Shown in pieces: positions 1 through 50,925 of a stretch of 50,925 nucleotides of DNA. Position numbers and translations under genes: made by a program. A model generated the notes under the pieces. The model was not told where the DNA came from. It was given only the letters and a program-made list of their open reading frames with translations, and made no database searches. The stretch comes from a virus, in the IMG/VR virus record IMGVR_UViG_3300025806_000037, positions 1 to 50,925 of that record; one strand, 5' to 3'. The stretch's first letter is position 1. Each line of letters starts with the position of its first letter.

Positions 1-650
1 TTTCGCATTTGTATTAGTTTCTTCAACCAATTTCCTACGGGTTGAATGAATTCTTGTGGGGGATTACCGTCGACCGTAATAAGAACGACGACTTGCTTTA
101 TTTCTATACCTGTAAGCTCAAAGAATGCGCATGCATAAAACGTGCATTGAATAAAATAATCATCTATCCATTCTTGTCTTTTAGGTTTAGCGGCTGTCTT
201 AAAATCTATAATTGATAGTACGCCATTATATTCTGCGATACAATCAACTCTACCTGCTAATCTTAAAACGTTTGAATATAACGCAACTTCTTGATAGTAC
301 ACGTTATTGATATTGTGGAGTAAAGGTTTGATACTATTAAAGTTAGCTTTGATGTGAGGCATTAACTTTTGTTCATTAACTTCTTCATTGTTAATGTAGT
401 TTTCTATAATAGAATGAACCTGTGTACCTCTTCCTGCAGCAATTCGACTTACTCGATTTGCTTCTTCAACACCAACAGCTGCTCGCCAACTGTCTAACTT
501 ATCTCGACTTAAGTAACCAAGCATTGTTGTTATTGATACGAAGCGACCACCTTTAGGCGTTACGTAAATACGTTTTTTGTTTTCAGAAACGGTTTTCATA
601 TCGTCGTATTCTAAAAACGATTCGTTGAGGTGATTATATCTAGTGGTCAT
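1..650 (-). CDS. PD-(D/E)XK exonuclease, C-terminus cut by window edge
   Basis: Reading frame opens at ATG 650 and runs off the left edge (216 codons visible). Residues near 121 (E), 136 (D in RVDCIAEY) and 149-151 (DFK in SIIDFKTA) form the D...(D/E)xK signature of the RecB-like/PD-(D/E)XK nuclease fold; the motif AAGRGTQVH near 71-79 is typical of phage members of this superfamily. Such exonucleases in T4-type phages are thought to process DNA ends in recombination or host DNA degradation. The start overlaps the stop of the upstream FmdB-like gene by 11 bases, so the two are co-transcribed from the promoter at 1098-1126. Family is clear; the exact substrate is inferred. Confidence 0.75.
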   Translation of the reverse strand, partial: MTTRYNHLNESFLEYDDMKTVSENKKRIYVTPKGGRFVSITTMLGYLSRDKLDSWRAAVGVEEANRVSRIAAGRGTQVHSIIENYINNEEVNEQKLMPHIKANFNSIKPLLHNINNVYYQEVALYSNVLRLAGRVDCIAEYNGVLSIIDFKTAAKPKRQEWIDDYFIQCTFYACAFFELTGIEIKQVVVLITVDGNPPQEFIQPVGNWLKKLIQMR

Positions 651-870
651 TGATAGTATTCTTTGGGTGATTCTTTTTGATTTCTTTAATCAGTTCTTTG
701 TGCTGACTCGAAGTTTTGATTTGAGCGCCTACACCAGTAACGATTCTTGGTGCACTTACCACAGTTTGAAGATGCGGGTTGTCTTCAAGATACTGAGCGC
801 GTTCAGCAATCTTTAACATTTTATCAAAGGTTTCACCAGTGTTGGTGTCTTTAAATTCATATAGCGGCAT
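640..870 (-). CDS. FmdB-like small phage protein without zinc cysteines
   Basis: A 76-residue protein starting MPLYEFKDTNTGETF. This opening and the motif VVSAPRIVTGVG are shared by small FmdB-related proteins common in T4-type phages, although the CxxC pairs of the FmdB zinc ribbon are absent here. Molecular role is unknown; no catalytic residues can be named. It sits between a 64-residue unknown protein and the exonuclease in a tight operon. A second FmdB-like protein at 4203-4394 does keep the cysteines. Confidence 0.7.
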   Translation of the reverse strand: MPLYEFKDTNTGETFDKMLKIAERAQYLEDNPHLQTVVSAPRIVTGVGAQIKTSSQHKELIKEIKKNHPKNTINDH

Positions 871-872
871 GT

Positions 873-1067
873 TTATAACCTGTAGTGTATTGGACGTTCG
901 TAACGCCCATCGTTTTCTCTGAATATTGAAATCTGTTTGCCGTCATGTGTCCATCTAAAATTTTGACCATATGATATAGGATCGAATGATATATCCCATG
1001 CCTCGATTAAACCTTCAGCTTCAAGAGCGGCATTTAGAGTTTCAAACCAATTTTGTTTAACAGTCAT
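873..1067 (-). CDS. hypothetical protein, first gene of operon
   Basis: Sixty-four residues, aromatic-rich (WFETLNAAL, FRWTHDGKQ), no recognised domain. It directly follows a consensus early promoter (1098-1126) with the leader ending AAGGAAATACATT before the ATG, so it is an early gene. Gap of two bases to the next gene. Function unknown. Confidence 0.75.
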   Translation of the reverse strand: MTVKQNWFETLNAALEAEGLIEAWDISFDPISYGQNFRWTHDGKQISIFRENDGRYERPIHYRL

Positions 1068-1097
1068 AATGTATTTCCTTTATCAATTTATGTATCT

Positions 1098-1126
1098 ATT
1101 ATACAAAATATTGACGTCCGTGTCAA
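1098..1126 (-). promoter_or_regulatory. early sigma70 promoter
   Basis: Minus strand reads TTGACA, 17 bases, TATAAT, a perfect match to host sigma70 consensus. The -35 is part of a TTGAC...GTCAA inverted repeat and is preceded by the recurrent GTTCTAATAAAG element. Drives 1067 leftwards. Confidence 0.9.
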
Positions 1127-1155
1127 CAACTTTATTAGAACAAAAAAGAATATAC

Positions 1156-1743
1156 TTATAACTCAGTAATAATATTAACAATGCCTTTCCAATCCCAAAC
1201 CCGATGTATACTCTCATAAGTTTCAATACCCATGTTATGAGTATGTATCATTAGTATTGACTCTAAACCACAATCAACACCGCATTCAGCGTTCTCAACT
1301 TTGTCTTCAACAAAATAACAACCAGTGTCACCATAATTGTCTCTTAGGACTTCGTCTTTATCAGCACCAGTATCAAGGTAAATGAATTTCTCAAACGTAG
1401 TAATACCAAACAGGTTTTGGAGGTTTTTAGTGCGAAGGTGTTGCGCGTTGTAATCGTTACTTAACGATGATACTACATGGAATACATACCCATGCTCTTC
1501 ATGCAATTTACGAATGTATTTAATTGCATCTCGAAGTGGAGGAAGATTGTAAATAGCAGCGGACTCATTAAAGATACGAATCAACTTTTGTATTTCTACC
1601 TTAGGCATATTATAAACTTCAGCCATGTCATACGTATGAACATCAACTTTAGGGTACCCGTGGCGAGTCATCCATTGTGTGAACGAATATGTCCAATCTA
1701 ACAAGACGCCATCTGCGTCAACTACAATAACTTTTTCTTTCAT
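1156..1743 (-). CDS. HAD-superfamily phosphatase, 5'(3')-deoxyribonucleotidase-like
   Basis: A 195-residue protein with the HAD signature: DADGVLLDW at residues 9-17 gives nucleophile D9 and general acid D11, HVVSSL supplies the motif II serine, and YFVEDK the acidic motif IV. Overall size and the YNLPPLRDAIKYIRKL segment fit bacterial and phage 5'(3')-deoxyribonucleotidases (NT5C-like), which remove phosphate from dNMPs. It could equally be another small HAD hydrolase. Lies at the end of a short operon begun at the promoter 2095-2123. Confidence 0.7.
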   Translation of the reverse strand: MKEKVIVVDADGVLLDWTYSFTQWMTRHGYPKVDVHTYDMAEVYNMPKVEIQKLIRIFNESAAIYNLPPLRDAIKYIRKLHEEHGYVFHVVSSLSNDYNAQHLRTKNLQNLFGITTFEKFIYLDTGADKDEVLRDNYGDTGCYFVEDKVENAECGVDCGLESILMIHTHNMGIETYESIHRVWDWKGIVNIITEL

Positions 1744-1759
1744 AATTTATTCCTAATAA

Positions 1760-2023
1760 TTAAATATTTTTCTGTTCGTAGTCTTCAATTTCGCTTTCAA
1801 GTGTCTCGACAATATCTGAAAGCCGAATGATTTCACACTTTTGTTGAACCGTAGTTCGGATGTCGTCAAGTCTTCGAAGATCTGGTAGATACGTAACATA
1901 ATCCCATTCGCCGTCTTCAAGTAACATGTAACCGTTTGAAGTGTATTTGTAATAAAGATTATCATCGCCAGTATGAGTTGCGCCCATAATGTCAGGATAA
2001 CATTTTACGTAAGGTTCACTCAT
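1760..2023 (-). CDS. hypothetical protein
   Basis: Eighty-seven residues with an aromatic N-terminal half (YYKYTSNGYMLLEDGEWDYV) and a C-terminal helix likely to form a coiled coil (ETLESEIEDYEQ). No family recognised. Located just downstream of a consensus early promoter, 16 bases before the HAD gene. Confidence 0.7.
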   Translation of the reverse strand: MSEPYVKCYPDIMGATHTGDDNLYYKYTSNGYMLLEDGEWDYVTYLPDLRRLDDIRTTVQQKCEIIRLSDIVETLESEIEDYEQKNI

Positions 2024-2094
2024 TCGCCTTGCTCCATAATAGTTGAACAGTGATAATCATGATGCTTCTCCAAGTTTATTTAATTTATGGTACT

Positions 2095-2123
2095 ATTATA
2101 CCAAATAATGACTTCCATGTCAA
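2095..2123 (-). promoter_or_regulatory. early sigma70 promoter
   Basis: TTGACA, 17-base spacer, TATAAT on the minus strand, followed by the leader element ATAAATTGAT seen elsewhere. Upstream lies GTTCTAATAAAG, but the usual oligo-T arm is replaced by a G/C-rich stretch (GGGCCC at 2146-2151). Confidence 0.88.
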
Positions 2124-2177
2124 CGACTTTATTAGAACATTTATGGGCCCCGAGAGGACTTTATATTCCTTTTTGTT

Positions 2178-2720
2178 CTAAGTCCATAGGTTGATATAGT
2201 ACTTACTGAACAGTCTCAAACCTTCGTCTCGCTTGACTCTATCGGCATCGTTTTGGAATAAAGCATCATCTCTTTGATGTATTTCAAACGCTTCTATCAT
2301 TTTGTCAATAATATTCTCCCAACGTTTGTAAAAGTTAGCATCAGTCCACCCTGGTTGGACTTTCATTCTCTCGAGGTCTTCTATAGAAGGATGGAACTCT
2401 TCATCAGCATCTTTAAAATCAGTAAGAGGCGCACCATTTAATTCAGACCTAAGCTGTTTTAACATTGGAAGAATGATATACGTTAAAGTACTATCCATTG
2501 AATACGTATCCCAACGATCAATTTTAACATTAATACGCTTTGATTCTTTCCAATTATTATACATGCCATTTAACGATTCGCCATAATCGTACCCAGGGAT
2601 TTTTTCAATTTTATCTAAAAGCGTGTACACACGGTCATCACCGATGATTGGCCTAAACAATCGAGCAATTTTATATGATAATCCAAAATGGTCTGAATAC
2701 TTTTTAATTTTTACTTGCAT
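2178..2720 (-). CDS. conserved phage protein of unknown function
   Basis: A 180-residue protein. The segment IDRWDTYSMDSTLTYIILP followed by MLKQLRSELNGAP belongs to a family of acidic proteins that recurs in many tailed phages and some large viruses; a W-x-x-I-x-D-x-M-I-x-A-F-E helix follows (WENIIDKMIEAFE). No catalytic motif is known for this family. It is the second gene after pseT in the operon from promoter 3644-3672. Confidence 0.75.
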   Translation of the reverse strand: MQVKIKKYSDHFGLSYKIARLFRPIIGDDRVYTLLDKIEKIPGYDYGESLNGMYNNWKESKRINVKIDRWDTYSMDSTLTYIILPMLKQLRSELNGAPLTDFKDADEEFHPSIEDLERMKVQPGWTDANFYKRWENIIDKMIEAFEIHQRDDALFQNDADRVKRDEGLRLFSKYYINLWT

Positions 2721-2734
2721 ATTAATATTTCCTC

Positions 2735-3613
2735 TTAAAATTCAGAATAACGATCGCCTGAAACATCAATGATGTTAGGGATCTCCAGTTCACGCCACAT
2801 TCTTAGTACTTGCGGTCTATCATCAAACGCACCGACAACATCGTACTTTTCTCCAATATTGTCCCAGAACAATTCTTCCTTAACAACGAAGTCTTTACGC
2901 CTATCACCTTCAGGTCTCATATAAAGTTCTATGTTGCCACCACCAAAATGCTCAGCAATCCAATTGTGAGTATCTTGATAGCATATAGCATCTCGACCTG
3001 ATAGAAAGATTGGTTTTGCGATTGCTTCACGTAGTGCACCTTTAATCATTGCAATAACAAACTTACGTGGAATATCATTTTTTACTTTATCGTAATCATA
3101 AGGACCACGACCTCCCATTTTAGCAATAGTTCCATCGACATCAATGATGATTGCTTTAGGATTATCGCAGTGCTCATGTACAGGCTTACAAAGATACGCA
3201 TTCATTTTCAGATATTGTTTCCACAGAACGTTTTCAGCAACACCACCTTCGCGTTGAGAATTTCTTTTACGTAACTCATCCCACGAGCATTCAAAAACTT
3301 TTTCTTGATATGAATATCCGTGAAGGTACGCAAACTCTTTCCATTCAGCGCGTACGTTAGGATTTAGGTTGGTGTCAGAAACTATAATATCTGAACGATA
3401 TTCAACCGCCGTAACAGCAAGATGGTCACATGCCGCAGATATTTTGCGTTCGTTAGCTTTAGTGAATTTCCAGTTGTCCCAATTGCGCTTTTTACCGAGG
3501 AAACGCATATCATCGCGGTTAATATTAGTAATAGAACGATTACGCGCGTACTCTTCAGCCCAAGTAGTTTTGCCAGAGCATGATGCCCCAACGGTCAGTA
3601 TCATTTTGTTCAT
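2735..3613 (-). CDS. pseT: polynucleotide 5'-kinase / 3'-phosphatase
   Basis: A 292-residue T4 PseT (Pnkp) homologue that phosphorylates 5'-OH ends and removes 3' or cyclic phosphates, the end-healing step of phage RNA repair. N-terminal kinase has P-loop GASCSGKT (9-16); the C-terminal phosphatase has IIIDVDGTIAKMGGRGPYD with D158xD160, almost the T4 sequence. The start used here is ATG 3613 (MNKMILTV) with AAGGAA seven bases upstream; a TTG five codons earlier would overlap that ribosome site. Preceded by its own promoter. In T4 it repairs tRNA cut by host PrrC with RNA ligase 1; here the possible ligase partner is the gene at 30994-31890. Confidence 0.93.
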   Translation of the reverse strand: MNKMILTVGASCSGKTTWAEEYARNRSITNINRDDMRFLGKKRNWDNWKFTKANERKISAACDHLAVTAVEYRSDIIVSDTNLNPNVRAEWKEFAYLHGYSYQEKVFECSWDELRKRNSQREGGVAENVLWKQYLKMNAYLCKPVHEHCDNPKAIIIDVDGTIAKMGGRGPYDYDKVKNDIPRKFVIAMIKGALREAIAKPIFLSGRDAICYQDTHNWIAEHFGGGNIELYMRPEGDRRKDFVVKEELFWDNIGEKYDVVGAFDDRPQVLRMWRELEIPNIIDVSGDRYSEF

Positions 3614-3643
3614 AAAGTTTCCTTTCAATCAATTTATGTTAAT

Positions 3644-3672
3644 ATTATATCAATAATATGCTACAATGTAAA
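3644..3672 (-). promoter_or_regulatory. early sigma70 promoter for pseT
   Basis: TTTACA, 17 bases, TATAAT on the minus strand, preceded by GTTCTAATAAAG and followed by ATAAATTGATTGAAAGGAA. Slightly weaker -35 than its siblings. Confidence 0.82.
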
Positions 3673-3693
3673 CTACTTTATTAGAACGTTTAG

Positions 3694-4089
3694 TTATATA
3701 GAATGTGAAAAGTATTTATTCTCGATTGACTTAACTTTATTTAAAATGTCAAGTCTATGGCCATGTTTATCAATTGAGCATTCCATACCAGTTGCTTCGG
3801 CACGCCTCTTAAGTTCAGCGCTTGCATCAATTGAAAACAAAATATACTTTTTGTTCTGATTACATGACTGACATTTGGCTTTTATACTTTCATATACCGC
3901 AACACCATCAGTGTTTGGCCTGTAATAATCTAAGAGCACAATCATGTTTTCTTTTGTGTTTGTTATATAATCAACCGCTTTATCAACATCGTTAAAACAT
4001 AATATATCTGTTTTAGCATACTCTGATGTAAAGATAAACGAATTGACTGCCAACGCTATGTCAGAATCGTCTAATAATACTATTTTCAT
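3694..4089 (-). CDS. stand-alone response-regulator receiver (CheY-like) domain
   Basis: A 131-residue single-domain REC protein. All conserved positions are present: acidic pair D7 D8 (LLDDSD), phosphoacceptor D54 (VLLDYYRPNTDG), S86 (LFSIDAS) and K108 (SIDKHGH). There is no output domain, so it probably acts by binding partners, as CheY or Spo0F do, perhaps intercepting a host two-component phosphorelay. A T4-type late promoter lies 20 bases upstream and tandem anti-Shine-Dalgarno repeats beyond it (see 4094-4178), so it looks like a late gene. Domain assignment is firm; target is unknown. Confidence 0.85.
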   Translation of the reverse strand: MKIVLLDDSDIALAVNSFIFTSEYAKTDILCFNDVDKAVDYITNTKENMIVLLDYYRPNTDGVAVYESIKAKCQSCNQNKKYILFSIDASAELKRRAEATGMECSIDKHGHRLDILNKVKSIENKYFSHSI

Positions 4090-4108
4090 TTTAATACCCT
4101 CTCTGAAG

Positions 4109-4116
4109 TATTTATA
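4109..4116 (-). promoter_or_regulatory. T4-type late promoter TATAAATA
   Basis: Exact TATAAATA on the minus strand. By T4 spacing, transcription would start near 4103, giving a leader of about 14 bases that begins at the ribosome-binding site of the receiver-domain gene and excludes the upstream complementary repeats. Confidence 0.7.
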
Positions 4117-4130
4117 ATGATCTTAAAACC

Positions 4131-4178
4131 ATATACCGTAGAGGGTATATTGAAGCAAATATACCGTAGAGGGTATAT
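4131..4178 (-). repeat. two tandem 20-bp hairpins complementary to a downstream ribosome-binding site
   Basis: Two identical 20-base copies (4131-4150, 4159-4178), each ATATACC and GGTATAT arms around a six-base loop. As RNA each contains AUACCCUCU, the exact nine-base complement of AGAGGGUAU (4094-4102) just upstream of ATG 4089. They can therefore mask that ribosome-binding site on read-through RNA. Confidence 0.75.
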
Positions 4179-4202
4179 TGGAATGCATAGCATTGAGATA
4201 GT

Positions 4203-4394
4203 TTATCGGTTTCCCAATTTACCAGTCCAGCCTTTGCCTTTAAGAACAAAGTTACCGCCTGTGATAATCTTAACTAAAGAAGCGTTGCCGCACTCCTCAC
4301 ATACCGTCAACGAATCATCTTTCATTGACTGTTTTATTTCAAATACATCAACATCACAAATGTCTTCTGTACATTTATAAGTATACGTTGCCAT
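4203..4394 (-). CDS. FmdB-type zinc-ribbon protein
   Basis: Sixty-three residues starting MATYTYKCTED. Cysteines at 8, 13, 32 and 35 (CEECG) form a small zinc ribbon, and the C-terminal IITGGNFVLKGKGWTG is the hallmark tail of FmdB-family regulatory-like proteins in phages. Biochemical role is not established; a nucleic-acid or protein-binding ribbon is likely. Confidence 0.8.
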   Translation of the reverse strand: MATYTYKCTEDICDVDVFEIKQSMKDDSLTVCEECGNASLVKIITGGNFVLKGKGWTGKLGNR

Positions 4395-4395
4395 A

Positions 4396-4491
4396 TTAAC
4401 TACTCATCCTCGCTAAGTCTTTATAAACTGGTTCACTTCCAACATGAGTTATTTTAATGATAACCCAATTGTCTGGTATATATTCACTCAT
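4396..4491 (-). pseudogene. truncated small phage gene (31 codons)
   Basis: ATG 4491 gives MSEYIPDNWVIIKI..., the usual opening of a small conserved phage family whose members normally run to about 80 residues with a Gly/Trp-rich tail. Here that tail is missing and the frame ends in DLARMSS. The last 23 bases (4400-4422) repeat, with one mismatch, 5098-5120, which encodes the end (DLARMSR) of another gene, suggesting truncation by recombination at that repeat. It may still be translated. Confidence 0.5.
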
Positions 4492-4862
4492 TCGTCTCTT
4501 CCTTTCAGTAATCCAGTTGACCACCTTATTGGTTGGCCGTAGTGTTCTTCAAATTGGCGTATCAGTTCTTCATATGTAATCAGTCTTTCATCTTTTATAT
4601 TGTCCAACCAATCACCAAAGGCATTCCAGTCTTCGTGGCGCATAGGGGCAACACCGTACTCGCTTTTACCACACCAGTATTCTTCCTCATCAAGCCCGTA
4701 GATGTCTATACGTCCACAAGAATACTCTACATAATCTTTATACTCTCTGACAGGAAAAGGTTCTAATACTCCTTTTGATTTCTTCATAACATAAGGTATG
4801 TTCCTATCTTCGTACCACTTAGTAGAGATTGGCCCCATCCAGTTTGTACTGTAACTAATCAC
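4488..4862 (-). CDS. conserved phage protein of unknown function
   Basis: A 124-residue acidic protein opening MISYSTNWMGPISTKWY, a start seen in a family of hypothetical proteins of large tailed phages. Contains two cysteines (SCGR, WCGK) but no complete metal site. No function can be assigned. Four bases overlap with the following small gene (ATGA-type junction), consistent with one operon from the promoter at 5789-5817. Confidence 0.7.
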   Translation of the reverse strand: MISYSTNWMGPISTKWYEDRNIPYVMKKSKGVLEPFPVREYKDYVEYSCGRIDIYGLDEEEYWCGKSEYGVAPMRHEDWNAFGDWLDNIKDERLITYEELIRQFEEHYGQPIRWSTGLLKGRDE

Positions 4863-4881
4863 AATCTAAGGTTTCCTTCAC

Positions 4882-5097
4882 TCATTGTACTGCCTTCCAG
4901 TAAGACATGATTCTCTCGAACGCCGCAATGTCCTTGAGTATTTCCACTCTGTCGGCTTCGGGGTCATTGTACGTAAATATATTAACAGTCACACCTTTAT
5001 CTAAATTCGCTAAATCTTCTAAGGCCCATTTAAGTTGCTGAGAGAGTTCGGCTCTCATAAGCATATTTGCTGATTCGTCTGACAACTCAACTTTCAT
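4882..5097 (-). CDS. hypothetical protein
   Basis: Seventy-one residues, mostly helical in appearance (ANMLMRAELSQQLKWALEDL), acidic, with no recognised motif. Starts four bases inside the end of the upstream gene (ATG 5097 against stop 5094), so translation is probably coupled. Function unknown. Confidence 0.7.
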   Translation of the reverse strand: MKVELSDESANMLMRAELSQQLKWALEDLANLDKGVTVNIFTYNDPEADRVEILKDIAAFERIMSYWKAVQ

Positions 5098-5390
5098 CTA
5101 CTCATCCTCGCTAAATCTTTCATTTGTTGTACGTCAATTACTGGAACAGCATTTGACTTGTGCATTGTACCGATACCCTTGATTAGGGTTCCTGTGTAAA
5201 CCATACTCTCTTTCTTTTGAGTATTGTGGGCGCCACTATCGACTGATTTGTGAACCACGGTTGACCTACGGTAAGGTTCACTCTTAACTTCTAAAGGCTG
5301 GAATTCAGGCGTTGCTTGTTTCTTTGTTGACCATGCGTTGTAACTCTTCTTACGTCCGCATGACGTATGTCGCATCGAGCCATGCATCAT
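5094..5390 (-). CDS. hypothetical basic protein
   Basis: Ninety-eight residues, basic and Ser/Thr-rich, starting MMHGSMRHTSCGRKKS. No domain recognised. Its last codons lie in a 23-base stretch repeated at 4400-4422. The MMHG start recurs in the small basic protein at 9111-9254. Overlaps the neighbours on both sides by four bases, so it belongs to the operon 4396-5758. Confidence 0.65.
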   Translation of the reverse strand: MMHGSMRHTSCGRKKSYNAWSTKKQATPEFQPLEVKSEPYRRSTVVHKSVDSGAHNTQKKESMVYTGTLIKGIGTMHKSNAVPVIDVQQMKDLARMSR

Positions 5391-5758
5391 AACACCATCT
5401 CAGTATAGTTAGAAGTTTCGCCACACGCTAGCAGTGTGTGCCCGCGTAATACGTTCTTATGTTTGGAAACTGCCCTGAACTCGCCGGCAACCTTAGTGAC
5501 GTTAACTGGAGTTTCCCATTCTTCATAGAAATCCGCTGGAGAAGAAGTGGCACTTATTGAAAGTATTGACTCAGAAGCGTACTCGTCAGAAAATTCAATG
5601 CAATTGCTAATTTCAGCAATATCTGCTTCAGTCATTTCGCCACAAAGAATATAAGTGGTACCACCTTTGTTTTTCCAATACTGAGGACAGGCGCCTTCAC
5701 CAGACCAATCGTGGGCACCATAGTTTTCTCTGAACTGGGTTGTTATTACTTTAAACAT
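5387..5758 (-). CDS. conserved phage protein of unknown function
   Basis: A 123-residue protein opening MFKVITTQFRENYGAHDW; this N-terminus with a Gly/Trp-rich YWKNKGG segment recurs in hypothetical proteins of T4-type and other large phages. No catalytic motif visible. First gene of the operon controlled by the promoter at 5789-5817, with ribosome site AAGGAA before ATG 5758. Confidence 0.75.
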   Translation of the reverse strand: MFKVITTQFRENYGAHDWSGEGACPQYWKNKGGTTYILCGEMTEADIAEISNCIEFSDEYASESILSISATSSPADFYEEWETPVNVTKVAGEFRAVSKHKNVLRGHTLLACGETSNYTEMVL

Positions 5759-5788
5759 AATGTATTCCTTAACTCAATTTGTATAGCT

Positions 5789-5817
5789 ATTATATCAAAG
5801 AACTGCAGTTGTGTATA
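5789..5817 (-). promoter_or_regulatory. early promoter, TATACA class
   Basis: TATACA, 17 bases, TATAAT on the minus strand, then a leader with AATTGAGTTAAGGAA ending at ATG 5758. This weaker -35 (AACTATATACA) recurs at several sites and forms a second promoter class. Confidence 0.8.
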
Positions 5818-5842
5818 TAGTTAATTGCATTGTTTTTAGAAC

Positions 5843-5862
5843 AAAAAAGAATATCCATATTC
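5843..5862 (-). terminator. AT-rich stem-loop terminator after glyA
   Basis: On the minus strand GAATAT-GG-ATATTC is followed by six T residues, 20 bases after the SHMT stop codon and just before the next promoter. Stem is short and AT-only, so termination may be partial. Confidence 0.6.
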
Positions 5863-5883
5863 CTCTTCAGTATATAAATTGCT

Positions 5884-7029
5884 TTAACTTAGAATCTTTA
5901 CGATTCGTTCTGCAAGTTCAGTGAACCACGTTTCATAATGTCCACGCGAAGTTTCAGCAGCCGTACCAATACGAATACCACTTGTTTCCATGAAAGGGCG
6001 AGGATCGTTTGGTACGCCGTTTTTATTTACGGTAATACCATTCTCTTCAAGCAAATCAGCAGCTTCACGTCCACTATATTTACTATTGCTTAAGTCCATT
6101 AATATGATATGGCTATCAGTACCGTCAGTCAGGATCTTAAACCCATTAGCATTGAATACTTTACACATTGCCTGTGAGTTTTTAATAACATCTTTGGCAT
6201 ATACGCTAAACTCAACATCACTAGCTTCAATGAAACATTGTGCTTTAGCTGCAATGATATGCATCAAAGGACCACCTTGCGTCCCTGGGAAAATAGCACC
6301 GTTGATCTTACGAGTGTATTCTGGGTTATCCCATAAAATAATACCGCCACGAGGACCACGAAGTGTCTTATGTGTAGTTGAAGTTACAACATCAGCAATA
6401 CCAATTGGGCTATCATAAACACCACCCGCAATCAATCCTGAGTAATGCGCCATATCTACAAATAATATTGCACCAACTTCATCAGCAATATCTCTAAACT
6501 TTTGCCAATCAATTTGACGTGGATATGCGCTAGCACCTGCAATGATTATCTTAGGTTCATGTTTAATAGCTGCTGCAGAAATCTCTTCATAATCTAATAA
6601 GCCGTTTTCATCAACACCATATGTATGAGCATCGAACCACGCGCCTGACACATTTACTCCAGCACCATGCGATAAGTGACCACCGCTAGATAAGTCCATA
6701 CCAAGAATTGTATCTCCAGGCTTTAAGAATGCTTTGAAGACCGCAAGGTTAGCATTAGCGCCTGAGTGAGGTTGCACATTAGCAAACTTAGAACCATACA
6801 GTTTGCATAGCGTATCAATAGCTAATGTTTCTATTTCATCAGCATGATCACAACCATTATAGTATCGCTTCCCAGGGTAACCTTCAGCATATTTGTTAGT
6901 AAAAATGCTACCTGCTAAATCCATTACTGCTTGACTTGCAAAGTTTTCACTAGCAATAAGTTCAATCGTTTCATTTTGTCGTATAGCTTCTCTTTTAAGG
7001 ATGCTATCAATTTTTGCATTTATTGCCAT
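5884..7029 (-). CDS. glyA: serine hydroxymethyltransferase
   Basis: A 381-residue SHMT that converts serine and tetrahydrofolate to glycine and 5,10-methylene-tetrahydrofolate. The PLP-binding lysine is K221 in TSTTHKTLRGPRGG, and the N-terminal ELIASENFAS, YAEGYPGKRYY and substrate-site segments are intact. Bacterial enzymes are about 417 residues; the C-terminal domain is somewhat shorter here. SHMT is unusual in T4-type phages (T4 lacks it). Together with td, frd and gene 42 in this window it would keep the one-carbon supply running for dTMP and hydroxymethyl-dCMP synthesis. Third gene of the operon from promoter 7722-7750. Confidence 0.95.
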   Translation of the reverse strand: MAINAKIDSILKREAIRQNETIELIASENFASQAVMDLAGSIFTNKYAEGYPGKRYYNGCDHADEIETLAIDTLCKLYGSKFANVQPHSGANANLAVFKAFLKPGDTILGMDLSSGGHLSHGAGVNVSGAWFDAHTYGVDENGLLDYEEISAAAIKHEPKIIIAGASAYPRQIDWQKFRDIADEVGAILFVDMAHYSGLIAGGVYDSPIGIADVVTSTTHKTLRGPRGGIILWDNPEYTRKINGAIFPGTQGGPLMHIIAAKAQCFIEASDVEFSVYAKDVIKNSQAMCKVFNANGFKILTDGTDSHIILMDLSNSKYSGREAADLLEENGITVNKNGVPNDPRPFMETSGIRIGTAAETSRGHYETWFTELAERIVKILS

Positions 7030-7053
7030 TTACAGATGTTCCTCTTTCAGTTA

Positions 7054-7461
7054 TTAATCTTCAACATACTTATTAAATACTTGCTGAAGTGTCATTATTT
7101 TTGGTTTACTCAGCTTGCCGATTAATTGCATTTGCAATGCATTTATCGAAGAAATTAGACTATCACCGTCGTAATCCTCAATGTTCACTTCGAACTCTGA
7201 AAATTCTTGTAGAAACGCATTGCTTTCAGAATTACCAGTCGTGGTGTAATACTTAGGGGATGTGAACAGCGCAATGATATCAGCTAAACATGATATTGGT
7301 TGGGTTTCCATAATAGTAACTTCACAAGGAGTGCTTAATGCTAATAGCTTTTCAGTACCATCAGCAAATTCACAATCTATACCTTCATCAGATACATTCA
7401 TTTCTAAAATAGCTTCAAAGCCATCAACTATAACCTGATACCTTGGGTACTCATCGTACAT
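7054..7461 (-). CDS. hypothetical acidic protein
   Basis: A 135-residue acidic protein (start MYDEYPRYQVIVDGFEAIL) without a recognised domain; the N-terminal half alternates hydrophobic and polar residues as in a beta-rich fold. It lies between a 72-residue protein and glyA in one operon. Function unknown. Confidence 0.7.
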   Translation of the reverse strand: MYDEYPRYQVIVDGFEAILEMNVSDEGIDCEFADGTEKLLALSTPCEVTIMETQPISCLADIIALFTSPKYYTTTGNSESNAFLQEFSEFEVNIEDYDGDSLISSINALQMQLIGKLSKPKIMTLQQVFNKYVED

Positions 7462-7472
7462 AATATAATTCC

Positions 7473-7691
7473 TTAAAACTGGTTTTTTAAATCATACTTG
7501 TTTAATAACGAAGCTTCACGTATAGCACCTAACTCAATAGAATTAGCTCTTCGCAAGTCAGCTTCACTATGATATAACTGTTCAGCTGCTTGCAAACTTA
7601 AATACGTACGATTTGCTGCAGTATACTTTTCCTGCAAGGCTTCAGCCGATAATTTGCTATAGCCTGTAAAATCTAAATTAATCTGTTTCAT
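7473..7691 (-). CDS. hypothetical helical protein
   Basis: Seventy-two residues, predicted to be largely helical (SKLSAEALQEKYTAANRTYL), no motif recognised. First gene after the promoter at 7722-7750 with the standard leader. Function unknown. Confidence 0.7.
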   Translation of the reverse strand: MKQINLDFTGYSKLSAEALQEKYTAANRTYLSLQAAEQLYHSEADLRRANSIELGAIREASLLNKYDLKNQF

Positions 7692-7721
7692 TTAATACTC
7701 CTTAACTCAATTTGTAGATCT

Positions 7722-7750
7722 ATTATATCAACAATAGCGAATTGTGTCAA
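7722..7750 (-). promoter_or_regulatory. early sigma70 promoter of the glyA operon
   Basis: TTGACA, 17 bases, TATAAT on the minus strand, followed by AGATCTACAAATTGAG and TTAAGGA in the leader. Preceded by the stem-loop at 7762-7795. Confidence 0.9.
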
Positions 7751-7761
7751 TAGCTTTATTA

Positions 7762-7795
7762 GAACAAAAAAGAATATCATTATTACCTTTTGTTC
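7762..7795 (-). terminator. long stem-loop terminator between late gene and glyA operon
   Basis: Inverted repeat with arms GAACAAAA (7762-7769) and TTTTGTTC (7788-7795) plus an inner AATA/TATT pairing; on the minus strand it ends in a run of T residues. It overlaps the stop of the gene at 7794 and precedes the promoter. Confidence 0.6.
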
Positions 7796-8420
7796 ATATC
7801 TCAGACATAACGATTTTCATACCGACAGTGCCTAACATAATTTTAGTAATTAGCTTTCCGCCCAATTCGCGCTGATAGAAATATGGTTTTAAAGCAGGAT
7901 ACTTTGTTATATAACTGTCTTTCGGTGGAACTTCATTAAGGTCAGTTTTTAATATATCAGTAGCCTGTGCTGGTGTTTTAGCATAGCTTTTGATAAAATC
8001 TATACCTAATAGTTTGACCGCAAAACCTAAACTTGGTCCTGACACTTCAAAGTATGCGCGGTCAAAGTCTTCTTTCATTATTGAAGCAATACCTTTTTTA
8101 CCTGCAATAGTTCCATTAGTAAAAACTGCAACTCTTTTACGGCCACCCTTATCACGATACATTGCACCCGCAACGATCTTACCACTTGTCCTTACCAATT
8201 TCCAAAAAGGTATATTATCAATCATATCTTCAGGCGATTTAAAACCTTTACCTTTTTGTCCACCGATAGCCTCATAACTTTTTTGAATCATATCAAAGAC
8301 TTCTTGAGCGTACTCAGATTTCTTTTCATCATTGCCTAATAAATTCACAAAGCGTTCATTAAGCATCGCGTGCCATAAGTTTAGTTTAGTTTCTTCTTTG
8401 AATTGTTTAAATGATTTCAT
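7794..8420 (-). CDS. late protein with capsid-targeting-like N-terminus
   Basis: A 208-residue protein starting MKSFKQFKEE. The first ten residues match in register the capsid-targeting peptides of T4 internal proteins (MKTYQEFIAE in IPIII) and the N-termini of the late-block proteins at 24.4-31.9 kb, although residue 8 is Lys, not Ile/Leu. The body (KIVAGAMYRDKGG, GPSLGFAVKLLG) weakly resembles a GNAT-like acyltransferase fold, which is uncertain. An exact TATAAATA late promoter 29 bases upstream and the AGGAA ribosome site support late expression. Confidence 0.7.
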   Translation of the reverse strand: MKSFKQFKEETKLNLWHAMLNERFVNLLGNDEKKSEYAQEVFDMIQKSYEAIGGQKGKGFKSPEDMIDNIPFWKLVRTSGKIVAGAMYRDKGGRKRVAVFTNGTIAGKKGIASIMKEDFDRAYFEVSGPSLGFAVKLLGIDFIKSYAKTPAQATDILKTDLNEVPPKDSYITKYPALKPYFYQRELGGKLITKIMLGTVGMKIVMSEI

Positions 8421-8448
8421 ACTGTTCCTATGTTGCCAGTGTTTAACT

Positions 8449-8456
8449 TATTTATA
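8449..8456 (-). promoter_or_regulatory. T4-type late promoter TATAAATA
   Basis: Exact TATAAATA between the stop of the hydrolase gene and ATG 8420; predicted start near 8443 gives a leader of about 23 bases containing AGGAA. Confidence 0.75.
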
Positions 8457-8939
8457 TTAATGAATATATTCATATGCGTAATGTCGTTCAATGATTTTAT
8501 TAATATTTTCTACATACTCAATTCTATGATGGCCTGCATCGTGTGTTGTTACATGCGCTCTTGCTTTTAAGAATTCATTTATTAAAACTGCAGGTATTAC
8601 TTTATCACCTAATTCAATATAAGCATGAACTGCAGGTGCACGTTGTAACTCTTGTTCGGATAAAGCGGTATATCCGTCATACTTAGGGAATAGTGATGGG
8701 TTTAATAATACACAAGGTATATTACGTTCAGCGGACTTCTTTAATGCCCAATAGCCGCCTAAACTATGACCGACTAATACATCAGGTTTAATTCTGTCAA
8801 TCAACTCATCATACAAATTGTTAACGGCATCATATCCTAACTCCAGATAATCAACCGTTTCACAATACTTTTTTCTATCAATCGTAGCAAACTTATTGGT
8901 GTTATTACTACTGTTTAAACCATGAAAAAACAAAATCAC
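8457..8939 (-). CDS. alpha/beta hydrolase (YqiA/UPF0227-like esterase)
   Basis: A 160-residue alpha/beta hydrolase. The opening MILFFHGLNSS is the oxyanion-hole HG, GHSLGG gives nucleophile S59, D112 (LGDKV) and H137/H138 (GHHRIEY) complete the triad. Size and pattern match the small esterases of the YqiA/YcfP group, which hydrolyse short acyl esters. Start is GTG 8939, with a strong GGAGG seven bases upstream; the ATG two bases earlier runs straight into TGA. Role in infection is unknown. Driven by the promoter 8964-8992. Confidence 0.8.
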   Translation of the reverse strand: MILFFHGLNSSNNTNKFATIDRKKYCETVDYLELGYDAVNNLYDELIDRIKPDVLVGHSLGGYWALKKSAERNIPCVLLNPSLFPKYDGYTALSEQELQRAPAVHAYIELGDKVIPAVLINEFLKARAHVTTHDAGHHRIEYVENINKIIERHYAYEYIH

Positions 8940-8963
8940 ATCAATACCTCCATCTCAAATATT

Positions 8964-8992
8964 ATTATATTACACTATGCTCTTAATGTCAA
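8964..8992 (-). promoter_or_regulatory. early sigma70 promoter for the hydrolase
   Basis: TTGACA, 17 bases, TATAAT on the minus strand. The -35 and spacer lie within the last codons of the 41-residue membrane peptide gene upstream. Confidence 0.88.
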
Positions 8993-9095
8993 TAGTTTTC
9001 TTTCTAATTGACCTACCAATTGCCAATATAATTAATGAAGCTGCGGTTATACTGACCAATGAGGCGATAACGAATACCACCATAAACGTAATCAT
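8970..9095 (-). CDS. 41-residue single-span membrane peptide
   Basis: ATG 9095, preceded by AGGAAAA, encodes MITFMVVFVIASLVSITAAS and continues LIILAIGRSIRKK..., one hydrophobic span followed by a positively charged cytoplasmic tail. No family recognised. Its 3' end contains the hydrolase promoter. Could be a membrane-active early or late peptide; a late promoter lies upstream at 9276-9283 and the small basic gene between them would share it. Confidence 0.6.
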   Translation of the reverse strand: MITFMVVFVIASLVSITAASLIILAIGRSIRKKTIDIKSIV

Positions 9096-9110
9096 TACTA
9101 TGTTTTCCTG

Positions 9111-9254
9111 TTATTTAAAGTTAGGGGGTTTTGCAGCCAAGGTTGTTGGCGGCCATTTGGTATAGGTTAATTGATCTTTATCATTAGTTAACGCGAAGTT
9201 TGAATTCTTTCTCAGTTTTGCTGACTTTAAATTACGACGGCGGCCATGCATCAT
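9111..9254 (-). CDS. 47-residue basic peptide
   Basis: ATG 9254 follows AGAGGAATT (good ribosome site) and encodes MMHGRRRNLKSAKLRKNSNF and a Pro/Thr/Lys-rich tail. Highly basic, no domain recognised; it begins with MMHG like the protein at 5094-5390. A TATAAATA late promoter lies 22 bases upstream, and an alternative ATG four bases upstream leads to a stop after eight codons. Confidence 0.6.
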   Translation of the reverse strand: MMHGRRRNLKSAKLRKNSNFALTNDKDQLTYTKWPPTTLAAKPPNFK

Positions 9255-9274
9255 GCATCAATTCCTCTAGGTTG

Positions 9275-9664
9275 TTATTTATACATTTCCTGAAGTTCGA
9301 CTTCAAGCGCAATTGCTTCAAGTTCCCATGGTGATTCTTTAAGATTATTTGAATATTCTTTGCCTAACCATGAATAAACACCTGACTCAATTATAAGTCG
9401 CCCTTCAAGAAATTGCTTTGCGTGTACTAATTCATGGATGATTGTACGGCAGATTTCTTCATCTTCAACCTTTTCTCCATAAATTTTGCGGTATACTGAT
9501 ATGTCGGCATATTCAACATTGCCATCACAATAACCGTAGTCAGAAGCAGTTTCACTTTCCATTTCAAATGCTATATCAATTGCTTCTGTTTGAATACCAA
9601 GGTAAGTAGCAACATTGTTTGCTAGGTTGATATATCGGGTATTGCGTGTATTTAATATTCTCAT
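9275..9664 (-). CDS. HExxH metalloprotease-like protein
   Basis: A 129-residue protein with IIHELVHAKQFLEG: H77, E78 and H81 form a zincin HExxH site and the downstream WELEA supplies a plausible third acidic ligand, as in SprT-like or minimal gluzincin domains found in phages. Start chosen at ATG 9664 (MRILNTR) with GGAAAT seven bases upstream; ATG 9670 is also possible. Cleavage target unknown. Controlled by the promoter at 9702-9730. Confidence 0.7.
   Translation of the reverse strand: MRILNTRNTRYINLANNVATYLGIQTEAIDIAFEMESETASDYGYCDGNVEYADISVYRKIYGEKVEDEEICRTIIHELVHAKQFLEGRLIIESGVYSWLGKEYSNNLKESPWELEAIALEVELQEMYK
9276..9283 (-). promoter_or_regulatory. T4-type late promoter TATAAATA
   Basis: Exact TATAAATA, overlapping the stop codon of the metalloprotease-like gene and placed before the 47- and 41-residue peptide genes. 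Confidence 0.65.
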
Positions 9665-9701
9665 AATCATTTCCAAATAGTTGTTATCAATTTATGGTAC
9701 T

Positions 9702-9730
9702 ATTATATCCAAATCTACATCCAATGTATA
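9702..9730 (-). promoter_or_regulatory. early promoter, TATACA class
   Basis: TATACA, 17 bases, TATAAT on the minus strand, then GTACCATAAATTGATAACAA in the leader, identical to the leaders at 47812 and similar to 34765 and 50766. Confidence 0.8.
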
Positions 9731-9734
9731 ATAA

Positions 9735-10064
9735 TTAAAAAGAATATGATATATTTGTTGGTTCTAAAAACATACTTTGAGCTATACCATGAGCACACCT
9801 GCTTAGATAGTAATCAATGAATTCTTCTCTATCATCAGCCAAGTATAGCACCTCAATGTCAAGTACAAACATAACCGAATATTCTGGCTTTACTTCATCG
9901 TTTAATACTGGTGTTAATTTTATTTTAAACGGTCTGCCACGAGCATGGTTTGGGAGTGAGTCTTTGGTTGGATCATAAACTGAAACATCAACAATACACA
10001 TTTTTACGCGTGACTTGATACGGTCCTTCGCCCAATCAAGTAATAAATCATATTTATCTTTCAT
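9735..10064 (-). CDS. hypothetical protein
   Basis: A 109-residue protein, starting MKDKYDLLLDWAKDRI when the ATG overlapping the lysin stop (ATGA, 10061-10064) is used; a GTG four codons earlier is the alternative. Mixed alpha/beta appearance, no recognised family. It is the last gene of the lysis operon before an AT-rich stem-loop (AATAT/ATATT near 9740). Confidence 0.7.
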   Translation of the reverse strand: MKDKYDLLLDWAKDRIKSRVKMCIVDVSVYDPTKDSLPNHARGRPFKIKLTPVLNDEVKPEYSVMFVLDIEVLYLADDREEFIDYYLSRCAHGIAQSMFLEPTNISYSF

Positions 10065-10720
10065 TTCATTATACACTTATGTTGTAAATTATATGTTATA
10101 GGATCACAAACAATTATAGGACCCCAACCATTTTGCCGATAAAGATTCGCTAACTTATGTAATATCTTATCAGGATATCCGCGGTTCTCTTTTCGAGCAG
10201 CGTCACTCCTATCAGTATATAACTCAACGTTATTAATCCAAACGTTTTGATCTTTACCATCAGCTCTTGTCAATTTACGATCTCTGATAACCCAACCGTA
10301 ACCGCCGTTATAAGCAGACAAAGCAAATGACCAATCATCACAAACTTTAAGTGTACCTTCACCACCCCAATAGGTAATTCTATCAAGCAAATACTTATCA
10401 TATATTAATAATGCTTGTATTGCCCATATTGGATTAAGCGGTTCGTTTGCAACTAAAGCAGGAAACTTTCCAGAAACCCATTCCGCAGTCTCTGGAGTGA
10501 ACTGAGTTAAACCATCGGCATACGGACTTTTTGCATTTGGATTCCAAGTTGATTCTTTATGTATCTGCGCAGCAAAAACTGCGGTAGGTGCATTCAAACC
10601 AAAATGGTATTGAGAATGTCGCATAAGATCACGTTTATACTTTGCCGCGTTATCCGGAATAAACTCTTTCGAGAATACTCCGGCGCCGACAAACAATAGC
10701 GAAAGTATCAAATACTTCAT
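10061..10720 (-). CDS. secreted SLT-type lytic transglycosylase (endolysin)
   Basis: A 219-residue enzyme with an N-terminal signal or signal-arrest segment (MKYLILSLLFVGAGVFS) and an SLT/lysozyme-like domain: IHKESTWNPNAKSPYADGL gives catalytic E56, followed by TQFTPETAEWV and SAYNGGYG. It would cleave peptidoglycan glycan strands with anhydromuropeptide formation. The upstream overlapping gene encodes a three-span holin, so this is a lysis cassette (holin 10717-10992, lysin 10061-10720). T4 itself uses an unrelated lysozyme. Confidence 0.88.
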   Translation of the reverse strand: MKYLILSLLFVGAGVFSKEFIPDNAAKYKRDLMRHSQYHFGLNAPTAVFAAQIHKESTWNPNAKSPYADGLTQFTPETAEWVSGKFPALVANEPLNPIWAIQALLIYDKYLLDRITYWGGEGTLKVCDDWSFALSAYNGGYGWVIRDRKLTRADGKDQNVWINNVELYTDRSDAARKENRGYPDKILHKLANLYRQNGWGPIIVCDPITYNLQHKCIMK

Positions 10721-10992
10721 ACGCCCATTGTTACTCCAAGTATAACTGACATCATAATTATCGCGCGTCTAATCAATGTTGCAGCGACAATTGTAGGGTG
10801 AGTTGCATCAGTCATTTCATGAGGTCTGTATTTTGGAAACAGAATCACATCAAGGAAATAACCTAATACTGCCGCGATACTTACCAATGATAACTTGTGG
10901 ATTATCAAAGGAAATTTAATATCGGGACTTACATAATATACAAATCCTAATAGCAAAAATGCTATAAGTAAAAACCCTAATCTGCCTTTCAT
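10717..10992 (-). CDS. three-span holin paired with the SLT lysin
   Basis: Ninety-one residues with three hydrophobic segments (about 4-22, 29-50 and 73-90) and a charged loop (FPKYRPHEM). Pattern and adjacency match the small putative holin family that accompanies SLT lysins in proteobacterial prophages. It overlaps both neighbours by four bases (ATGA). It would let the lysin reach the cell wall. A second, different holin candidate occurs at 22039-22497. Confidence 0.75.
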   Translation of the reverse strand: MKGRLGFLLIAFLLLGFVYYVSPDIKFPLIIHKLSLVSIAAVLGYFLDVILFPKYRPHEMTDATHPTIVAATLIRRAIIMMSVILGVTMGV

Positions 10993-11354
10993 TTACCAAT
11001 TCTTCTCTGAATAATTTTAACAGATGCAGGTGATAGTACTTCAGTATAATTTGCGTTATTAAGTGTATCTGCTTTCAGCCGAGTTGACATAAACCTTAAA
11101 CTGCGCATTCCTTTGTGCTTATCCGCATATGATATTAATGACATTCCATCACAAGTAATGTTATTATAATAATCATTAAACCTTAATAAGAACTGATTTT
11201 TAACTGCGGTTAATTTTCTACGAAGAGCTGATTTTTTATCCTTCGCAACTATTTCACAAATGTTTTGCAGCGCATCATTCGCATCACCGGCTTTTGCTGT
11301 AGGAGCAAACATCATGACCATTACTATCAAACCAACTACTATAAATTTAAACAT
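10989..11354 (-). CDS. secreted DUF3718-like protein
   Basis: Starting at ATG 11354, right after the previous stop and with AGAGGA seven bases upstream, the product is 121 residues with a signal peptide MFKFIVVGLIVMVMMFAPTA ending at AKA-G. The mature part has two cysteines (ICEIVAKDKK, ITCDGMSLISYA) spaced as in DUF3718, a family of small periplasmic proteins of Shewanella and Vibrio relatives. This suggests host-derived DNA and periplasmic localisation. Lies in the lysis cassette, so a role at the envelope is plausible. DUF call is moderate. Confidence 0.65.
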   Translation of the reverse strand: MFKFIVVGLIVMVMMFAPTAKAGDANDALQNICEIVAKDKKSALRRKLTAVKNQFLLRFNDYYNNITCDGMSLISYADKHKGMRSLRFMSTRLKADTLNNANYTEVLSPASVKIIQRRIGK

Positions 11355-11356
11355 TT

Positions 11357-11749
11357 TTAATCCTCTAAGTATTTTTTCCACTGTTTTGCGAAACTGCAAT
11401 TCTTTGCGTTTTTAAATAATGGGGCAATCGCTGAATCTTTAAACCCAGCTAAACCACACCCAACTCTTGTGACAAAAAATCTGTCATCAATAGTATCGTT
11501 ACCGTGCGTATAAGATACAAATTTATCTATATACTCAGCTATTTGTTGAATATCCAAAGTCTCAATACACCAACCCTTTGTCGGTATAGCGTACGATTGT
11601 CCAATAAGACCTTGACCTTTTCCCATTTCTGCTCCATACATGTGCTCTGCACAAGCAGCCGCCCCTGCCCCGTGTACTCCTTTTAAGTTAGAACCAAAGA
11701 CAAATATTTCGTTGTCTTTTGGCAATGTGCCGTCTTTATGAAATTTCAT
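11357..11749 (-). CDS. macro-domain-like phage protein (A1S_2505-type)
   Basis: A 130-residue protein with FVFGSNLKGVHGAGAA (residues 16-31), GLIGQSYAIPTK and FFVTRVGCGLAGFKDSAIAP (91-110). These match a widespread phage/bacterial family related to macro domains; the VGCGLAGF loop resembles the ADP-ribose phosphate loop of TARG1/DarG-type macrodomains. It may bind or remove ADP-ribose, which is notable because the window also encodes a PARP-like domain. ADP-ribose activity is inference. Starts inside the end of the upstream gene (14-base overlap). Confidence 0.65.
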   Translation of the reverse strand: MKFHKDGTLPKDNEIFVFGSNLKGVHGAGAAACAEHMYGAEMGKGQGLIGQSYAIPTKGWCIETLDIQQIAEYIDKFVSYTHGNDTIDDRFFVTRVGCGLAGFKDSAIAPLFKNAKNCSFAKQWKKYLED

Positions 11750-12038
11750 TCATGGTTTTCCTTATAATAAACTCGTAATGATTTAATATTTTATGTTCGT
11801 CGACTAAATGGTTTCTTTCAAAATATCTCTTGTCATTTATAATACTGGACAATACATATCTTAAGTCTTTATTAGAATCCCTTACACGAATAACATCATC
11901 GAACTTTACATATACTTCATACCTATACCCAGGGTAAAACGTGTAACACCAATACCCTTGACCTTTTTCATATAAGATGTTAACCCAAACCTTTTTAGTT
12001 CCAACCGTTCGGACTTTAAGATTAACAAACAGTTCCAT
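11736..12038 (-). CDS. hypothetical protein
   Basis: With ATG 12038, just beyond the stop of the upstream gene, the product is 100 residues (MELFVNLKVRTVGTKK). Beta-rich, aromatic (YWCYTFYPGYRYEVYV), no recognised domain. A longer frame from 12095 would overlap the upstream gene heavily and is less likely. Function unknown. Confidence 0.65.
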   Translation of the reverse strand: MELFVNLKVRTVGTKKVWVNILYEKGQGYWCYTFYPGYRYEVYVKFDDVIRVRDSNKDLRYVLSSIINDKRYFERNHLVDEHKILNHYEFIIRKTMNEIS

Positions 12039-12039
12039 G

Positions 12040-12420
12040 TCAGTCAATTGAGTAATACCCTTCTGGCGTTGAATAATACCAAGTGCCCATAGCATTATTT
12101 AATTCGGTGTCTTCAGGTCTTTCAAACATTGACCCACACCCATTACATTCACTAACGCTTAAAGGCAAATCATCCATTAATGGATTTTCTTCAATTTGCT
12201 GAGTTATAAAATGTACCTCATCACAGCATTGGCACCAGTCATAGCCAAGTATAGCAATTTTGTTTCCAGTTATTTTGCCATCTTCCCATTCATTGGCATC
12301 GATGAAATTTTCAGGAAGTGGGCGACTAAGGTCTTCCTTTGCAATATCCAATACTAGCTTGCGGTCAATCCAATATTCACGAAGCATGGATGATTTGTTA
12401 TCATAAGTAGCTTGACTCAT
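12040..12420 (-). CDS. hypothetical zinc-ribbon protein
   Basis: A 126-residue acidic protein with two cysteine pairs, WCQCCDEVHF and ECNGCGSMF, likely forming one zinc ribbon. The rest has no recognised family. Overlaps the metallophosphoesterase gene by four bases. Role unknown. Confidence 0.65.
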   Translation of the reverse strand: MSQATYDNKSSMLREYWIDRKLVLDIAKEDLSRPLPENFIDANEWEDGKITGNKIAILGYDWCQCCDEVHFITQQIEENPLMDDLPLSVSECNGCGSMFERPEDTELNNAMGTWYYSTPEGYYSID

Positions 12421-13184
12421 ATTTCAATCACCGACGTGTGTGCAAAATCAAGATTAGGTTCGCCAGCCGCGACATAACCGCGTGGGTTGCAGAGAACACG
12501 AGTATTATAAATGTTATAATCGAAACTGTTATGAACATGCCCATGAATCCAAATATCAGGTTTATGCTCGCCCATAAATGATTCAAGGTTGGATGCGTAA
12601 GCAGGCGATAATAATTGTCCTTTATAGTCTTCATGTATTGACATCTCGGATGGCGCATGGTGTGACACCACCACGCTTTTGTTATATTCTTCGGACTGTA
12701 AAGCAGCCGCAATCTTTTTAGTGTGCTTTGCAAATAACTCAGACGTGTATCTTGGTGATATTTTTCGATAGTCAGGCTCAGTACGAATATGTTTATAATC
12801 ATTCATAGAAGTCTGTGCTTTATATTGGGAGTGAGGCATAGTAGCACCACCATGCAGATAATAATCAGTCCACATTGTTGCACCAACAAATAGCACGCCG
12901 TCAATGATTACATGTTCGCCTTCGGGCAAAAAGTGTACATTAGTGCCCCGAAATGCATTGTCGAGTTTACGATTAACACTTTCGATTGAAGACTGATAGT
13001 ATTCGTGGTTTCCCGGCACATAAATGATATGTTTATGCGGCTGAGCTAAAATCCACTCGACCTGTCGATTCTTAACACCAATATCGCCTGCAAGAACCAT
13101 TACGTCAGCACCGTCATTGAATATGTGATCCCATTTATGGTAATCAAATTCCAAATGAAGATCAGAGTAATAACTAATTTTCAC
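12417..13184 (-). CDS. calcineurin-like metallophosphoesterase
   Basis: A 255-residue enzyme with the complete two-metal signature: YSDLHLEF (D8, H10), LAGDIG, YVPGNHEYY, VVSHHAP and WIHGHVH. The family hydrolyses phosphodiesters, nucleotides or phosphoproteins; the substrate here is not evident. Start is taken as GTG 13184 because AAGGAG lies seven bases upstream; an ATG ten codons earlier would put that ribosome site inside the gene. It overlaps the end of the small membrane protein gene upstream. Confidence 0.85.
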   Translation of the reverse strand: MKISYYSDLHLEFDYHKWDHIFNDGADVMVLAGDIGVKNRQVEWILAQPHKHIIYVPGNHEYYQSSIESVNRKLDNAFRGTNVHFLPEGEHVIIDGVLFVGATMWTDYYLHGGATMPHSQYKAQTSMNDYKHIRTEPDYRKISPRYTSELFAKHTKKIAAALQSEEYNKSVVVSHHAPSEMSIHEDYKGQLLSPAYASNLESFMGEHKPDIWIHGHVHNSFDYNIYNTRVLCNPRGYVAAGEPNLDFAHTSVIEI

Positions 13185-13347
13185 GTTTTGGCTCCTTAAA
13201 TATTTTGTAAACAAAAACTAAATAGCAAATGACTAACATCACCGCAACAGGTGAGCCAAGTGTAGAATGTAGCACTAGGACTAAACCTGTTAGATAACCT
13301 ATTATAACAATTATACTTAAAACTTTAAGCAGCATTTCTTGATTCAT
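13174..13347 (-). CDS. 57-residue two-span membrane protein
   Basis: ATG 13347 encodes MNQEMLLKVLSIIVIIGYLT followed by a second hydrophobic stretch (VAVMLVICYLVFVYKIF) and a basic tail. Two transmembrane spans separated by a short loop. It overlaps the upstream gene's end by 23 bases and the phosphoesterase start by 11, typical of this genome. Function unknown; a membrane-active small phage protein. Confidence 0.6.
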   Translation of the reverse strand: MNQEMLLKVLSIIVIIGYLTGLVLVLHSTLGSPVAVMLVICYLVFVYKIFKEPKREN

Positions 13348-13537
13348 CGTATGTACCTACCTTTTTAAATTTACGATACGAACGCGAAAACTTTAAGCTT
13401 GGTTTCGCAAACATCTTAATTACTTCAGTACCTTTAGGTATATATCCAACACAACGTTTGCGGTCATCAAACAAATACGAATGATTGAAGTCTTGACCTT
13501 CTGGCCATTGAGTGATTTCTTTTTCAATAGTATACAT
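13325..13537 (-). CDS. hypothetical basic protein
   Basis: Seventy residues, basic C-terminus (LKFSRSYRKFKKVG), no recognised motif. One base overlap with the upstream gene's stop/start junction (TAATG). Function unknown. Confidence 0.65.
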   Translation of the reverse strand: MYTIEKEITQWPEGQDFNHSYLFDDRKRCVGYIPKGTEVIKMFAKPSLKFSRSYRKFKKVGTYDESRNAA

Positions 13538-14103
13538 TATAAAACAACTCCGTATTCACCAGTAGTAAACCATTCAGGCTTATTCGCAATCCAACCCATG
13601 TTAAACTGCTCGTTGTTTTTCTTAATGTAATAACGACGATACGCCTCAATGGGATCTTTAATATCAGCAAGTTCGTATTCATCGGCAATGCAAATCGCAA
13701 ATGTAGTTTGAGAACCTGATTTGATATTAACGGGTTGCTGTATTAGAGCCAAGTCTAAAAGTTTTTCAGTTGCATGAACCTTACCACGTCGAGCAGTATA
13801 TTCATTACACAAACCTTTAAACAAGTTATATGCCCAGTTGTAATTATTTGAAGTTTCGCGAATCCATACTGCTGATGGGTGGTTGTAATGAGTGGACTTA
13901 TATAGAAGAGAATGCAAAGTGGGGTGGTCCCATTTCTTTAAACGGCTACCACCTTTACTTAACTCAATAAACATTTTACCATCAAGGAGACGGTGCGCAG
14001 TAGATAGCATTTGCGCAGTCTCGATGATCATTTTATTAACGTGCACATCACAATGAGACTTTGCAGCCTCGAACGGACAATCGGATAAAACAAACAAATT
14101 CAT
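13537..14103 (-). CDS. conserved phage protein of unknown function
   Basis: A 188-residue member of a family widespread in tailed phages, recognisable by CDVHVNKMIIETAQMLSTAH, NHPSAVWIRETSNNY and a C-terminal YRRYYIKKN...PEWF. The conserved His/Glu/Asp/Trp residues suggest an enzyme or DNA-binding role, but none is established. First gene of a long early operon extending to about 9.7 kb, controlled by the promoter at 14134-14162. Confidence 0.8.
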   Translation of the reverse strand: MNLFVLSDCPFEAAKSHCDVHVNKMIIETAQMLSTAHRLLDGKMFIELSKGGSRLKKWDHPTLHSLLYKSTHYNHPSAVWIRETSNNYNWAYNLFKGLCNEYTARRGKVHATEKLLDLALIQQPVNIKSGSQTTFAICIADEYELADIKDPIEAYRRYYIKKNNEQFNMGWIANKPEWFTTGEYGVVL

Positions 14104-14133
14104 AATATATTCCTTAACTCAATTTGTAGATCT

Positions 14134-14162
14134 ATTATATCAATATACCTGTCAGATGTACA
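14134..14162 (-). promoter_or_regulatory. early promoter, TGTACA class
   Basis: TGTACA, 17 bases, TATAAT on the minus strand with the AGATCTACAAATTGAG leader and AAGGAA. Confidence 0.75.
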
Positions 14163-14196
14163 ATAACCTTTTGTAATATAGTATAACCTTTAGTTA

Positions 14197-14649
14197 TTAG
14201 GGCACGTTTCCCAATAAGTTTGGGAAAGCCGTCAAAACCACATTCTTTGTAATAGTTGGAAACATTTCCTTAAGTTTTTTATCTTTAGCAGCAATGACGA
14301 TTTCAGCATCTCTAGGATGAATAGTTTCAATCAAGTCTAAGAACTTGCGTTCACGTTTTACCGGCAACCATTTGTCACCAGGCCCATTCTTAATTAAAAA
14401 CTTCATTATCTTAGGGCCAATTTTACTAAGTTGCTTTGGTATATTTTTAATAACGTCGTATGGTGTATAAGGTGGTGAACCTTCAGGTAATGCAAACTCT
14501 ATGGTATTTGAATATTGACAATAAAGTACATCTCGTAAACCTTGTGAGTTATACTTTTGTAATAACTCTACCTTTTCTTTTTTGCTTTTTGCGTGCTGAA
14601 CAGCGCCAAGCACGCTATAAACATATTTAATATCTAACTTATCAGTCAT
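14197..14649 (-). CDS. conserved T4-type protein (DUF6433-like)
   Basis: A 150-residue protein (MTDKLDIKYVYSVL...) with EFALPEGSPPYTP near the middle and HPRDAEIVIAAKDKKL towards the end, the two conserved blocks of a family found throughout T4-type phages (DUF6433-like). Function unknown. The start ATG 14649 overlaps the RNase H stop as TAATG, indicating coupled translation; an upstream alternative would lie inside rnh. Confidence 0.7.
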   Translation of the reverse strand: MTDKLDIKYVYSVLGAVQHAKSKKEKVELLQKYNSQGLRDVLYCQYSNTIEFALPEGSPPYTPYDVIKNIPKQLSKIGPKIMKFLIKNGPGDKWLPVKRERKFLDLIETIHPRDAEIVIAAKDKKLKEMFPTITKNVVLTAFPNLLGNVP

Positions 14650-15509
14650 TAGTGGAAATCTCCTACACATTCAAGTAAATTGCGGCAACGGTTTTTAATA
14701 AGATAATTCATTATTTTTAATTTTGATGAAGTCTTAACATTTGCGTATACGTTTAGAATCGACTCAACAATTTCTTCAGGTAAGTCACCCAAGTCAATCA
14801 TCTTTTTATTACGAATGAAGTTTTTATATTCGCTTTCAGTCATAACCGATTCCAGTTTATCTATATTTGCATGGAACACAGCTTTACGCTTTGCAGACAA
14901 AGCTGTTTGTCGAACGCCTTCTTTAAAGCAATCATCAGCTGATAATATGTTTGGTACACCATCTGAACTATCACCTTTAAAGCAATGCTCAAACAAAAAC
15001 GTTTTAGGATGAGGCTCTTTAATTACCTTTTTAGTAATCGGTGAAAACTGATGTACATTAGAATACTTTTGAAGTTGAGCAAAATCCTTATCAGATGATA
15101 CGATCATAACTTCTTCGCAATTACCAAACTCTTGAGTGGTTTCAACTAATACGCCAATGATATCATCTGCTTCAGTACGAGGAACCAATACAACTTTATA
15201 ATGAAAGTTAGCAACGATTTCTTCGCGTATCTTAGTGACAATACCAAATACCGCTTTCCAATCTATTTTACTATCTTTATCACGATTAGCTTTACGTGAC
15301 CATTTGTATTCGGGGAAGTAATCTTTACGCCATACGTCGCCTGCATCACAAGCAATAACCATTTGGCCGTACTTTTCTCGATACTTTTTATTGTACATGC
15401 GTAAAGAGTTTAATATGACATGACGAACAAAATCTTCATCACCAAGGTCAGCACCTTTTTGCGCAGTTAGCGCCGGAATTACCAAACCGTTAAAATCAAC
15501 TATTATCAT
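14649..15509 (-). CDS. rnh: RNase H / 5'-3' exonuclease
   Basis: A 286-residue FEN1-family nuclease that removes RNA primers from Okazaki fragments. Metal ligands are visible: D5, D55 (ACDAGD), E113/D115/D116 (RTEADDIIGVL), D140/D142 (SSDKDFAQL) and GDSSDGVPNIL (179-189), the helix-three-turn-helix entry. Size matches T4 Rnh (305 residues). Its promoter at 15545-15573 overlaps the region just before its start. Lies next to a DUF6433-like gene, a common T4-type pairing. Confidence 0.9.
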   Translation of the reverse strand: MIIVDFNGLVIPALTAQKGADLGDEDFVRHVILNSLRMYNKKYREKYGQMVIACDAGDVWRKDYFPEYKWSRKANRDKDSKIDWKAVFGIVTKIREEIVANFHYKVVLVPRTEADDIIGVLVETTQEFGNCEEVMIVSSDKDFAQLQKYSNVHQFSPITKKVIKEPHPKTFLFEHCFKGDSSDGVPNILSADDCFKEGVRQTALSAKRKAVFHANIDKLESVMTESEYKNFIRNKKMIDLGDLPEEIVESILNVYANVKTSSKLKIMNYLIKNRCRNLLECVGDFH

Positions 15510-15544
15510 TCTCGTTCCTTATCTCATTATTAATTTATAGAACT

Positions 15545-15573
15545 ATTATATAACATTTATTAGTTGATGTCAA
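15545..15573 (-). promoter_or_regulatory. early sigma70 promoter for rnh
   Basis: TTGACA, 17 bases, TATAAT on the minus strand. The -35 lies within the last codons of the upstream GIY-YIG gene. Confidence 0.88.
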
Positions 15574-15994
15574 CAACTTTATTCATTAATACCGCAACAT
15601 GTTTTGCGTGTATGCGTGTTCCTATAAATTTATTGTAGTACTCGTCAGGCTTTAGTAATACATCACGGGCAAATTGCTCCTTAGCTTCTAGGTAAGTCAT
15701 TTCACCTTTCATTGTACAGAGATATAGAATTTCTCTTTTAAAGTTCTCTGGACCTTTTTCTTCAACTAACAGCTTAACTTGCTCTGACGAACCATAATAC
15801 TTTTTCCAATCAGTCTCTACGATCTTTTTACGTTTACGCTTTTGCCCTTTTAAAGGAGGTAGCCTACGAACTGACATCAAGCCTTTCTTTCCAATATATT
15901 TCATACCGTTTGATAAATCAGTTATGCAATATACCATGCCAATGTAATCACCAATGTCTTCGCTCGTAAACTCCTCGCCTTTATAATACCACAT
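15560..15994 (-). CDS. GIY-YIG-type nuclease-like protein
   Basis: A 144-residue protein with GMVYCITDLSNGMKYIGKKG, a GIY-YIG core, then a basic insert (KGQKRKRKK) and WKKYYGSSE...GPENFKREIL. This matches a family of small putative endonucleases found in T4-type phages. The ribosome-binding GGAA is buried in an 8-bp hairpin (16001-16024) next to a near-consensus late promoter, as for T4 homing-endonuclease genes, so late expression is likely. Nuclease activity is inferred. Confidence 0.75.
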   Translation of the reverse strand: MWYYKGEEFTSEDIGDYIGMVYCITDLSNGMKYIGKKGLMSVRRLPPLKGQKRKRKKIVETDWKKYYGSSEQVKLLVEEKGPENFKREILYLCTMKGEMTYLEAKEQFARDVLLKPDEYYNKFIGTRIHAKHVAVLMNKVVDIN

Positions 15995-16000
15995 ATTCTA

Positions 16001-16032
16001 TTCCATTATTGAGTTCTAATGGAATATTTATT
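16001..16032 (-). promoter_or_regulatory. RBS-masking hairpin with near-consensus late promoter
   Basis: Minus strand order: AATAAATA (one mismatch to TATAAATA), TTCCATTA, eight-base loop, TAATGGAA, six bases, ATG 15994. The second arm contains the GGAA ribosome site. A late start near 16019 would delete most of the first arm and expose the site. Confidence 0.6.
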
Positions 16033-16165
16033 AAGAGAAGTCAAGTTCCTCAATTATTTCAGTACCACAATATGGGCAGTACGATATATTTAACTCAGCT
16101 GTTTCCTGATCCGTTGCTTCAAGTGTGAAACTTGCCGCACAATTACTACATTCATGTTGTGTCAT
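16031..16165 (-). CDS. 44-residue zinc-ribbon protein
   Basis: ATG 16165 encodes MTQHECSNCAASFTLEATDQ and then SYCPYCGTEI, two CxxC pairs forming a rubredoxin-like ribbon. Acidic, otherwise unrecognised. Two bases from the glutaredoxin gene, so part of the nrd operon; it may bind nucleic acid or a reductase component. Confidence 0.65.
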   Translation of the reverse strand: MTQHECSNCAASFTLEATDQETAELNISYCPYCGTEIIEELDFS

Positions 16166-16166
16166 C

Positions 16167-16400
16167 TTATTCCCCTTTTAAAATTGATTCGAGACTATCA
16201 AACCCGCCGACATGTTTCCCATCAAGGAATATCTGTGGCACTGAGCGAGCAGTCGGAACAACTTCAAGTAATTGTTCTTTCGTAAAACCATTGCCGATTT
16301 CATTCTCGCTATATTCAATATTGTTCTGATCTAATAAATCTTTTGCTTTTACGCAAAAAGTACAATTAGGTTTTGACCATACTACATTGTCTTTTTTCAT
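16167..16400 (-). CDS. glutaredoxin
   Basis: A 77-residue glutaredoxin with the redox motif CTFC (C13, C16; most glutaredoxins have CPYC), the cis-proline in ARSVPQIFLDG and GGFDSL of the glutathione site. It would reduce the C-terminal cysteines of the phage ribonucleotide reductase, the role of T4 NrdC. Overlaps nrdB by four bases, confirming co-expression. Confidence 0.9.
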   Translation of the reverse strand: MKKDNVVWSKPNCTFCVKAKDLLDQNNIEYSENEIGNGFTKEQLLEVVPTARSVPQIFLDGKHVGGFDSLESILKGE

Positions 16401-17491
16401 AGTTGAAATCCCGTAAATTCTTCTTCGTTAACATCTTTACTTATACCGCCAGTGGTATAACTAGATATTTCAGTTTCTTGAGGTGCAACTTGTACATTAC
16501 CACCTGCTATCCATTTTTTAGTCCAAGGCAAAGGATCAGATCCACCAGGGTATTTAGTAGTTAGACCTACGGATTTCATTCGGCGATGTGCTAACCATTC
16601 TATATAAGCGCATAACATTGACTCGTTAAGACCAACCATTGAACCATCTTTAAAAAGGTACTTTGCCCATTCTTTTTCTTGTTCTGCAGTCTGTTCGTAT
16701 ATCTCAACACATTGGTCATGACACTCATCGCGAATCTTTGCGAAGTCTTCATCTTCACGCGGCAAACTCTTAATCATGAATACCGTTGAAGCAAGGTGAA
16801 GATTCTCATCTCGACAAATCAACTTTATGATTTTAGCGTTACCTTCCATTGACTTTTTGGTTTCAGCAAATGCCCATGAACACGCAAACGAAACATAGAA
16901 ACGTAAACCTTCAAGAGAATTGGTTGCCTGTAGTGCTAACCATAATAGCTTCTTATGTTCATACGTTCCAAACAATGAACTATCAACCGCAGCCTGTTCG
17001 TTATGGCGTGCAAGATTATCATAGTGCCTTGAAATTGACTCAGCACAATCAGTGATTTCCTTTATATCAGTAATACCATCAAATACCTCAGACGGATTAG
17101 AATATATGTTACGTATAATATGTGTGTATGAACGGCTATGAATTTGTTCGCTAAATACCCAAGTAGTTATCCAATTTTCTAATTCAGGTAAAGATGCCAA
17201 AGGGCCAAACACTGCTGAAGGACATCTGCCTTGAACTGAGTCTAATACAATTTGTCGTTTTAAGTTACTAGTAAAGATATGCTGCTCATGGTTGGATAAT
17301 GCTTTAAAGTCTTTAGCATCTTTCGATACGTCGATTTCTTCAGGCATCCAAAAGAATCCTAATTGTGATTCTGTAAAGGACTCAAGTGTGCGATACTTTT
17401 GTATATCGTATCGTGCAATTGCGACCGGCTCGTCAAAGAACATATTCTTGGTGATACTATCATTTGTATTTACATCAAAAGATTTAAACAT
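16397..17491 (-). CDS. nrdB: ribonucleoside-diphosphate reductase, beta subunit (class Ia)
   Basis: A 364-residue R2 protein carrying the diiron-tyrosyl radical. Ligands D84, E115, H118, E194, E229 and H232 and radical Y122 (SEQIHSRSY) are all present, the first four at the same numbers as in E. coli. The C-terminal tail (EEEFTGFQL) resembles the R1-docking peptide. It is a single base from acb1 and overlaps the glutaredoxin gene. No intron or intein interrupts it. Confidence 0.95.
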   Translation of the reverse strand: MFKSFDVNTNDSITKNMFFDEPVAIARYDIQKYRTLESFTESQLGFFWMPEEIDVSKDAKDFKALSNHEQHIFTSNLKRQIVLDSVQGRCPSAVFGPLASLPELENWITTWVFSEQIHSRSYTHIIRNIYSNPSEVFDGITDIKEITDCAESISRHYDNLARHNEQAAVDSSLFGTYEHKKLLWLALQATNSLEGLRFYVSFACSWAFAETKKSMEGNAKIIKLICRDENLHLASTVFMIKSLPREDEDFAKIRDECHDQCVEIYEQTAEQEKEWAKYLFKDGSMVGLNESMLCAYIEWLAHRRMKSVGLTTKYPGGSDPLPWTKKWIAGGNVQVAPQETEISSYTTGGISKDVNEEEFTGFQL

Positions 17492-17940
17492 TATTTTTCT
17501 TTTACCTTATCTATCCATTCCGTATCTAATTCGGAAACTATTTCTGGACCTAAAATAATTGGGCCTTGGTATGGAGTCATGTCTTTAACATTTATTTTTG
17601 AACCATCGTACGTGATTGTTATATGCGGTTGGTAACCATCATAGTCCCACGAACAACCTATATTACATAACTCTTTCCATCTTTTAGATAATACTTTTGA
17701 TGAGAATTTTATAACTGCGGCGTCTGGGCCTAAATGTTTTACTTCACGTTCTCCGCCATTGATTGTTATCTTGTCGTTTCTATTAACGACTTCATTGAAA
17801 TCAACCGGTTCTCTTGAAAATGCTAAAGTGACATGCATGTCTTTTGCTGATACTATTTGCGGAAACGCCTGGGCCTCCGCCCAAGCTATAATATCTTCGC
17901 TGTTTAATACCTTTCTTGATACGTACATTGCTTTTTTCAC
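17491..17940 (-). CDS. acb1: Acb1-type anti-CBASS 2H phosphoesterase
   Basis: About 149 residues. Two HxT motifs define the 2H phosphoesterase fold: DMHVTLAFSREPVD (H36, T38) and YQPHITITYDG (H106, T108). With MYVSRKVLN, KRWKELCNIGCSWDYDGYQ and GPIILGPEIV it matches T4 57B/Acb1, the enzyme that degrades cyclic oligonucleotide messengers of CBASS defence. GTG 17940 overlapping the nrdA stop is the best start (ATG 17925 is the alternative). Its place between nrdA and nrdB ensures early expression. Activity on particular cyclic nucleotides is inferred from the family. Confidence 0.85.
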   Translation of the reverse strand: MKKAMYVSRKVLNSEDIIAWAEAQAFPQIVSAKDMHVTLAFSREPVDFNEVVNRNDKITINGGEREVKHLGPDAAVIKFSSKVLSKRWKELCNIGCSWDYDGYQPHITITYDGSKINVKDMTPYQGPIILGPEIVSELDTEWIDKVKEK

Positions 17941-19028
17941 AATTTGCAACTCGGGCAATCATCTTCATCCAATTCTTCACTGACAGGATTATCATTGGCT
18001 TCTTCGTATGTTAATTCGCCAGCACCATCATAAGTATTAAAATAATATAGCTGTTTGCCTCCATATTTATAAAAAGTTAATAAGTCACGAATCAGAGTTT
18101 TTAAAGGCATTTTGCCATCTTCGTAGTGCTTAGGGTTATACGATGTATTAACACTTATGCCTTGGTCAACAAACTTCTGAATGACCGCACATATTTTTAA
18201 ATAACCTTCAGGCGATTTCTGATCCCATAATAAATCGTATTTATTCTTTAACTTACGGATCTCAGGAACAACTTGTGCCAATATACCATCTTTTGATTGT
18301 TTGATTGAAACTAAGGCTCTTGGCGCTTCAATACCGTTCGTCGAGTTAATTACTTGAGATGAAGTTTCAGAAGGCATGATAGCCATAAGAGTACTATTAC
18401 GAATCCCATGTTCATTAACTTCATTACGTAATGCAGCCCAATCCATTTTTAAGTTATTACCAACTAATGAATCAACATCTTTCTTATAAGTGTCAATTGG
18501 AAATAAACCTTGTGAATACTTAGTTTCACGTGACCATTCACACGCCCCTTTTTCTTTAGCAAGATTGATAGAAGATTTAATCAAATAGTAAGACCATGCT
18601 TCAAGCCATTCATGTAAATGTGACAATCCTTCTTCAGTAATGCCTTGATAAGTATAACCGTTTTTAGCAAGCCAATACGCTAAGTTATTAATACCAACAC
18701 CAAGTGGACGACGACCCATAGTTGCAATGTATGCTGCTTTAACTGGATAATCTTGATAATCAAGTAATGAATCTAAAGCCCGAACTGACAAGTCACATAT
18801 CTCTTCGAACTCAGAAGGATCACTAATGTTACCCCAATTAATTGCTGATAACGTACACAATGCTATTTCACCGGATTCATCATTAATATCATCAAGAGGT
18901 TTTGTCGGCAAATCAATTTCTGCGCAATTGTGTATTAGTATACCATTAGCAAAAAAGTTACTAGTTTCAGGAACGGTAATGTCATACACGTTTTCAGTGT
19001 AATCAAGTGTTCTTATTTTAATACCCAT
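17937..19028 (-). CDS. nrdA-c: split NrdA, C-terminal part: intein C-half + C-extein
   Basis: A 363-residue protein. Residues 1-34 are an intein C-half: block F (ENVYDITVPETSNFFANG) and block G (ILIHN) ending at the splice junction HN|C. From C35 onwards it is NrdA: CAEIDLPTKPLDD, GEIALCTLSAINW (the redox cysteine), the radical-transfer pair in QLYYFNTYDG and the C-terminal DDCPSCKL. C35 corresponds to the thiyl-radical C439 of E. coli NrdA, so the enzyme is inactive until trans-spliced. Good ribosome site AAGGAAG before ATG 19028; overlaps the endonuclease gene by 11 bases. Confidence 0.93.
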   Translation of the reverse strand: MGIKIRTLDYTENVYDITVPETSNFFANGILIHNCAEIDLPTKPLDDINDESGEIALCTLSAINWGNISDPSEFEEICDLSVRALDSLLDYQDYPVKAAYIATMGRRPLGVGINNLAYWLAKNGYTYQGITEEGLSHLHEWLEAWSYYLIKSSINLAKEKGACEWSRETKYSQGLFPIDTYKKDVDSLVGNNLKMDWAALRNEVNEHGIRNSTLMAIMPSETSSQVINSTNGIEAPRALVSIKQSKDGILAQVVPEIRKLKNKYDLLWDQKSPEGYLKICAVIQKFVDQGISVNTSYNPKHYEDGKMPLKTLIRDLLTFYKYGGKQLYYFNTYDGAGELTYEEANDNPVSEELDEDDCPSCKL

Positions 19029-19737
19029 AATTTCTTCCTTTATACCAATCGTTTCCCGGGAGTGAGTTCGCTTGGTATGATGTTTTTAAATTGTCATTTG
19101 AATACCAGTTTTTACCAATATTCGCGTTTTTTAATTTTTCGCGGTGAGCAGCAGATTTGACATATTTTAGTTCAGTTGGGTTAACATTGTACTTTTCACA
19201 ATATGCCTGTTTTAATGTCTTGCCGCCGAACCTATTTTTTGAATATGATTTTGGTATGGAATATTTCTTTACGCCATAATTAATAAACGATTGCATTCCA
19301 CTAGAATGACCCTCGCTTAAAAAGAACTCTCTAGCATATGATAATATGGTTTCATCTGATATTCCACTCCACATACCATTGTTTTCTTTGGTCGAGGATG
19401 CTGTTAGTTTTTTGATCCAATCATCACGTTTTTCGGCTGGAACAACATAACCACCGTCCCCACCTTTTGTCATGTTATAACCTTCCTTAAAACTATTGTT
19501 AAGTTCGATATGTTTAACTTCTAAATTAGTTGCTTCAAGTTGTGTTGCAACAGTTTCTAATATTTTCGACTCAAAGACTTCCAAACCATATTTACGTATC
19601 GCTTTATAGAAATGATTATCCATTCCTGAAATCGCGTTAATGTAATGTTTGTGTAATCTTTCGTTCATTGTCTTTGACGTGTATCCGATATATTTTTTAT
19701 TATTTAAAGTGTTCTTATGCTCGTAAACTATAAACAT
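19018..19737 (-). CDS. free-standing GIY-YIG homing endonuclease inside a split nrdA
   Basis: A 239-residue protein with an N-terminal GIY-YIG domain (MFIVYEHKNTLNNKKYIGY, then ERLHKHY with the catalytic Arg region, and a downstream Glu) and a C-terminal DNA-binding region including AAHREKLKNANIGK, a NUMOD3-like motif. It lies exactly between the two nrdA/intein halves, so it is the probable mobility enzyme of the element. A TATAAATA promoter inside an 11-bp stem (19750-19806) precedes it, pointing to late-only expression as for T4 I-TevI. Target site in intact nrdA is inferred. Confidence 0.88.
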   Translation of the reverse strand: MFIVYEHKNTLNNKKYIGYTSKTMNERLHKHYINAISGMDNHFYKAIRKYGLEVFESKILETVATQLEATNLEVKHIELNNSFKEGYNMTKGGDGGYVVPAEKRDDWIKKLTASSTKENNGMWSGISDETILSYAREFFLSEGHSSGMQSFINYGVKKYSIPKSYSKNRFGGKTLKQAYCEKYNVNPTELKYVKSAAHREKLKNANIGKNWYSNDNLKTSYQANSLPGNDWYKGRNYGY

Positions 19738-19749
19738 GATTGCCTCATT

Positions 19750-19806
19750 GGTAGGTAGAGTTATTTCTATAGTTTATTTATACAAACTGAAATCTCTCTA
19801 CCTACC
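19750..19806 (-). promoter_or_regulatory. late promoter enclosed by an 11-bp inverted repeat
   Basis: Arms GGTAGGTAGAG (19796-19806 on the minus strand) and CTCTACCTACC (19750-19760) pair perfectly. TATAAATA at 19775-19782 sits in the loop. The second arm ends four bases before the GAGG ribosome site of the endonuclease. Late transcripts would lack the first arm. Confidence 0.7.
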
Positions 19807-19817
19807 TTTTTAGCAAT

Positions 19818-21449
19818 TTATCCTATAAAAAGTTCATCAGTTTCAACTAAATTTCTAGCCTCAACATATCCACGGTTCTTAGTGTATATTTGATGTTCAG
19901 GCGTGCATATTACCTTTTTGCCTGTTGTGTCATCTTCGATTTCCATTAACTCTCGGTCCCGACCAGTCATCGCACCTTTTGAGACTTTGCTATACTTAAA
20001 CGTATTAGTTTCAATATCATATGCACTAACCTTCACTTCACGTGCTCTACAAGCATAACCTATAACATCAATGATTGGCACGTTAAACATGGAAATGCCA
20101 TCTACAATAATGTCAAGTTCAGTGTCGCCAGTTACGCAAAGATTAGACATTTTGATTGGTGCATCTTCAGGTTTAAACGACCCTTGTATATTTACGTTAT
20201 CAACATTCTGTAGATAAATTCTACCAGTATCTTTACGTTCTTGAATATAGGTAGTAAACAAGTCAAGTGCTTTAACAGTTATCTTTCGTATATGAGTAGT
20301 ACGTTCAGCCTTTTCGTATATTTCTTTGAACTTATCCTGATCGGCAAAGAATGCATCATATAACCCAGGAACATCGCTTGGGCTAAACAATGTAATGTTA
20401 CCATTAGTTATTAAACGTTCATACATTAATTTGTTAAACTGTACGCCATAATCCATTTGACGTAAACGATTTGACTCAACGCCTTTATTGTTCTTTAATA
20501 CTAAAAGATCTTCAATTTCAAGATGCCATACCGGATAATATAAAGTAGCAGCACCGCCACGAACTCCGCCTTGTGAACATGACTTTACTGAACTCTGAAA
20601 TGTTCTATAAAAAGGAATAACACCGGTATGTGATGCTTGGCCATTACGAATAGGAGAACCAGTTGCTCTAATTGAACCACCGCCAATACCGATACCTGCT
20701 TTCTGACTAACATATCGAATAATAGCAGCATTGGTTGCGCTAATTGAGTTAAGACTATCTTCAGTTTCAATCAATACACATGAGCTAAATTGTCTATCAG
20801 GAGTTCTTACACCTGCAAGTATCGGAGTAGGTAATGAGATATTGCCTTTCGATATATGGTTATAATATTTCTTAACATACGATATTCTTGTTTCTACTGG
20901 ATAATCAGCAAACAATGTCATTGATACGAGCATATAAAGCATCTGAGGTGTCTCAAATATTTCCTTCGTTACCCTATTCTGTACAAGATATTTGCCTCTA
21001 AACTGTTCCATAGCAGCATATGTTAAGTTGAAATCCAAACTATGGTTTATAACTGAATTAAGAAATTCCCAATCATTTTTTGAATATTGGTTATAAAGAT
21101 TCTTATCGTACCAACCTAACAGAACGTTGTTTTTATAATGCTCAATGAGGTCTAGAGGATCGAATTGGCCGTAGACTAGTTTCCGTAAATGGAAATTAAT
21201 TAAACGTCCTGCAACGTACTGGTAGTTAGGTGATTCTTCGCTGATTAGTTCTGACGCTGATTTGATTAGAGTTTCTTGAATATCACTAGTAGTAATACCA
21301 TTTGAGAATTGGATATGACTTTTTACTTCGACTTCAGATGGTGCAACACCGGTCAAGCCTGCACAAGCAAATTCTACTACATCATGTATTTTGTTAATGT
21401 CAAGTGGAGTTTTTGTTCCGTCGCGTTTAGTAACTAAAATATCTCTCAT
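19818..21449 (-). CDS. nrdA-n: split NrdA, N-terminal part: N-extein + intein N-half
   Basis: A 543-residue protein. Residues 1-437 are the R1 subunit of class Ia ribonucleotide reductase: an ATP-cone from about 1-90 (LVTKRDGTKTPLDINKI), C224 (FSSCVLIE, E. coli C225), the substrate-site segments GIGIGGGSIRATGSPI and VKSCSQGGVRGG, ending ...MSNL. Residues 438-543 are the intein N-half. The rest of NrdA is encoded at 17937-19028; joined exteins total 766 residues, normal for NrdA. Early promoter at 21480-21508. Confidence 0.95.
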   Translation of the reverse strand: MRDILVTKRDGTKTPLDINKIHDVVEFACAGLTGVAPSEVEVKSHIQFSNGITTSDIQETLIKSASELISEESPNYQYVAGRLINFHLRKLVYGQFDPLDLIEHYKNNVLLGWYDKNLYNQYSKNDWEFLNSVINHSLDFNLTYAAMEQFRGKYLVQNRVTKEIFETPQMLYMLVSMTLFADYPVETRISYVKKYYNHISKGNISLPTPILAGVRTPDRQFSSCVLIETEDSLNSISATNAAIIRYVSQKAGIGIGGGSIRATGSPIRNGQASHTGVIPFYRTFQSSVKSCSQGGVRGGAATLYYPVWHLEIEDLLVLKNNKGVESNRLRQMDYGVQFNKLMYERLITNGNITLFSPSDVPGLYDAFFADQDKFKEIYEKAERTTHIRKITVKALDLFTTYIQERKDTGRIYLQNVDNVNIQGSFKPEDAPIKMSNLCVTGDTELDIIVDGISMFNVPIIDVIGYACRAREVKVSAYDIETNTFKYSKVSKGAMTGRDRELMEIEDDTTGKKVICTPEHQIYTKNRGYVEARNLVETDELFIG

Positions 21450-21479
21450 TTATTATCGCCTTATGTTTATTCTTTAGTT

Positions 21480-21508
21480 ATTATATATCAAATGATAGGT
21501 AATGTCAA
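21480..21508 (-). promoter_or_regulatory. early sigma70 promoter of the nrd operon
   Basis: TTGACA, 17 bases, TATAAT on the minus strand. The -35 overlaps the stop codon of the upstream gene. It would drive nrdA-n through the glutaredoxin gene. Confidence 0.88.
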
Positions 21509-21861
21509 TCGCTATTTTCGTCGTAATCATCTATTATAATAGTATCGTAGCTGTATCCACGAATTTTGCTACCATAATTTGTTTCAACAAAATTATGGGC
21601 ATCTTTGATTTTTGCATTGATCATATGAAGACGCTCGGCAATTGCATCGCGTTCATAAAATCTCAATTGACTATATCCATGATAATCCATATAAGCAATG
21701 TCAACTCTACAACCACGTAAATGATCTATGTTATTAATGATGCGTATACGTTCGTTAACCCATACAAATTCGTTTTCTCGAATTCTTTTCCAAGGAAGGT
21801 TTGCCTGAATAAACATCGTGGCATTGTGTATGTTATTTGTGATGTAAACCGATTCAATCAT
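21505..21861 (-). CDS. hypothetical protein
   Basis: A 118-residue protein (MIESVYITNNIHNATMF...), with NNIDHLRGCRVDIAYMD in the middle, a motif shape seen in small T4-type proteins, and an acidic tail IIIDDYDENSD. No function recognised. Placed alone between its promoter (21895-21923) and the nrd operon. Confidence 0.7.
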   Translation of the reverse strand: MIESVYITNNIHNATMFIQANLPWKRIRENEFVWVNERIRIINNIDHLRGCRVDIAYMDYHGYSQLRFYERDAIAERLHMINAKIKDAHNFVETNYGSKIRGYSYDTIIIDDYDENSD

Positions 21862-21894
21862 AATTTTTTTTTTTCCTTATCAATTTAAGATACT

Positions 21895-21923
21895 ATTATA
21901 TCAAACAATAACGTTGATGTATA
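21895..21923 (-). promoter_or_regulatory. early promoter, TATACA class
   Basis: TATACA, 17 bases, TATAAT on the minus strand, preceded by the ATATTCTTTTAAATTCTATAG variant of the stem-loop element. Confidence 0.78.
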
Positions 21924-21971
21924 TAGTTTCTATAGAATTTAAAAGAATATGAATATAACTGAAATTAACTA

Positions 21972-22000
21972 TTGACAAGTTGATGATATCTTGTTATAAT
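21972..22000 (+). promoter_or_regulatory. rightward sigma70 promoter, antisense to the late block
   Basis: On the plus strand TTGACA, 17 bases, TATAAT: a perfect consensus promoter facing right, with GGGAGGAG 14-21 bases downstream of the -10. No plus-strand gene follows: the frame after GGAGGA hits a stop at once and other frames are antisense to the holin gene. Probably makes an antisense or small RNA. Confidence 0.75.
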
Positions 22001-22038
22001 AGATTAGTCAATCGGGAGGAGTGTAGATATACAGATAA

Positions 22039-22497
22039 TTATTTACGTAGTTTGTCTAATGACCTTGAACCAAACCAGAATGACAATACAGCAGCAAACA
22101 TTGATTGAGTTTCAATATCCCATACTAATTGTATTGCTTCATTAAAATCCATATTTGGATCTTCCATAACATGTATTAGAAAGGTAACTTTAACAGTAAC
22201 AAAAAGCCCGAAGAAGCAATACGTTATAATAGGTCGAACAGATTTGCGTAATGCACCTACCCAACCAACATCTTTTGTTAACGCAATGTCATGATCAATT
22301 AATCGTTGATGTTCTTCAGAATACTGAGTCTTTTCAAACATCTTAAGTTCAGAAGCACCTGCATGTTTTTGCATTTCAATTTTCATTGCTAGCATATCAA
22401 GTTCTAATTTTGCATCTTGCTTCTTATTGAAGAAATCCATTATAGATGGAATTGTTGAACCGGCAAAGCCGATTAAAGAACCTATGATAGTTAACAT
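22039..22497 (-). CDS. holin of the three-span GTA type
   Basis: A 152-residue membrane protein. N-terminal IGSLIGFAGSTIPSIMDFF, a charged helical middle, then RKSVRPIITYCFFGLFVTVK and FAAVLSFWFGSRSLDKLRK. The SVRP...WFGSR pattern is that of the holin family of gene-transfer agents and marine phages. Last gene of the late block that starts near 33.3 kb, so it may be the timed lysis holin; the SLT-linked protein at 10717-10992 is the competing candidate. Confidence 0.75.
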   Translation of the reverse strand: MLTIIGSLIGFAGSTIPSIMDFFNKKQDAKLELDMLAMKIEMQKHAGASELKMFEKTQYSEEHQRLIDHDIALTKDVGWVGALRKSVRPIITYCFFGLFVTVKVTFLIHVMEDPNMDFNEAIQLVWDIETQSMFAAVLSFWFGSRSLDKLRK

Positions 22498-22500
22498 AAT

Positions 22501-22680
22501 TTATAATCCCGATTTCTTTTTAGACTTACTGCACGCTTCAAGCCATTTCTTTAATGACTCAGAACCTTGATTGCGTTTGTGCATTATATCGTTATCGTAG
22601 TTGCCAGTAGGGTTCATATCAACTCCACCGCCAGATACCGAATTTGCTGCGACTTCTTCTACTTTTGATAAGCTTCTCAT
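22501..22680 (-). CDS. 59-residue hypothetical protein
   Basis: ATG 22680 overlaps the previous stop (ATGA) and encodes MRSLSKVEEVAANSVSGGG followed by VDMNPTGNYDNDIMHKRN and a Lys-rich end (SKSKKKSGL). No family recognised. Gly/Asn-rich N-half and basic tail; three bases separate it from the holin gene. Late operon member. Confidence 0.65.
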   Translation of the reverse strand: MRSLSKVEEVAANSVSGGGVDMNPTGNYDNDIMHKRNQGSESLKKWLEACSKSKKKSGL

Positions 22681-23246
22681 AGCTTTCCCTTCTCTAATTG
22701 GTTTGCAGTAACGGTCAAATTGATTGACGATAATTTATGTTGTACATTATATATACCGACATTCATTACATTGCCTTTGTGGTTATTTTCATTAACAATA
22801 ACCGAAGAACCTTTGTTAAAAAACGTATCAGAAATCTGATCGTGAATGTTTTCTTTTAGTTTATATAACCCCGGTGATAAATGATTATCTTCACCAATAA
22901 ACCATGCGCTTTCAGTCAAGTCTTGCTCGGCTTCAAGTTCTTCTAATATTGTTTCCATATCAATATCGTAGTTCTCTTTAAGCAAATACAACGCAGCCGC
23001 ATAAGAAGTCAATTTATTATTGATCGGAAGTTTTTCAATTAGTCTTTTGATATTAAATACTAAACGATGGAACGGAGTGTACTCATCCTTTTCGTTACTA
23101 TTCAAAGTAGATGCCTTTCTTAAAACTTTACCCTTAGCATCTACAATACCGTTTCTAAATGCCGGTGTATCTTTCCAATCCTGAGTAAGTATTCGTAAAA
23201 ACTTGTAAGTATAAAACGTGCCTGCCGCACTTGCTATTAAACCCAT
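22677..23246 (-). CDS. conserved T4-type late protein, probably virion-associated
   Basis: A 189-residue protein: MGLIASAAGTFYTYKFLRIL at the N-terminus, then TPAFRNGIVDAKGKVLRK, PFHRLVFNIKRLIEKLP and KLTSYAAALYLLKE. These blocks recur in a T4-type family often annotated as a structural protein of unknown location. The hydrophobic N-terminus may insert in a membrane or pack in the virion. Position in the late operon agrees. Function not established. Confidence 0.7.
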   Translation of the reverse strand: MGLIASAAGTFYTYKFLRILTQDWKDTPAFRNGIVDAKGKVLRKASTLNSNEKDEYTPFHRLVFNIKRLIEKLPINNKLTSYAAALYLLKENYDIDMETILEELEAEQDLTESAWFIGEDNHLSPGLYKLKENIHDQISDTFFNKGSSVIVNENNHKGNVMNVGIYNVQHKLSSINLTVTANQLEKGKL

Positions 23247-23247
23247 G

Positions 23248-23616
23248 TTATATTGCCCTCAATCTGCTTATTATTTCTTGGTCTAAAGGTACCTCGACCA
23301 ATGCATTGTCTGATAAAAAATTTGCGTATATTAGAAATGTTTTAAGATACGGCCAATGATCACGTTCGGTTTTGAAGAATACTAATTTGAGAGCACCTTC
23401 TATATCAAATACGTTAAACAGAACTATAATATGATTTAATATCAATCGTTCTTGAAGATCATCGTGTAAGTGGTACCGCTTGAATAATCTTCCCAAATAT
23501 TTGATACGGTTTAAGTCTTCGTCAAATTCTTGAACTGTTGTATTATTCGAGTTTTTGTACACGCGTGCCGCATATAGCCTAAACGTACTATCATTTAGTA
23601 AATCAAACATTCCCAT
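23248..23616 (-). CDS. conserved T4-type protein (DUF7207-like)
   Basis: A 122-residue protein: MGMFDLLNDSTFRLYAARVY, a short loop, then LKRLF-like RIKYLGRLFKRY, ERLILNHIIVLFNVF and WPYLKTFLIY. This pattern is a family conserved in marine T4-type phages (DUF7207-like), always beside the protein now at 22677-23246. Function unknown. Confidence 0.72.
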   Translation of the reverse strand: MGMFDLLNDSTFRLYAARVYKNSNNTTVQEFDEDLNRIKYLGRLFKRYHLHDDLQERLILNHIIVLFNVFDIEGALKLVFFKTERDHWPYLKTFLIYANFLSDNALVEVPLDQEIISRLRAI

Positions 23617-23617
23617 A

Positions 23618-23812
23618 CTAACGTTTGAACATCATCTTTATTTTTGTCATGATGCCGTCTTTATTGGCACCCGCTTCTTTTATATTCTTAACTCCATTCC
23701 ACGCATCACACTCGGCCTGAGTTAGGTTCTTTCCTTTTAGCTTTTCGCCAGACTTGGAATAAAAACCATTTGGCGTTGCTATACTGTTTTTCAACCAATT
23801 AGCTTTTTTCAT
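23618..23812 (-). CDS. hypothetical basic protein
   Basis: Sixty-four residues, Lys-rich (MKKANWLKNSIATPNGFYSK and KIKMMFKR at the end). No family recognised. One base from each neighbour in the late operon. Could be a small virion or DNA-associated protein. Confidence 0.65.
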   Translation of the reverse strand: MKKANWLKNSIATPNGFYSKSGEKLKGKNLTQAECDAWNGVKNIKEAGANKDGIMTKIKMMFKR

Positions 23813-23813
23813 A

Positions 23814-24143
23814 TCAAATTCCTGTAATAAATAGCTTACCTAATACTGCAGCAACTGCACCACCGACGATTATTGCTGCTCGGTTAATTATTTGTACCGT
23901 TGCAGTGTTCTTTTTTGTTTCGTCATGTGCGGTTTCTATCTTCATTTCAAGTTCATGCATTCTTTCGTTAATTTGCATAAATGTGTTGTTAACTCTTTCT
24001 AATAACTGTTGGTTGAATCTTTCAAAATTGACAAGCTTTTCTTCGGCTCGAGCTAAGTCTATCATAGCCTCACTTAAGCGGTCAATTTTGTTTTCTATTC
24101 TATCTAGTCTTGCTTCGTGATCACTGCTCCCATTAGCGTTCAT
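23814..24143 (-). CDS. coiled-coil protein with C-terminal membrane anchor
   Basis: A 109-residue protein: a long coiled coil (about 8-80; ARLDRIENKIDRLSEAMIDL with heptad spacing) and a C-terminal hydrophobic span (AAIIVGGAVAAVLGKLFI). This topology resembles XhlA-type lysis-associated proteins. The downstream-overlapping gene at 24157 encodes a protein of the same architecture, so they may be paralogues or partners. Role in lysis is inferred from topology and nearness to the holin. Confidence 0.65.
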   Translation of the reverse strand: MNANGSSDHEARLDRIENKIDRLSEAMIDLARAEEKLVNFERFNQQLLERVNNTFMQINERMHELEMKIETAHDETKKNTATVQIINRAAIIVGGAVAAVLGKLFITGI

Positions 24144-24156
24144 ATACTACTGCCCC

Positions 24157-24447
24157 TTATACACCTGTAAAAAAAAATCCGATTAACGATATTGCAAAAC
24201 CTATACTTGCGATACCTATTACTTTTAAACCGCCCAAAACCGAAGTCTTATTATTTACTTTGGTTTGGTTACTGTTGTCAAGTTTTTTAATATTAGCTTT
24301 AATGAATTCAATCTCAACTTTGAAATTTTTAATTTCTTGGCGTATTATGTGTAAGTCAGCTCCAATTATTTTGTTTGATGACGTGATTGAACTTAATATC
24401 TCATTTAGCCGATCTAGCTTATCTTCGATCGTTCCTAGAGTCTTCAA
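24157..24447 (-). CDS. second coiled-coil protein with C-terminal membrane anchor
   Basis: With TTG 24447 as start (AGGAGAA eight bases upstream, immediately after the stop of the preceding gene) the product is 96 residues, beginning MKTLGTIEDKLDRLNEIL. Coiled coil to about residue 60, then a hydrophobic end (VIGIASIGFAISLIGFFFTG). Same build as the 23814-24143 protein. An earlier GTG would overlap the preceding gene and is less likely. Confidence 0.6.
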   Translation of the reverse strand: MKTLGTIEDKLDRLNEILSSITSSNKIIGADLHIIRQEIKNFKVEIEFIKANIKKLDNSNQTKVNNKTSVLGGLKVIGIASIGFAISLIGFFFTGV

Positions 24448-24449
24448 GA

Positions 24450-25271
24450 TTATTCTCCTATTGGCGAAATGTCTGTTAGCCAGCACCTCGTCTTTGATCC
24501 GTCGCCTTTCTTAACAATAACATAATTGGTTCCTTTAACTGATACTGTACAAACTTCATTTGATTCGTTTATTACTACAGTATCGCCTTTATTAAATATC
24601 TCGCCTTTAACGAATAATTCGCGGACTTCTGATACTGATTTCAATTGAAGATGCTCGCGGAAAGATGTCGATTCTTTAAGACCCATCGCTTTACGCATAT
24701 CGTTAAACAATTGAGTACTATCAGAGAAGTTTTTAGGTAGACCTTTTTGAAAGATTTGATAATCATTAGCGACAACTGCTGCTCGCATTTTAGAAGCAGA
24801 CATACCAGTTGCACCTTCGGCATCAGGATCACGTTCACCTGCTGACACAACCTTAACTCCACCTTCGAAGTTATAAAAACCATGTCTTGCTTTAACACCA
24901 TTATACTTGTTTGCTATAGTTTCATATTCGGTAACACGGTCCGATCCTGCTATCAAAGTTAACGTCGTGAAACCGCTATCATATACTTTTGTCAATACAT
25001 CAAATATAGTTTTAACTGATTTATCCATGACAACTGAACGCGCATGAGTTGGAAACATTTTACGAATCCATTTTATCTTTTGTCCATATTCTAATGGATT
25101 CTTTTTGGCATCGGTTGACTGCGAAACGTATATGAAATATGACGAACCTTTTGCTGCTGCGGCTCCTTTATCTAGAAGTTTTAAGTGACCGATAGTCGGT
25201 GGGTTCAAACGACCCCACACAACCACCGCATGATTCTTATCTTCATTTATAAACTGTGAGAAAGACTTCAT
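24450..25271 (-). CDS. NMNAT/cytidylyltransferase-like enzyme with capsid-targeting-like N-terminus
   Basis: A 273-residue protein. Residues 1-10, MKSFSQFINE, match T4 internal-protein capsid-targeting peptides with the gp21-type cleavage pattern I-x-E. From residue 14 an HxGH-type nucleotidyltransferase follows: VVVWGRLNPPTIGHLKLL (NPPTIGH at 23-29) and GMSASKMRAA, the counterpart of ISSTxxR. The family transfers NMP to NMN or to phospho-alcohols; nicotinamide mononucleotide adenylyltransferase is the favoured guess. The C-terminal 60 residues form a small extra domain. It directly follows the PARP-like gene, two bases apart. Confidence 0.8.
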   Translation of the reverse strand: MKSFSQFINEDKNHAVVVWGRLNPPTIGHLKLLDKGAAAAKGSSYFIYVSQSTDAKKNPLEYGQKIKWIRKMFPTHARSVVMDKSVKTIFDVLTKVYDSGFTTLTLIAGSDRVTEYETIANKYNGVKARHGFYNFEGGVKVVSAGERDPDAEGATGMSASKMRAAVVANDYQIFQKGLPKNFSDSTQLFNDMRKAMGLKESTSFREHLQLKSVSEVRELFVKGEIFNKGDTVVINESNEVCTVSVKGTNYVIVKKGDGSKTRCWLTDISPIGE

Positions 25272-25272
25272 A

Positions 25273-28200
25273 TTATTTCAACTTCTTTTTAAGTAACGAT
25301 AGATATTGTTTATATTTATTAGGATCATTTGATTGGAAATCCGTAGGTGATTTGTACATCCAAGAACCTTCATTCTTAGTGTTATCCATTACGACAACTG
25401 GACCGTAAGCTGACTTTTCGATATAAACGTTTTTATTTCCTTTGAAATCTTCGAACTCAACAACCTTACTTTTACCAATTGGTACACGCCCATTTACGAA
25501 CGTGAATCTCAATTGTTTATTTGAAGTCGTTTTAGCTTCGGTAATAAAGTTTGAAAACGATACAGCTTCATTAACTTCTTCTTTATTATTTTTAAGTATT
25601 TCTTGCATAGCAGCATCATCAGCAATCTCGACTTCATATACCGTTTCAATTTTAAATTGTGCGTTAGGTGTAAATACACACCATTCAGGAGAGGCAACGC
25701 TAAACTTAGCATTACCACCTTCAACTCCAGCTACATCATAATCTTTACCCCTCTTGCCCAATGCAGCGTTCATCGCAAATATGTAACCGATCATACCCGC
25801 ATTTCTACTATAGCCGGCATCGCCGATATACTGTTGGGATTTGTCAATATGAATTGCTCCATATACACCGTCGCCTAGCATACGTCCAACAACTGAAGCA
25901 TCGCCTGATTTGATAACAGCAAAGCCATTTCGTAATATAATCGAAGCAGCAATTGAGCCTGTGCCATGGTACATTGGATTAATTATTTCTTGAGTAGGAT
26001 CATCATCTATCCATGCTTCTTGACTTCGTACTTGCAATGGCAATTCGGCTTTAAATACTCGACGTATTTTCATACCAGCTTTACCATGTACGCCATTACG
26101 TTTTGCTCTGTGCATATCCGCAGTTAAACGCTCAAGTTGTGCCGAATCCATTTCAACTTCTTCAACACTCATGTCATTTAACGAAACTCCCTTAACAGCA
26201 TCAGTTGTGTACGTAATCAGCTCATCATAAGTACGTACATCCGAAACTTTAACTTTATCGCCAGGGATGTCAATATGGTTAAACTTTAATATTTCTGTTA
26301 AACGCTCGGGCGTTACTGATACTAATGGTTTAATTGGCGAGTTTTCGTTTTCAATCTTCCCTTCAACAAGTATCTCCATTGCACGTTCTTGTACCATTGC
26401 GGCCGCAATTTCTTTCTTGTATTTATTATTAATGGTATCATATATAGATTTAACTTCACCACCTGATTGCATTAATACCTTAGAGAAGCTAGGAATAATT
26501 TCTCCACGAGCTTCACGGTATGCTACGGTATTTGGCATACCATCTAAACGAGCTATCATATCGCTAAACGCTGACGCTATAACTTTCTCGTCTTTAAACA
26601 TAGGTGAAGCATCGTCCGCTGCAAAGTGTTCCGCAATTGAAGCCATATAAAAGGTTTCTTGGTTACGTACGGCCTTTTCAATTATGCTATATACCTGTAG
26701 TTCCAAGGCCGCTGACTGATTAGCGTCTAAGTTTAATTTTGTGATTTTATCTAAATCGCGAATTTCACCCAGCTTAATGCCGGATCCTTTATATTTGCCA
26801 TTTGCTATAAACGAATTGACAACCAAATTTTGTAATTCGGGGTCATCTTTAACTATATCGAAAGTTGGAAACTCCGATAACGTACCAGAACCTACTGGCC
26901 GTGCATCAAGTATTTGAGCAGCTACATTTATTTTTGGATGCGCGCCTTGAAGTAAATCTTTTAAGTAAGATTTGTAATCGCTATCATTGAAGATGTATTG
27001 TTGTTGTGTTATAAAAATAGGTTTAAGATCGATTGTGGATGATCTTAAAGTGGCCTTAGCATCATCCACATCAGCATTTACCTCAGTTAAAGATGCCAAA
27101 GATGTTTTTGATAACAAATCATGCGCTTCTGTGTACAAACTTTGGTCGTATCCTGAAAGACGCTTTATTTGAGAAGGCACGATCAAACCGCGATATGATG
27201 ATAATTGTAAAACCGCGTTTAATCGTCTCTCAGCTTTAAGAAAAAATTGTTTATCAGATTTAACTGAGTTAAACGACATTATAGTATTAATAACGCCCTT
27301 TAATATAAAGTCCGATGCCTGCCCGACGAGTTCAGGAAACTTGCTTTCAAATGATCCGCCACCAGTGGTACCAAGTAGGTTTTTCCAAAGACCAATTGCC
27401 AATAAATCTTGTGCGCTTTTTGCATCGATATTTGAAATATTAATACCGCTTTTAAAATTATTATTAGCAAAACTGGATACATCTAATTTGTCAGCCCACT
27501 GAGTCATATTTTTTATTGGCACATTATTATGATTGACATATTCTTTAAATAATAAGATTGATATTTCTTTATTGTTATTAAAGAAACCTTTCCACGCTTC
27601 GGCTAAACTTCTTGCACCTTGGACTACTTTTGGTAATTTATTGCCATATGTGTTCGTGTCCGCAAAGATTGTTAGCATCAACTTAGGATCAGCATACTCA
27701 TCTCTAATTATTTTATTACCAATTTGTCTGAGACTTGAGTATTGACTAAGTACCATTTGTGAAATTAAATCATGCTTAGCTCTATTATAGTCTTTTAAAA
27801 CCATCAGTTCATGCATCTTGAATATCATATACATGAAGTCAGGACTGCTTGCAAGTGGATGTCGTTGAAGCACGTTATAATAAAACGCCTTAAGCACGGT
27901 ATAAAACTTTTCGTAATCATATGCTGCTGAAATATTATTCAATGATGTAACGGCTGCTTTAAACTCTTCGTTAGAGTATGAACTTATTACTGCCTGTAAT
28001 TTCTGTTCTAATCCGAACCTGCCAGTTCCTTGGCTAGTAGTAAACGCGTTTATTAACCGATCGACTGCTGAACTGGTTCCGTCATCTTTTACTATTACAT
28101 CAAATTTAGCAACTGACCTAAACCAGTCAGTGTCGTATTCCTTTTCATTTTCAACGTTAAACGATATTAAACCACTGGCTGCATTAATGAATGGGTTTTC

Positions 28201-29469
28201 TTTGGCATCACTTATCATATCTAATACTACGTCAGTTTCTCTATAAGCCAATGTTAAAGAAACCCTTATTAGGTTTTTGGTCTTTTCTGCCCCAATTCCT
28301 ACAGTTTTAAGTGAAGGTAAATTTTCTCTAATATAATCAGAAGGCTTATACCTCAATCCGACTAATGATTCAAGCTTTCTTAATGCGTTGAATGATGGTA
28401 ATTCACTTAGAGATTGGGTGCCCATTATATCGTATATACCAGCCCTTTTGATTGCGCCAGCTAAATCTAGTTTATCAACACTCTTTGTGCCGCCTATGAT
28501 ATTTATTAAATGAATAAACCATTCGTTATAAAGGGATAGACCAACCTTTTTGGAAATGGCTTTAGATACCATTGCATCCATCCATTTTGTAATTGTTGCT
28601 TCTGGTATTAAATCAAAGGCATCACCTAAAGTTGATAGTGTGTCGCGCATCTGAGTCATATTTACGGCTTTAGGTGCGCCTTTTTTATCAGGTCCAAACA
28701 TTACCCAGTTCGTAAAGTCGCGAAACCAAGTTACTGGTTTCTCAGCAGCGCTCTTTAGAAGCGCTTTATTATCCTTAGCAGCCATTGCGTCTTCAAACGA
28801 TAATATCTCTGGCGCAGTTGGTGCTTGAGATACGACAGGTGCTTGTACTGTACTTAAATCTGGAGAGTCGGTTTGAGGTTGATTAGTAGCAGTAGCAGTA
28901 GCAGGTGTAATAGTTTTATTGACTTGCTTAAACCGCATACCGCGTGTTAGGTCAAGAAACTCACCAGAAGACTTCTTATTCCGCATTGCTGACCAACGAA
29001 TATGCTTCAAACCTAAAGTAAGATCACCATCATCAACTATTGTAGCTAATGCTTTCTTCAATGATTTCTGCATACCAATCATATTAGAATCTTTTACTTG
29101 ATTGATCCAAGCAAGAAGAATACCTTCATCGATATTATCAATTGAACCAGTCTTTAGTTTAGCAAGGAAACGAGTAATTTCGTTAGTGACTGTATTGTTC
29201 TTAAACATTTTCTTGTCACTCATTATTTTTATAATAAGCGACATATCATTGTTTTCGTCTGTTATGTTAGCAAGGCGAACTTTCTTATCGGCTTTTATAT
29301 AACGTAATACCTTTGCTTGATTTAGCGATAAATTAAACGCCAAAGCAACACCCACGAAGTTAATCATGAATGCATTAATTATAGCATTGTCGTCGTCTAA
29401 AAAATCTGCTTTATCAGCTGAAGTATATAATAAATTTTCGTGCAATTCCTTATAAGTTTTATTTCTCAT
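25273..29469 (-). CDS. giant late protein with C-terminal PARP-type ADP-ribosyltransferase domain
   Basis: With ATG 29469 (MRNKTYKELHENLLY) the protein has 1398 residues; a GTG six codons earlier is possible. The N-terminus resembles a capsid-targeting peptide with L-H-E at 9-11. Most of the chain has no recognised domain. Residues about 1166-1285 form a PARP-like fold with H1168 (YHGT), Y1214 (DKSQQY) and E1262 (SPEWCVFTPN): the full H-Y-E triad. A second targeting-like motif, SFSNFITEAK, occurs at about 1304-1313, hinting at proteolytic maturation. It probably modifies host proteins after injection, as T4 Alt does with an unrelated fold arrangement. Confidence 0.8.
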   Translation of the reverse strand: MRNKTYKELHENLLYTSADKADFLDDDNAIINAFMINFVGVALAFNLSLNQAKVLRYIKADKKVRLANITDENNDMSLIIKIMSDKKMFKNNTVTNEITRFLAKLKTGSIDNIDEGILLAWINQVKDSNMIGMQKSLKKALATIVDDGDLTLGLKHIRWSAMRNKKSSGEFLDLTRGMRFKQVNKTITPATATATNQPQTDSPDLSTVQAPVVSQAPTAPEILSFEDAMAAKDNKALLKSAAEKPVTWFRDFTNWVMFGPDKKGAPKAVNMTQMRDTLSTLGDAFDLIPEATITKWMDAMVSKAISKKVGLSLYNEWFIHLINIIGGTKSVDKLDLAGAIKRAGIYDIMGTQSLSELPSFNALRKLESLVGLRYKPSDYIRENLPSLKTVGIGAEKTKNLIRVSLTLAYRETDVVLDMISDAKENPFINAASGLISFNVENEKEYDTDWFRSVAKFDVIVKDDGTSSAVDRLINAFTTSQGTGRFGLEQKLQAVISSYSNEEFKAAVTSLNNISAAYDYEKFYTVLKAFYYNVLQRHPLASSPDFMYMIFKMHELMVLKDYNRAKHDLISQMVLSQYSSLRQIGNKIIRDEYADPKLMLTIFADTNTYGNKLPKVVQGARSLAEAWKGFFNNNKEISILLFKEYVNHNNVPIKNMTQWADKLDVSSFANNNFKSGINISNIDAKSAQDLLAIGLWKNLLGTTGGGSFESKFPELVGQASDFILKGVINTIMSFNSVKSDKQFFLKAERRLNAVLQLSSYRGLIVPSQIKRLSGYDQSLYTEAHDLLSKTSLASLTEVNADVDDAKATLRSSTIDLKPIFITQQQYIFNDSDYKSYLKDLLQGAHPKINVAAQILDARPVGSGTLSEFPTFDIVKDDPELQNLVVNSFIANGKYKGSGIKLGEIRDLDKITKLNLDANQSAALELQVYSIIEKAVRNQETFYMASIAEHFAADDASPMFKDEKVIASAFSDMIARLDGMPNTVAYREARGEIIPSFSKVLMQSGGEVKSIYDTINNKYKKEIAAAMVQERAMEILVEGKIENENSPIKPLVSVTPERLTEILKFNHIDIPGDKVKVSDVRTYDELITYTTDAVKGVSLNDMSVEEVEMDSAQLERLTADMHRAKRNGVHGKAGMKIRRVFKAELPLQVRSQEAWIDDDPTQEIINPMYHGTGSIAASIILRNGFAVIKSGDASVVGRMLGDGVYGAIHIDKSQQYIGDAGYSRNAGMIGYIFAMNAALGKRGKDYDVAGVEGGNAKFSVASPEWCVFTPNAQFKIETVYEVEIADDAAMQEILKNNKEEVNEAVSFSNFITEAKTTSNKQLRFTFVNGRVPIGKSKVVEFEDFKGNKNVYIEKSAYGPVVVMDNTKNEGSWMYKSPTDFQSNDPNKYKQYLSLLKKKLK

Positions 29470-30034
29470 CTTTCTTTGTCCCGCCACGTTTCTTTTCTAA
29501 TTCAGCTTTCTTTACAGCCGGCAGGATCTTTTTCGCTATACGGTCGATAGCGCCTTTTTTAGCATCAACACGTTTTTCGAGTGCTTGACGTTGAGAAAAT
29601 GACAAGTCTTCTTTGGACTTGTTCTTTAAAATCATTTTCTCAACTGCTTTACGCGCGCCTTTACGGGCACGAGCTTTTAATTTTTCTGGAGATGCGATCT
29701 TCTTTTCGGCGCGTTTTTTGCCAATAGCGATCTTTGCTTTGTTCTTACGGAAGGTTTGCTTTGCTTTCATGCGTTGTTTTAAATCCAACGCTTCGTCCAA
29801 CGATTCATATAACTCTGGAAAAAATTCTTTAATATCGCTTGTGTCCATACTGTATTCTGGACCTTTAAGAAACCTTAATACGTCTTTCTTCTCGCCAGTG
29901 ATATAAGCTTGAGTTTCTCCATCATGCTTAATTTTAATCTTGTATTTTCTTTCAGCGGTTTTAATATCTTCGCCGGTATGATCAACGTCTATAGTTACTT
30001 TCTTTTCGACCAACGTTTCTTTAAAGGTTTTCAT
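29459..30034 (-). CDS. highly basic internal-head-like protein
   Basis: ATG 30034 gives 191 residues starting MKTFKETLVE, a capsid-targeting-like peptide with L-V-E at 8-10. After an acidic/neutral N-terminal third, the chain is extremely Lys/Arg-rich (DLKQRMKAKQTFRKNKAK, KLKARARKGARKAVEKM) and ends in KKRGGTKKDEK. Composition fits a DNA-condensing virion protein like T4 IPI-III. The late promoter and an SD-masking stem (30044-30089) precede it. A start five codons upstream (ATG 30049) lacks a ribosome site. Confidence 0.75.
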   Translation of the reverse strand: MKTFKETLVEKKVTIDVDHTGEDIKTAERKYKIKIKHDGETQAYITGEKKDVLRFLKGPEYSMDTSDIKEFFPELYESLDEALDLKQRMKAKQTFRKNKAKIAIGKKRAEKKIASPEKLKARARKGARKAVEKMILKNKSKEDLSFSQRQALEKRVDAKKGAIDRIAKKILPAVKKAELEKKRGGTKKDEK

Positions 30035-30043
30035 TAGGCAATG

Positions 30044-30089
30044 TCCCATCTATTATAAGTTTCTGATGATTTATTTATAATAGATAGGA
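30044..30089 (-). promoter_or_regulatory. late promoter overlapping one arm of an SD-masking stem
   Basis: Arms of 11 bases, ATCTATTATAA (minus strand, 30085-30075) and TTATAATAGAT (30058-30048), extend through a U-G and three further pairs so that the GGGA ribosome site (30044-30047) is paired. TATAAATA at 30072-30079 overlaps the first arm; a late start near 30066 removes that arm and frees the site. Confidence 0.75.
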
Positions 30090-30103
30090 ACTTAACATTG
30101 GGT

Positions 30104-30997
30104 TTATACTATAGCATCTAACTCTGGTGGAACGGTATATCCTTTTTTAATTATGCCGTCTTTAGTCATTTGCAGTATGTTTTTAACGGACTTTTTGTAA
30201 ACAAACCGAGGGTCAGTGACAGCTTTAAACGCGTCTTCCCAAGTAAGTATCATGGTTGACTTATACTTAGGGCCGAACAACATAGTAACAATTTCTTCCT
30301 TATCCATTGTTAATAGCCACTTCTCTAAAGTTTTAGAACTCTTGACTAATCCCTTTTTACCCATCCTTGATTGTTTACCGCGAAGCAAACCTTTCGATAA
30401 GTCAAAGAAATTACGTTCCCATGAAGCATCGACTTCCTTACCTTCTTTATCCATTGCTTTCTCTGCGGTCTTGTAATCCATGAATCTAGCAATTGCATAT
30501 AATAATTCGTTTCGGTATAAACCTTTCCATTGGCTTTCCCATTCAGCTGGAGAATAATATGCCCACGAAGAATAGTCTAAATTCTCAGTTGGCATCAAGT
30601 CTAGTTGAACAGTTTCTCCTTCTTGTTTACCGTCGTCGTTTTTAATAGGGAATGATATAGAAACTAATCCCATAGACCTCATATCACGGAAGTCATACCC
30701 AGATGATTTTGCTACATTAACTATCTTATCAAAGACATCATCAAGAGTGTTAACTGCTTTATCGCTTTTAACGATAGCTCCAAGGTCTAACGCTAAATCA
30801 ACATCACCGCTTGAGCCACCTGCTTTCTTTTTACCAGTTGAGCCTAAACTTGCAGTTTGCTTCTGCGTTAACTTTAACTTTGGCAGTATCTCTTTATAAA
30901 TGTTATTCATTGTGCCAGCAACGTTTTCTTGATTGATACGTGTAACACCCTTAACGGCATTGCCGCCTTCTGCTATAAACTTTTTAAATGATATCAT
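30104..30997 (-). CDS. pol-beta-superfamily nucleotidyltransferase with capsid-targeting-like N-terminus
   Basis: A 297-residue protein. It begins MISFKKFIAE (I-A-E at 8-10, same register as T4 IPIII). LGSTGKKKAGGSSGDVDLAL at 51-70 is the GS...DxD signature of pol-beta-type nucleotidyltransferases, with D65 and D67 as metal ligands; a third acidic residue is likely in VQLDLMPTE. Such enzymes add nucleotides to RNA ends, antibiotics or proteins. It overlaps the ligase-like gene by four bases, suggesting the two act together on RNA ends or in a toxin-like modification. Confidence 0.78.
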   Translation of the reverse strand: MISFKKFIAEGGNAVKGVTRINQENVAGTMNNIYKEILPKLKLTQKQTASLGSTGKKKAGGSSGDVDLALDLGAIVKSDKAVNTLDDVFDKIVNVAKSSGYDFRDMRSMGLVSISFPIKNDDGKQEGETVQLDLMPTENLDYSSWAYYSPAEWESQWKGLYRNELLYAIARFMDYKTAEKAMDKEGKEVDASWERNFFDLSKGLLRGKQSRMGKKGLVKSSKTLEKWLLTMDKEEIVTMLFGPKYKSTMILTWEDAFKAVTDPRFVYKKSVKNILQMTKDGIIKKGYTVPPELDAIV

Positions 30998-31890
30998 TTC
31001 TTAAACCTTTTTCTGAATACGTCGCTAGTTACTTTTAACTTACTGCCAAGAATATCAAGTACGATTCCCTCGAACTCTTCGCCATACTTACCTTTGTTTA
31101 TATATTGTAAAATGGTTGTTCTGACATCGCTTTGTGCCTTTTCAATTAAACCTTTTATGATAGCCTTCTCTTCACGGTCAGCATGCTTTCTTGATTGTAA
31201 TATTGCAAGTGCTTTATCATAATTCTTTAATAGTTCGGCAATTGAACCAACACCAAAGTTCAAATCGATGTCAGGAATATTCATTGACTTTATTTTGTCA
31301 AATCTAATCTTACTATTTGAAATCTTTACTAAATCATCAATTAACGCTTTCTTATCAACATCGCCTTCGATGCTAAAAGGCACGACCGTTAACAATTCAG
31401 CTAACTTAGACTTATCATAATCAATATAGATGAATCGTATCTTATCTTTCGATACTTCTTTACCCATTGGATTATAAAACATTTCACCGATAATTTTGAT
31501 GCCGTCGCCATTGTTATGTTTCTTTAATACTGCTTGCAGCTTAGAATTCTTTTTCAATACATCAAGTAAATTCTCAAAGTTCTTTGAAACTTCATTAGCT
31601 TCATACCCTCTTGAAATTACATAATCAGTATAGTCACCGGCTTTATACACTGGACCTGAATATGATGACTCGATAAAGAATTCGTTATTGCCATTCATTC
31701 CTAAACGTATTGAAGAACCATCAAGTTTCTCTGTTACCTGCAATTGCTTACTAGGCAACACACCATTGAAATCATCTTTAAAGACTTTCATTAATTGGAG
31801 AAACTTGGTGGGTGTTAATTTGTCAAGATGTTGAATCCCGACCCTTTGAGTGGCTTTTATCTCGGTCAAATATCGCTTAAATGATTTCAT
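30994..31890 (-). CDS. ligase-like covalent nucleotidyltransferase with capsid-targeting-like N-terminus
   Basis: A 298-residue protein starting MKSFKRYLTE (L-T-E at 8-10). Ligase motifs are all traceable: motif I EKLDGSS with K55, Ia near FFIESSYSG, III KIIGEMFYNP, IIIa FIYIDYD, IV EFEGIVLDI, V SKLKVTS. The family joins RNA or DNA ends through an enzyme-AMP intermediate; no OB-fold or other appended domain is obvious. Could partner PseT in RNA repair, or act on host nucleic acid right after injection. Substrate unknown. Confidence 0.78.
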   Translation of the reverse strand: MKSFKRYLTEIKATQRVGIQHLDKLTPTKFLQLMKVFKDDFNGVLPSKQLQVTEKLDGSSIRLGMNGNNEFFIESSYSGPVYKAGDYTDYVISRGYEANEVSKNFENLLDVLKKNSKLQAVLKKHNNGDGIKIIGEMFYNPMGKEVSKDKIRFIYIDYDKSKLAELLTVVPFSIEGDVDKKALIDDLVKISNSKIRFDKIKSMNIPDIDLNFGVGSIAELLKNYDKALAILQSRKHADREEKAIIKGLIEKAQSDVRTTILQYINKGKYGEEFEGIVLDILGSKLKVTSDVFRKRFKK

Positions 31891-33266
31891 TATGCTACCT
31901 TTAAAAACGGTCCAGCCGTATCGTATTGTTTCTTTGCACCAAAGTAAAGCACTGATAAAAACTCTTGAAGCTTTCCTTTACGTTGAATCGTGTCGAATAT
32001 CGTAACCCATTGGAAGCATTGCAATTTAGCGCTTAACTGTGAAGCTGTTCTTGATATGTCTTTTTCATATTCTATTGCGTCACGCAAAACTGTACCCCAA
32101 TCACTCTTACCCCAGTCGATTGATACTCCGCCAATTTTAACTGACTTTAAACTTTTTTGTTCGGCAATATATTTAACTATATCCTTCTCAGTCCATTTGC
32201 CGACTTTTGGTAAATGCGTACCCATACGTCTTTGGAGTCCGTGTTTTCTAATAAATGGCTCTATTGCTTCGTTAGCTGAAACTTTACCAAGCTTTGCTGC
32301 AGCACCTACACCACCCATATCCATTTGAGTAGATTCACGTGGTCCGCCAGCAAAAGCACGGACTTGCACCGCAACAATTTTACCTTCTGCTTTAATTTTC
32401 ATTGAGAAATCACCTGTGACAAATTCGTTCTTAGCACTAATATCTAAGTTGAGTTTGATACTTGATGGAAGTATCTCAATATCACTAAGCGGTTCTTTCC
32501 TTTTAGCATTGGTGAGTTCAACTGTTTTAACCTTACCTTTTAATAGCTTCTTAAGAGAAATGCCGACTAGTTCTTTAGTCGCTATTTTTGAACGCATATA
32601 AGAATTAAGCGCATCAAGCTTTGCAGCTTTATCCATTTTGCGTTCACCTATTGCAGCAAAATCCTTAAGAATTGTATCTTGTGAGTTTTTCTTAACCGCA
32701 TATATATCAGCAGGATTCCAAGAATCTTTAGTAGTGACTCCGCATTTCTTTGCAACATTTTCAAGATAAGGCATAATACCTTCATCTCTTGAGAAGATAT
32801 AACCATTCGAGCCAAGCCATTTACAAATTGATATTGCTTGAGCTTCAAATGTGCGAAACCATTCATCATTTACATCAGAGTATATTTCTTTAGTTTCGGC
32901 GTTAGACGGAAATTTACCGTTAGTATTCATATATGTTTGACAATAAAGACGGGTTACGTTTTCTTGTTTAGCTGTTGTGATTGCATCAGTACCAGTAGCA
33001 CGACCTGAGCCATCGCCAAATTCTAGTTTTAAGTCACCAATGTCAATTTTTTCAGTTTTTAGGAATTGTTTAACTGCGGTTATTGTAGTGCTGTCGCCAA
33101 CTCCTCGAGGTATTTTTATTAAATTAAACGTCGAACTTGGGTCGAGCACGATTATCGCATCGTATTTTTTGAGAATGGCTTCGTATATTTTCGCAGCAAC
33201 GAAGCCATTCTTTTTATTTTTTGAAAGAATCTCATTAACATTCTTTGGTCTAAAATTGTAAGCCAT
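31890..33266 (-). CDS. late protein of unknown function
   Basis: A 458-residue protein from ATG 33266 (MAYNFRPKNVNEIL); a TTG two codons earlier is possible. Recognisable only by composition: LKLEFGDGSGRATGTDAI near residue 80 and KAEGKIVAVQVRAFAGGPR near 300 look like substrate loops of an enzyme but match no family I know. It heads the late operon behind TATAAATA 33299-33306 and abuts the ligase-like gene by one base, so it may be packaged or may assist the enzymes that follow. Confidence 0.7.
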   Translation of the reverse strand: MAYNFRPKNVNEILSKNKKNGFVAAKIYEAILKKYDAIIVLDPSSTFNLIKIPRGVGDSTTITAVKQFLKTEKIDIGDLKLEFGDGSGRATGTDAITTAKQENVTRLYCQTYMNTNGKFPSNAETKEIYSDVNDEWFRTFEAQAISICKWLGSNGYIFSRDEGIMPYLENVAKKCGVTTKDSWNPADIYAVKKNSQDTILKDFAAIGERKMDKAAKLDALNSYMRSKIATKELVGISLKKLLKGKVKTVELTNAKRKEPLSDIEILPSSIKLNLDISAKNEFVTGDFSMKIKAEGKIVAVQVRAFAGGPRESTQMDMGGVGAAAKLGKVSANEAIEPFIRKHGLQRRMGTHLPKVGKWTEKDIVKYIAEQKSLKSVKIGGVSIDWGKSDWGTVLRDAIEYEKDISRTASQLSAKLQCFQWVTIFDTIQRKGKLQEFLSVLYFGAKKQYDTAGPFLKVA

Positions 33267-33298
33267 TAACAACTTCGCCTTTTAAATTTGTAATAATG

Positions 33299-33306
33299 TA
33301 TTTATA
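33299..33306 (-). promoter_or_regulatory. T4-type late promoter TATAAATA
   Basis: Exact TATAAATA directly after the terminator at 33305-33336 and 33 bases before ATG 33266. Confidence 0.75.
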
Positions 33307-33336
33307 TAAAATCAAACGGCTAGGCCGCTGTTTGAT
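33305..33336 (-). terminator. intrinsic terminator after the pentapeptide-repeat gene
   Basis: ATCAAAC (33311-33317) pairs with GTTTGAT (33330-33336), with inner GGC/GCC pairs; on the minus strand TTTTAT follows. It overlaps the end of the pentapeptide gene and separates early genes from the late block. Confidence 0.65.
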
Positions 33337-33742
33337 ATTTATCAAATGATGCAGTATTATCAAATATGTTTTTATTTAATGGAATTTGTTGAAAGTCGGT
33401 ATTGGTAAGATTAGCATTTGTGAAATTACAGTCAGCAAGATCAAGCAAGAATGCAAAAACGGTTGCAGCTAAATTAGCGTTTGTGAAATTACAATTTGTA
33501 GTATTTAGGCATTCAGATAAATAGAGGCCGGCTAAATTAGCATTTGTGAAATTGCAGTTTTTAATTGAGGCATTTATAAAATTAGTATTAATGAACGATG
33601 AGTTTTCAAAAGAAGAATTGTCAAGGATAGCATTTGTGAAATTGCAGTTAACGAATGAGCAATTTAAGTATGTAGAATTTGATAAGTCAGTATTAGAGAA
33701 ATCAGTATTAGCGATGATTGTGTTTTTAACGTATTTAGACAT
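33320..33742 (-). CDS. pentapeptide-repeat protein
   Basis: A 140-residue protein made of about 20 pentapeptide units (A/C-N/D-F/L-T/S-N pattern: NTDFS, NTDLS, NCNFT, NANLA). It should fold as a right-handed quadrilateral beta-helix. Three near-identical CNFTNANLA blocks also repeat at DNA level. Some pentapeptide proteins mimic DNA and bind gyrase (MfpA, Qnr); such a role here is only a possibility. Early promoter at 33770-33798. Confidence 0.85.
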   Translation of the reverse strand: MSKYVKNTIIANTDFSNTDLSNSTYLNCSFVNCNFTNAILDNSSFENSSFINTNFINASIKNCNFTNANLAGLYLSECLNTTNCNFTNANLAATVFAFLLDLADCNFTNANLTNTDFQQIPLNKNIFDNTASFDKYQTAA

Positions 33743-33769
33743 ATGTGCTTCCTTATTAATTGAGTAGCT

Positions 33770-33798
33770 ATTATATCAATAAACAAGCACAATGTATA
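33770..33798 (-). promoter_or_regulatory. early promoter, TATACA class
   Basis: TATACA, 17 bases, TATAAT on the minus strand, with the AACTATATACA extended -35; stem-loop remnant AGAACAAAAAGGAATAT (plus strand) upstream. Confidence 0.8.
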
Positions 33799-33886
33799 TA
33801 GTTTTTATAGAACAAAAAGGAATATCTATATAAGTTTAAACATTACCATTAAGTATCATGGCGATCAGCTTCGTATCGTTCAGCCA

Positions 33887-34222
33887 TTATCCTATACCCA
33901 CCCATCTTACGCAGTTTTGCCAACCGGCTTGAAACAAGTTACCTCGAGCAAAGTTTGTTGCTGGAGCATCCCATGAAGAAGACTTTAGCAAATCACCAAA
34001 CAATAAACCTTTTTTAGGGTTATCTTTTAAAGCTACGAAGCCAGCCGCAGATTCATAACCACGGTCGGTCACAACCACCACTTTAGCATAATTGCGAGCT
34101 TTAACAATGTTAACAACAAGCTGGTCACGTGAAGCAGTATATTCAGACGTAGCAAGCATTAAGTCGTAATCGGCTTTCATAGCCAATACAAGTTCTTCTA
34201 AAGCAGTATCAATGTTATTCAT
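33887..34222 (-). CDS. hypothetical protein
   Basis: A 111-residue protein (MNNIDTALEELVLAMKADYD), alpha/beta appearance, with VVVVTDRGYESAAGF in the middle and a Trp-rich end (WQNCVRWVGIG). No family recognised. Own promoter at 34254-34282. About 150 bases between it and the next promoter hold no convincing gene. Confidence 0.7.
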   Translation of the reverse strand: MNNIDTALEELVLAMKADYDLMLATSEYTASRDQLVVNIVKARNYAKVVVVTDRGYESAAGFVALKDNPKKGLLFGDLLKSSSWDAPATNFARGNLFQAGWQNCVRWVGIG

Positions 34223-34253
34223 AATTTAATTCCTTAACTCAATTTGTAGATCT

Positions 34254-34282
34254 ATTATAACAAGTATTGCGCACGATGTCAA
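34254..34282 (-). promoter_or_regulatory. early sigma70 promoter
   Basis: TTGACA, 17 bases, TATAAT on the minus strand with AGATCTACAAATTGAG leader. The -35 lies at the end of the upstream gene region. Confidence 0.88.
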
Positions 34283-34287
34283 CAACT

Positions 34288-34515
34288 TTATTCAAAATCG
34301 CTATAATTAAATGATGCGCCGTTTTCACAAATTAACTCGCCTGAGCTGTCATATTCTTTGGGAGTAGAACCAGTCATAAAGCATATATTGGCTAGCCTTT
34401 CTTGAATTTCTGCAGCTTTGACGGCGTCAGCGTTAATGTTAGCCATTACTAAAGTTACAACAACAGCGCCAAACGCTGCGCCTAGTAAAAACTGAATAGC
34501 ATCTCTGTCTTTCAT
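34288..34515 (-). CDS. membrane-anchored small protein
   Basis: Seventy-five residues: hydrophobic span at about 8-26 (FLLGAAFGAVVVTLVMANI), then a polar acidic domain with two cysteines (NICFMTG, LICENG) that could be periplasmic and disulfide-bonded. No family recognised. Shares an operon with 34528-34725. Confidence 0.65.
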   Translation of the reverse strand: MKDRDAIQFLLGAAFGAVVVTLVMANINADAVKAAEIQERLANICFMTGSTPKEYDSSGELICENGASFNYSDFE

Positions 34516-34527
34516 AATTTAATTCCT

Positions 34528-34725
34528 TTACTTTGTAACGTTTGAATTGTTAGTTGAAGACGCAATTTGAATAAGTGAATCTTGTGGAACGAAACCGCTT
34601 TCAAGCATAGCGTTCAACCCTTCATTTGTTGAAACGTGAAAGCGTTTGCCTTCAGGGGTGGTGATTGCAAATTTTGAATTAGCACTAAGTTTTTCATTGC
34701 GACGATCGGTGGTTTGGTTTGTCAT
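34528..34725 (-). CDS. hypothetical protein
   Basis: Sixty-five residues, polar, with FAITTPEGKRFHVSTNEGL; no recognised domain. First gene of a two-gene operon with promoter 34765-34793. Function unknown. Confidence 0.65.
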   Translation of the reverse strand: MTNQTTDRRNEKLSANSKFAITTPEGKRFHVSTNEGLNAMLESGFVPQDSLIQIASSTNNSNVTK

Positions 34726-34764
34726 GTTTTATTACCTTTAGTTTGTTTATCAATTTATGGTACT

Positions 34765-34793
34765 ATTATATCAACTATTGACGTCCATGTCAA
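34765..34793 (-). promoter_or_regulatory. early sigma70 promoter
   Basis: TTGACA, 17 bases, TATAAT on the minus strand; TTGACATGGACGTCAA forms an inverted repeat across the -35, as at 1111-1126. Complete cassette with stem-loop at 34809-34828. Confidence 0.9.
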
Positions 34794-34808
34794 TAACTTT
34801 GTTAGAAC

Positions 34809-34828
34809 AAAAAAGAATATCCATATTC
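34809..34828 (-). terminator. AT-rich stem-loop terminator
   Basis: GAATAT-GG-ATATTC then TTTTTT on the minus strand, 24 bases after the stop of the 34852 gene, identical to 5843-5862. Confidence 0.6.
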
Positions 34829-34851
34829 CGTTCCTACTAATTCAAAACCTT

Positions 34852-35100
34852 TTAACATTCAGCGCCGCCAAGAACAACCGCGTCTAGGCATTTGTCGTAA
34901 GCAACCCAACCTTGGTATTCTTCGTTAAATTCTAAGTCTTGAGCAGCTTCAAGCGATAAGCCTGATAGCATTTCAAATTTTTCAAAAGGGATTTCAAAGT
35001 AAACGTCATCGAACGATGCGTTAGGTATTTGATAAGCAGCAGCGGCATCGTTGTCAGCAAGTTCGCATATTAGGTCTAGTACAGTTCTTAAATCTTTCAT
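34852..35100 (-). CDS. hypothetical acidic protein
   Basis: Eighty-two residues, strongly acidic (FDDVYFEIPFEKFEML), no recognised family. Own promoter and terminator make it a single-gene unit. Small acidic early phage proteins often bind host enzymes, but nothing specific can be said. Confidence 0.65.
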   Translation of the reverse strand: MKDLRTVLDLICELADNDAAAAYQIPNASFDDVYFEIPFEKFEMLSGLSLEAAQDLEFNEEYQGWVAYDKCLDAVVLGGAEC

Positions 35101-35134
35101 AATGTTTTTATTCCTTAACTCAATTTGTAGATCT

Positions 35135-35162
35135 ATTATATCAAATTTACAGATAATGTATA
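35135..35162 (-). promoter_or_regulatory. early promoter, TATACA class
   Basis: TATACA, 16 bases, TATAAT on the minus strand with the standard AGATCTACAAATTGAG leader. Confidence 0.75.
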
Positions 35163-35190
35163 TAGTTTATTTCATTATTTTTAGAACTTA

Positions 35191-35207
35191 AAAGAATATC
35201 CATATTC
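35191..35207 (-). terminator. weak stem-loop after the td operon
   Basis: GAATAT-GG-ATATTC on the minus strand followed by TTTTAAG, two bases after the stop at 35210. Same stem as 34809-34828 but with a broken T run. Confidence 0.5.
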
Positions 35208-35209
35208 AT

Positions 35210-35413
35210 TTATTTATTTCGTATTAATTTCAAAAAAGCCAGTACTTCATCTTCAGTTATTTTATCATGCTCAATTAACAAACCAATTAAACGTTGGCTG
35301 GCAACAGTACTGCCTCTAATAAACCCATAACTGTATGCTTTATTGCTAGCACTTCTATATGTAAATGCTAAAGCTATTACAAGAAATATTAGATACACTC
35401 CATATTCGATCAT
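35210..35413 (-). CDS. small membrane-anchored protein
   Basis: Sixty-seven residues: N-terminal span (MIEYGVYLIFLVIALAFTY), then a polar helical tail (ITEDEVLAFLKLIRNK). Overlaps td by four bases. No family recognised. Confidence 0.65.
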   Translation of the reverse strand: MIEYGVYLIFLVIALAFTYRSASNKAYSYGFIRGSTVASQRLIGLLIEHDKITEDEVLAFLKLIRNK

Positions 35414-36402
35414 ACGGCCATCTCCGCTTTAATAGTTGGATGGTGATTATAATTCTCAAGAATGTAATCAACGGTTTTAGTTCGTGAAATGCTAACTTCA
35501 GTTGGACCTAAAGCAGGCATTGTAAGTGTAGGTAACGGATAATGCTCACGTGACAATTGTTCTTTAACTTGTTCAACATGGTTCTTATAGATATGAGCAT
35601 CGCCGATTATTATAATCAGTTTACCTACTTCATATCCAGTAATACTAGCAATCATATGAGTTAATAAAGCGTAACTTGCAATATTAAAAGGAATACCTAA
35701 AAACATATCAGCCGACCGTTGGTACATCTGACAACTTAGCTTACCATTCTGAACATGGAACTGAGCCATAACATGACAAGGCGGTAATGCCATAGGGTTT
35801 CGTCCGGGTTTTAGTCTTTTCCCATATTTCAAATTAAATTCTTTATTATTTTTTAATTTTTCTAAGAACGCTTCTTTCGTCAATGGCTCATTTGTCATAA
35901 AATCATCTGCTTTTGGTATATTTGAGACGTTCCAAGCATTTAGTATATGTCTTCTTGAATATGGATCATTCTTAATACCATCAATCAACTCAATTATTTG
36001 GTTATGGTGCTCGTCAGTTGCGCCGTTATACCAACTTGTCCATTGAACGCCATAAACTGGACCAAGACCTTTAGCATTATTGCTATTAATGTATCCTAAG
36101 TTTTTACCTTGATTATCGGCATTATCAGTCCAGATAGTTTTCTTATCAACTAGTTCTGCTCGAGGCTTATCATACAGGATTTCAGCGAGTCGGCGTTCAT
36201 CATCTGATCCTTCAAGGAACCAAAGTAACTCACTTACGACTGACTTCCATGCCAAACGTTTTGTTGTTATAGCAGGAAACCCTTCGTTTAAGTCAAACTC
36301 CATTCTTTCGCCGAATGTAGCAAACGTGCCAACACCGGTACGATCATCGGTTGGTTGGCCATTTTCTAATATGTTTCTGAGTACTTTATCATAATCTCTC
36401 AT
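35410..36402 (-). CDS. td: thymidylate synthase (ThyA type)
   Basis: A 330-residue enzyme converting dUMP and methylene-tetrahydrofolate to dTMP and dihydrofolate. Catalytic C209 (ALPPCHVMAQFHV), the dUMP-phosphate arginines (SRRHIL and QRSADMFLGIP) and the folate-binding tail (IKAEMAV) are intact. It is longer than T4 Td (286) because about 35 extra residues (roughly 165-200, Lys-rich) sit just before the catalytic loop. No intron, unlike T4 td. Overlaps frd by four bases. Confidence 0.95.
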   Translation of the reverse strand: MRDYDKVLRNILENGQPTDDRTGVGTFATFGERMEFDLNEGFPAITTKRLAWKSVVSELLWFLEGSDDERRLAEILYDKPRAELVDKKTIWTDNADNQGKNLGYINSNNAKGLGPVYGVQWTSWYNGATDEHHNQIIELIDGIKNDPYSRRHILNAWNVSNIPKADDFMTNEPLTKEAFLEKLKNNKEFNLKYGKRLKPGRNPMALPPCHVMAQFHVQNGKLSCQMYQRSADMFLGIPFNIASYALLTHMIASITGYEVGKLIIIIGDAHIYKNHVEQVKEQLSREHYPLPTLTMPALGPTEVSISRTKTVDYILENYNHHPTIKAEMAV

Positions 36403-36893
36403 TTTATATACTCAACCACTTTTCCTTTGCCATCCGACAGTTTAAACGTTTTACCTAGACCGTATCCTATTAACCAACCCAAAGGAAGTCTCTTATCAGT
36501 CTCGTATTTTTCATACATTACAGTTAAAGTAACTTTCTCGATAACAGGTAAACATTGACTAATAATATTCCACCCACCGATGATTACGATATCTTTGTTT
36601 GGATACGTTTTTTCAAGTAATCGCATTTGACTTACAAGATCTTGGCTGCTTATTAAATGATTTATTTTATCAGCATTAATCAAATCGTCACGTGTAGAAA
36701 CAACACAATTAATGCGGTTAGGTAAAGGTCTTTTCATCATAGGATCTTCCCATGTCTTCGACCCCATGACTACTATCTGACCTTCAGTGCTTTCTTTGAA
36801 ATGCTTAAAGTCAGCTGTACTTTTCCAATCAGGCATCGTGCCCTTATTAGAATACCCCATGTGAGTTTCTACTGCAAATATTACTCTTATCAT
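36399..36893 (-). CDS. frd: dihydrofolate reductase
   Basis: A 164-residue DHFR that regenerates tetrahydrofolate after thymidylate synthesis. MIRVIFAVETHMGYSNKG carries the Met20-loop region, DFKHFKESTEG and VVMGSKTWE the NADPH site, and DIVIIGGWNI the conserved GG. Overlaps td and abuts gene 41, as in T4-type frd-td arrangements. Confidence 0.93.
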   Translation of the reverse strand: MIRVIFAVETHMGYSNKGTMPDWKSTADFKHFKESTEGQIVVMGSKTWEDPMMKRPLPNRINCVVSTRDDLINADKINHLISSQDLVSQMRLLEKTYPNKDIVIIGGWNIISQCLPVIEKVTLTVMYEKYETDKRLPLGWLIGYGLGKTFKLSDGKGKVVEYIK

Positions 36894-38281
36894 TATACTT
36901 TAAATCCTTGGAAGCCTTGTGGTTTTTCTTTCTTTGAGAATGGTGAAGTTGAAGCAACTGGTGCAGAATTGCTTGTTACAAGTCCATCACTAGCGTCATC
37001 TTCGGCATCGTATAAACGCATTTTAGCGCGTTCAATACCAAGCATGAAACGAGTATATGTGCTAATGTCACCATAACGATTTTTTAATTGTTTTACCATT
37101 ATTTGGTTTAATTCATCAAGTTCTGGTGTTGTAATCAATGCAAGTAACATATCACATGTTGCCGGTAAACCAAATGATTCTGAAACGTTATTCATATCAA
37201 CATCAGTATCACCGAAGCCTGCTCTGTTTGTTTGCGTTGCGGTTATAATCGGAAAGTTATTTTCAACAGCAAGTCCACGCAATTCTTCAGCTATTGATTT
37301 TATTAACATGTATGAGTTATCCATACCACCACCTTTCAATCTTGAACTTGTACAGATATTAATATAATCAACAACTACGAGTTGTGGGACGAACTTCTTC
37401 TTAACTTTTAATTCATTAAGTAATGCTCGGAAATGTCCACAGTGAACAGAACTTGTTGGATATTCCTTTATGATTAACTCGCCATTAGTTTTTTTATTCA
37501 GTTTTGCCATACGATCAGTGTATAGATTCTTAGGCATCAAAAGTAAGTCATCAAGTGAAATATTAAGCATGTTTGCATCAACACGTTGTGCTATACTTTC
37601 TTCACTCATTTCCATTGTAATATACAGAACGTTTTTGCCTTGCATCATAGCCGCAGCCGCAATATGCGTCATCATTAGTGACTTACCACCACCTGACGAT
37701 GCCATGATACAGTTCAATGTTTTTGGAGGTAACCCACCCTTTGTAATACGATTCATCATTTCTAAATCAAACGGCAAACGTGCTTCTTTCCTGTGATAGA
37801 ACTCAAACCGAGAGTCGGAATCAGCAAGATAACTATGACCAATGTTGGTATCAAAGGAAACTGCTAAAGCATCTTGTAATAACTCAGGTAAACTATTCTT
37901 TGATAAAGTTTTGTGTTTGCCGTCAATAACTGATATAGATTCCATAATTGCTAGGTAAATAGAACGGTCTTGGCACCACTTTTCAGTTGAGTCGAGTAAC
38001 CAAGTTTCATCAACCTTTTCATCAACGTTCTTAAGGTCATTTAAAGCCATTGCGGATTCTTCATACTGACCATCTGATATATCACCAGACTGCAGCTCAA
38101 CGCTTAGCGCTTCAATGTTAGGCAACTTATTATACTTTGCAACAAAATCAATAATGTTATTGAAGATATTGGCATGGCGTCCTTCAAAGTATTCTTTCTT
38201 TAAAAACGGGATTACTCTTCTTGTAAAACCTTCGTTAGTTATAAGGCTCTTTAGGATCATCGACTCTAACTCAGTTTCCAT
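36893..38281 (-). CDS. 41: replicative DnaB-type helicase (gp41)
   Basis: A 462-residue homologue of T4 gp41, which unwinds the fork and works with the primase. Walker A MASSGGGKS, Walker B LVVVDYIN, sensor/H4 region ITATQTNRAGF and the linker FDTNIGH are present. Start is ATG 38281 (METELESMIL) with AAGGAAC eight bases upstream; an upstream in-frame start lacks such a site. The gene is intact, unlike the fractured gp41 genes known in some environmental phages. The C-terminus (EKPQGFQGFKV) is Gly/Phe-rich. Confidence 0.93.
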   Translation of the reverse strand: METELESMILKSLITNEGFTRRVIPFLKKEYFEGRHANIFNNIIDFVAKYNKLPNIEALSVELQSGDISDGQYEESAMALNDLKNVDEKVDETWLLDSTEKWCQDRSIYLAIMESISVIDGKHKTLSKNSLPELLQDALAVSFDTNIGHSYLADSDSRFEFYHRKEARLPFDLEMMNRITKGGLPPKTLNCIMASSGGGKSLMMTHIAAAAMMQGKNVLYITMEMSEESIAQRVDANMLNISLDDLLLMPKNLYTDRMAKLNKKTNGELIIKEYPTSSVHCGHFRALLNELKVKKKFVPQLVVVDYINICTSSRLKGGGMDNSYMLIKSIAEELRGLAVENNFPIITATQTNRAGFGDTDVDMNNVSESFGLPATCDMLLALITTPELDELNQIMVKQLKNRYGDISTYTRFMLGIERAKMRLYDAEDDASDGLVTSNSAPVASTSPFSKKEKPQGFQGFKV

Positions 38282-38546
38282 CAACAAGTTCCTTAGCTTC
38301 AATGGCTTCTTTGGCGCTTGCTTCAACTATCGTATTCAAAGTTGCACTCATCAGCTCATGGAATTTTACATCTTCGCGGAGTTCTTCACTGCCTTCGATT
38401 ATATCGAATTTGTAACTGATATTCAGGCCGTCCTCTTCTTCAGTAATTTCTAGACTATGATAACGAAAAACTGTATCAGCAAAATCTCCTTCAGTTATCT
38501 GTATTGGCATTGTATCATATTGGTCGCTATCAATAAACTTGTACAT
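38271..38546 (-). CDS. acidic protein between uvsX and gene 41
   Basis: Ninety-one residues, acidic (EITEEEDGLNISYKFDIIEG). It occupies the place of T4 gene 40 between uvsX and 41, but sequence identity with gp40 could not be judged. Overlaps the gene 41 start by 11 bases and the upstream gene by one. Function unknown. Confidence 0.7.
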   Translation of the reverse strand: MYKFIDSDQYDTMPIQITEGDFADTVFRYHSLEITEEEDGLNISYKFDIIEGSEELREDVKFHELMSATLNTIVEASAKEAIEAKELVDGN

Positions 38547-38788
38547 TATAAATCCTCAATTTTTGTGGTGTATGGTTCAAAAGACCACGGGTTAATCGTT
38601 AACATGCCAGCACTTCTAATAATCTCCAATTTTAACGTAATATCGTCTTGCATCGCGTCAACTATTTCCTTTGATACAAATGCTACTAATTTATTAGTAT
38701 CGTGCTCACGCACTTCCCTACGTAAAGATATAGGATCATCAATAGTGTAATGATGATTCTTGTATGATCCTAAACTGCTATATGCCAT
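38546..38788 (-). CDS. hypothetical protein near uvsX
   Basis: Eighty residues (MAYSSLGSYKNHHYTIDDPI), no recognised domain. First gene of the operon 38788-35210 (this gene, acidic protein, 41, frd, td, membrane protein) from the promoter at 38816-38844. Function unknown. Confidence 0.7.
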   Translation of the reverse strand: MAYSSLGSYKNHHYTIDDPISLRREVREHDTNKLVAFVSKEIVDAMQDDITLKLEIIRSAGMLTINPWSFEPYTTKIEDL

Positions 38789-38815
38789 TAGCGTATCCCC
38801 AATTCGTAATATACT

Positions 38816-38844
38816 ATTATATCCGACTTCCCTGTCGATGTCAA
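38816..38844 (-). promoter_or_regulatory. early sigma70 promoter of the 41-frd-td operon
   Basis: TTGACA, 17 bases, TATAAT on the minus strand, in the 70-base gap downstream of uvsX. Confidence 0.88.
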
Positions 38845-38858
38845 TAGTTATTTTAGTT

Positions 38859-39911
38859 TTATTCTTGAACTGTATTACCTAAGAACTCTTCAGTTAAAGT
38901 AGACTTATAACCAATTTTATATACTCCACGTATAAATTCTTGGAAGGCCGTTAATGATAATAATGGATCCCAAAACTCGGCGTTCATAGTATCTTTAAGA
39001 CGTTTGTTTGGACCTAGTTCACCAGTTTCACGATCAACAATTGCATACCAACCGTTCTTAGGTTTCTGTACAAAGTTACCAGCCATTGCTACGTCAATCA
39101 ATCCTGAGTAAGTTTCAATGCCGCCTTCCCAAGTAACGGTAATTGGTATCTTTGACTTCTCTTTAACATAACGAGACTTCTCAACGTTAATGACGAATTC
39201 ATAGCCTGTTACTTCAGTACCGGTTTTTTGTTGACGGCGACCTAGTATCCAAATAGTTGATGCGCTATAGTAAATACCAGTACCACCACTAACAATAGCC
39301 TTTGGAAACAAACCCATTTCCTGATAAGTATGGTTAATAGCTAGCATTGGAATATTACGCATTGTAAGATACGGAGTTGCCATACGGAATAAGCCTTTAA
39401 GTGCTTTTGCACGCGACATATCAGCAACTGATTTAGCGTCTTTAGCATCTTGCAATTCTTTCTTAGATGCAAGGTTACCGATAGAATCAATTACGATAAT
39501 AACTTTGTCTTTCTTTTCAATGTTTTCAAGTTGATGTATTAAATCGAATTTAAGTTCTTCAACATCAGTGATAGGGACATGTAAAACTCGATCTAAGTCA
39601 ATGCCAAACGATTCGAAGTACGATTGCGGTGAGCCAAACTCTGAGTCATAAAACATCATTACCGAGTCTTTATGCTCAGCAAGATATGCAGCCGCAATCT
39701 TTAATGAGAAACTTGTCTTAAAGTGTTTGCTTGGTCCTGCAAAAACCGTTAACCCTGGCGATATACCGCCCTCAAGGCCACCTGCTAACGCAACGTTCAT
39801 CATAGGAACATCGGTTGGTGTCATTTCCATTTCATTGAATAGTTTTGACTCTGAAAGAATCTCAGTTTCTTTGATTCGACTACTCTTTTTTAATTTTGCC
39901 ATCAGACTCAT
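38859..39911 (-). CDS. uvsX: UvsX RecA-like recombinase
   Basis: A 350-residue strand-exchange protein of the RecA family. Walker A is FAGPSKHFKTSF (59-66), close to the T4 version; the NTPase core continues through MMFYDSEFG, VIIVIDSIGNL (Walker B) and AINHTYQEMG with a loop of VVSGGTGIYYSAS. It coats ssDNA during recombination-dependent replication. Own promoter at 39943-39971. Confidence 0.94.
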   Translation of the reverse strand: MSLMAKLKKSSRIKETEILSESKLFNEMEMTPTDVPMMNVALAGGLEGGISPGLTVFAGPSKHFKTSFSLKIAAAYLAEHKDSVMMFYDSEFGSPQSYFESFGIDLDRVLHVPITDVEELKFDLIHQLENIEKKDKVIIVIDSIGNLASKKELQDAKDAKSVADMSRAKALKGLFRMATPYLTMRNIPMLAINHTYQEMGLFPKAIVSGGTGIYYSASTIWILGRRQQKTGTEVTGYEFVINVEKSRYVKEKSKIPITVTWEGGIETYSGLIDVAMAGNFVQKPKNGWYAIVDRETGELGPNKRLKDTMNAEFWDPLLSLTAFQEFIRGVYKIGYKSTLTEEFLGNTVQE

Positions 39912-39942
39912 AAAGTAAAACCTCTTTTATTAATTTAGATCT

Positions 39943-39971
39943 ATTATATCAAAAACACACATGAATGTCAA
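39943..39971 (-). promoter_or_regulatory. early sigma70 promoter for uvsX
   Basis: TTGACA, 17 bases, TATAAT on the minus strand, 32 bases before ATG 39911. Confidence 0.87.
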
Positions 39972-40913
39972 TCAATTATTTCTATATGCATATTCAATTG
40001 CTCGGTTTGCTTCGGTATCCCATGCACGTTTTGCATAGCGGTTACCAGTTTCCATATCAATTTGTTTACACAAATCTACTATCTCTCCTCCAGTTATTGG
40101 GTATTCTTTCTTTATTGCATTTGATGCGACATGCACCATAACTTCGTACATTTTTATGTATCTTCCTGAATCTTTTTGATAGGTAGTAGCTCGGTATGAG
40201 TCAAGCATTCTTTTTGATAGAAACGGACAATCCGAATAGTTATTCCACCTATACGATGTATTACTCAGCTGAGTTTTACGATGTTCAATAAACATCTTTT
40301 GCATTGACTCAGGCATTCTATCAAAAAACGATTTACCAGTTTTGCGTGATGGTAGCGGATGTTTATTGATTATTTCTTCAGTAGGAATAGTGTTACCGTC
40401 ATTATGAAAGATAAAGTTATTTGCATTATCATATGTTGCTGGAATATAATACATGCGGCTTAAGTCTTTTGTTTGACGATCGCCTAGTTCACCAATTTCA
40501 GTATTAAGTGCATACCAAAGCTGGCGAATCTTTTGACTTTCTATTCTTTTGTCGAGTTTGAATACTAAGCGGAACTTAGGGGTTTTAATTGATGAACTTG
40601 CTGTACTATAACATACATATGAGTACTGACCATATTTTGCTTTTAGCGTTTCCTGAAGTTCTTCATTTGTAAAGTCATGAGCGTCAACGTCCATTGCTGC
40701 CCAACCACCCCAACACGTAACAGCATCATTACTTCGAGTACGGTCTTCCTTGTATACCGCAGGCGAAATCAGTGTTGCGTCGGTTTTTGACTTTATCGGT
40801 TTTTTAGATAGCGTATATAAAAACTCAACGAAGTCGGGCCAATCGCTAACCGTGAACTGCCGATGAGTTTTGTTATCGTACAGAGACTGAAATATAGTTA
40901 AAGATATTTTCAT
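39972..40913 (-). CDS. archaeo-eukaryotic-type primase/prim-pol-like protein
   Basis: A 313-residue protein. WGGWAAMDVDAHD gives D75xD77, followed by VCYSTASSSIKTPKFRLVF and a third acidic residue at KDLSRMYYIP; this is the layout of AEP-superfamily primases of phages and plasmids (the YSTxS...PxxR block is diagnostic). It could prime DNA synthesis beside gp41, replacing or supplementing a DnaG-type gp61, which is not in this window. The C-terminal third is helical, perhaps a PriCT-like or helicase-contacting domain. Own promoter at 40937-40965. Confidence 0.72.
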   Translation of the reverse strand: MKISLTIFQSLYDNKTHRQFTVSDWPDFVEFLYTLSKKPIKSKTDATLISPAVYKEDRTRSNDAVTCWGGWAAMDVDAHDFTNEELQETLKAKYGQYSYVCYSTASSSIKTPKFRLVFKLDKRIESQKIRQLWYALNTEIGELGDRQTKDLSRMYYIPATYDNANNFIFHNDGNTIPTEEIINKHPLPSRKTGKSFFDRMPESMQKMFIEHRKTQLSNTSYRWNNYSDCPFLSKRMLDSYRATTYQKDSGRYIKMYEVMVHVASNAIKKEYPITGGEIVDLCKQIDMETGNRYAKRAWDTEANRAIEYAYRNN

Positions 40914-40936
40914 AGTGTATTACTCCAATTCAATTA

Positions 40937-40965
40937 ATTATATCACAGTTCTGTATTGATGTCAA
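40937..40965 (-). promoter_or_regulatory. early sigma70 promoter for the primase-like gene
   Basis: TTGACA, 17 bases, TATAAT on the minus strand, just beyond the stop of the methyltransferase gene. Confidence 0.87.
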
Positions 40966-40969
40966 TGGT

Positions 40970-42205
40970 TTACGCAATGAATTGTTCTAATGTGTTTGTT
41001 GCAATATTGCCTGCATCTATTCGTTGATGATGATTGTTTTGTTTAACAAAATCACTATCAGATAATTCCAATTCGCCATTTAAAAACTTAACTGCTTCAC
41101 CGACCATTGACGCTGCAGTACATACCGGAACGTTTTGAGCAATAAACGGTACACTACGTTTTCCACCAGGGAGACTGAAGTTATGCGGAAAGCCCATCAT
41201 ATGTAATGCTTCGCGAATAGTCATTGAACGGTCATGCACTGGATGAATTGTATCATTCATGTTACGACTGATACATGCATTCATACATTCATTGAATACG
41301 TGAGTTGAACCATCCCAAATGCCTAAGCCTTTAGAGAATTTCATTTTAGCATGTGTTGCTAAATGCAAGCCTTTTGTATCATCAATCGCTTCAAAGTAGT
41401 CAATCGCTTCCTGTAAGAAGCCACCGCGCCTAACATAATTGAATGCAGTTGAGCAATTATTCGCAATCACAATATCACGAGGATTTTCGCCAGGGTTCTT
41501 ATACTGAATGAAGTTATAATACGATTCGCCAGTACCGATTTTATCATTGATAATGTCGCTTTGGTGAGACATTTCATTGGTTACTTCTTTCAAGTAATCA
41601 GGGAAGTTTTTACGTGATTCGTTAAACCATGATTGAATTGGTGCTTTATCGCCTTTCCAAAATGTGTAGAACGTACGGTCGCGATTCTGAGGAATACCAT
41701 GTAAAGAGGTAGTTGTTTTATACAATGAGAAAGAATACCCATTATCACGTGCAATTTGTAAAAGCTTATCCGCAACTGGCTTTCCTTTATTTGTATATAG
41801 CGCAGGAGCATTCTCGCCAACGATTACATCGGCATCATAACACTTCATTGCCTGTTCAGCCGCGATGTACATAAACTGATTCTTTTCGGCATCAGCACCT
41901 TTTGCTGCAGAGTTAGCTTTACCAGTATTCAATTGTGATAAACCTGCGCATGGTGGTGTTGATACAACAATGTTAACCTTTTCAACAAAACTGCGTTCGC
42001 CTGGGTCTAAAGGTCGGTAGTCTATTCCACGAGACAGCGTTTCGTTCTGATGGTTCATATAAAGACTATCATTAGCCCAAAACCCATCAAGACTTGATAC
42101 AAATTTAGGTGCTTTACCTAGTGCTGCTTCTGCGCCAAGTGGGAGGCCGCCAATAAGCGGTATGTGAGGGGCCCAACTATAATCATTTTTCATTTTATTA
42201 ATCAT
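40970..42205 (-). CDS. DNA cytosine-5 methyltransferase-like protein
   Basis: A 411-residue C5-MTase. Motif IV STPPCAGLSQ gives nucleophile C86, motif VI VGENAPAL gives E131-N132, motif VIII GIPQNRDRTFY, motif IX ALHMMGFP and motif X QNVPVCTAASMVGEAV. The SAM-binding motif I (LIGGLPLGAEAALG) is divergent. It may methylate DNA at specific sites or act as a modified base-forming enzyme. Neighbours are a BGT-like glycosyltransferase and sugar-nucleotide genes, and gene 42 lies 4 kb upstream; a C5-MTase in a hydroxymethylcytosine phage is odd. Confidence 0.82.
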   Translation of the reverse strand: MINKMKNDYSWAPHIPLIGGLPLGAEAALGKAPKFVSSLDGFWANDSLYMNHQNETLSRGIDYRPLDPGERSFVEKVNIVVSTPPCAGLSQLNTGKANSAAKGADAEKNQFMYIAAEQAMKCYDADVIVGENAPALYTNKGKPVADKLLQIARDNGYSFSLYKTTTSLHGIPQNRDRTFYTFWKGDKAPIQSWFNESRKNFPDYLKEVTNEMSHQSDIINDKIGTGESYYNFIQYKNPGENPRDIVIANNCSTAFNYVRRGGFLQEAIDYFEAIDDTKGLHLATHAKMKFSKGLGIWDGSTHVFNECMNACISRNMNDTIHPVHDRSMTIREALHMMGFPHNFSLPGGKRSVPFIAQNVPVCTAASMVGEAVKFLNGELELSDSDFVKQNNHHQRIDAGNIATNTLEQFIA

Positions 42206-43446
42206 CCAAAGAAGTGCGTTAAATCATTACTATCATCGGCTATTTCTTGAAGAACTTCATCATAAGATTTGGTTCCTGTAGTAGAGCTTCGATAGTTATT
42301 TATTGTACTAGTAATCTTATCGCATAATACTTTGCCGCTTGTATCATCTGGTGTAATAAGATATTGGCATTCCTGTAATATCTTATTATATAAGACAGGG
42401 TCGTTTTCAAGTTGCTCAATGCGCTCGTGTAACTCTTCAGGTTTACTAAGTCTCAAAAACTCGGGTACTGCAATATGGTGTTGGTCGTCATAATTTGGAT
42501 GCAAGAACGGTATAATACCATTGCTAATCAATTCCCAAACTTTCATTGTAACCCAACCGTCTCGAATAGATATCATAAAGGAATATTTGACCTCAGGTAA
42601 CATCTGCTGCAGTTCCTCAAACTTAATCGACCCTTTAAAGCGCTTATCGCCTTTTACAGTGTCTTCATCCCATTTGCCATAAATATCAACGTCCTCAACG
42701 TGGTCAAGTACATATTCTTTTAACTTGTTATAGCGCGAACTAACACCATTACTTCCTTCATTAAGAACTACCATAAACTTCTTAGTCTTTTCGATATTAA
42801 CCAATTCTTTATTAATAAGAAAGACTTTTTCTACACCAGCATACTTATATTGTACTCGATGATCGACTAACAGAGTTTGGTCTTCATATGAAGATATGTG
42901 ACGATACAATTTAGCTGAATCGTATTGTGAAAGTATTTCTTTTGGCATATTAAACATATCTCGGCCAAGCTTTAAATACCGCGGATCATTGTTAATCATT
43001 ATCCAAGGTATCATGCTATCATTAAGATAATCATAAATAGGACCGCTGTAATTCTCGTGCATAAACAGAGTTTTGGCTAGTTGTGGTTTACCTGCTTTAA
43101 TCGAAGATAGAGTGTATATCCTTTCTTGAAAGTTTACGTCGCCAGTTGGACCAGCTACCATAATTCCAGCATCAACCTTAGTATTCTTCAGATGATTAGT
43201 TATAAACGCTATGGCATCAGATTCACCTTTCGTGTAATGTGCCCAGGCATCATGAAGATTTGTGGGCAAGCCACGCATCTTATAAAGATCGCTTTTGCCT
43301 ATCATGATAAAAGTATCATCAGGATTAAGTTCAGCTAACTTAAGATATAGTGTGGGTGCTTCATTATCTCCGCCGATAGCACCCCACGTGCTAGGCTTAA
43401 ATTTTATAGACTTGCCGATCTTCCCGATCACGTACGTGCGACCCAT
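42202..43446 (-). CDS. beta-glucosyltransferase-like DNA glycosyltransferase
   Basis: A 414-residue GT-B protein. Its C-terminal third follows T4 beta-glucosyltransferase: VDIYGKWDED, a KGSIKFEELQQML helix, then SIRDGWVTMKVWELISNGII and FLHPNYDDQHHI, where T4 BGT has DNFITLRVWE and DEEFDTKHRI. That region binds the UDP-sugar. It probably attaches a sugar to hydroxymethylcytosine in phage DNA. N-terminal domain is more divergent and longer than in T4 (351 residues). Which sugar is used is unknown; related enzymes transfer arabinose. Overlaps the methyltransferase gene by four bases. Confidence 0.78.
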   Translation of the reverse strand: MGRTYVIGKIGKSIKFKPSTWGAIGGDNEAPTLYLKLAELNPDDTFIMIGKSDLYKMRGLPTNLHDAWAHYTKGESDAIAFITNHLKNTKVDAGIMVAGPTGDVNFQERIYTLSSIKAGKPQLAKTLFMHENYSGPIYDYLNDSMIPWIMINNDPRYLKLGRDMFNMPKEILSQYDSAKLYRHISSYEDQTLLVDHRVQYKYAGVEKVFLINKELVNIEKTKKFMVVLNEGSNGVSSRYNKLKEYVLDHVEDVDIYGKWDEDTVKGDKRFKGSIKFEELQQMLPEVKYSFMISIRDGWVTMKVWELISNGIIPFLHPNYDDQHHIAVPEFLRLSKPEELHERIEQLENDPVLYNKILQECQYLITPDDTSGKVLCDKITSTINNYRSSTTGTKSYDEVLQEIADDSNDLTHFFG

Positions 43447-43475
43447 AATGTTCCCCCTTAGTTGATTAGATAGCT

Positions 43476-43504
43476 ATTATATCAAATTTTACTATAAATG
43501 TAAA
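43476..43504 (-). promoter_or_regulatory. early promoter for the glycosyltransferase
   Basis: TTTACA, 17 bases, TATAAT on the minus strand; the -35 overlaps the end of the nucleotidyltransferase-kinase gene. Confidence 0.78.
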
Positions 43505-45018
43505 TAGATATCTTTAAATATTTTATAATATTGTTCTTGGTTAGTTTTACTGTGCGAATGTAAAGGTATCATGCTTAAGAACAAACTGGCAACAATAATC
43601 TTAATGTAACGAATATCTTCATCGCTGTAATTATTCTTTAGAATGCGCATGAACTCAGCCGCAACCTCTTCTTTACCCTTTGAATACAAACGAACATCAT
43701 TACCGTTTTTAACATAGAGTTCAGAATCAATGATATCATAATTATATACCGCTGAATGCATCAACTTAGCTACTTCGTAATAATGATCGCCAAATAGCTG
43801 ACCTCTTGGATCTATCATAGTAACACGGTCAGAATTGAAATCGTACATCAGATTGCTAAAGCAAAAGTCGCCGTGCATTAATGTTGGTACATGCTCATGT
43901 TTAGCAACAGCGTCTTCTAATGTTATAATGAATTTGTTTATTATGTCGTGATTAATTGCAAGATTAATATCGTTTACCCGTGAAACCGTCTTTTTAACAA
44001 CCGTGTCCATAAAGTTGTTAGGTTGTCCATATGACTCCATCTTGTTCAATAGCCTAAACGATGAATTGAAGATTGTTCTCCAAGTTTCGGTTGAAGTATC
44101 AAGAAACAAATATATTTCGCGGAACGTTGGTGCCAATATCTTTTCCATTACGTAACATACGCATTGATGCGGATCAAAGAACTCGTGTGACAGCATTCTT
44201 GGCGTGTTTAATGTAAGTCCCATGGGCAAGTTATTATACCAATTGAATTCTTCTATTAATTTCTGTCCATGTGTTTCAGACGACTTTCGAACCGTTACAT
44301 CATCGACGTACAAATTATTAAAAGATCTTGAGTTTTTAACTGAACGATTACTTAAGTATTCTTCAAGAGTCCCAAAGTCAATATGCCCAAGTGACACAGT
44401 TATCATATGATCCCAATCAGCAATTGATTGTAAAACACCACTTAACTGAAATTCGCCTGCGATCTTAGTTTCTTCATGTTGCAATTGCTCACGTAATAAC
44501 TCATATAAGTTAACCGAATCGAGAATATGATATACACCGCTTAAAGCAAGATTGGTATCAGGCCGTTCCGTAGGTTTATCAATAAATGTAGAAATCTTAT
44601 TCGCTGATGTTTGAACCATACACCATCTAGCATAGTCTTCTACTTCAATGACAGACACAAAGTTTTCATTGAAATATTTAGACGCATCCGACTTAACAAC
44701 AATATCACCAAGGACAATCAATACCGAATCGTTATCTTCTGGTTTTAAAGCCGCAAAGATAGCACCTGATAAACCATTGTGTTCTTGTTGACGTACAACT
44801 TTAACTTGAGTCTTTCCATACATCGCCAACATATCGTGTACAGTTTCTTCTTGATGGTTTACTACAACTCTAATATCGTTACAGCCAGAATCCTCTAGCC
44901 ATTTAATTTGATGAATGAGGATAGGTACTTCTTTATACGGTAAAATGGTTTTACTGTATTGTTTACCAAGTTCTTTGAATCTTACGCCGCGACCTGCAGC
45001 AGGTATTATGCCAATCAT
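43492..45018 (-). CDS. sugar-1-phosphate nucleotidyltransferase fused to APH/choline-kinase-like domain
   Basis: A 508-residue two-domain enzyme. Residues 1-225: RmlA/GlmU-type nucleotidyltransferase, with MIGIIPAAGRGVRF, the LGDIVV metal site and the SGVYHI segment. From about 235: a kinase of the aminoglycoside/choline-kinase fold, with LMHGDFCFSNLMYD (catalytic Asp and Asn) near 380-395 and MIDPRGQLFGDHYYEVAKL. Together they could phosphorylate a sugar and couple it to a nucleotide, making the donor for the adjacent glycosyltransferase. Such fusions are known from capsule biosynthesis. Sugar identity is unknown. Confidence 0.82.
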   Translation of the reverse strand: MIGIIPAAGRGVRFKELGKQYSKTILPYKEVPILIHQIKWLEDSGCNDIRVVVNHQEETVHDMLAMYGKTQVKVVRQQEHNGLSGAIFAALKPEDNDSVLIVLGDIVVKSDASKYFNENFVSVIEVEDYARWCMVQTSANKISTFIDKPTERPDTNLALSGVYHILDSVNLYELLREQLQHEETKIAGEFQLSGVLQSIADWDHMITVSLGHIDFGTLEEYLSNRSVKNSRSFNNLYVDDVTVRKSSETHGQKLIEEFNWYNNLPMGLTLNTPRMLSHEFFDPHQCVCYVMEKILAPTFREIYLFLDTSTETWRTIFNSSFRLLNKMESYGQPNNFMDTVVKKTVSRVNDINLAINHDIINKFIITLEDAVAKHEHVPTLMHGDFCFSNLMYDFNSDRVTMIDPRGQLFGDHYYEVAKLMHSAVYNYDIIDSELYVKNGNDVRLYSKGKEEVAAEFMRILKNNYSDEDIRYIKIIVASLFLSMIPLHSHSKTNQEQYYKIFKDIYLHL

Positions 45019-45365
45019 AACTTCTCCAATAAGTATAGTTCATCTGGCCTTATTGCTTTATCATCAATGTAATAAACTGCATAAGGCTTATCAAACGAAA
45101 GCTTTGTGTAACTAACAGAATGTTCCATTAGCCATACTTCAATAACATTACGGTATTTATGTTCAGCGTCAGCTCGATTGTCGGCGCTGAAGTGACCGCG
45201 TGCAGTATATATGAATATGTCAAAGCCCTTATCGAAGAGCCTATTAATTTCACTTATAAGATCGTAATTTGGTTTACCGCAAGCGATGTTAGACTTGTCA
45301 TCATGTGGATGTATGCAAAGCGTATCATCAAAATCAACTACAAGAGTGTTTCCATTATAAGGCAT
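45015..45365 (-). CDS. HAD-family phosphatase of the sugar locus
   Basis: A 116-residue HAD domain: VVDFDDTLC (nucleophile and acid Asp), FIYTARGH (motif II Thr) and AVYYIDDKAIRP (motif III/IV). The form matches the small capsule-biosynthesis phosphatases that accompany nucleotidyltransferase/kinase fusions. Likely dephosphorylates a sugar-phosphate intermediate. Overlaps genes on both sides by 4 and 11 bases; a promoter lies in the upstream cd gene. Confidence 0.8.
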   Translation of the reverse strand: MPYNGNTLVVDFDDTLCIHPHDDKSNIACGKPNYDLISEINRLFDKGFDIFIYTARGHFSADNRADAEHKYRNVIEVWLMEHSVSYTKLSFDKPYAVYYIDDKAIRPDELYLLEKL

Positions 45366-45798
45366 ATACTTCTATTCCAACTTCATTAAACATTTCAACA
45401 GTACTATTATATAATACTTCCCATCGTTTGTCAATAGTTTTATTAGAATCGGTTGCCCAATAAACTTTTGAGAAACCTGCTTGAATAACTCCCTTTGCAC
45501 ATTCGCTACAAACGGGTAGTCCCCAAACATATAAAGCAGAATTCTTTAAACTGACGCCATTATTAACAGCATTGTATATAAGGTTCTGTTCTGCATGAAC
45601 TACATATTTGTATTTTGTTTCACGGTTGTTTAAACGTTCGGCAGTGTCTTCAACTCCACGTGGGAACCCGTTATAACCCACCGAAAGAATCTGGCGGTCA
45701 CGTACTGCAACCGCTCCGATTTTAGTTGATGGGTCTTTGGACCAAGTGCTTACTTCACGTGCTAACGCTAGAAACCGTTCGTTCCAAAGACTGCTCAT
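45355..45798 (-). CDS. cd: dCMP deaminase
   Basis: A 147-residue zinc deaminase making dUMP from dCMP. VVHAEQNLIYNA supplies H68 and E70, and LPVCSECAKGVIQAG the zinc cysteines C97 and C100 (PVCxxC in place of PCxxC). It starts at the end of gene 42 and splits the dCMP pool between td (dTMP) and the hydroxymethylase. Size is between T4 Cd (193) and host dCMP deaminases. Confidence 0.93.
   Translation of the reverse strand: MSSLWNERFLALAREVSTWSKDPSTKIGAVAVRDRQILSVGYNGFPRGVEDTAERLNNRETKYKYVVHAEQNLIYNAVNNGVSLKNSALYVWGLPVCSECAKGVIQAGFSKVYWATDSNKTIDKRWEVLYNSTVEMFNEVGIEVYAL
45406..45434 (-). promoter_or_regulatory. early sigma70 promoter inside the dCMP deaminase gene
   Basis: TTGACA, 17 bases, TATAAT on the minus strand with GATTCTAATAAAAC upstream. 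It lies wholly within cd coding sequence and would drive the HAD phosphatase and the nucleotidyltransferase-kinase. Confidence 0.8.
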
Positions 45799-46544
45799 TA
45801 GATATACTCACTTTTAGGATACGTTGATATGTAATCAGATTTTGATATATGGTGTTCACCAGTTTTACTATAATGATCAACTAAGTAAAAGTTTCTCTCA
45901 TAGACGTGCAAATTTTGTACTTGCCAATGAAGGTTGCCTATTTTAATATCTGAATTAGTTGACTCATTATAATTGTCTTTAAGCAATTCCATTACGTACA
46001 TTTGCCACGCATAGTCATTTCTATAACCTGCCCAACAATCATTACTTCTCATTTGAACTACAGCTTGTAACATATTATCACGAATGTAATATGATACCGC
46101 ATTAGTACATATGAAATCGTTTTTAGAGTTTTCGTTATATTCAATCCAAATAGACGGACGGTTATAAACCATGATAGCACGACGCGAAAACGGATTACCC
46201 TTTAACTCATTTAAGCATTGTTTGAATTGGTTATGGAACTTTTCAGCAAATATTAGATGGCCATAGTTAGAGTTTATTTCACCATAAAGATTTGCGGTTG
46301 CCTGCCAAGCAACTGGTGTTTTGCCATAAATATTTGCAAGCGTACCAACATTAGTTGATTGTGTTAAATACCAACGGATCTCAGCGTCAATGTATTCAGT
46401 ATTAGGCGTACCGAAGATACATGGATCGTCAGCAATAAAACTTGCACCAACCATTTCAAGCGTCTTATTACCACCACGATCAATTGTTTCTTGGTGCCAT
46501 TCAAGTTCATCAACGAAATGGTCGCGTATGTCATCTATATTCAT
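45798..46544 (-). CDS. 42: dCMP hydroxymethylase (T4 gene 42 homologue)
   Basis: A 248-residue thymidylate-synthase-fold enzyme converting dCMP to 5-hydroxymethyl-dCMP with methylene-tetrahydrofolate. It follows T4 gp42 (246 residues) nearly throughout: KTLEMVGASFIADDPCIFG, GEINSNYGHLIF, SRRAIMVYNRPS, DFICTNAVSYYIRD with catalytic C146, and MRSNDCWAGYRNDYAWQ. It signals that the phage DNA contains hydroxymethylcytosine, which fits the BGT-like gene nearby. Overlaps both neighbours. Confidence 0.95.
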   Translation of the reverse strand: MNIDDIRDHFVDELEWHQETIDRGGNKTLEMVGASFIADDPCIFGTPNTEYIDAEIRWYLTQSTNVGTLANIYGKTPVAWQATANLYGEINSNYGHLIFAEKFHNQFKQCLNELKGNPFSRRAIMVYNRPSIWIEYNENSKNDFICTNAVSYYIRDNMLQAVVQMRSNDCWAGYRNDYAWQMYVMELLKDNYNESTNSDIKIGNLHWQVQNLHVYERNFYLVDHYSKTGEHHISKSDYISTYPKSEYI

Positions 46545-47008
46545 ATCATCTGCTCTTCACAGTTATTTTTTAAAATTTCATAAGAATGCGTTGGAAACAT
46601 ATTCATAGCGTCTATATCTTCATCAGTAAATGGTTTTAAAAGAGTAGACGGCTCAGAATCAGATACAGGCGCATTAAGTTGACGGTTTAAGAAATCGCGA
46701 TCGGTAGACTGGCCGTCAACTTCACCACGTGAATAAGCAACTGCAAACGAAGCATAGTTAATCATGTCTTTAAGTGAATCTTCCATCGACTCAAAGTTAG
46801 GTTTATAATCAGGATCATTTTCCATTGCTTCGATAACAGAACGTATACGAAGGGTTTTAGCATGAATAATATCCATAATGGTATTTACGCCATGCGGATA
46901 ATAGTCAGCTTGACGAACGGTCGATTTAGCGTTTTGATAATCACGAGACTTTGCGGTCTGCAATTCAATGCATTCTTGTAATACTTTTACTGATGATCTT
47001 TCAGTCAT
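46541..47008 (-). CDS. nucleotide-modification-associated protein (DUF1599/Nmad1-like)
   Basis: A 155-residue protein. VLQECIELQTAKSRDYQNAK with later IMDIIHAKTLRIRSVIE and DSLKDMINYASFAVAY resembles the small helical nucleotide-modification-associated domain of phages. It lies directly upstream of gene 42 with a four-base overlap and has an embedded early promoter at 47119-47147 in front. It may assist in hydroxymethyl-dCMP metabolism or in MazG-like nucleotide handling. Family call is moderate. Confidence 0.55.
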   Translation of the reverse strand: MTERSSVKVLQECIELQTAKSRDYQNAKSTVRQADYYPHGVNTIMDIIHAKTLRIRSVIEAMENDPDYKPNFESMEDSLKDMINYASFAVAYSRGEVDGQSTDRDFLNRQLNAPVSDSEPSTLLKPFTDEDIDAMNMFPTHSYEILKNNCEEQMI

Positions 47009-47018
47009 AGTGGTTTCC

Positions 47019-47474
47019 TTAGTTGAGTTGGCGGCAGAATCTTAACTCCCCGCCGCTTTTGATATACTGCTGAGTTAAACTGAGTTCAACTGCGCGATGA
47101 GTTTGTACATAATGTTCTATTATATCACCTTTAATGGGACATGTCAATACAATCTTTTGGCGAGGAGCGGAAACTGCGTAAATGTCAATATTAGTTTCGC
47201 ACATTTCGCGCAATTCTTTAAATATACGGCGATTAGTAGCATCACCCCCTTCGGTTTCACCTTTACTGTACATATTAACCCGACTTTCCCAGCCGGTTTC
47301 ACCGCCAGCAATACCTATTTTATGGATTTTGTTTTTAATACACATGAAATAGACAACGTCGCCCATAGCAATAACGTTACAGCGTGCCATGTTTAATGCA
47401 CGTGAAAACTTTAACCTTTTGCCATCTATAGAAAGAGAACCCAAATATGTAGTATTTTTCAATAAATTTTTCAT
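47019..47474 (-). CDS. GIY-YIG/T5orf172-like protein (tentative)
   Basis: A 151-residue basic protein. DVVYFMCIKNKIHKIGIAG followed by GWESRVNMYSKG has the VY...KIGI...R layout of T5orf172/GIY-YIG domains, with a possible catalytic Glu towards HRAVELSLTQQYI. The assignment rests on this pattern only. It sits at the head of the base-modification locus, and its coding sequence contains the promoter for gene 42. A nuclease directed at unmodified DNA would fit the context but is speculation. Confidence 0.5.
   Translation of the reverse strand: MKNLLKNTTYLGSLSIDGKRLKFSRALNMARCNVIAMGDVVYFMCIKNKIHKIGIAGGETGWESRVNMYSKGETEGGDATNRRIFKELREMCETNIDIYAVSAPRQKIVLTCPIKGDIIEHYVQTHRAVELSLTQQYIKSGGELRFCRQLN
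47119..47147 (-). promoter_or_regulatory. early sigma70 promoter of the gene 42 operon, inside the upstream gene
   Basis: TTGACA, 17 bases, TATAAT on the minus strand, within the coding sequence of 47019-47474. Would drive 47008, gene 42 and cd. Confidence 0.8.
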
Positions 47475-47488
47475 AATATAATTTCCAA

Positions 47489-47770
47489 TTAACGACGCGC
47501 GTAAATGTAAACATCAAGTGAAGAAGCATTGGCAAGGCCACCAACAACATTGCCACCGTGGTCAAAACCAACAGTGCTTGTGTGGCCAGTCCAGAAGTTA
47601 GTAATTGTCTTTTTAGTTATAGGCTTACGGCCGCGAACGCAAACACGTTGTTGTTTTAAAGATCTTTTATTTGCGGCAGTAACACGTGCGCGGATTTTGG
47701 CAAGTATTGCCATGTCGTCAGTTGAAGTTGGGTCAAGAGTGGTGATATAAGCGTTTGAGCGAGTAGTCAT
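47489..47770 (-). CDS. hypothetical basic protein
   Basis: With ATG 47770 the product has 93 residues (MTTRSNAYITTLDPTSTDD), Arg/Lys-rich in the middle (KRSLKQQRVCVRGRKPITKK) and Gly-rich at the end. No domain recognised. An upstream alternative start would lie within the leader of the conserved promoter cassette and is unlikely. Function unknown. Confidence 0.65.
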   Translation of the reverse strand: MTTRSNAYITTLDPTSTDDMAILAKIRARVTAANKRSLKQQRVCVRGRKPITKKTITNFWTGHTSTVGFDHGGNVVGGLANASSLDVYIYARR

Positions 47771-47811
47771 AATATAATATTTCCAAATAGTTGTTATCAA
47801 TTTATGGTACT

Positions 47812-47840
47812 ATTATATCAAGTATTGACTTCCATGTCAA
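47812..47840 (-). promoter_or_regulatory. early sigma70 promoter
   Basis: TTGACA, 17 bases, TATAAT on the minus strand, TTGACATGGAAGTCAA again an inverted repeat; leader GTACCATAAATTGATAACAA is shared with 9702-9730. Confidence 0.9.
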
Positions 47841-47869
47841 TAAGTTTATTAGAACTTAAAAGAATATGG

Positions 47870-48289
47870 CTATATCTTAGTGAACAAACCGTGATTACCT
47901 TCATGCGATGGTGCAGTCCAATCATAACCGTGCGATTCCATTGTCGGCTTTATCAAATCAGGAAGACCAAGTGCGTTAGGTCGCGTAGCTTTCTGACCAA
48001 CTTCTTTTGCCATATTGGCTTTAAGAACTCTGTCCCAAGCTTTGTATGGGTCGATAGCGAACGCATCAAGCGTACCAATTGCGACAACACACAAATCAAT
48101 CAAACCGTCTACAAGCTCTTCAGCATCTTTTGCTTCAAGCGCGGCATATGTTTCATTAAGTTCTTCTTCTAAAAACATGATACGAAACGCCAAAAACTCT
48201 TTAAGTTTCTCAGGATTGTTTGCTACCCAACCGCGAACTTTATATTTCTCGTGCATTTCAGCAATGTCTTTACACCAATCTTTACTCAT
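47870..48289 (-). CDS. MazG-like all-alpha nucleotide pyrophosphohydrolase
   Basis: A 139-residue helical enzyme: RIMFLEEELNETYAALEAKD and AEELVDGLIDLCVVAIGTLD provide the ExxE...ExxD metal site of the MazG/dUTPase-like NTP-PPase family, and AWDRVLKANMAKEVG is the usual following helix. It hydrolyses NTPs or dNTPs to monophosphates; in a phage with modified cytosine it could remove dCTP or dUTP. Substrate inferred only. Confidence 0.82.
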   Translation of the reverse strand: MSKDWCKDIAEMHEKYKVRGWVANNPEKLKEFLAFRIMFLEEELNETYAALEAKDAEELVDGLIDLCVVAIGTLDAFAIDPYKAWDRVLKANMAKEVGQKATRPNALGLPDLIKPTMESHGYDWTAPSHEGNHGLFTKI

Positions 48290-48352
48290 TTAATACTCCA
48301 ATAATTAATTAAAAGTTGAGGGAGACGGTCATTATAACCCTTATCCTCATTA

Positions 48353-48505
48353 TCAGCATACTGTACACATATGACTTACAATCTCAGTCCTAAACGGCCA
48401 TCTCCACAGATTCAGACCAATCTCTGTGGCATTTTCTCGCAGTGTGCTTACCTCAACTAAGGGAACATCACGTCCGAAGATAGCGATTGGCTTTACCTTA
48501 GACAA
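48353..48505 (-). CDS. possible 50-residue protein with TTG start
   Basis: An open frame from TTG 48505 reads MSKVKPIAIFGRDVPLVEVS then TLRENATEIGLNLWRWP and ends ...CTVC. Protein-like composition and even codon use argue for a gene, but there is no ATG and no clear ribosome site, and a CCACAGA/TCTGTGG inverted repeat runs through it. It fills most of an otherwise empty gap. Confidence 0.35.
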   Translation of the reverse strand: MSKVKPIAIFGRDVPLVEVSTLRENATEIGLNLWRWPFRTEIVSHMCTVC

Positions 48506-48528
48506 AGTCGGTAGCAGGAGAGGCTCTC

Positions 48529-48666
48529 TTAAGCTTTTTTAGGTTTAGGCTTGTAATTGTCGCCTGCGTTATTACGGTCACCCCAAAAGTGAGTATTGAA
48601 AACATACTCATATGCTGCCTGAGGATCTGCCTGCCAGTTTCTTACTTTCTTGTTACTTTCACTCAT
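48529..48666 (-). CDS. 45-residue hypothetical protein
   Basis: ATG 48666, preceded by GGAGAAGTAAAT, encodes MSESNKKVRNWQADPQAAYE and a Lys/Pro-rich end (YKPKPKKA). Basic, no family recognised. Follows the promoter at 48695-48723. Function unknown. Confidence 0.6.
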   Translation of the reverse strand: MSESNKKVRNWQADPQAAYEYVFNTHFWGDRNNAGDNYKPKPKKA

Positions 48667-48694
48667 ATTTACTTCTCCAGTTTATTGTAGATCT

Positions 48695-48723
48695 ATTATA
48701 TCAAAGTTTCTCGTTAATGTCAA
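48695..48723 (-). promoter_or_regulatory. early sigma70 promoter at the end of the ligase gene
   Basis: TTGACA, 17 bases, TATAAT on the minus strand. The -35 and spacer lie in the last codons of the DNA ligase gene. Confidence 0.87.
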
Positions 48724-50026
48724 ATCCACGGAAGGTTTTAAACCGTGGGAACCGTAAACTATTTGTTCCATTACTGTTTTGAGACACAGCGTCTGCTTTT
48801 ATTTCGACAAGTTGACCAATGACTTTTGATTGGTCAGCCCATATGTCTTTACGCATTTCATCAGTTAATCCTGAACCAACGTTTACAGTAATCGCTACGC
48901 CATCGTCAACTCCTTCACAAACCAATGCTCCTGTTGAACCAACGTACTTTCCAGTACCTTCTTCGATTGCAATAACTTTAAGCGTAACTTCAATGAATGG
49001 TTTAATCTTCAACCAATCTTTATTACGTTTGCATGTATATGGAGATTGAGGATCTTTTAACATTAGACCTTCGTATCCGCCATCAATCGCTTCTTTATTC
49101 AATTGTTTGAATGATGCAAGTCCTTCTTCAGTATCGAAGTCGACAACTTTATGAGAGCAAGCACGAATAATTCTATCGTTAAAGAAATCAGCATAAGTGG
49201 TCAGTGTTTCTTTACGAACAATATTACTCCTGGGATAAAAACCAGTTTTGAAGTCTTCAAGCGGTAAACAATCGAATACATGAAGAACTGCATCATCAGT
49301 TTGAACATCAGACTTACGACGTACTTGAGTCATTAAATCATTGAATGAACTTGACATAATTTCGCCATCAAATACCATTGCTTCAGCAATATGTGGAGCA
49401 ACCTTTGCTTCAAACCATTCGCGAACCTTAACAAAGTTATCAAGACGTTTTCCGTTCCGACTATACATTTCTGTTCTATCCGGGCGAACAATAGTGATAA
49501 CACGTACACCATCAAGTTTTACTTCAACAAGTTTAGTACCAGTGATAGCTTTTTCTTTAGCGCCGTCCTTTGCAAGTTGACAACTAAATACTGGAATCAT
49601 AGCATCTTTATTAGCTTTCTTTGCAACGTTATTCCATGTCGATACATTGACTCCGCAGCGCATGTCACGTGAAAGAATCCGTCTAAAGAAACCGACCCAA
49701 TGATATTCTGAGCATTGAGTATTAGCAAATACATCAAGCGCGTCAAGTGCATTATGACCAGTCAATTCACGATTTTTCAGATTGCGAGCAACAGCACAAA
49801 ACCGAGAATAAGTGCTTTCGCAACTTTTACCGTCTTTACCATAAGGCAGCTTTTTGACACCATATGTCGTATATGTATCAAGCGCAGCTTTAAAACCGTC
49901 AATGAATACTTCAGCCCAAGGCTCAGTCGAAGACAAAACCTTTGTCAATATCGCTTCTTTTTCAAGACGCTTTGTTGTCGACTCAAGAGCCTTTATGGTT
50001 TTAACTACATTATCAAGATTAAGCAT
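48701..50026 (-). CDS. 30: ATP-dependent DNA ligase (gp30)
   Basis: A 441-residue ligase sealing nicks in replication and repair. Motif I is VEVKLDGVRV with K170, the RxG follows at MYSRNGKRL, motif III MVFDGEIM, motif IV GYEGLMLKD and motif V WLKIKPF; an OB-fold ends the chain. Length is close to T4 gp30 (487). Seven-base overlap with the upstream gene. Present besides the ligase-like protein at 30994-31890. Confidence 0.94.
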   Translation of the reverse strand: MLNLDNVVKTIKALESTTKRLEKEAILTKVLSSTEPWAEVFIDGFKAALDTYTTYGVKKLPYGKDGKSCESTYSRFCAVARNLKNRELTGHNALDALDVFANTQCSEYHWVGFFRRILSRDMRCGVNVSTWNNVAKKANKDAMIPVFSCQLAKDGAKEKAITGTKLVEVKLDGVRVITIVRPDRTEMYSRNGKRLDNFVKVREWFEAKVAPHIAEAMVFDGEIMSSSFNDLMTQVRRKSDVQTDDAVLHVFDCLPLEDFKTGFYPRSNIVRKETLTTYADFFNDRIIRACSHKVVDFDTEEGLASFKQLNKEAIDGGYEGLMLKDPQSPYTCKRNKDWLKIKPFIEVTLKVIAIEEGTGKYVGSTGALVCEGVDDGVAITVNVGSGLTDEMRKDIWADQSKVIGQLVEIKADAVSQNSNGTNSLRFPRFKTFRGFDINEKL

Positions 50027-50438
50027 TTATTGAATCCTTAAGGTTTTGTACTTCAAGAACTAACAAATCAACGTCAGTATTCTTGAATCTATTGAAAGTC
50101 GCGAATTCTTTATCGCTTAAACCGATTGTACCTTTGCCTTGAAATGAAGCAATAGTTCTGATTAATTCAAGCGCATCGCTTCGAAAATACACAGTATAAG
50201 ATTCATCAAGATCAGTGTAAGACAATATGCCAATAAGATCGTTATCTTCAATGATAAACTCTACGTCTTCAGCATATGGTGATATCATTTTAGTGGTAGT
50301 AAACAATCCGAAGAATGATTTTGTTACAACTGCTTCTTCATGATTGCCTAAAGCAACTAGTGGGTTAACGACATCAGTGATGTATGTTTTGGTTTTTTCG
50401 ATAAGATCTTCGGTAACGATAGTAGTGATAAATGCCAT
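50019..50438 (-). CDS. hypothetical protein
   Basis: A 139-residue acidic protein (MAFITTIVTEDLIEKTKTYI), mixed alpha/beta, with VEFIIEDNDLIGILSYTDLD in the middle; no family recognised. First gene of the ligase operon, promoter at 50475-50503. Function unknown. Confidence 0.7.
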   Translation of the reverse strand: MAFITTIVTEDLIEKTKTYITDVVNPLVALGNHEEAVVTKSFFGLFTTTKMISPYAEDVEFIIEDNDLIGILSYTDLDESYTVYFRSDALELIRTIASFQGKGTIGLSDKEFATFNRFKNTDVDLLVLEVQNLKDSINA

Positions 50439-50474
50439 AATGTATTTTTATTCCTTAACTCAATTTGTAGATCT

Positions 50475-50503
50475 ATTATATCAATTTTGGTTTGACTTGT
50501 CAA
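50475..50503 (-). promoter_or_regulatory. early sigma70 promoter of the ligase operon
   Basis: TTGACA, 17 bases, TATAAT on the minus strand, AGATCTACAAATTGAG leader and AAGGAA. The TTGACA lies just left of the stop of the 50509 gene. Confidence 0.9.
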
Positions 50504-50508
50504 CAACT

Positions 50509-50727
50509 TTATCTATATAAATTCACATAATTACCAAAATGTTTATCGAAAGTTTGAATAAGATCTTCGTAGTCGCCAGCAGTTAATTCAGCGTGTATTG
50601 CATCATAGTCAAGAGCGTATTTCTGACATAAGTATCTAGCGCAGCTTAATAGACAATAAGCATTGCCGTCAGGACCGTCTAGGTTTATTTCGATTTTTGG
50701 GCTTTGAGCTTTAGCAAGTATAGTCAT
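50509..50727 (-). CDS. small conserved phage protein
   Basis: Seventy-two residues: PKIEINLDGPDGNAYCLLSC, then AELTAGDYEDLIQTFDKHFG. These two blocks mark a small family of unknown function spread through large tailed phages. Single gene between two promoter cassettes. Confidence 0.75.
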   Translation of the reverse strand: MTILAKAQSPKIEINLDGPDGNAYCLLSCARYLCQKYALDYDAIHAELTAGDYEDLIQTFDKHFGNYVNLYR

Positions 50728-50765
50728 AATGTATTTCCGTTAGGTTGTTATCAATTTATGGTACT

Positions 50766-50794
50766 ATTATATCAAACAGTTCGACTAATGTATA
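50766..50794 (-). promoter_or_regulatory. early promoter, TATACA class
   Basis: TATACA, 17 bases, TATAAT on the minus strand; leader GTACCATAAATTGATAACAA; directly downstream of the polymerase end. Confidence 0.8.
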
Positions 50795-50831
50795 TAGTTT
50801 TTTATAGAACTGTTTGATATATGGATATACC

Positions 50832-50925
50832 TTAACCGAAGAAATCCTCCAAACTCGACTGCTCTTCAACTGACCAACCGATAGCCTTAAGTACAGGTTC
50901 AATTGGATCTATAAAGGTTTTACTG
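50832..50925 (-). CDS. 43: DNA polymerase gp43, C-terminal end only
   Basis: Thirty codons enter from the right edge: [20 protein letters not shown] and then [10 protein letters not shown]-stop. This resembles the T4 gp43 end (KTFIKPL... ASLFDMFDF), whose last residues bind the sliding clamp. Only the tail is visible, so the call relies on this short match and on genome type. Confidence 0.6.

Follow-up and report, generated by a model that had tools for sequence, protein, structure and literature searches.

A duplicated anti-Shine-Dalgarno hairpin upstream of a late promoter suggests a temporal translation switch at a receiver-domain gene of a T4-like phage

Genomic context of the receiver-domain gene

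The window, meaning the whole stretch of 50,925 nucleotides that was analysed (IMG/VR record IMGVR_UViG_3300025806_000037), is a T4-like phage fragment of 51 kb whose minus strand carries nearly all genes, and a UvsX-like recombinase, a DNA ligase, and a polynucleotide kinase are encoded among them. Its near relative is a single IMG/VR contig of 77.9 kb, which is 99.95% identical over the 13.9 kb compared. The 27 kb by which this contig extends past the window contain genes for the prohead protease, major capsid protein, tail tube protein, sliding clamp (gp45), and late sigma factor gp55. A marine origin of the phage is a guess drawn from distant cyanophage relatives.

The gene under study (3694..4089, minus strand) encodes a 131-aa protein consisting of a single receiver domain (Pfam Response_reg, E=7e-6, just below the curated cut-off), which retains the acidic pair D7/D8 together with D54, S86, and K108. 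Its AlphaFold model is of low confidence (pLDDT 50) and has the alternating beta-alpha order. Upstream on the same strand lies a zinc-ribbon gene (Zn_ribbon_8; 4203..4394), the transcript of which would enter the leader of the receiver gene. Searches for relatives of the receiver gene and the kinase gene returned only the 99.95% identical contig beyond weak or distant matches, namely a single genome match at 27% for the receiver gene and distant homologues at 40-43% for the kinase gene; a neighbouring gene had one distant phage match. Since the leader has no diverged relative in the searched collections, no covariation can be counted at 4090-4180. No Rfam family matched above its gathering threshold anywhere in the window.

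Tandem hairpins complementary to the ribosome site

Two 22-nt repeats (ATATACCGTAGAGGGTATATTG; 4131-4152 and 4159-4180), identical at 22 of 22 positions and 28 nt apart from start to start, occupy the leader and read CAAUAUACC-CUCUAC-GGUAUAU on the minus strand. The proximal repeat forms the hairpin AUAUACC-CUCUAC-GGUAUAU (4131..4150, minus strand; 7-bp stem at 4150-4131, -6.6 kcal/mol), with the anti-Shine-Dalgarno (anti-SD) sequence AUACCCUCU at 4148-4140, and the distal one forms AAUAUACC-CUCUAC-GGUAUAUU (4158..4179, minus strand; 8-bp stem at 4179-4158, -6.4 kcal/mol), with AUACCCUCU at 4176-4168. These are the only two copies of AUACCCUCU on the minus strand of the window, and a window search for the 16-nt repeat core with up to three mismatches likewise found these two places only. 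Each copy is exactly complementary, over 9 nt, to the ribosome site AGAGGGUAU (4102-4094, minus strand), which precedes the ATG at 4089-4087. The initial annotation had described two repeats, each with an exact nine-base anti-SD, and this description is confirmed, the repeats measuring 22 nt.

When leaders and genes were swapped, a complement of at least 9 nt between positions -16..-1 of a gene and a 100-nt upstream leader occurred in 0.2% of pairs, and for the receiver-gene SD it occurred in 4 of 2530 windows. The 9-nt SD/anti-SD match therefore exceeds chance.

Late promoter and transcription of the leader

A late promoter of the T4 type, TATAAATA, is located directly 5' of the SD (4109..4116, minus strand). 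Its position at 4116-4109 implies a T4-type start near 4103, which is 3' of both anti-SD copies, and the late RNA would lack the pairing strand. The location of a late promoter between mask and SD, also claimed initially, is thus borne out. Across the window, TATAAATA occurs seven times on the coding strand and never on the other; the raw count is not above chance (7 versus 8.6 expected), and only strand and position are. Five of the seven copies lie 19-37 nt ahead of a start codon, a placement for which approximately 5% of positions qualify. Given these strand and position statistics, and since the near-identical contig encodes gp55, TATAAATA very likely works as a late promoter in this phage.

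The upstream gene run is served by a predicted TG-extended sigma70-type early promoter, TATACA-17-TATAAT (5789..5817, minus strand). Read-through into the leader is plausible because this promoter at 5817-5789 is followed by no called minus-strand terminator up to the receiver gene (region searched, 6000 to 3500).

Predicted masking of the ribosome site

Folding predicts that opening the region from SD to AUG costs 10.8 kcal/mol in the read-through RNA, 4.3 kcal/mol when the hairpins are removed, and 1.7 kcal/mol in the RNA starting at 4103. In the best read-through fold, an upstream strand pairs with the SD and start region: the distal hairpin is kept, while the proximal copy pairs with the SD over 9 bp and is followed by UUCA-UGAA pairing at the start codon. 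This masked fold is predicted at -33.7 kcal/mol, compared with -28.0 kcal/mol when both hairpins are closed, and in the folded ensemble the SD is paired to the proximal copy in approximately 78% and to the distal copy in approximately 21%. None of 70 foreign leaders masked the receiver-gene SD equally well (own leader 10.8 kcal/mol; foreign mean 3.9, sd 1.6). Dinucleotide shuffles of this CCCTCT-rich leader gave 6.4 +/- 2.5 kcal/mol, with 12 of 100 reaching the observed 9.0, and the masking energy is partly explained by base composition. Masking of 8-10 kcal/mol is attained by 5-9% of control viral genes; by itself the energy is less striking and ranks the receiver gene no higher than the upper ~5-9%.

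Recurrence of the layout in the window and in other viral contigs

A second case in the window is an 11-bp stem, AUCUAUUAUAA/UUAUAAUAGAU (30048..30085, minus strand), which carries TATAAATA in its 5' arm (30079-30072) and is predicted to hide the SD of a gene starting at 30034 with MKTFKE; its masking is 12.1 versus 3.8 kcal/mol, a value reached by 2 of 100 shuffles. A third, GGUAGGUAGAG/CUCUACCUACC (19738..19806, minus strand), is likewise an 11-bp stem, holds TATAAATA in its loop (19782-19775), and precedes a GIY-YIG homing endonuclease gene (19737), with masking of 10.8 versus 3.7 kcal/mol and 1 of 100 shuffles reaching it. At gene 15994, a 10-bp hairpin, TATTCCATTA/TAATGGAATA (16026-15999, minus strand), lies directly over the SD with AATAAATA on its 5' side, a AATAAATA-plus-stem layout like that of T4 gene 49.

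L044 and L061, which are other viral contigs, carry CCCTCT, TATAAATA, and AGAGGG ahead of a GIY-YIG gene in the same order as here, with two compensatory pair changes (CATTGA/TCAATG to CACTAA/TTAGTG). Among 70 distinct sites with CTCCTT, TATAAATA, and AAGGAG plus a start codon, 13 had perfect stems of 12-16 bp, compared with 0.8 expected from partner swapping. Contigs L187, L217, L275, L288, L192, L294, and others have such perfect SD-masking stems with TATAAATA in the loop, e.g., CTCCTTGGTTTTATAAATAACATAGAACCAAGGAG, and a compensatory change of a G-C to an A-T pair distinguishes L187 from L275. The window cases and the stems in viral contigs together indicate that the arrangement of mask, TATAAATA, and SD is real and scattered.

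The adjoining 27 kb contained no strongly masked late promoter, the best value being 3.0 kcal/mol at 18916. Unselected late-promoter genes of viral loci reached at least 6 kcal/mol no more often than controls (12.5% versus 12.7%), so masking was dropped as a general rule of late promoters and the mask is taken to belong to a subset. Among 81 stretches with two CCCTCT copies before TATAAATA, only the receiver leader had a full SD and start codon; no second tandem anti-SD followed by late promoter and SD was found, and the earlier remark that the duplication is unusual holds for the stretches searched. Leaders elsewhere that contain two CCCTCT words (L024, L037, and others) are not equivalent, as their second copy lies past the promoter in a local hairpin.

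As a separate observation, L024, L037, L058, L073, and their relatives carry leaders of the form ATACCCTCT..CGGTTTTA..TTATAAATAG..ACCCTCTTAGAGGGTG ahead of large proteins of up to ~2,400 aa; the words resemble the receiver-leader repeats, but the hairpin is local and 3' of the promoter.

Comparison with T4 leaders

Among the closest known systems is T4 gene e (lysozyme), for which the mechanism and a 100-fold effect have been documented (PMC3014915). As predicted here, its SD is hidden in read-through RNA and TATAAATA just 5' of it yields a late leader that is short and open. The late parts are closely similar (T4, TATAAATACTTAGGAGGTATTATG; here, TATAAATACTTCAGAGAGGGTATTAAAATG), and the spacing between late promoter and SD is similar. 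The single mask strand of gene e belongs to one local hairpin and overlaps the late promoters within it, whereas the mask of the receiver gene lies at least 24 nt upstream of the promoter, folds into a hairpin of its own, and is present in two copies. The SDs of I-TevI, I-TevII, I-TevIII, segB, and Aeh1 mobE are also sequestered in read-through RNA and free in late transcripts (PMC2988022), and the SD-hiding layout at the window's GIY-YIG gene (19737) resembles these leaders; the receiver leader differs from them in that its gene encodes a receiver-domain protein and its mask is duplicated. T4 49 and soc are late genes within early transcripts with a hidden SD (PMC3014915), but each has one mask.

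The same masking script, run on T4 over its initial 90 kb, placed e, 49, and I-TevII among the five most strongly masked genes, in agreement with the published accounts (PMC3014915, PMC2988022). The low score of soc (2.1-2.2 kcal/mol) indicates that the script is not perfectly sensitive.

A proposed temporal switch and alternative explanations

On these grounds, we consider it fairly probable that the leader is a temporal translation switch of the T4 gene e type. Early or middle RNA running through from the upstream genes would include both hairpins, one of which, usually the proximal, would open so that its AUACCCUCU can bind AGAGGGUAU, joined by UUCA-UGAA pairing at the start codon; this pairing is proposed to block ribosome loading. 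RNA polymerase in its gp55 form would initiate at TATAAATA late in infection and produce a leader of ~14 nt, GAGAGGGUAUUAAAAUG, which lacks the mask and from which the receiver-domain protein would therefore be made. The read-through, the transcript start, the translational silence, and the backing-up of the first copy by the second are inferred; a T4-type mechanism at this gene is probable, judged from its sequence. Silent early read-through RNA and open late RNA had been suggested at the outset, and the suggestion is supported by the fold, the promoter statistics, gp55, the early promoter, and the absence of a called terminator, with T4 e and I-TevII agreeing as positive controls in the same script. 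It counts against the switch that the anti-SD copies would first be locked in their own hairpins during transcription.

The hairpins might instead act as 3'-end or RNA-stability elements, or as a weak terminator or processing site of the zinc-ribbon transcript, with an incidental SD match. They do start ~24 nt past the stop codon (4203) of the zinc-ribbon gene, and hairpins past stop codons are common in phages. However, an intrinsic terminator has a G+C-rich stem followed by a U-run, whereas neither hairpin has a U-run and each stem contains only two G-C pairs; no minus-strand terminator was called, a canonical one (ggggatcTTAATTgatcccc-TTTTTTTT; L009) exists elsewhere in the phage after gp23, and the exact 9-nt SD complement would be left unexplained, making this reading improbable. 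An equally doubtful alternative is that a small palindrome was recently and neutrally duplicated in tandem and has no greater regulatory role than a chance leader. The 100% identity of the copies across 22 nt would fit such an event, as would the frequency with which same-dinucleotide shuffles mask this purine-rich SD, but the exact 9-nt complement (0.2% by chance), the late promoter precisely between mask and SD, and the reappearance of this layout at genes 30034 and 19737 all argue otherwise.

Less probable still is a role of the palindromes at the DNA level, as operators to which a repressor of the late promoter would bind. The predicted transcript start lies within a third palindrome of weaker form (AATAC-N10-GTATT; 4093-4112), both copies are near-perfect palindromes of which the SD region is a degenerate inverted copy, and I-TevI autorepression at its own late promoter is a known precedent (PMC2988022). 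Nevertheless, the spacings of 38 and 28 bp give no helical phasing, the other ATACC-N6-GGTAT sites of the window lie in coding sequence away from late promoters, and there is no candidate regulator.

The mechanism of the proposed switch is known from T4 (PMC3014915, PMC2988022) and is not new; novelty lies solely in the doubled mask. A self-folding, two-copy mask could operate through contact of the CUCUAC loop with the SD, opening of the hairpin, and exchange of partners, the second copy tightening the silence or tuning it by dose, an idea that we put forward tentatively and consider rather unlikely. If true, the T4 late-leader switch would exist here in a new form, and the masked gene would encode a late single-domain response regulator carried by a phage. 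The switch proposed above would extend the gene e mechanism to a signalling-type gene of an uncultured T4-like phage, with the doubled mask offering a simple natural setting in which to ask whether tightness depends on copy number. The sandwiches of mask, TATAAATA, and SD in unrelated viral contigs (stems of up to 16 bp) provide a ready set with which to gauge the spread of late-gene silencing.

Other repeats in the window

Four early promoters (1126-1098, 2123-2095, 34793-34765, and 47840-47812, minus strand) share an inverted repeat, TTGACATGG[A/C]GTCAATA, which overlaps the -35 box and is followed by TTGATATAAT; we presume that it may be a promoter/stem-loop cassette similar to the PeSLs of T4-type phages. 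Palindromes of the form ATACC-N6-GGTAT with at most one mismatch (16443-16458 and others) number 9, compared with 1.2 expected, and are mostly within genes. Finally, a 36-bp leader repeat ending in AGATCTACAAATTGAGTTAAGGAATA (minus strand) is found ahead of several genes at ~97% identity (14143-14107, 34292-34224, 35144-35109, 50484-50449, and a copy near 7.7 kb).
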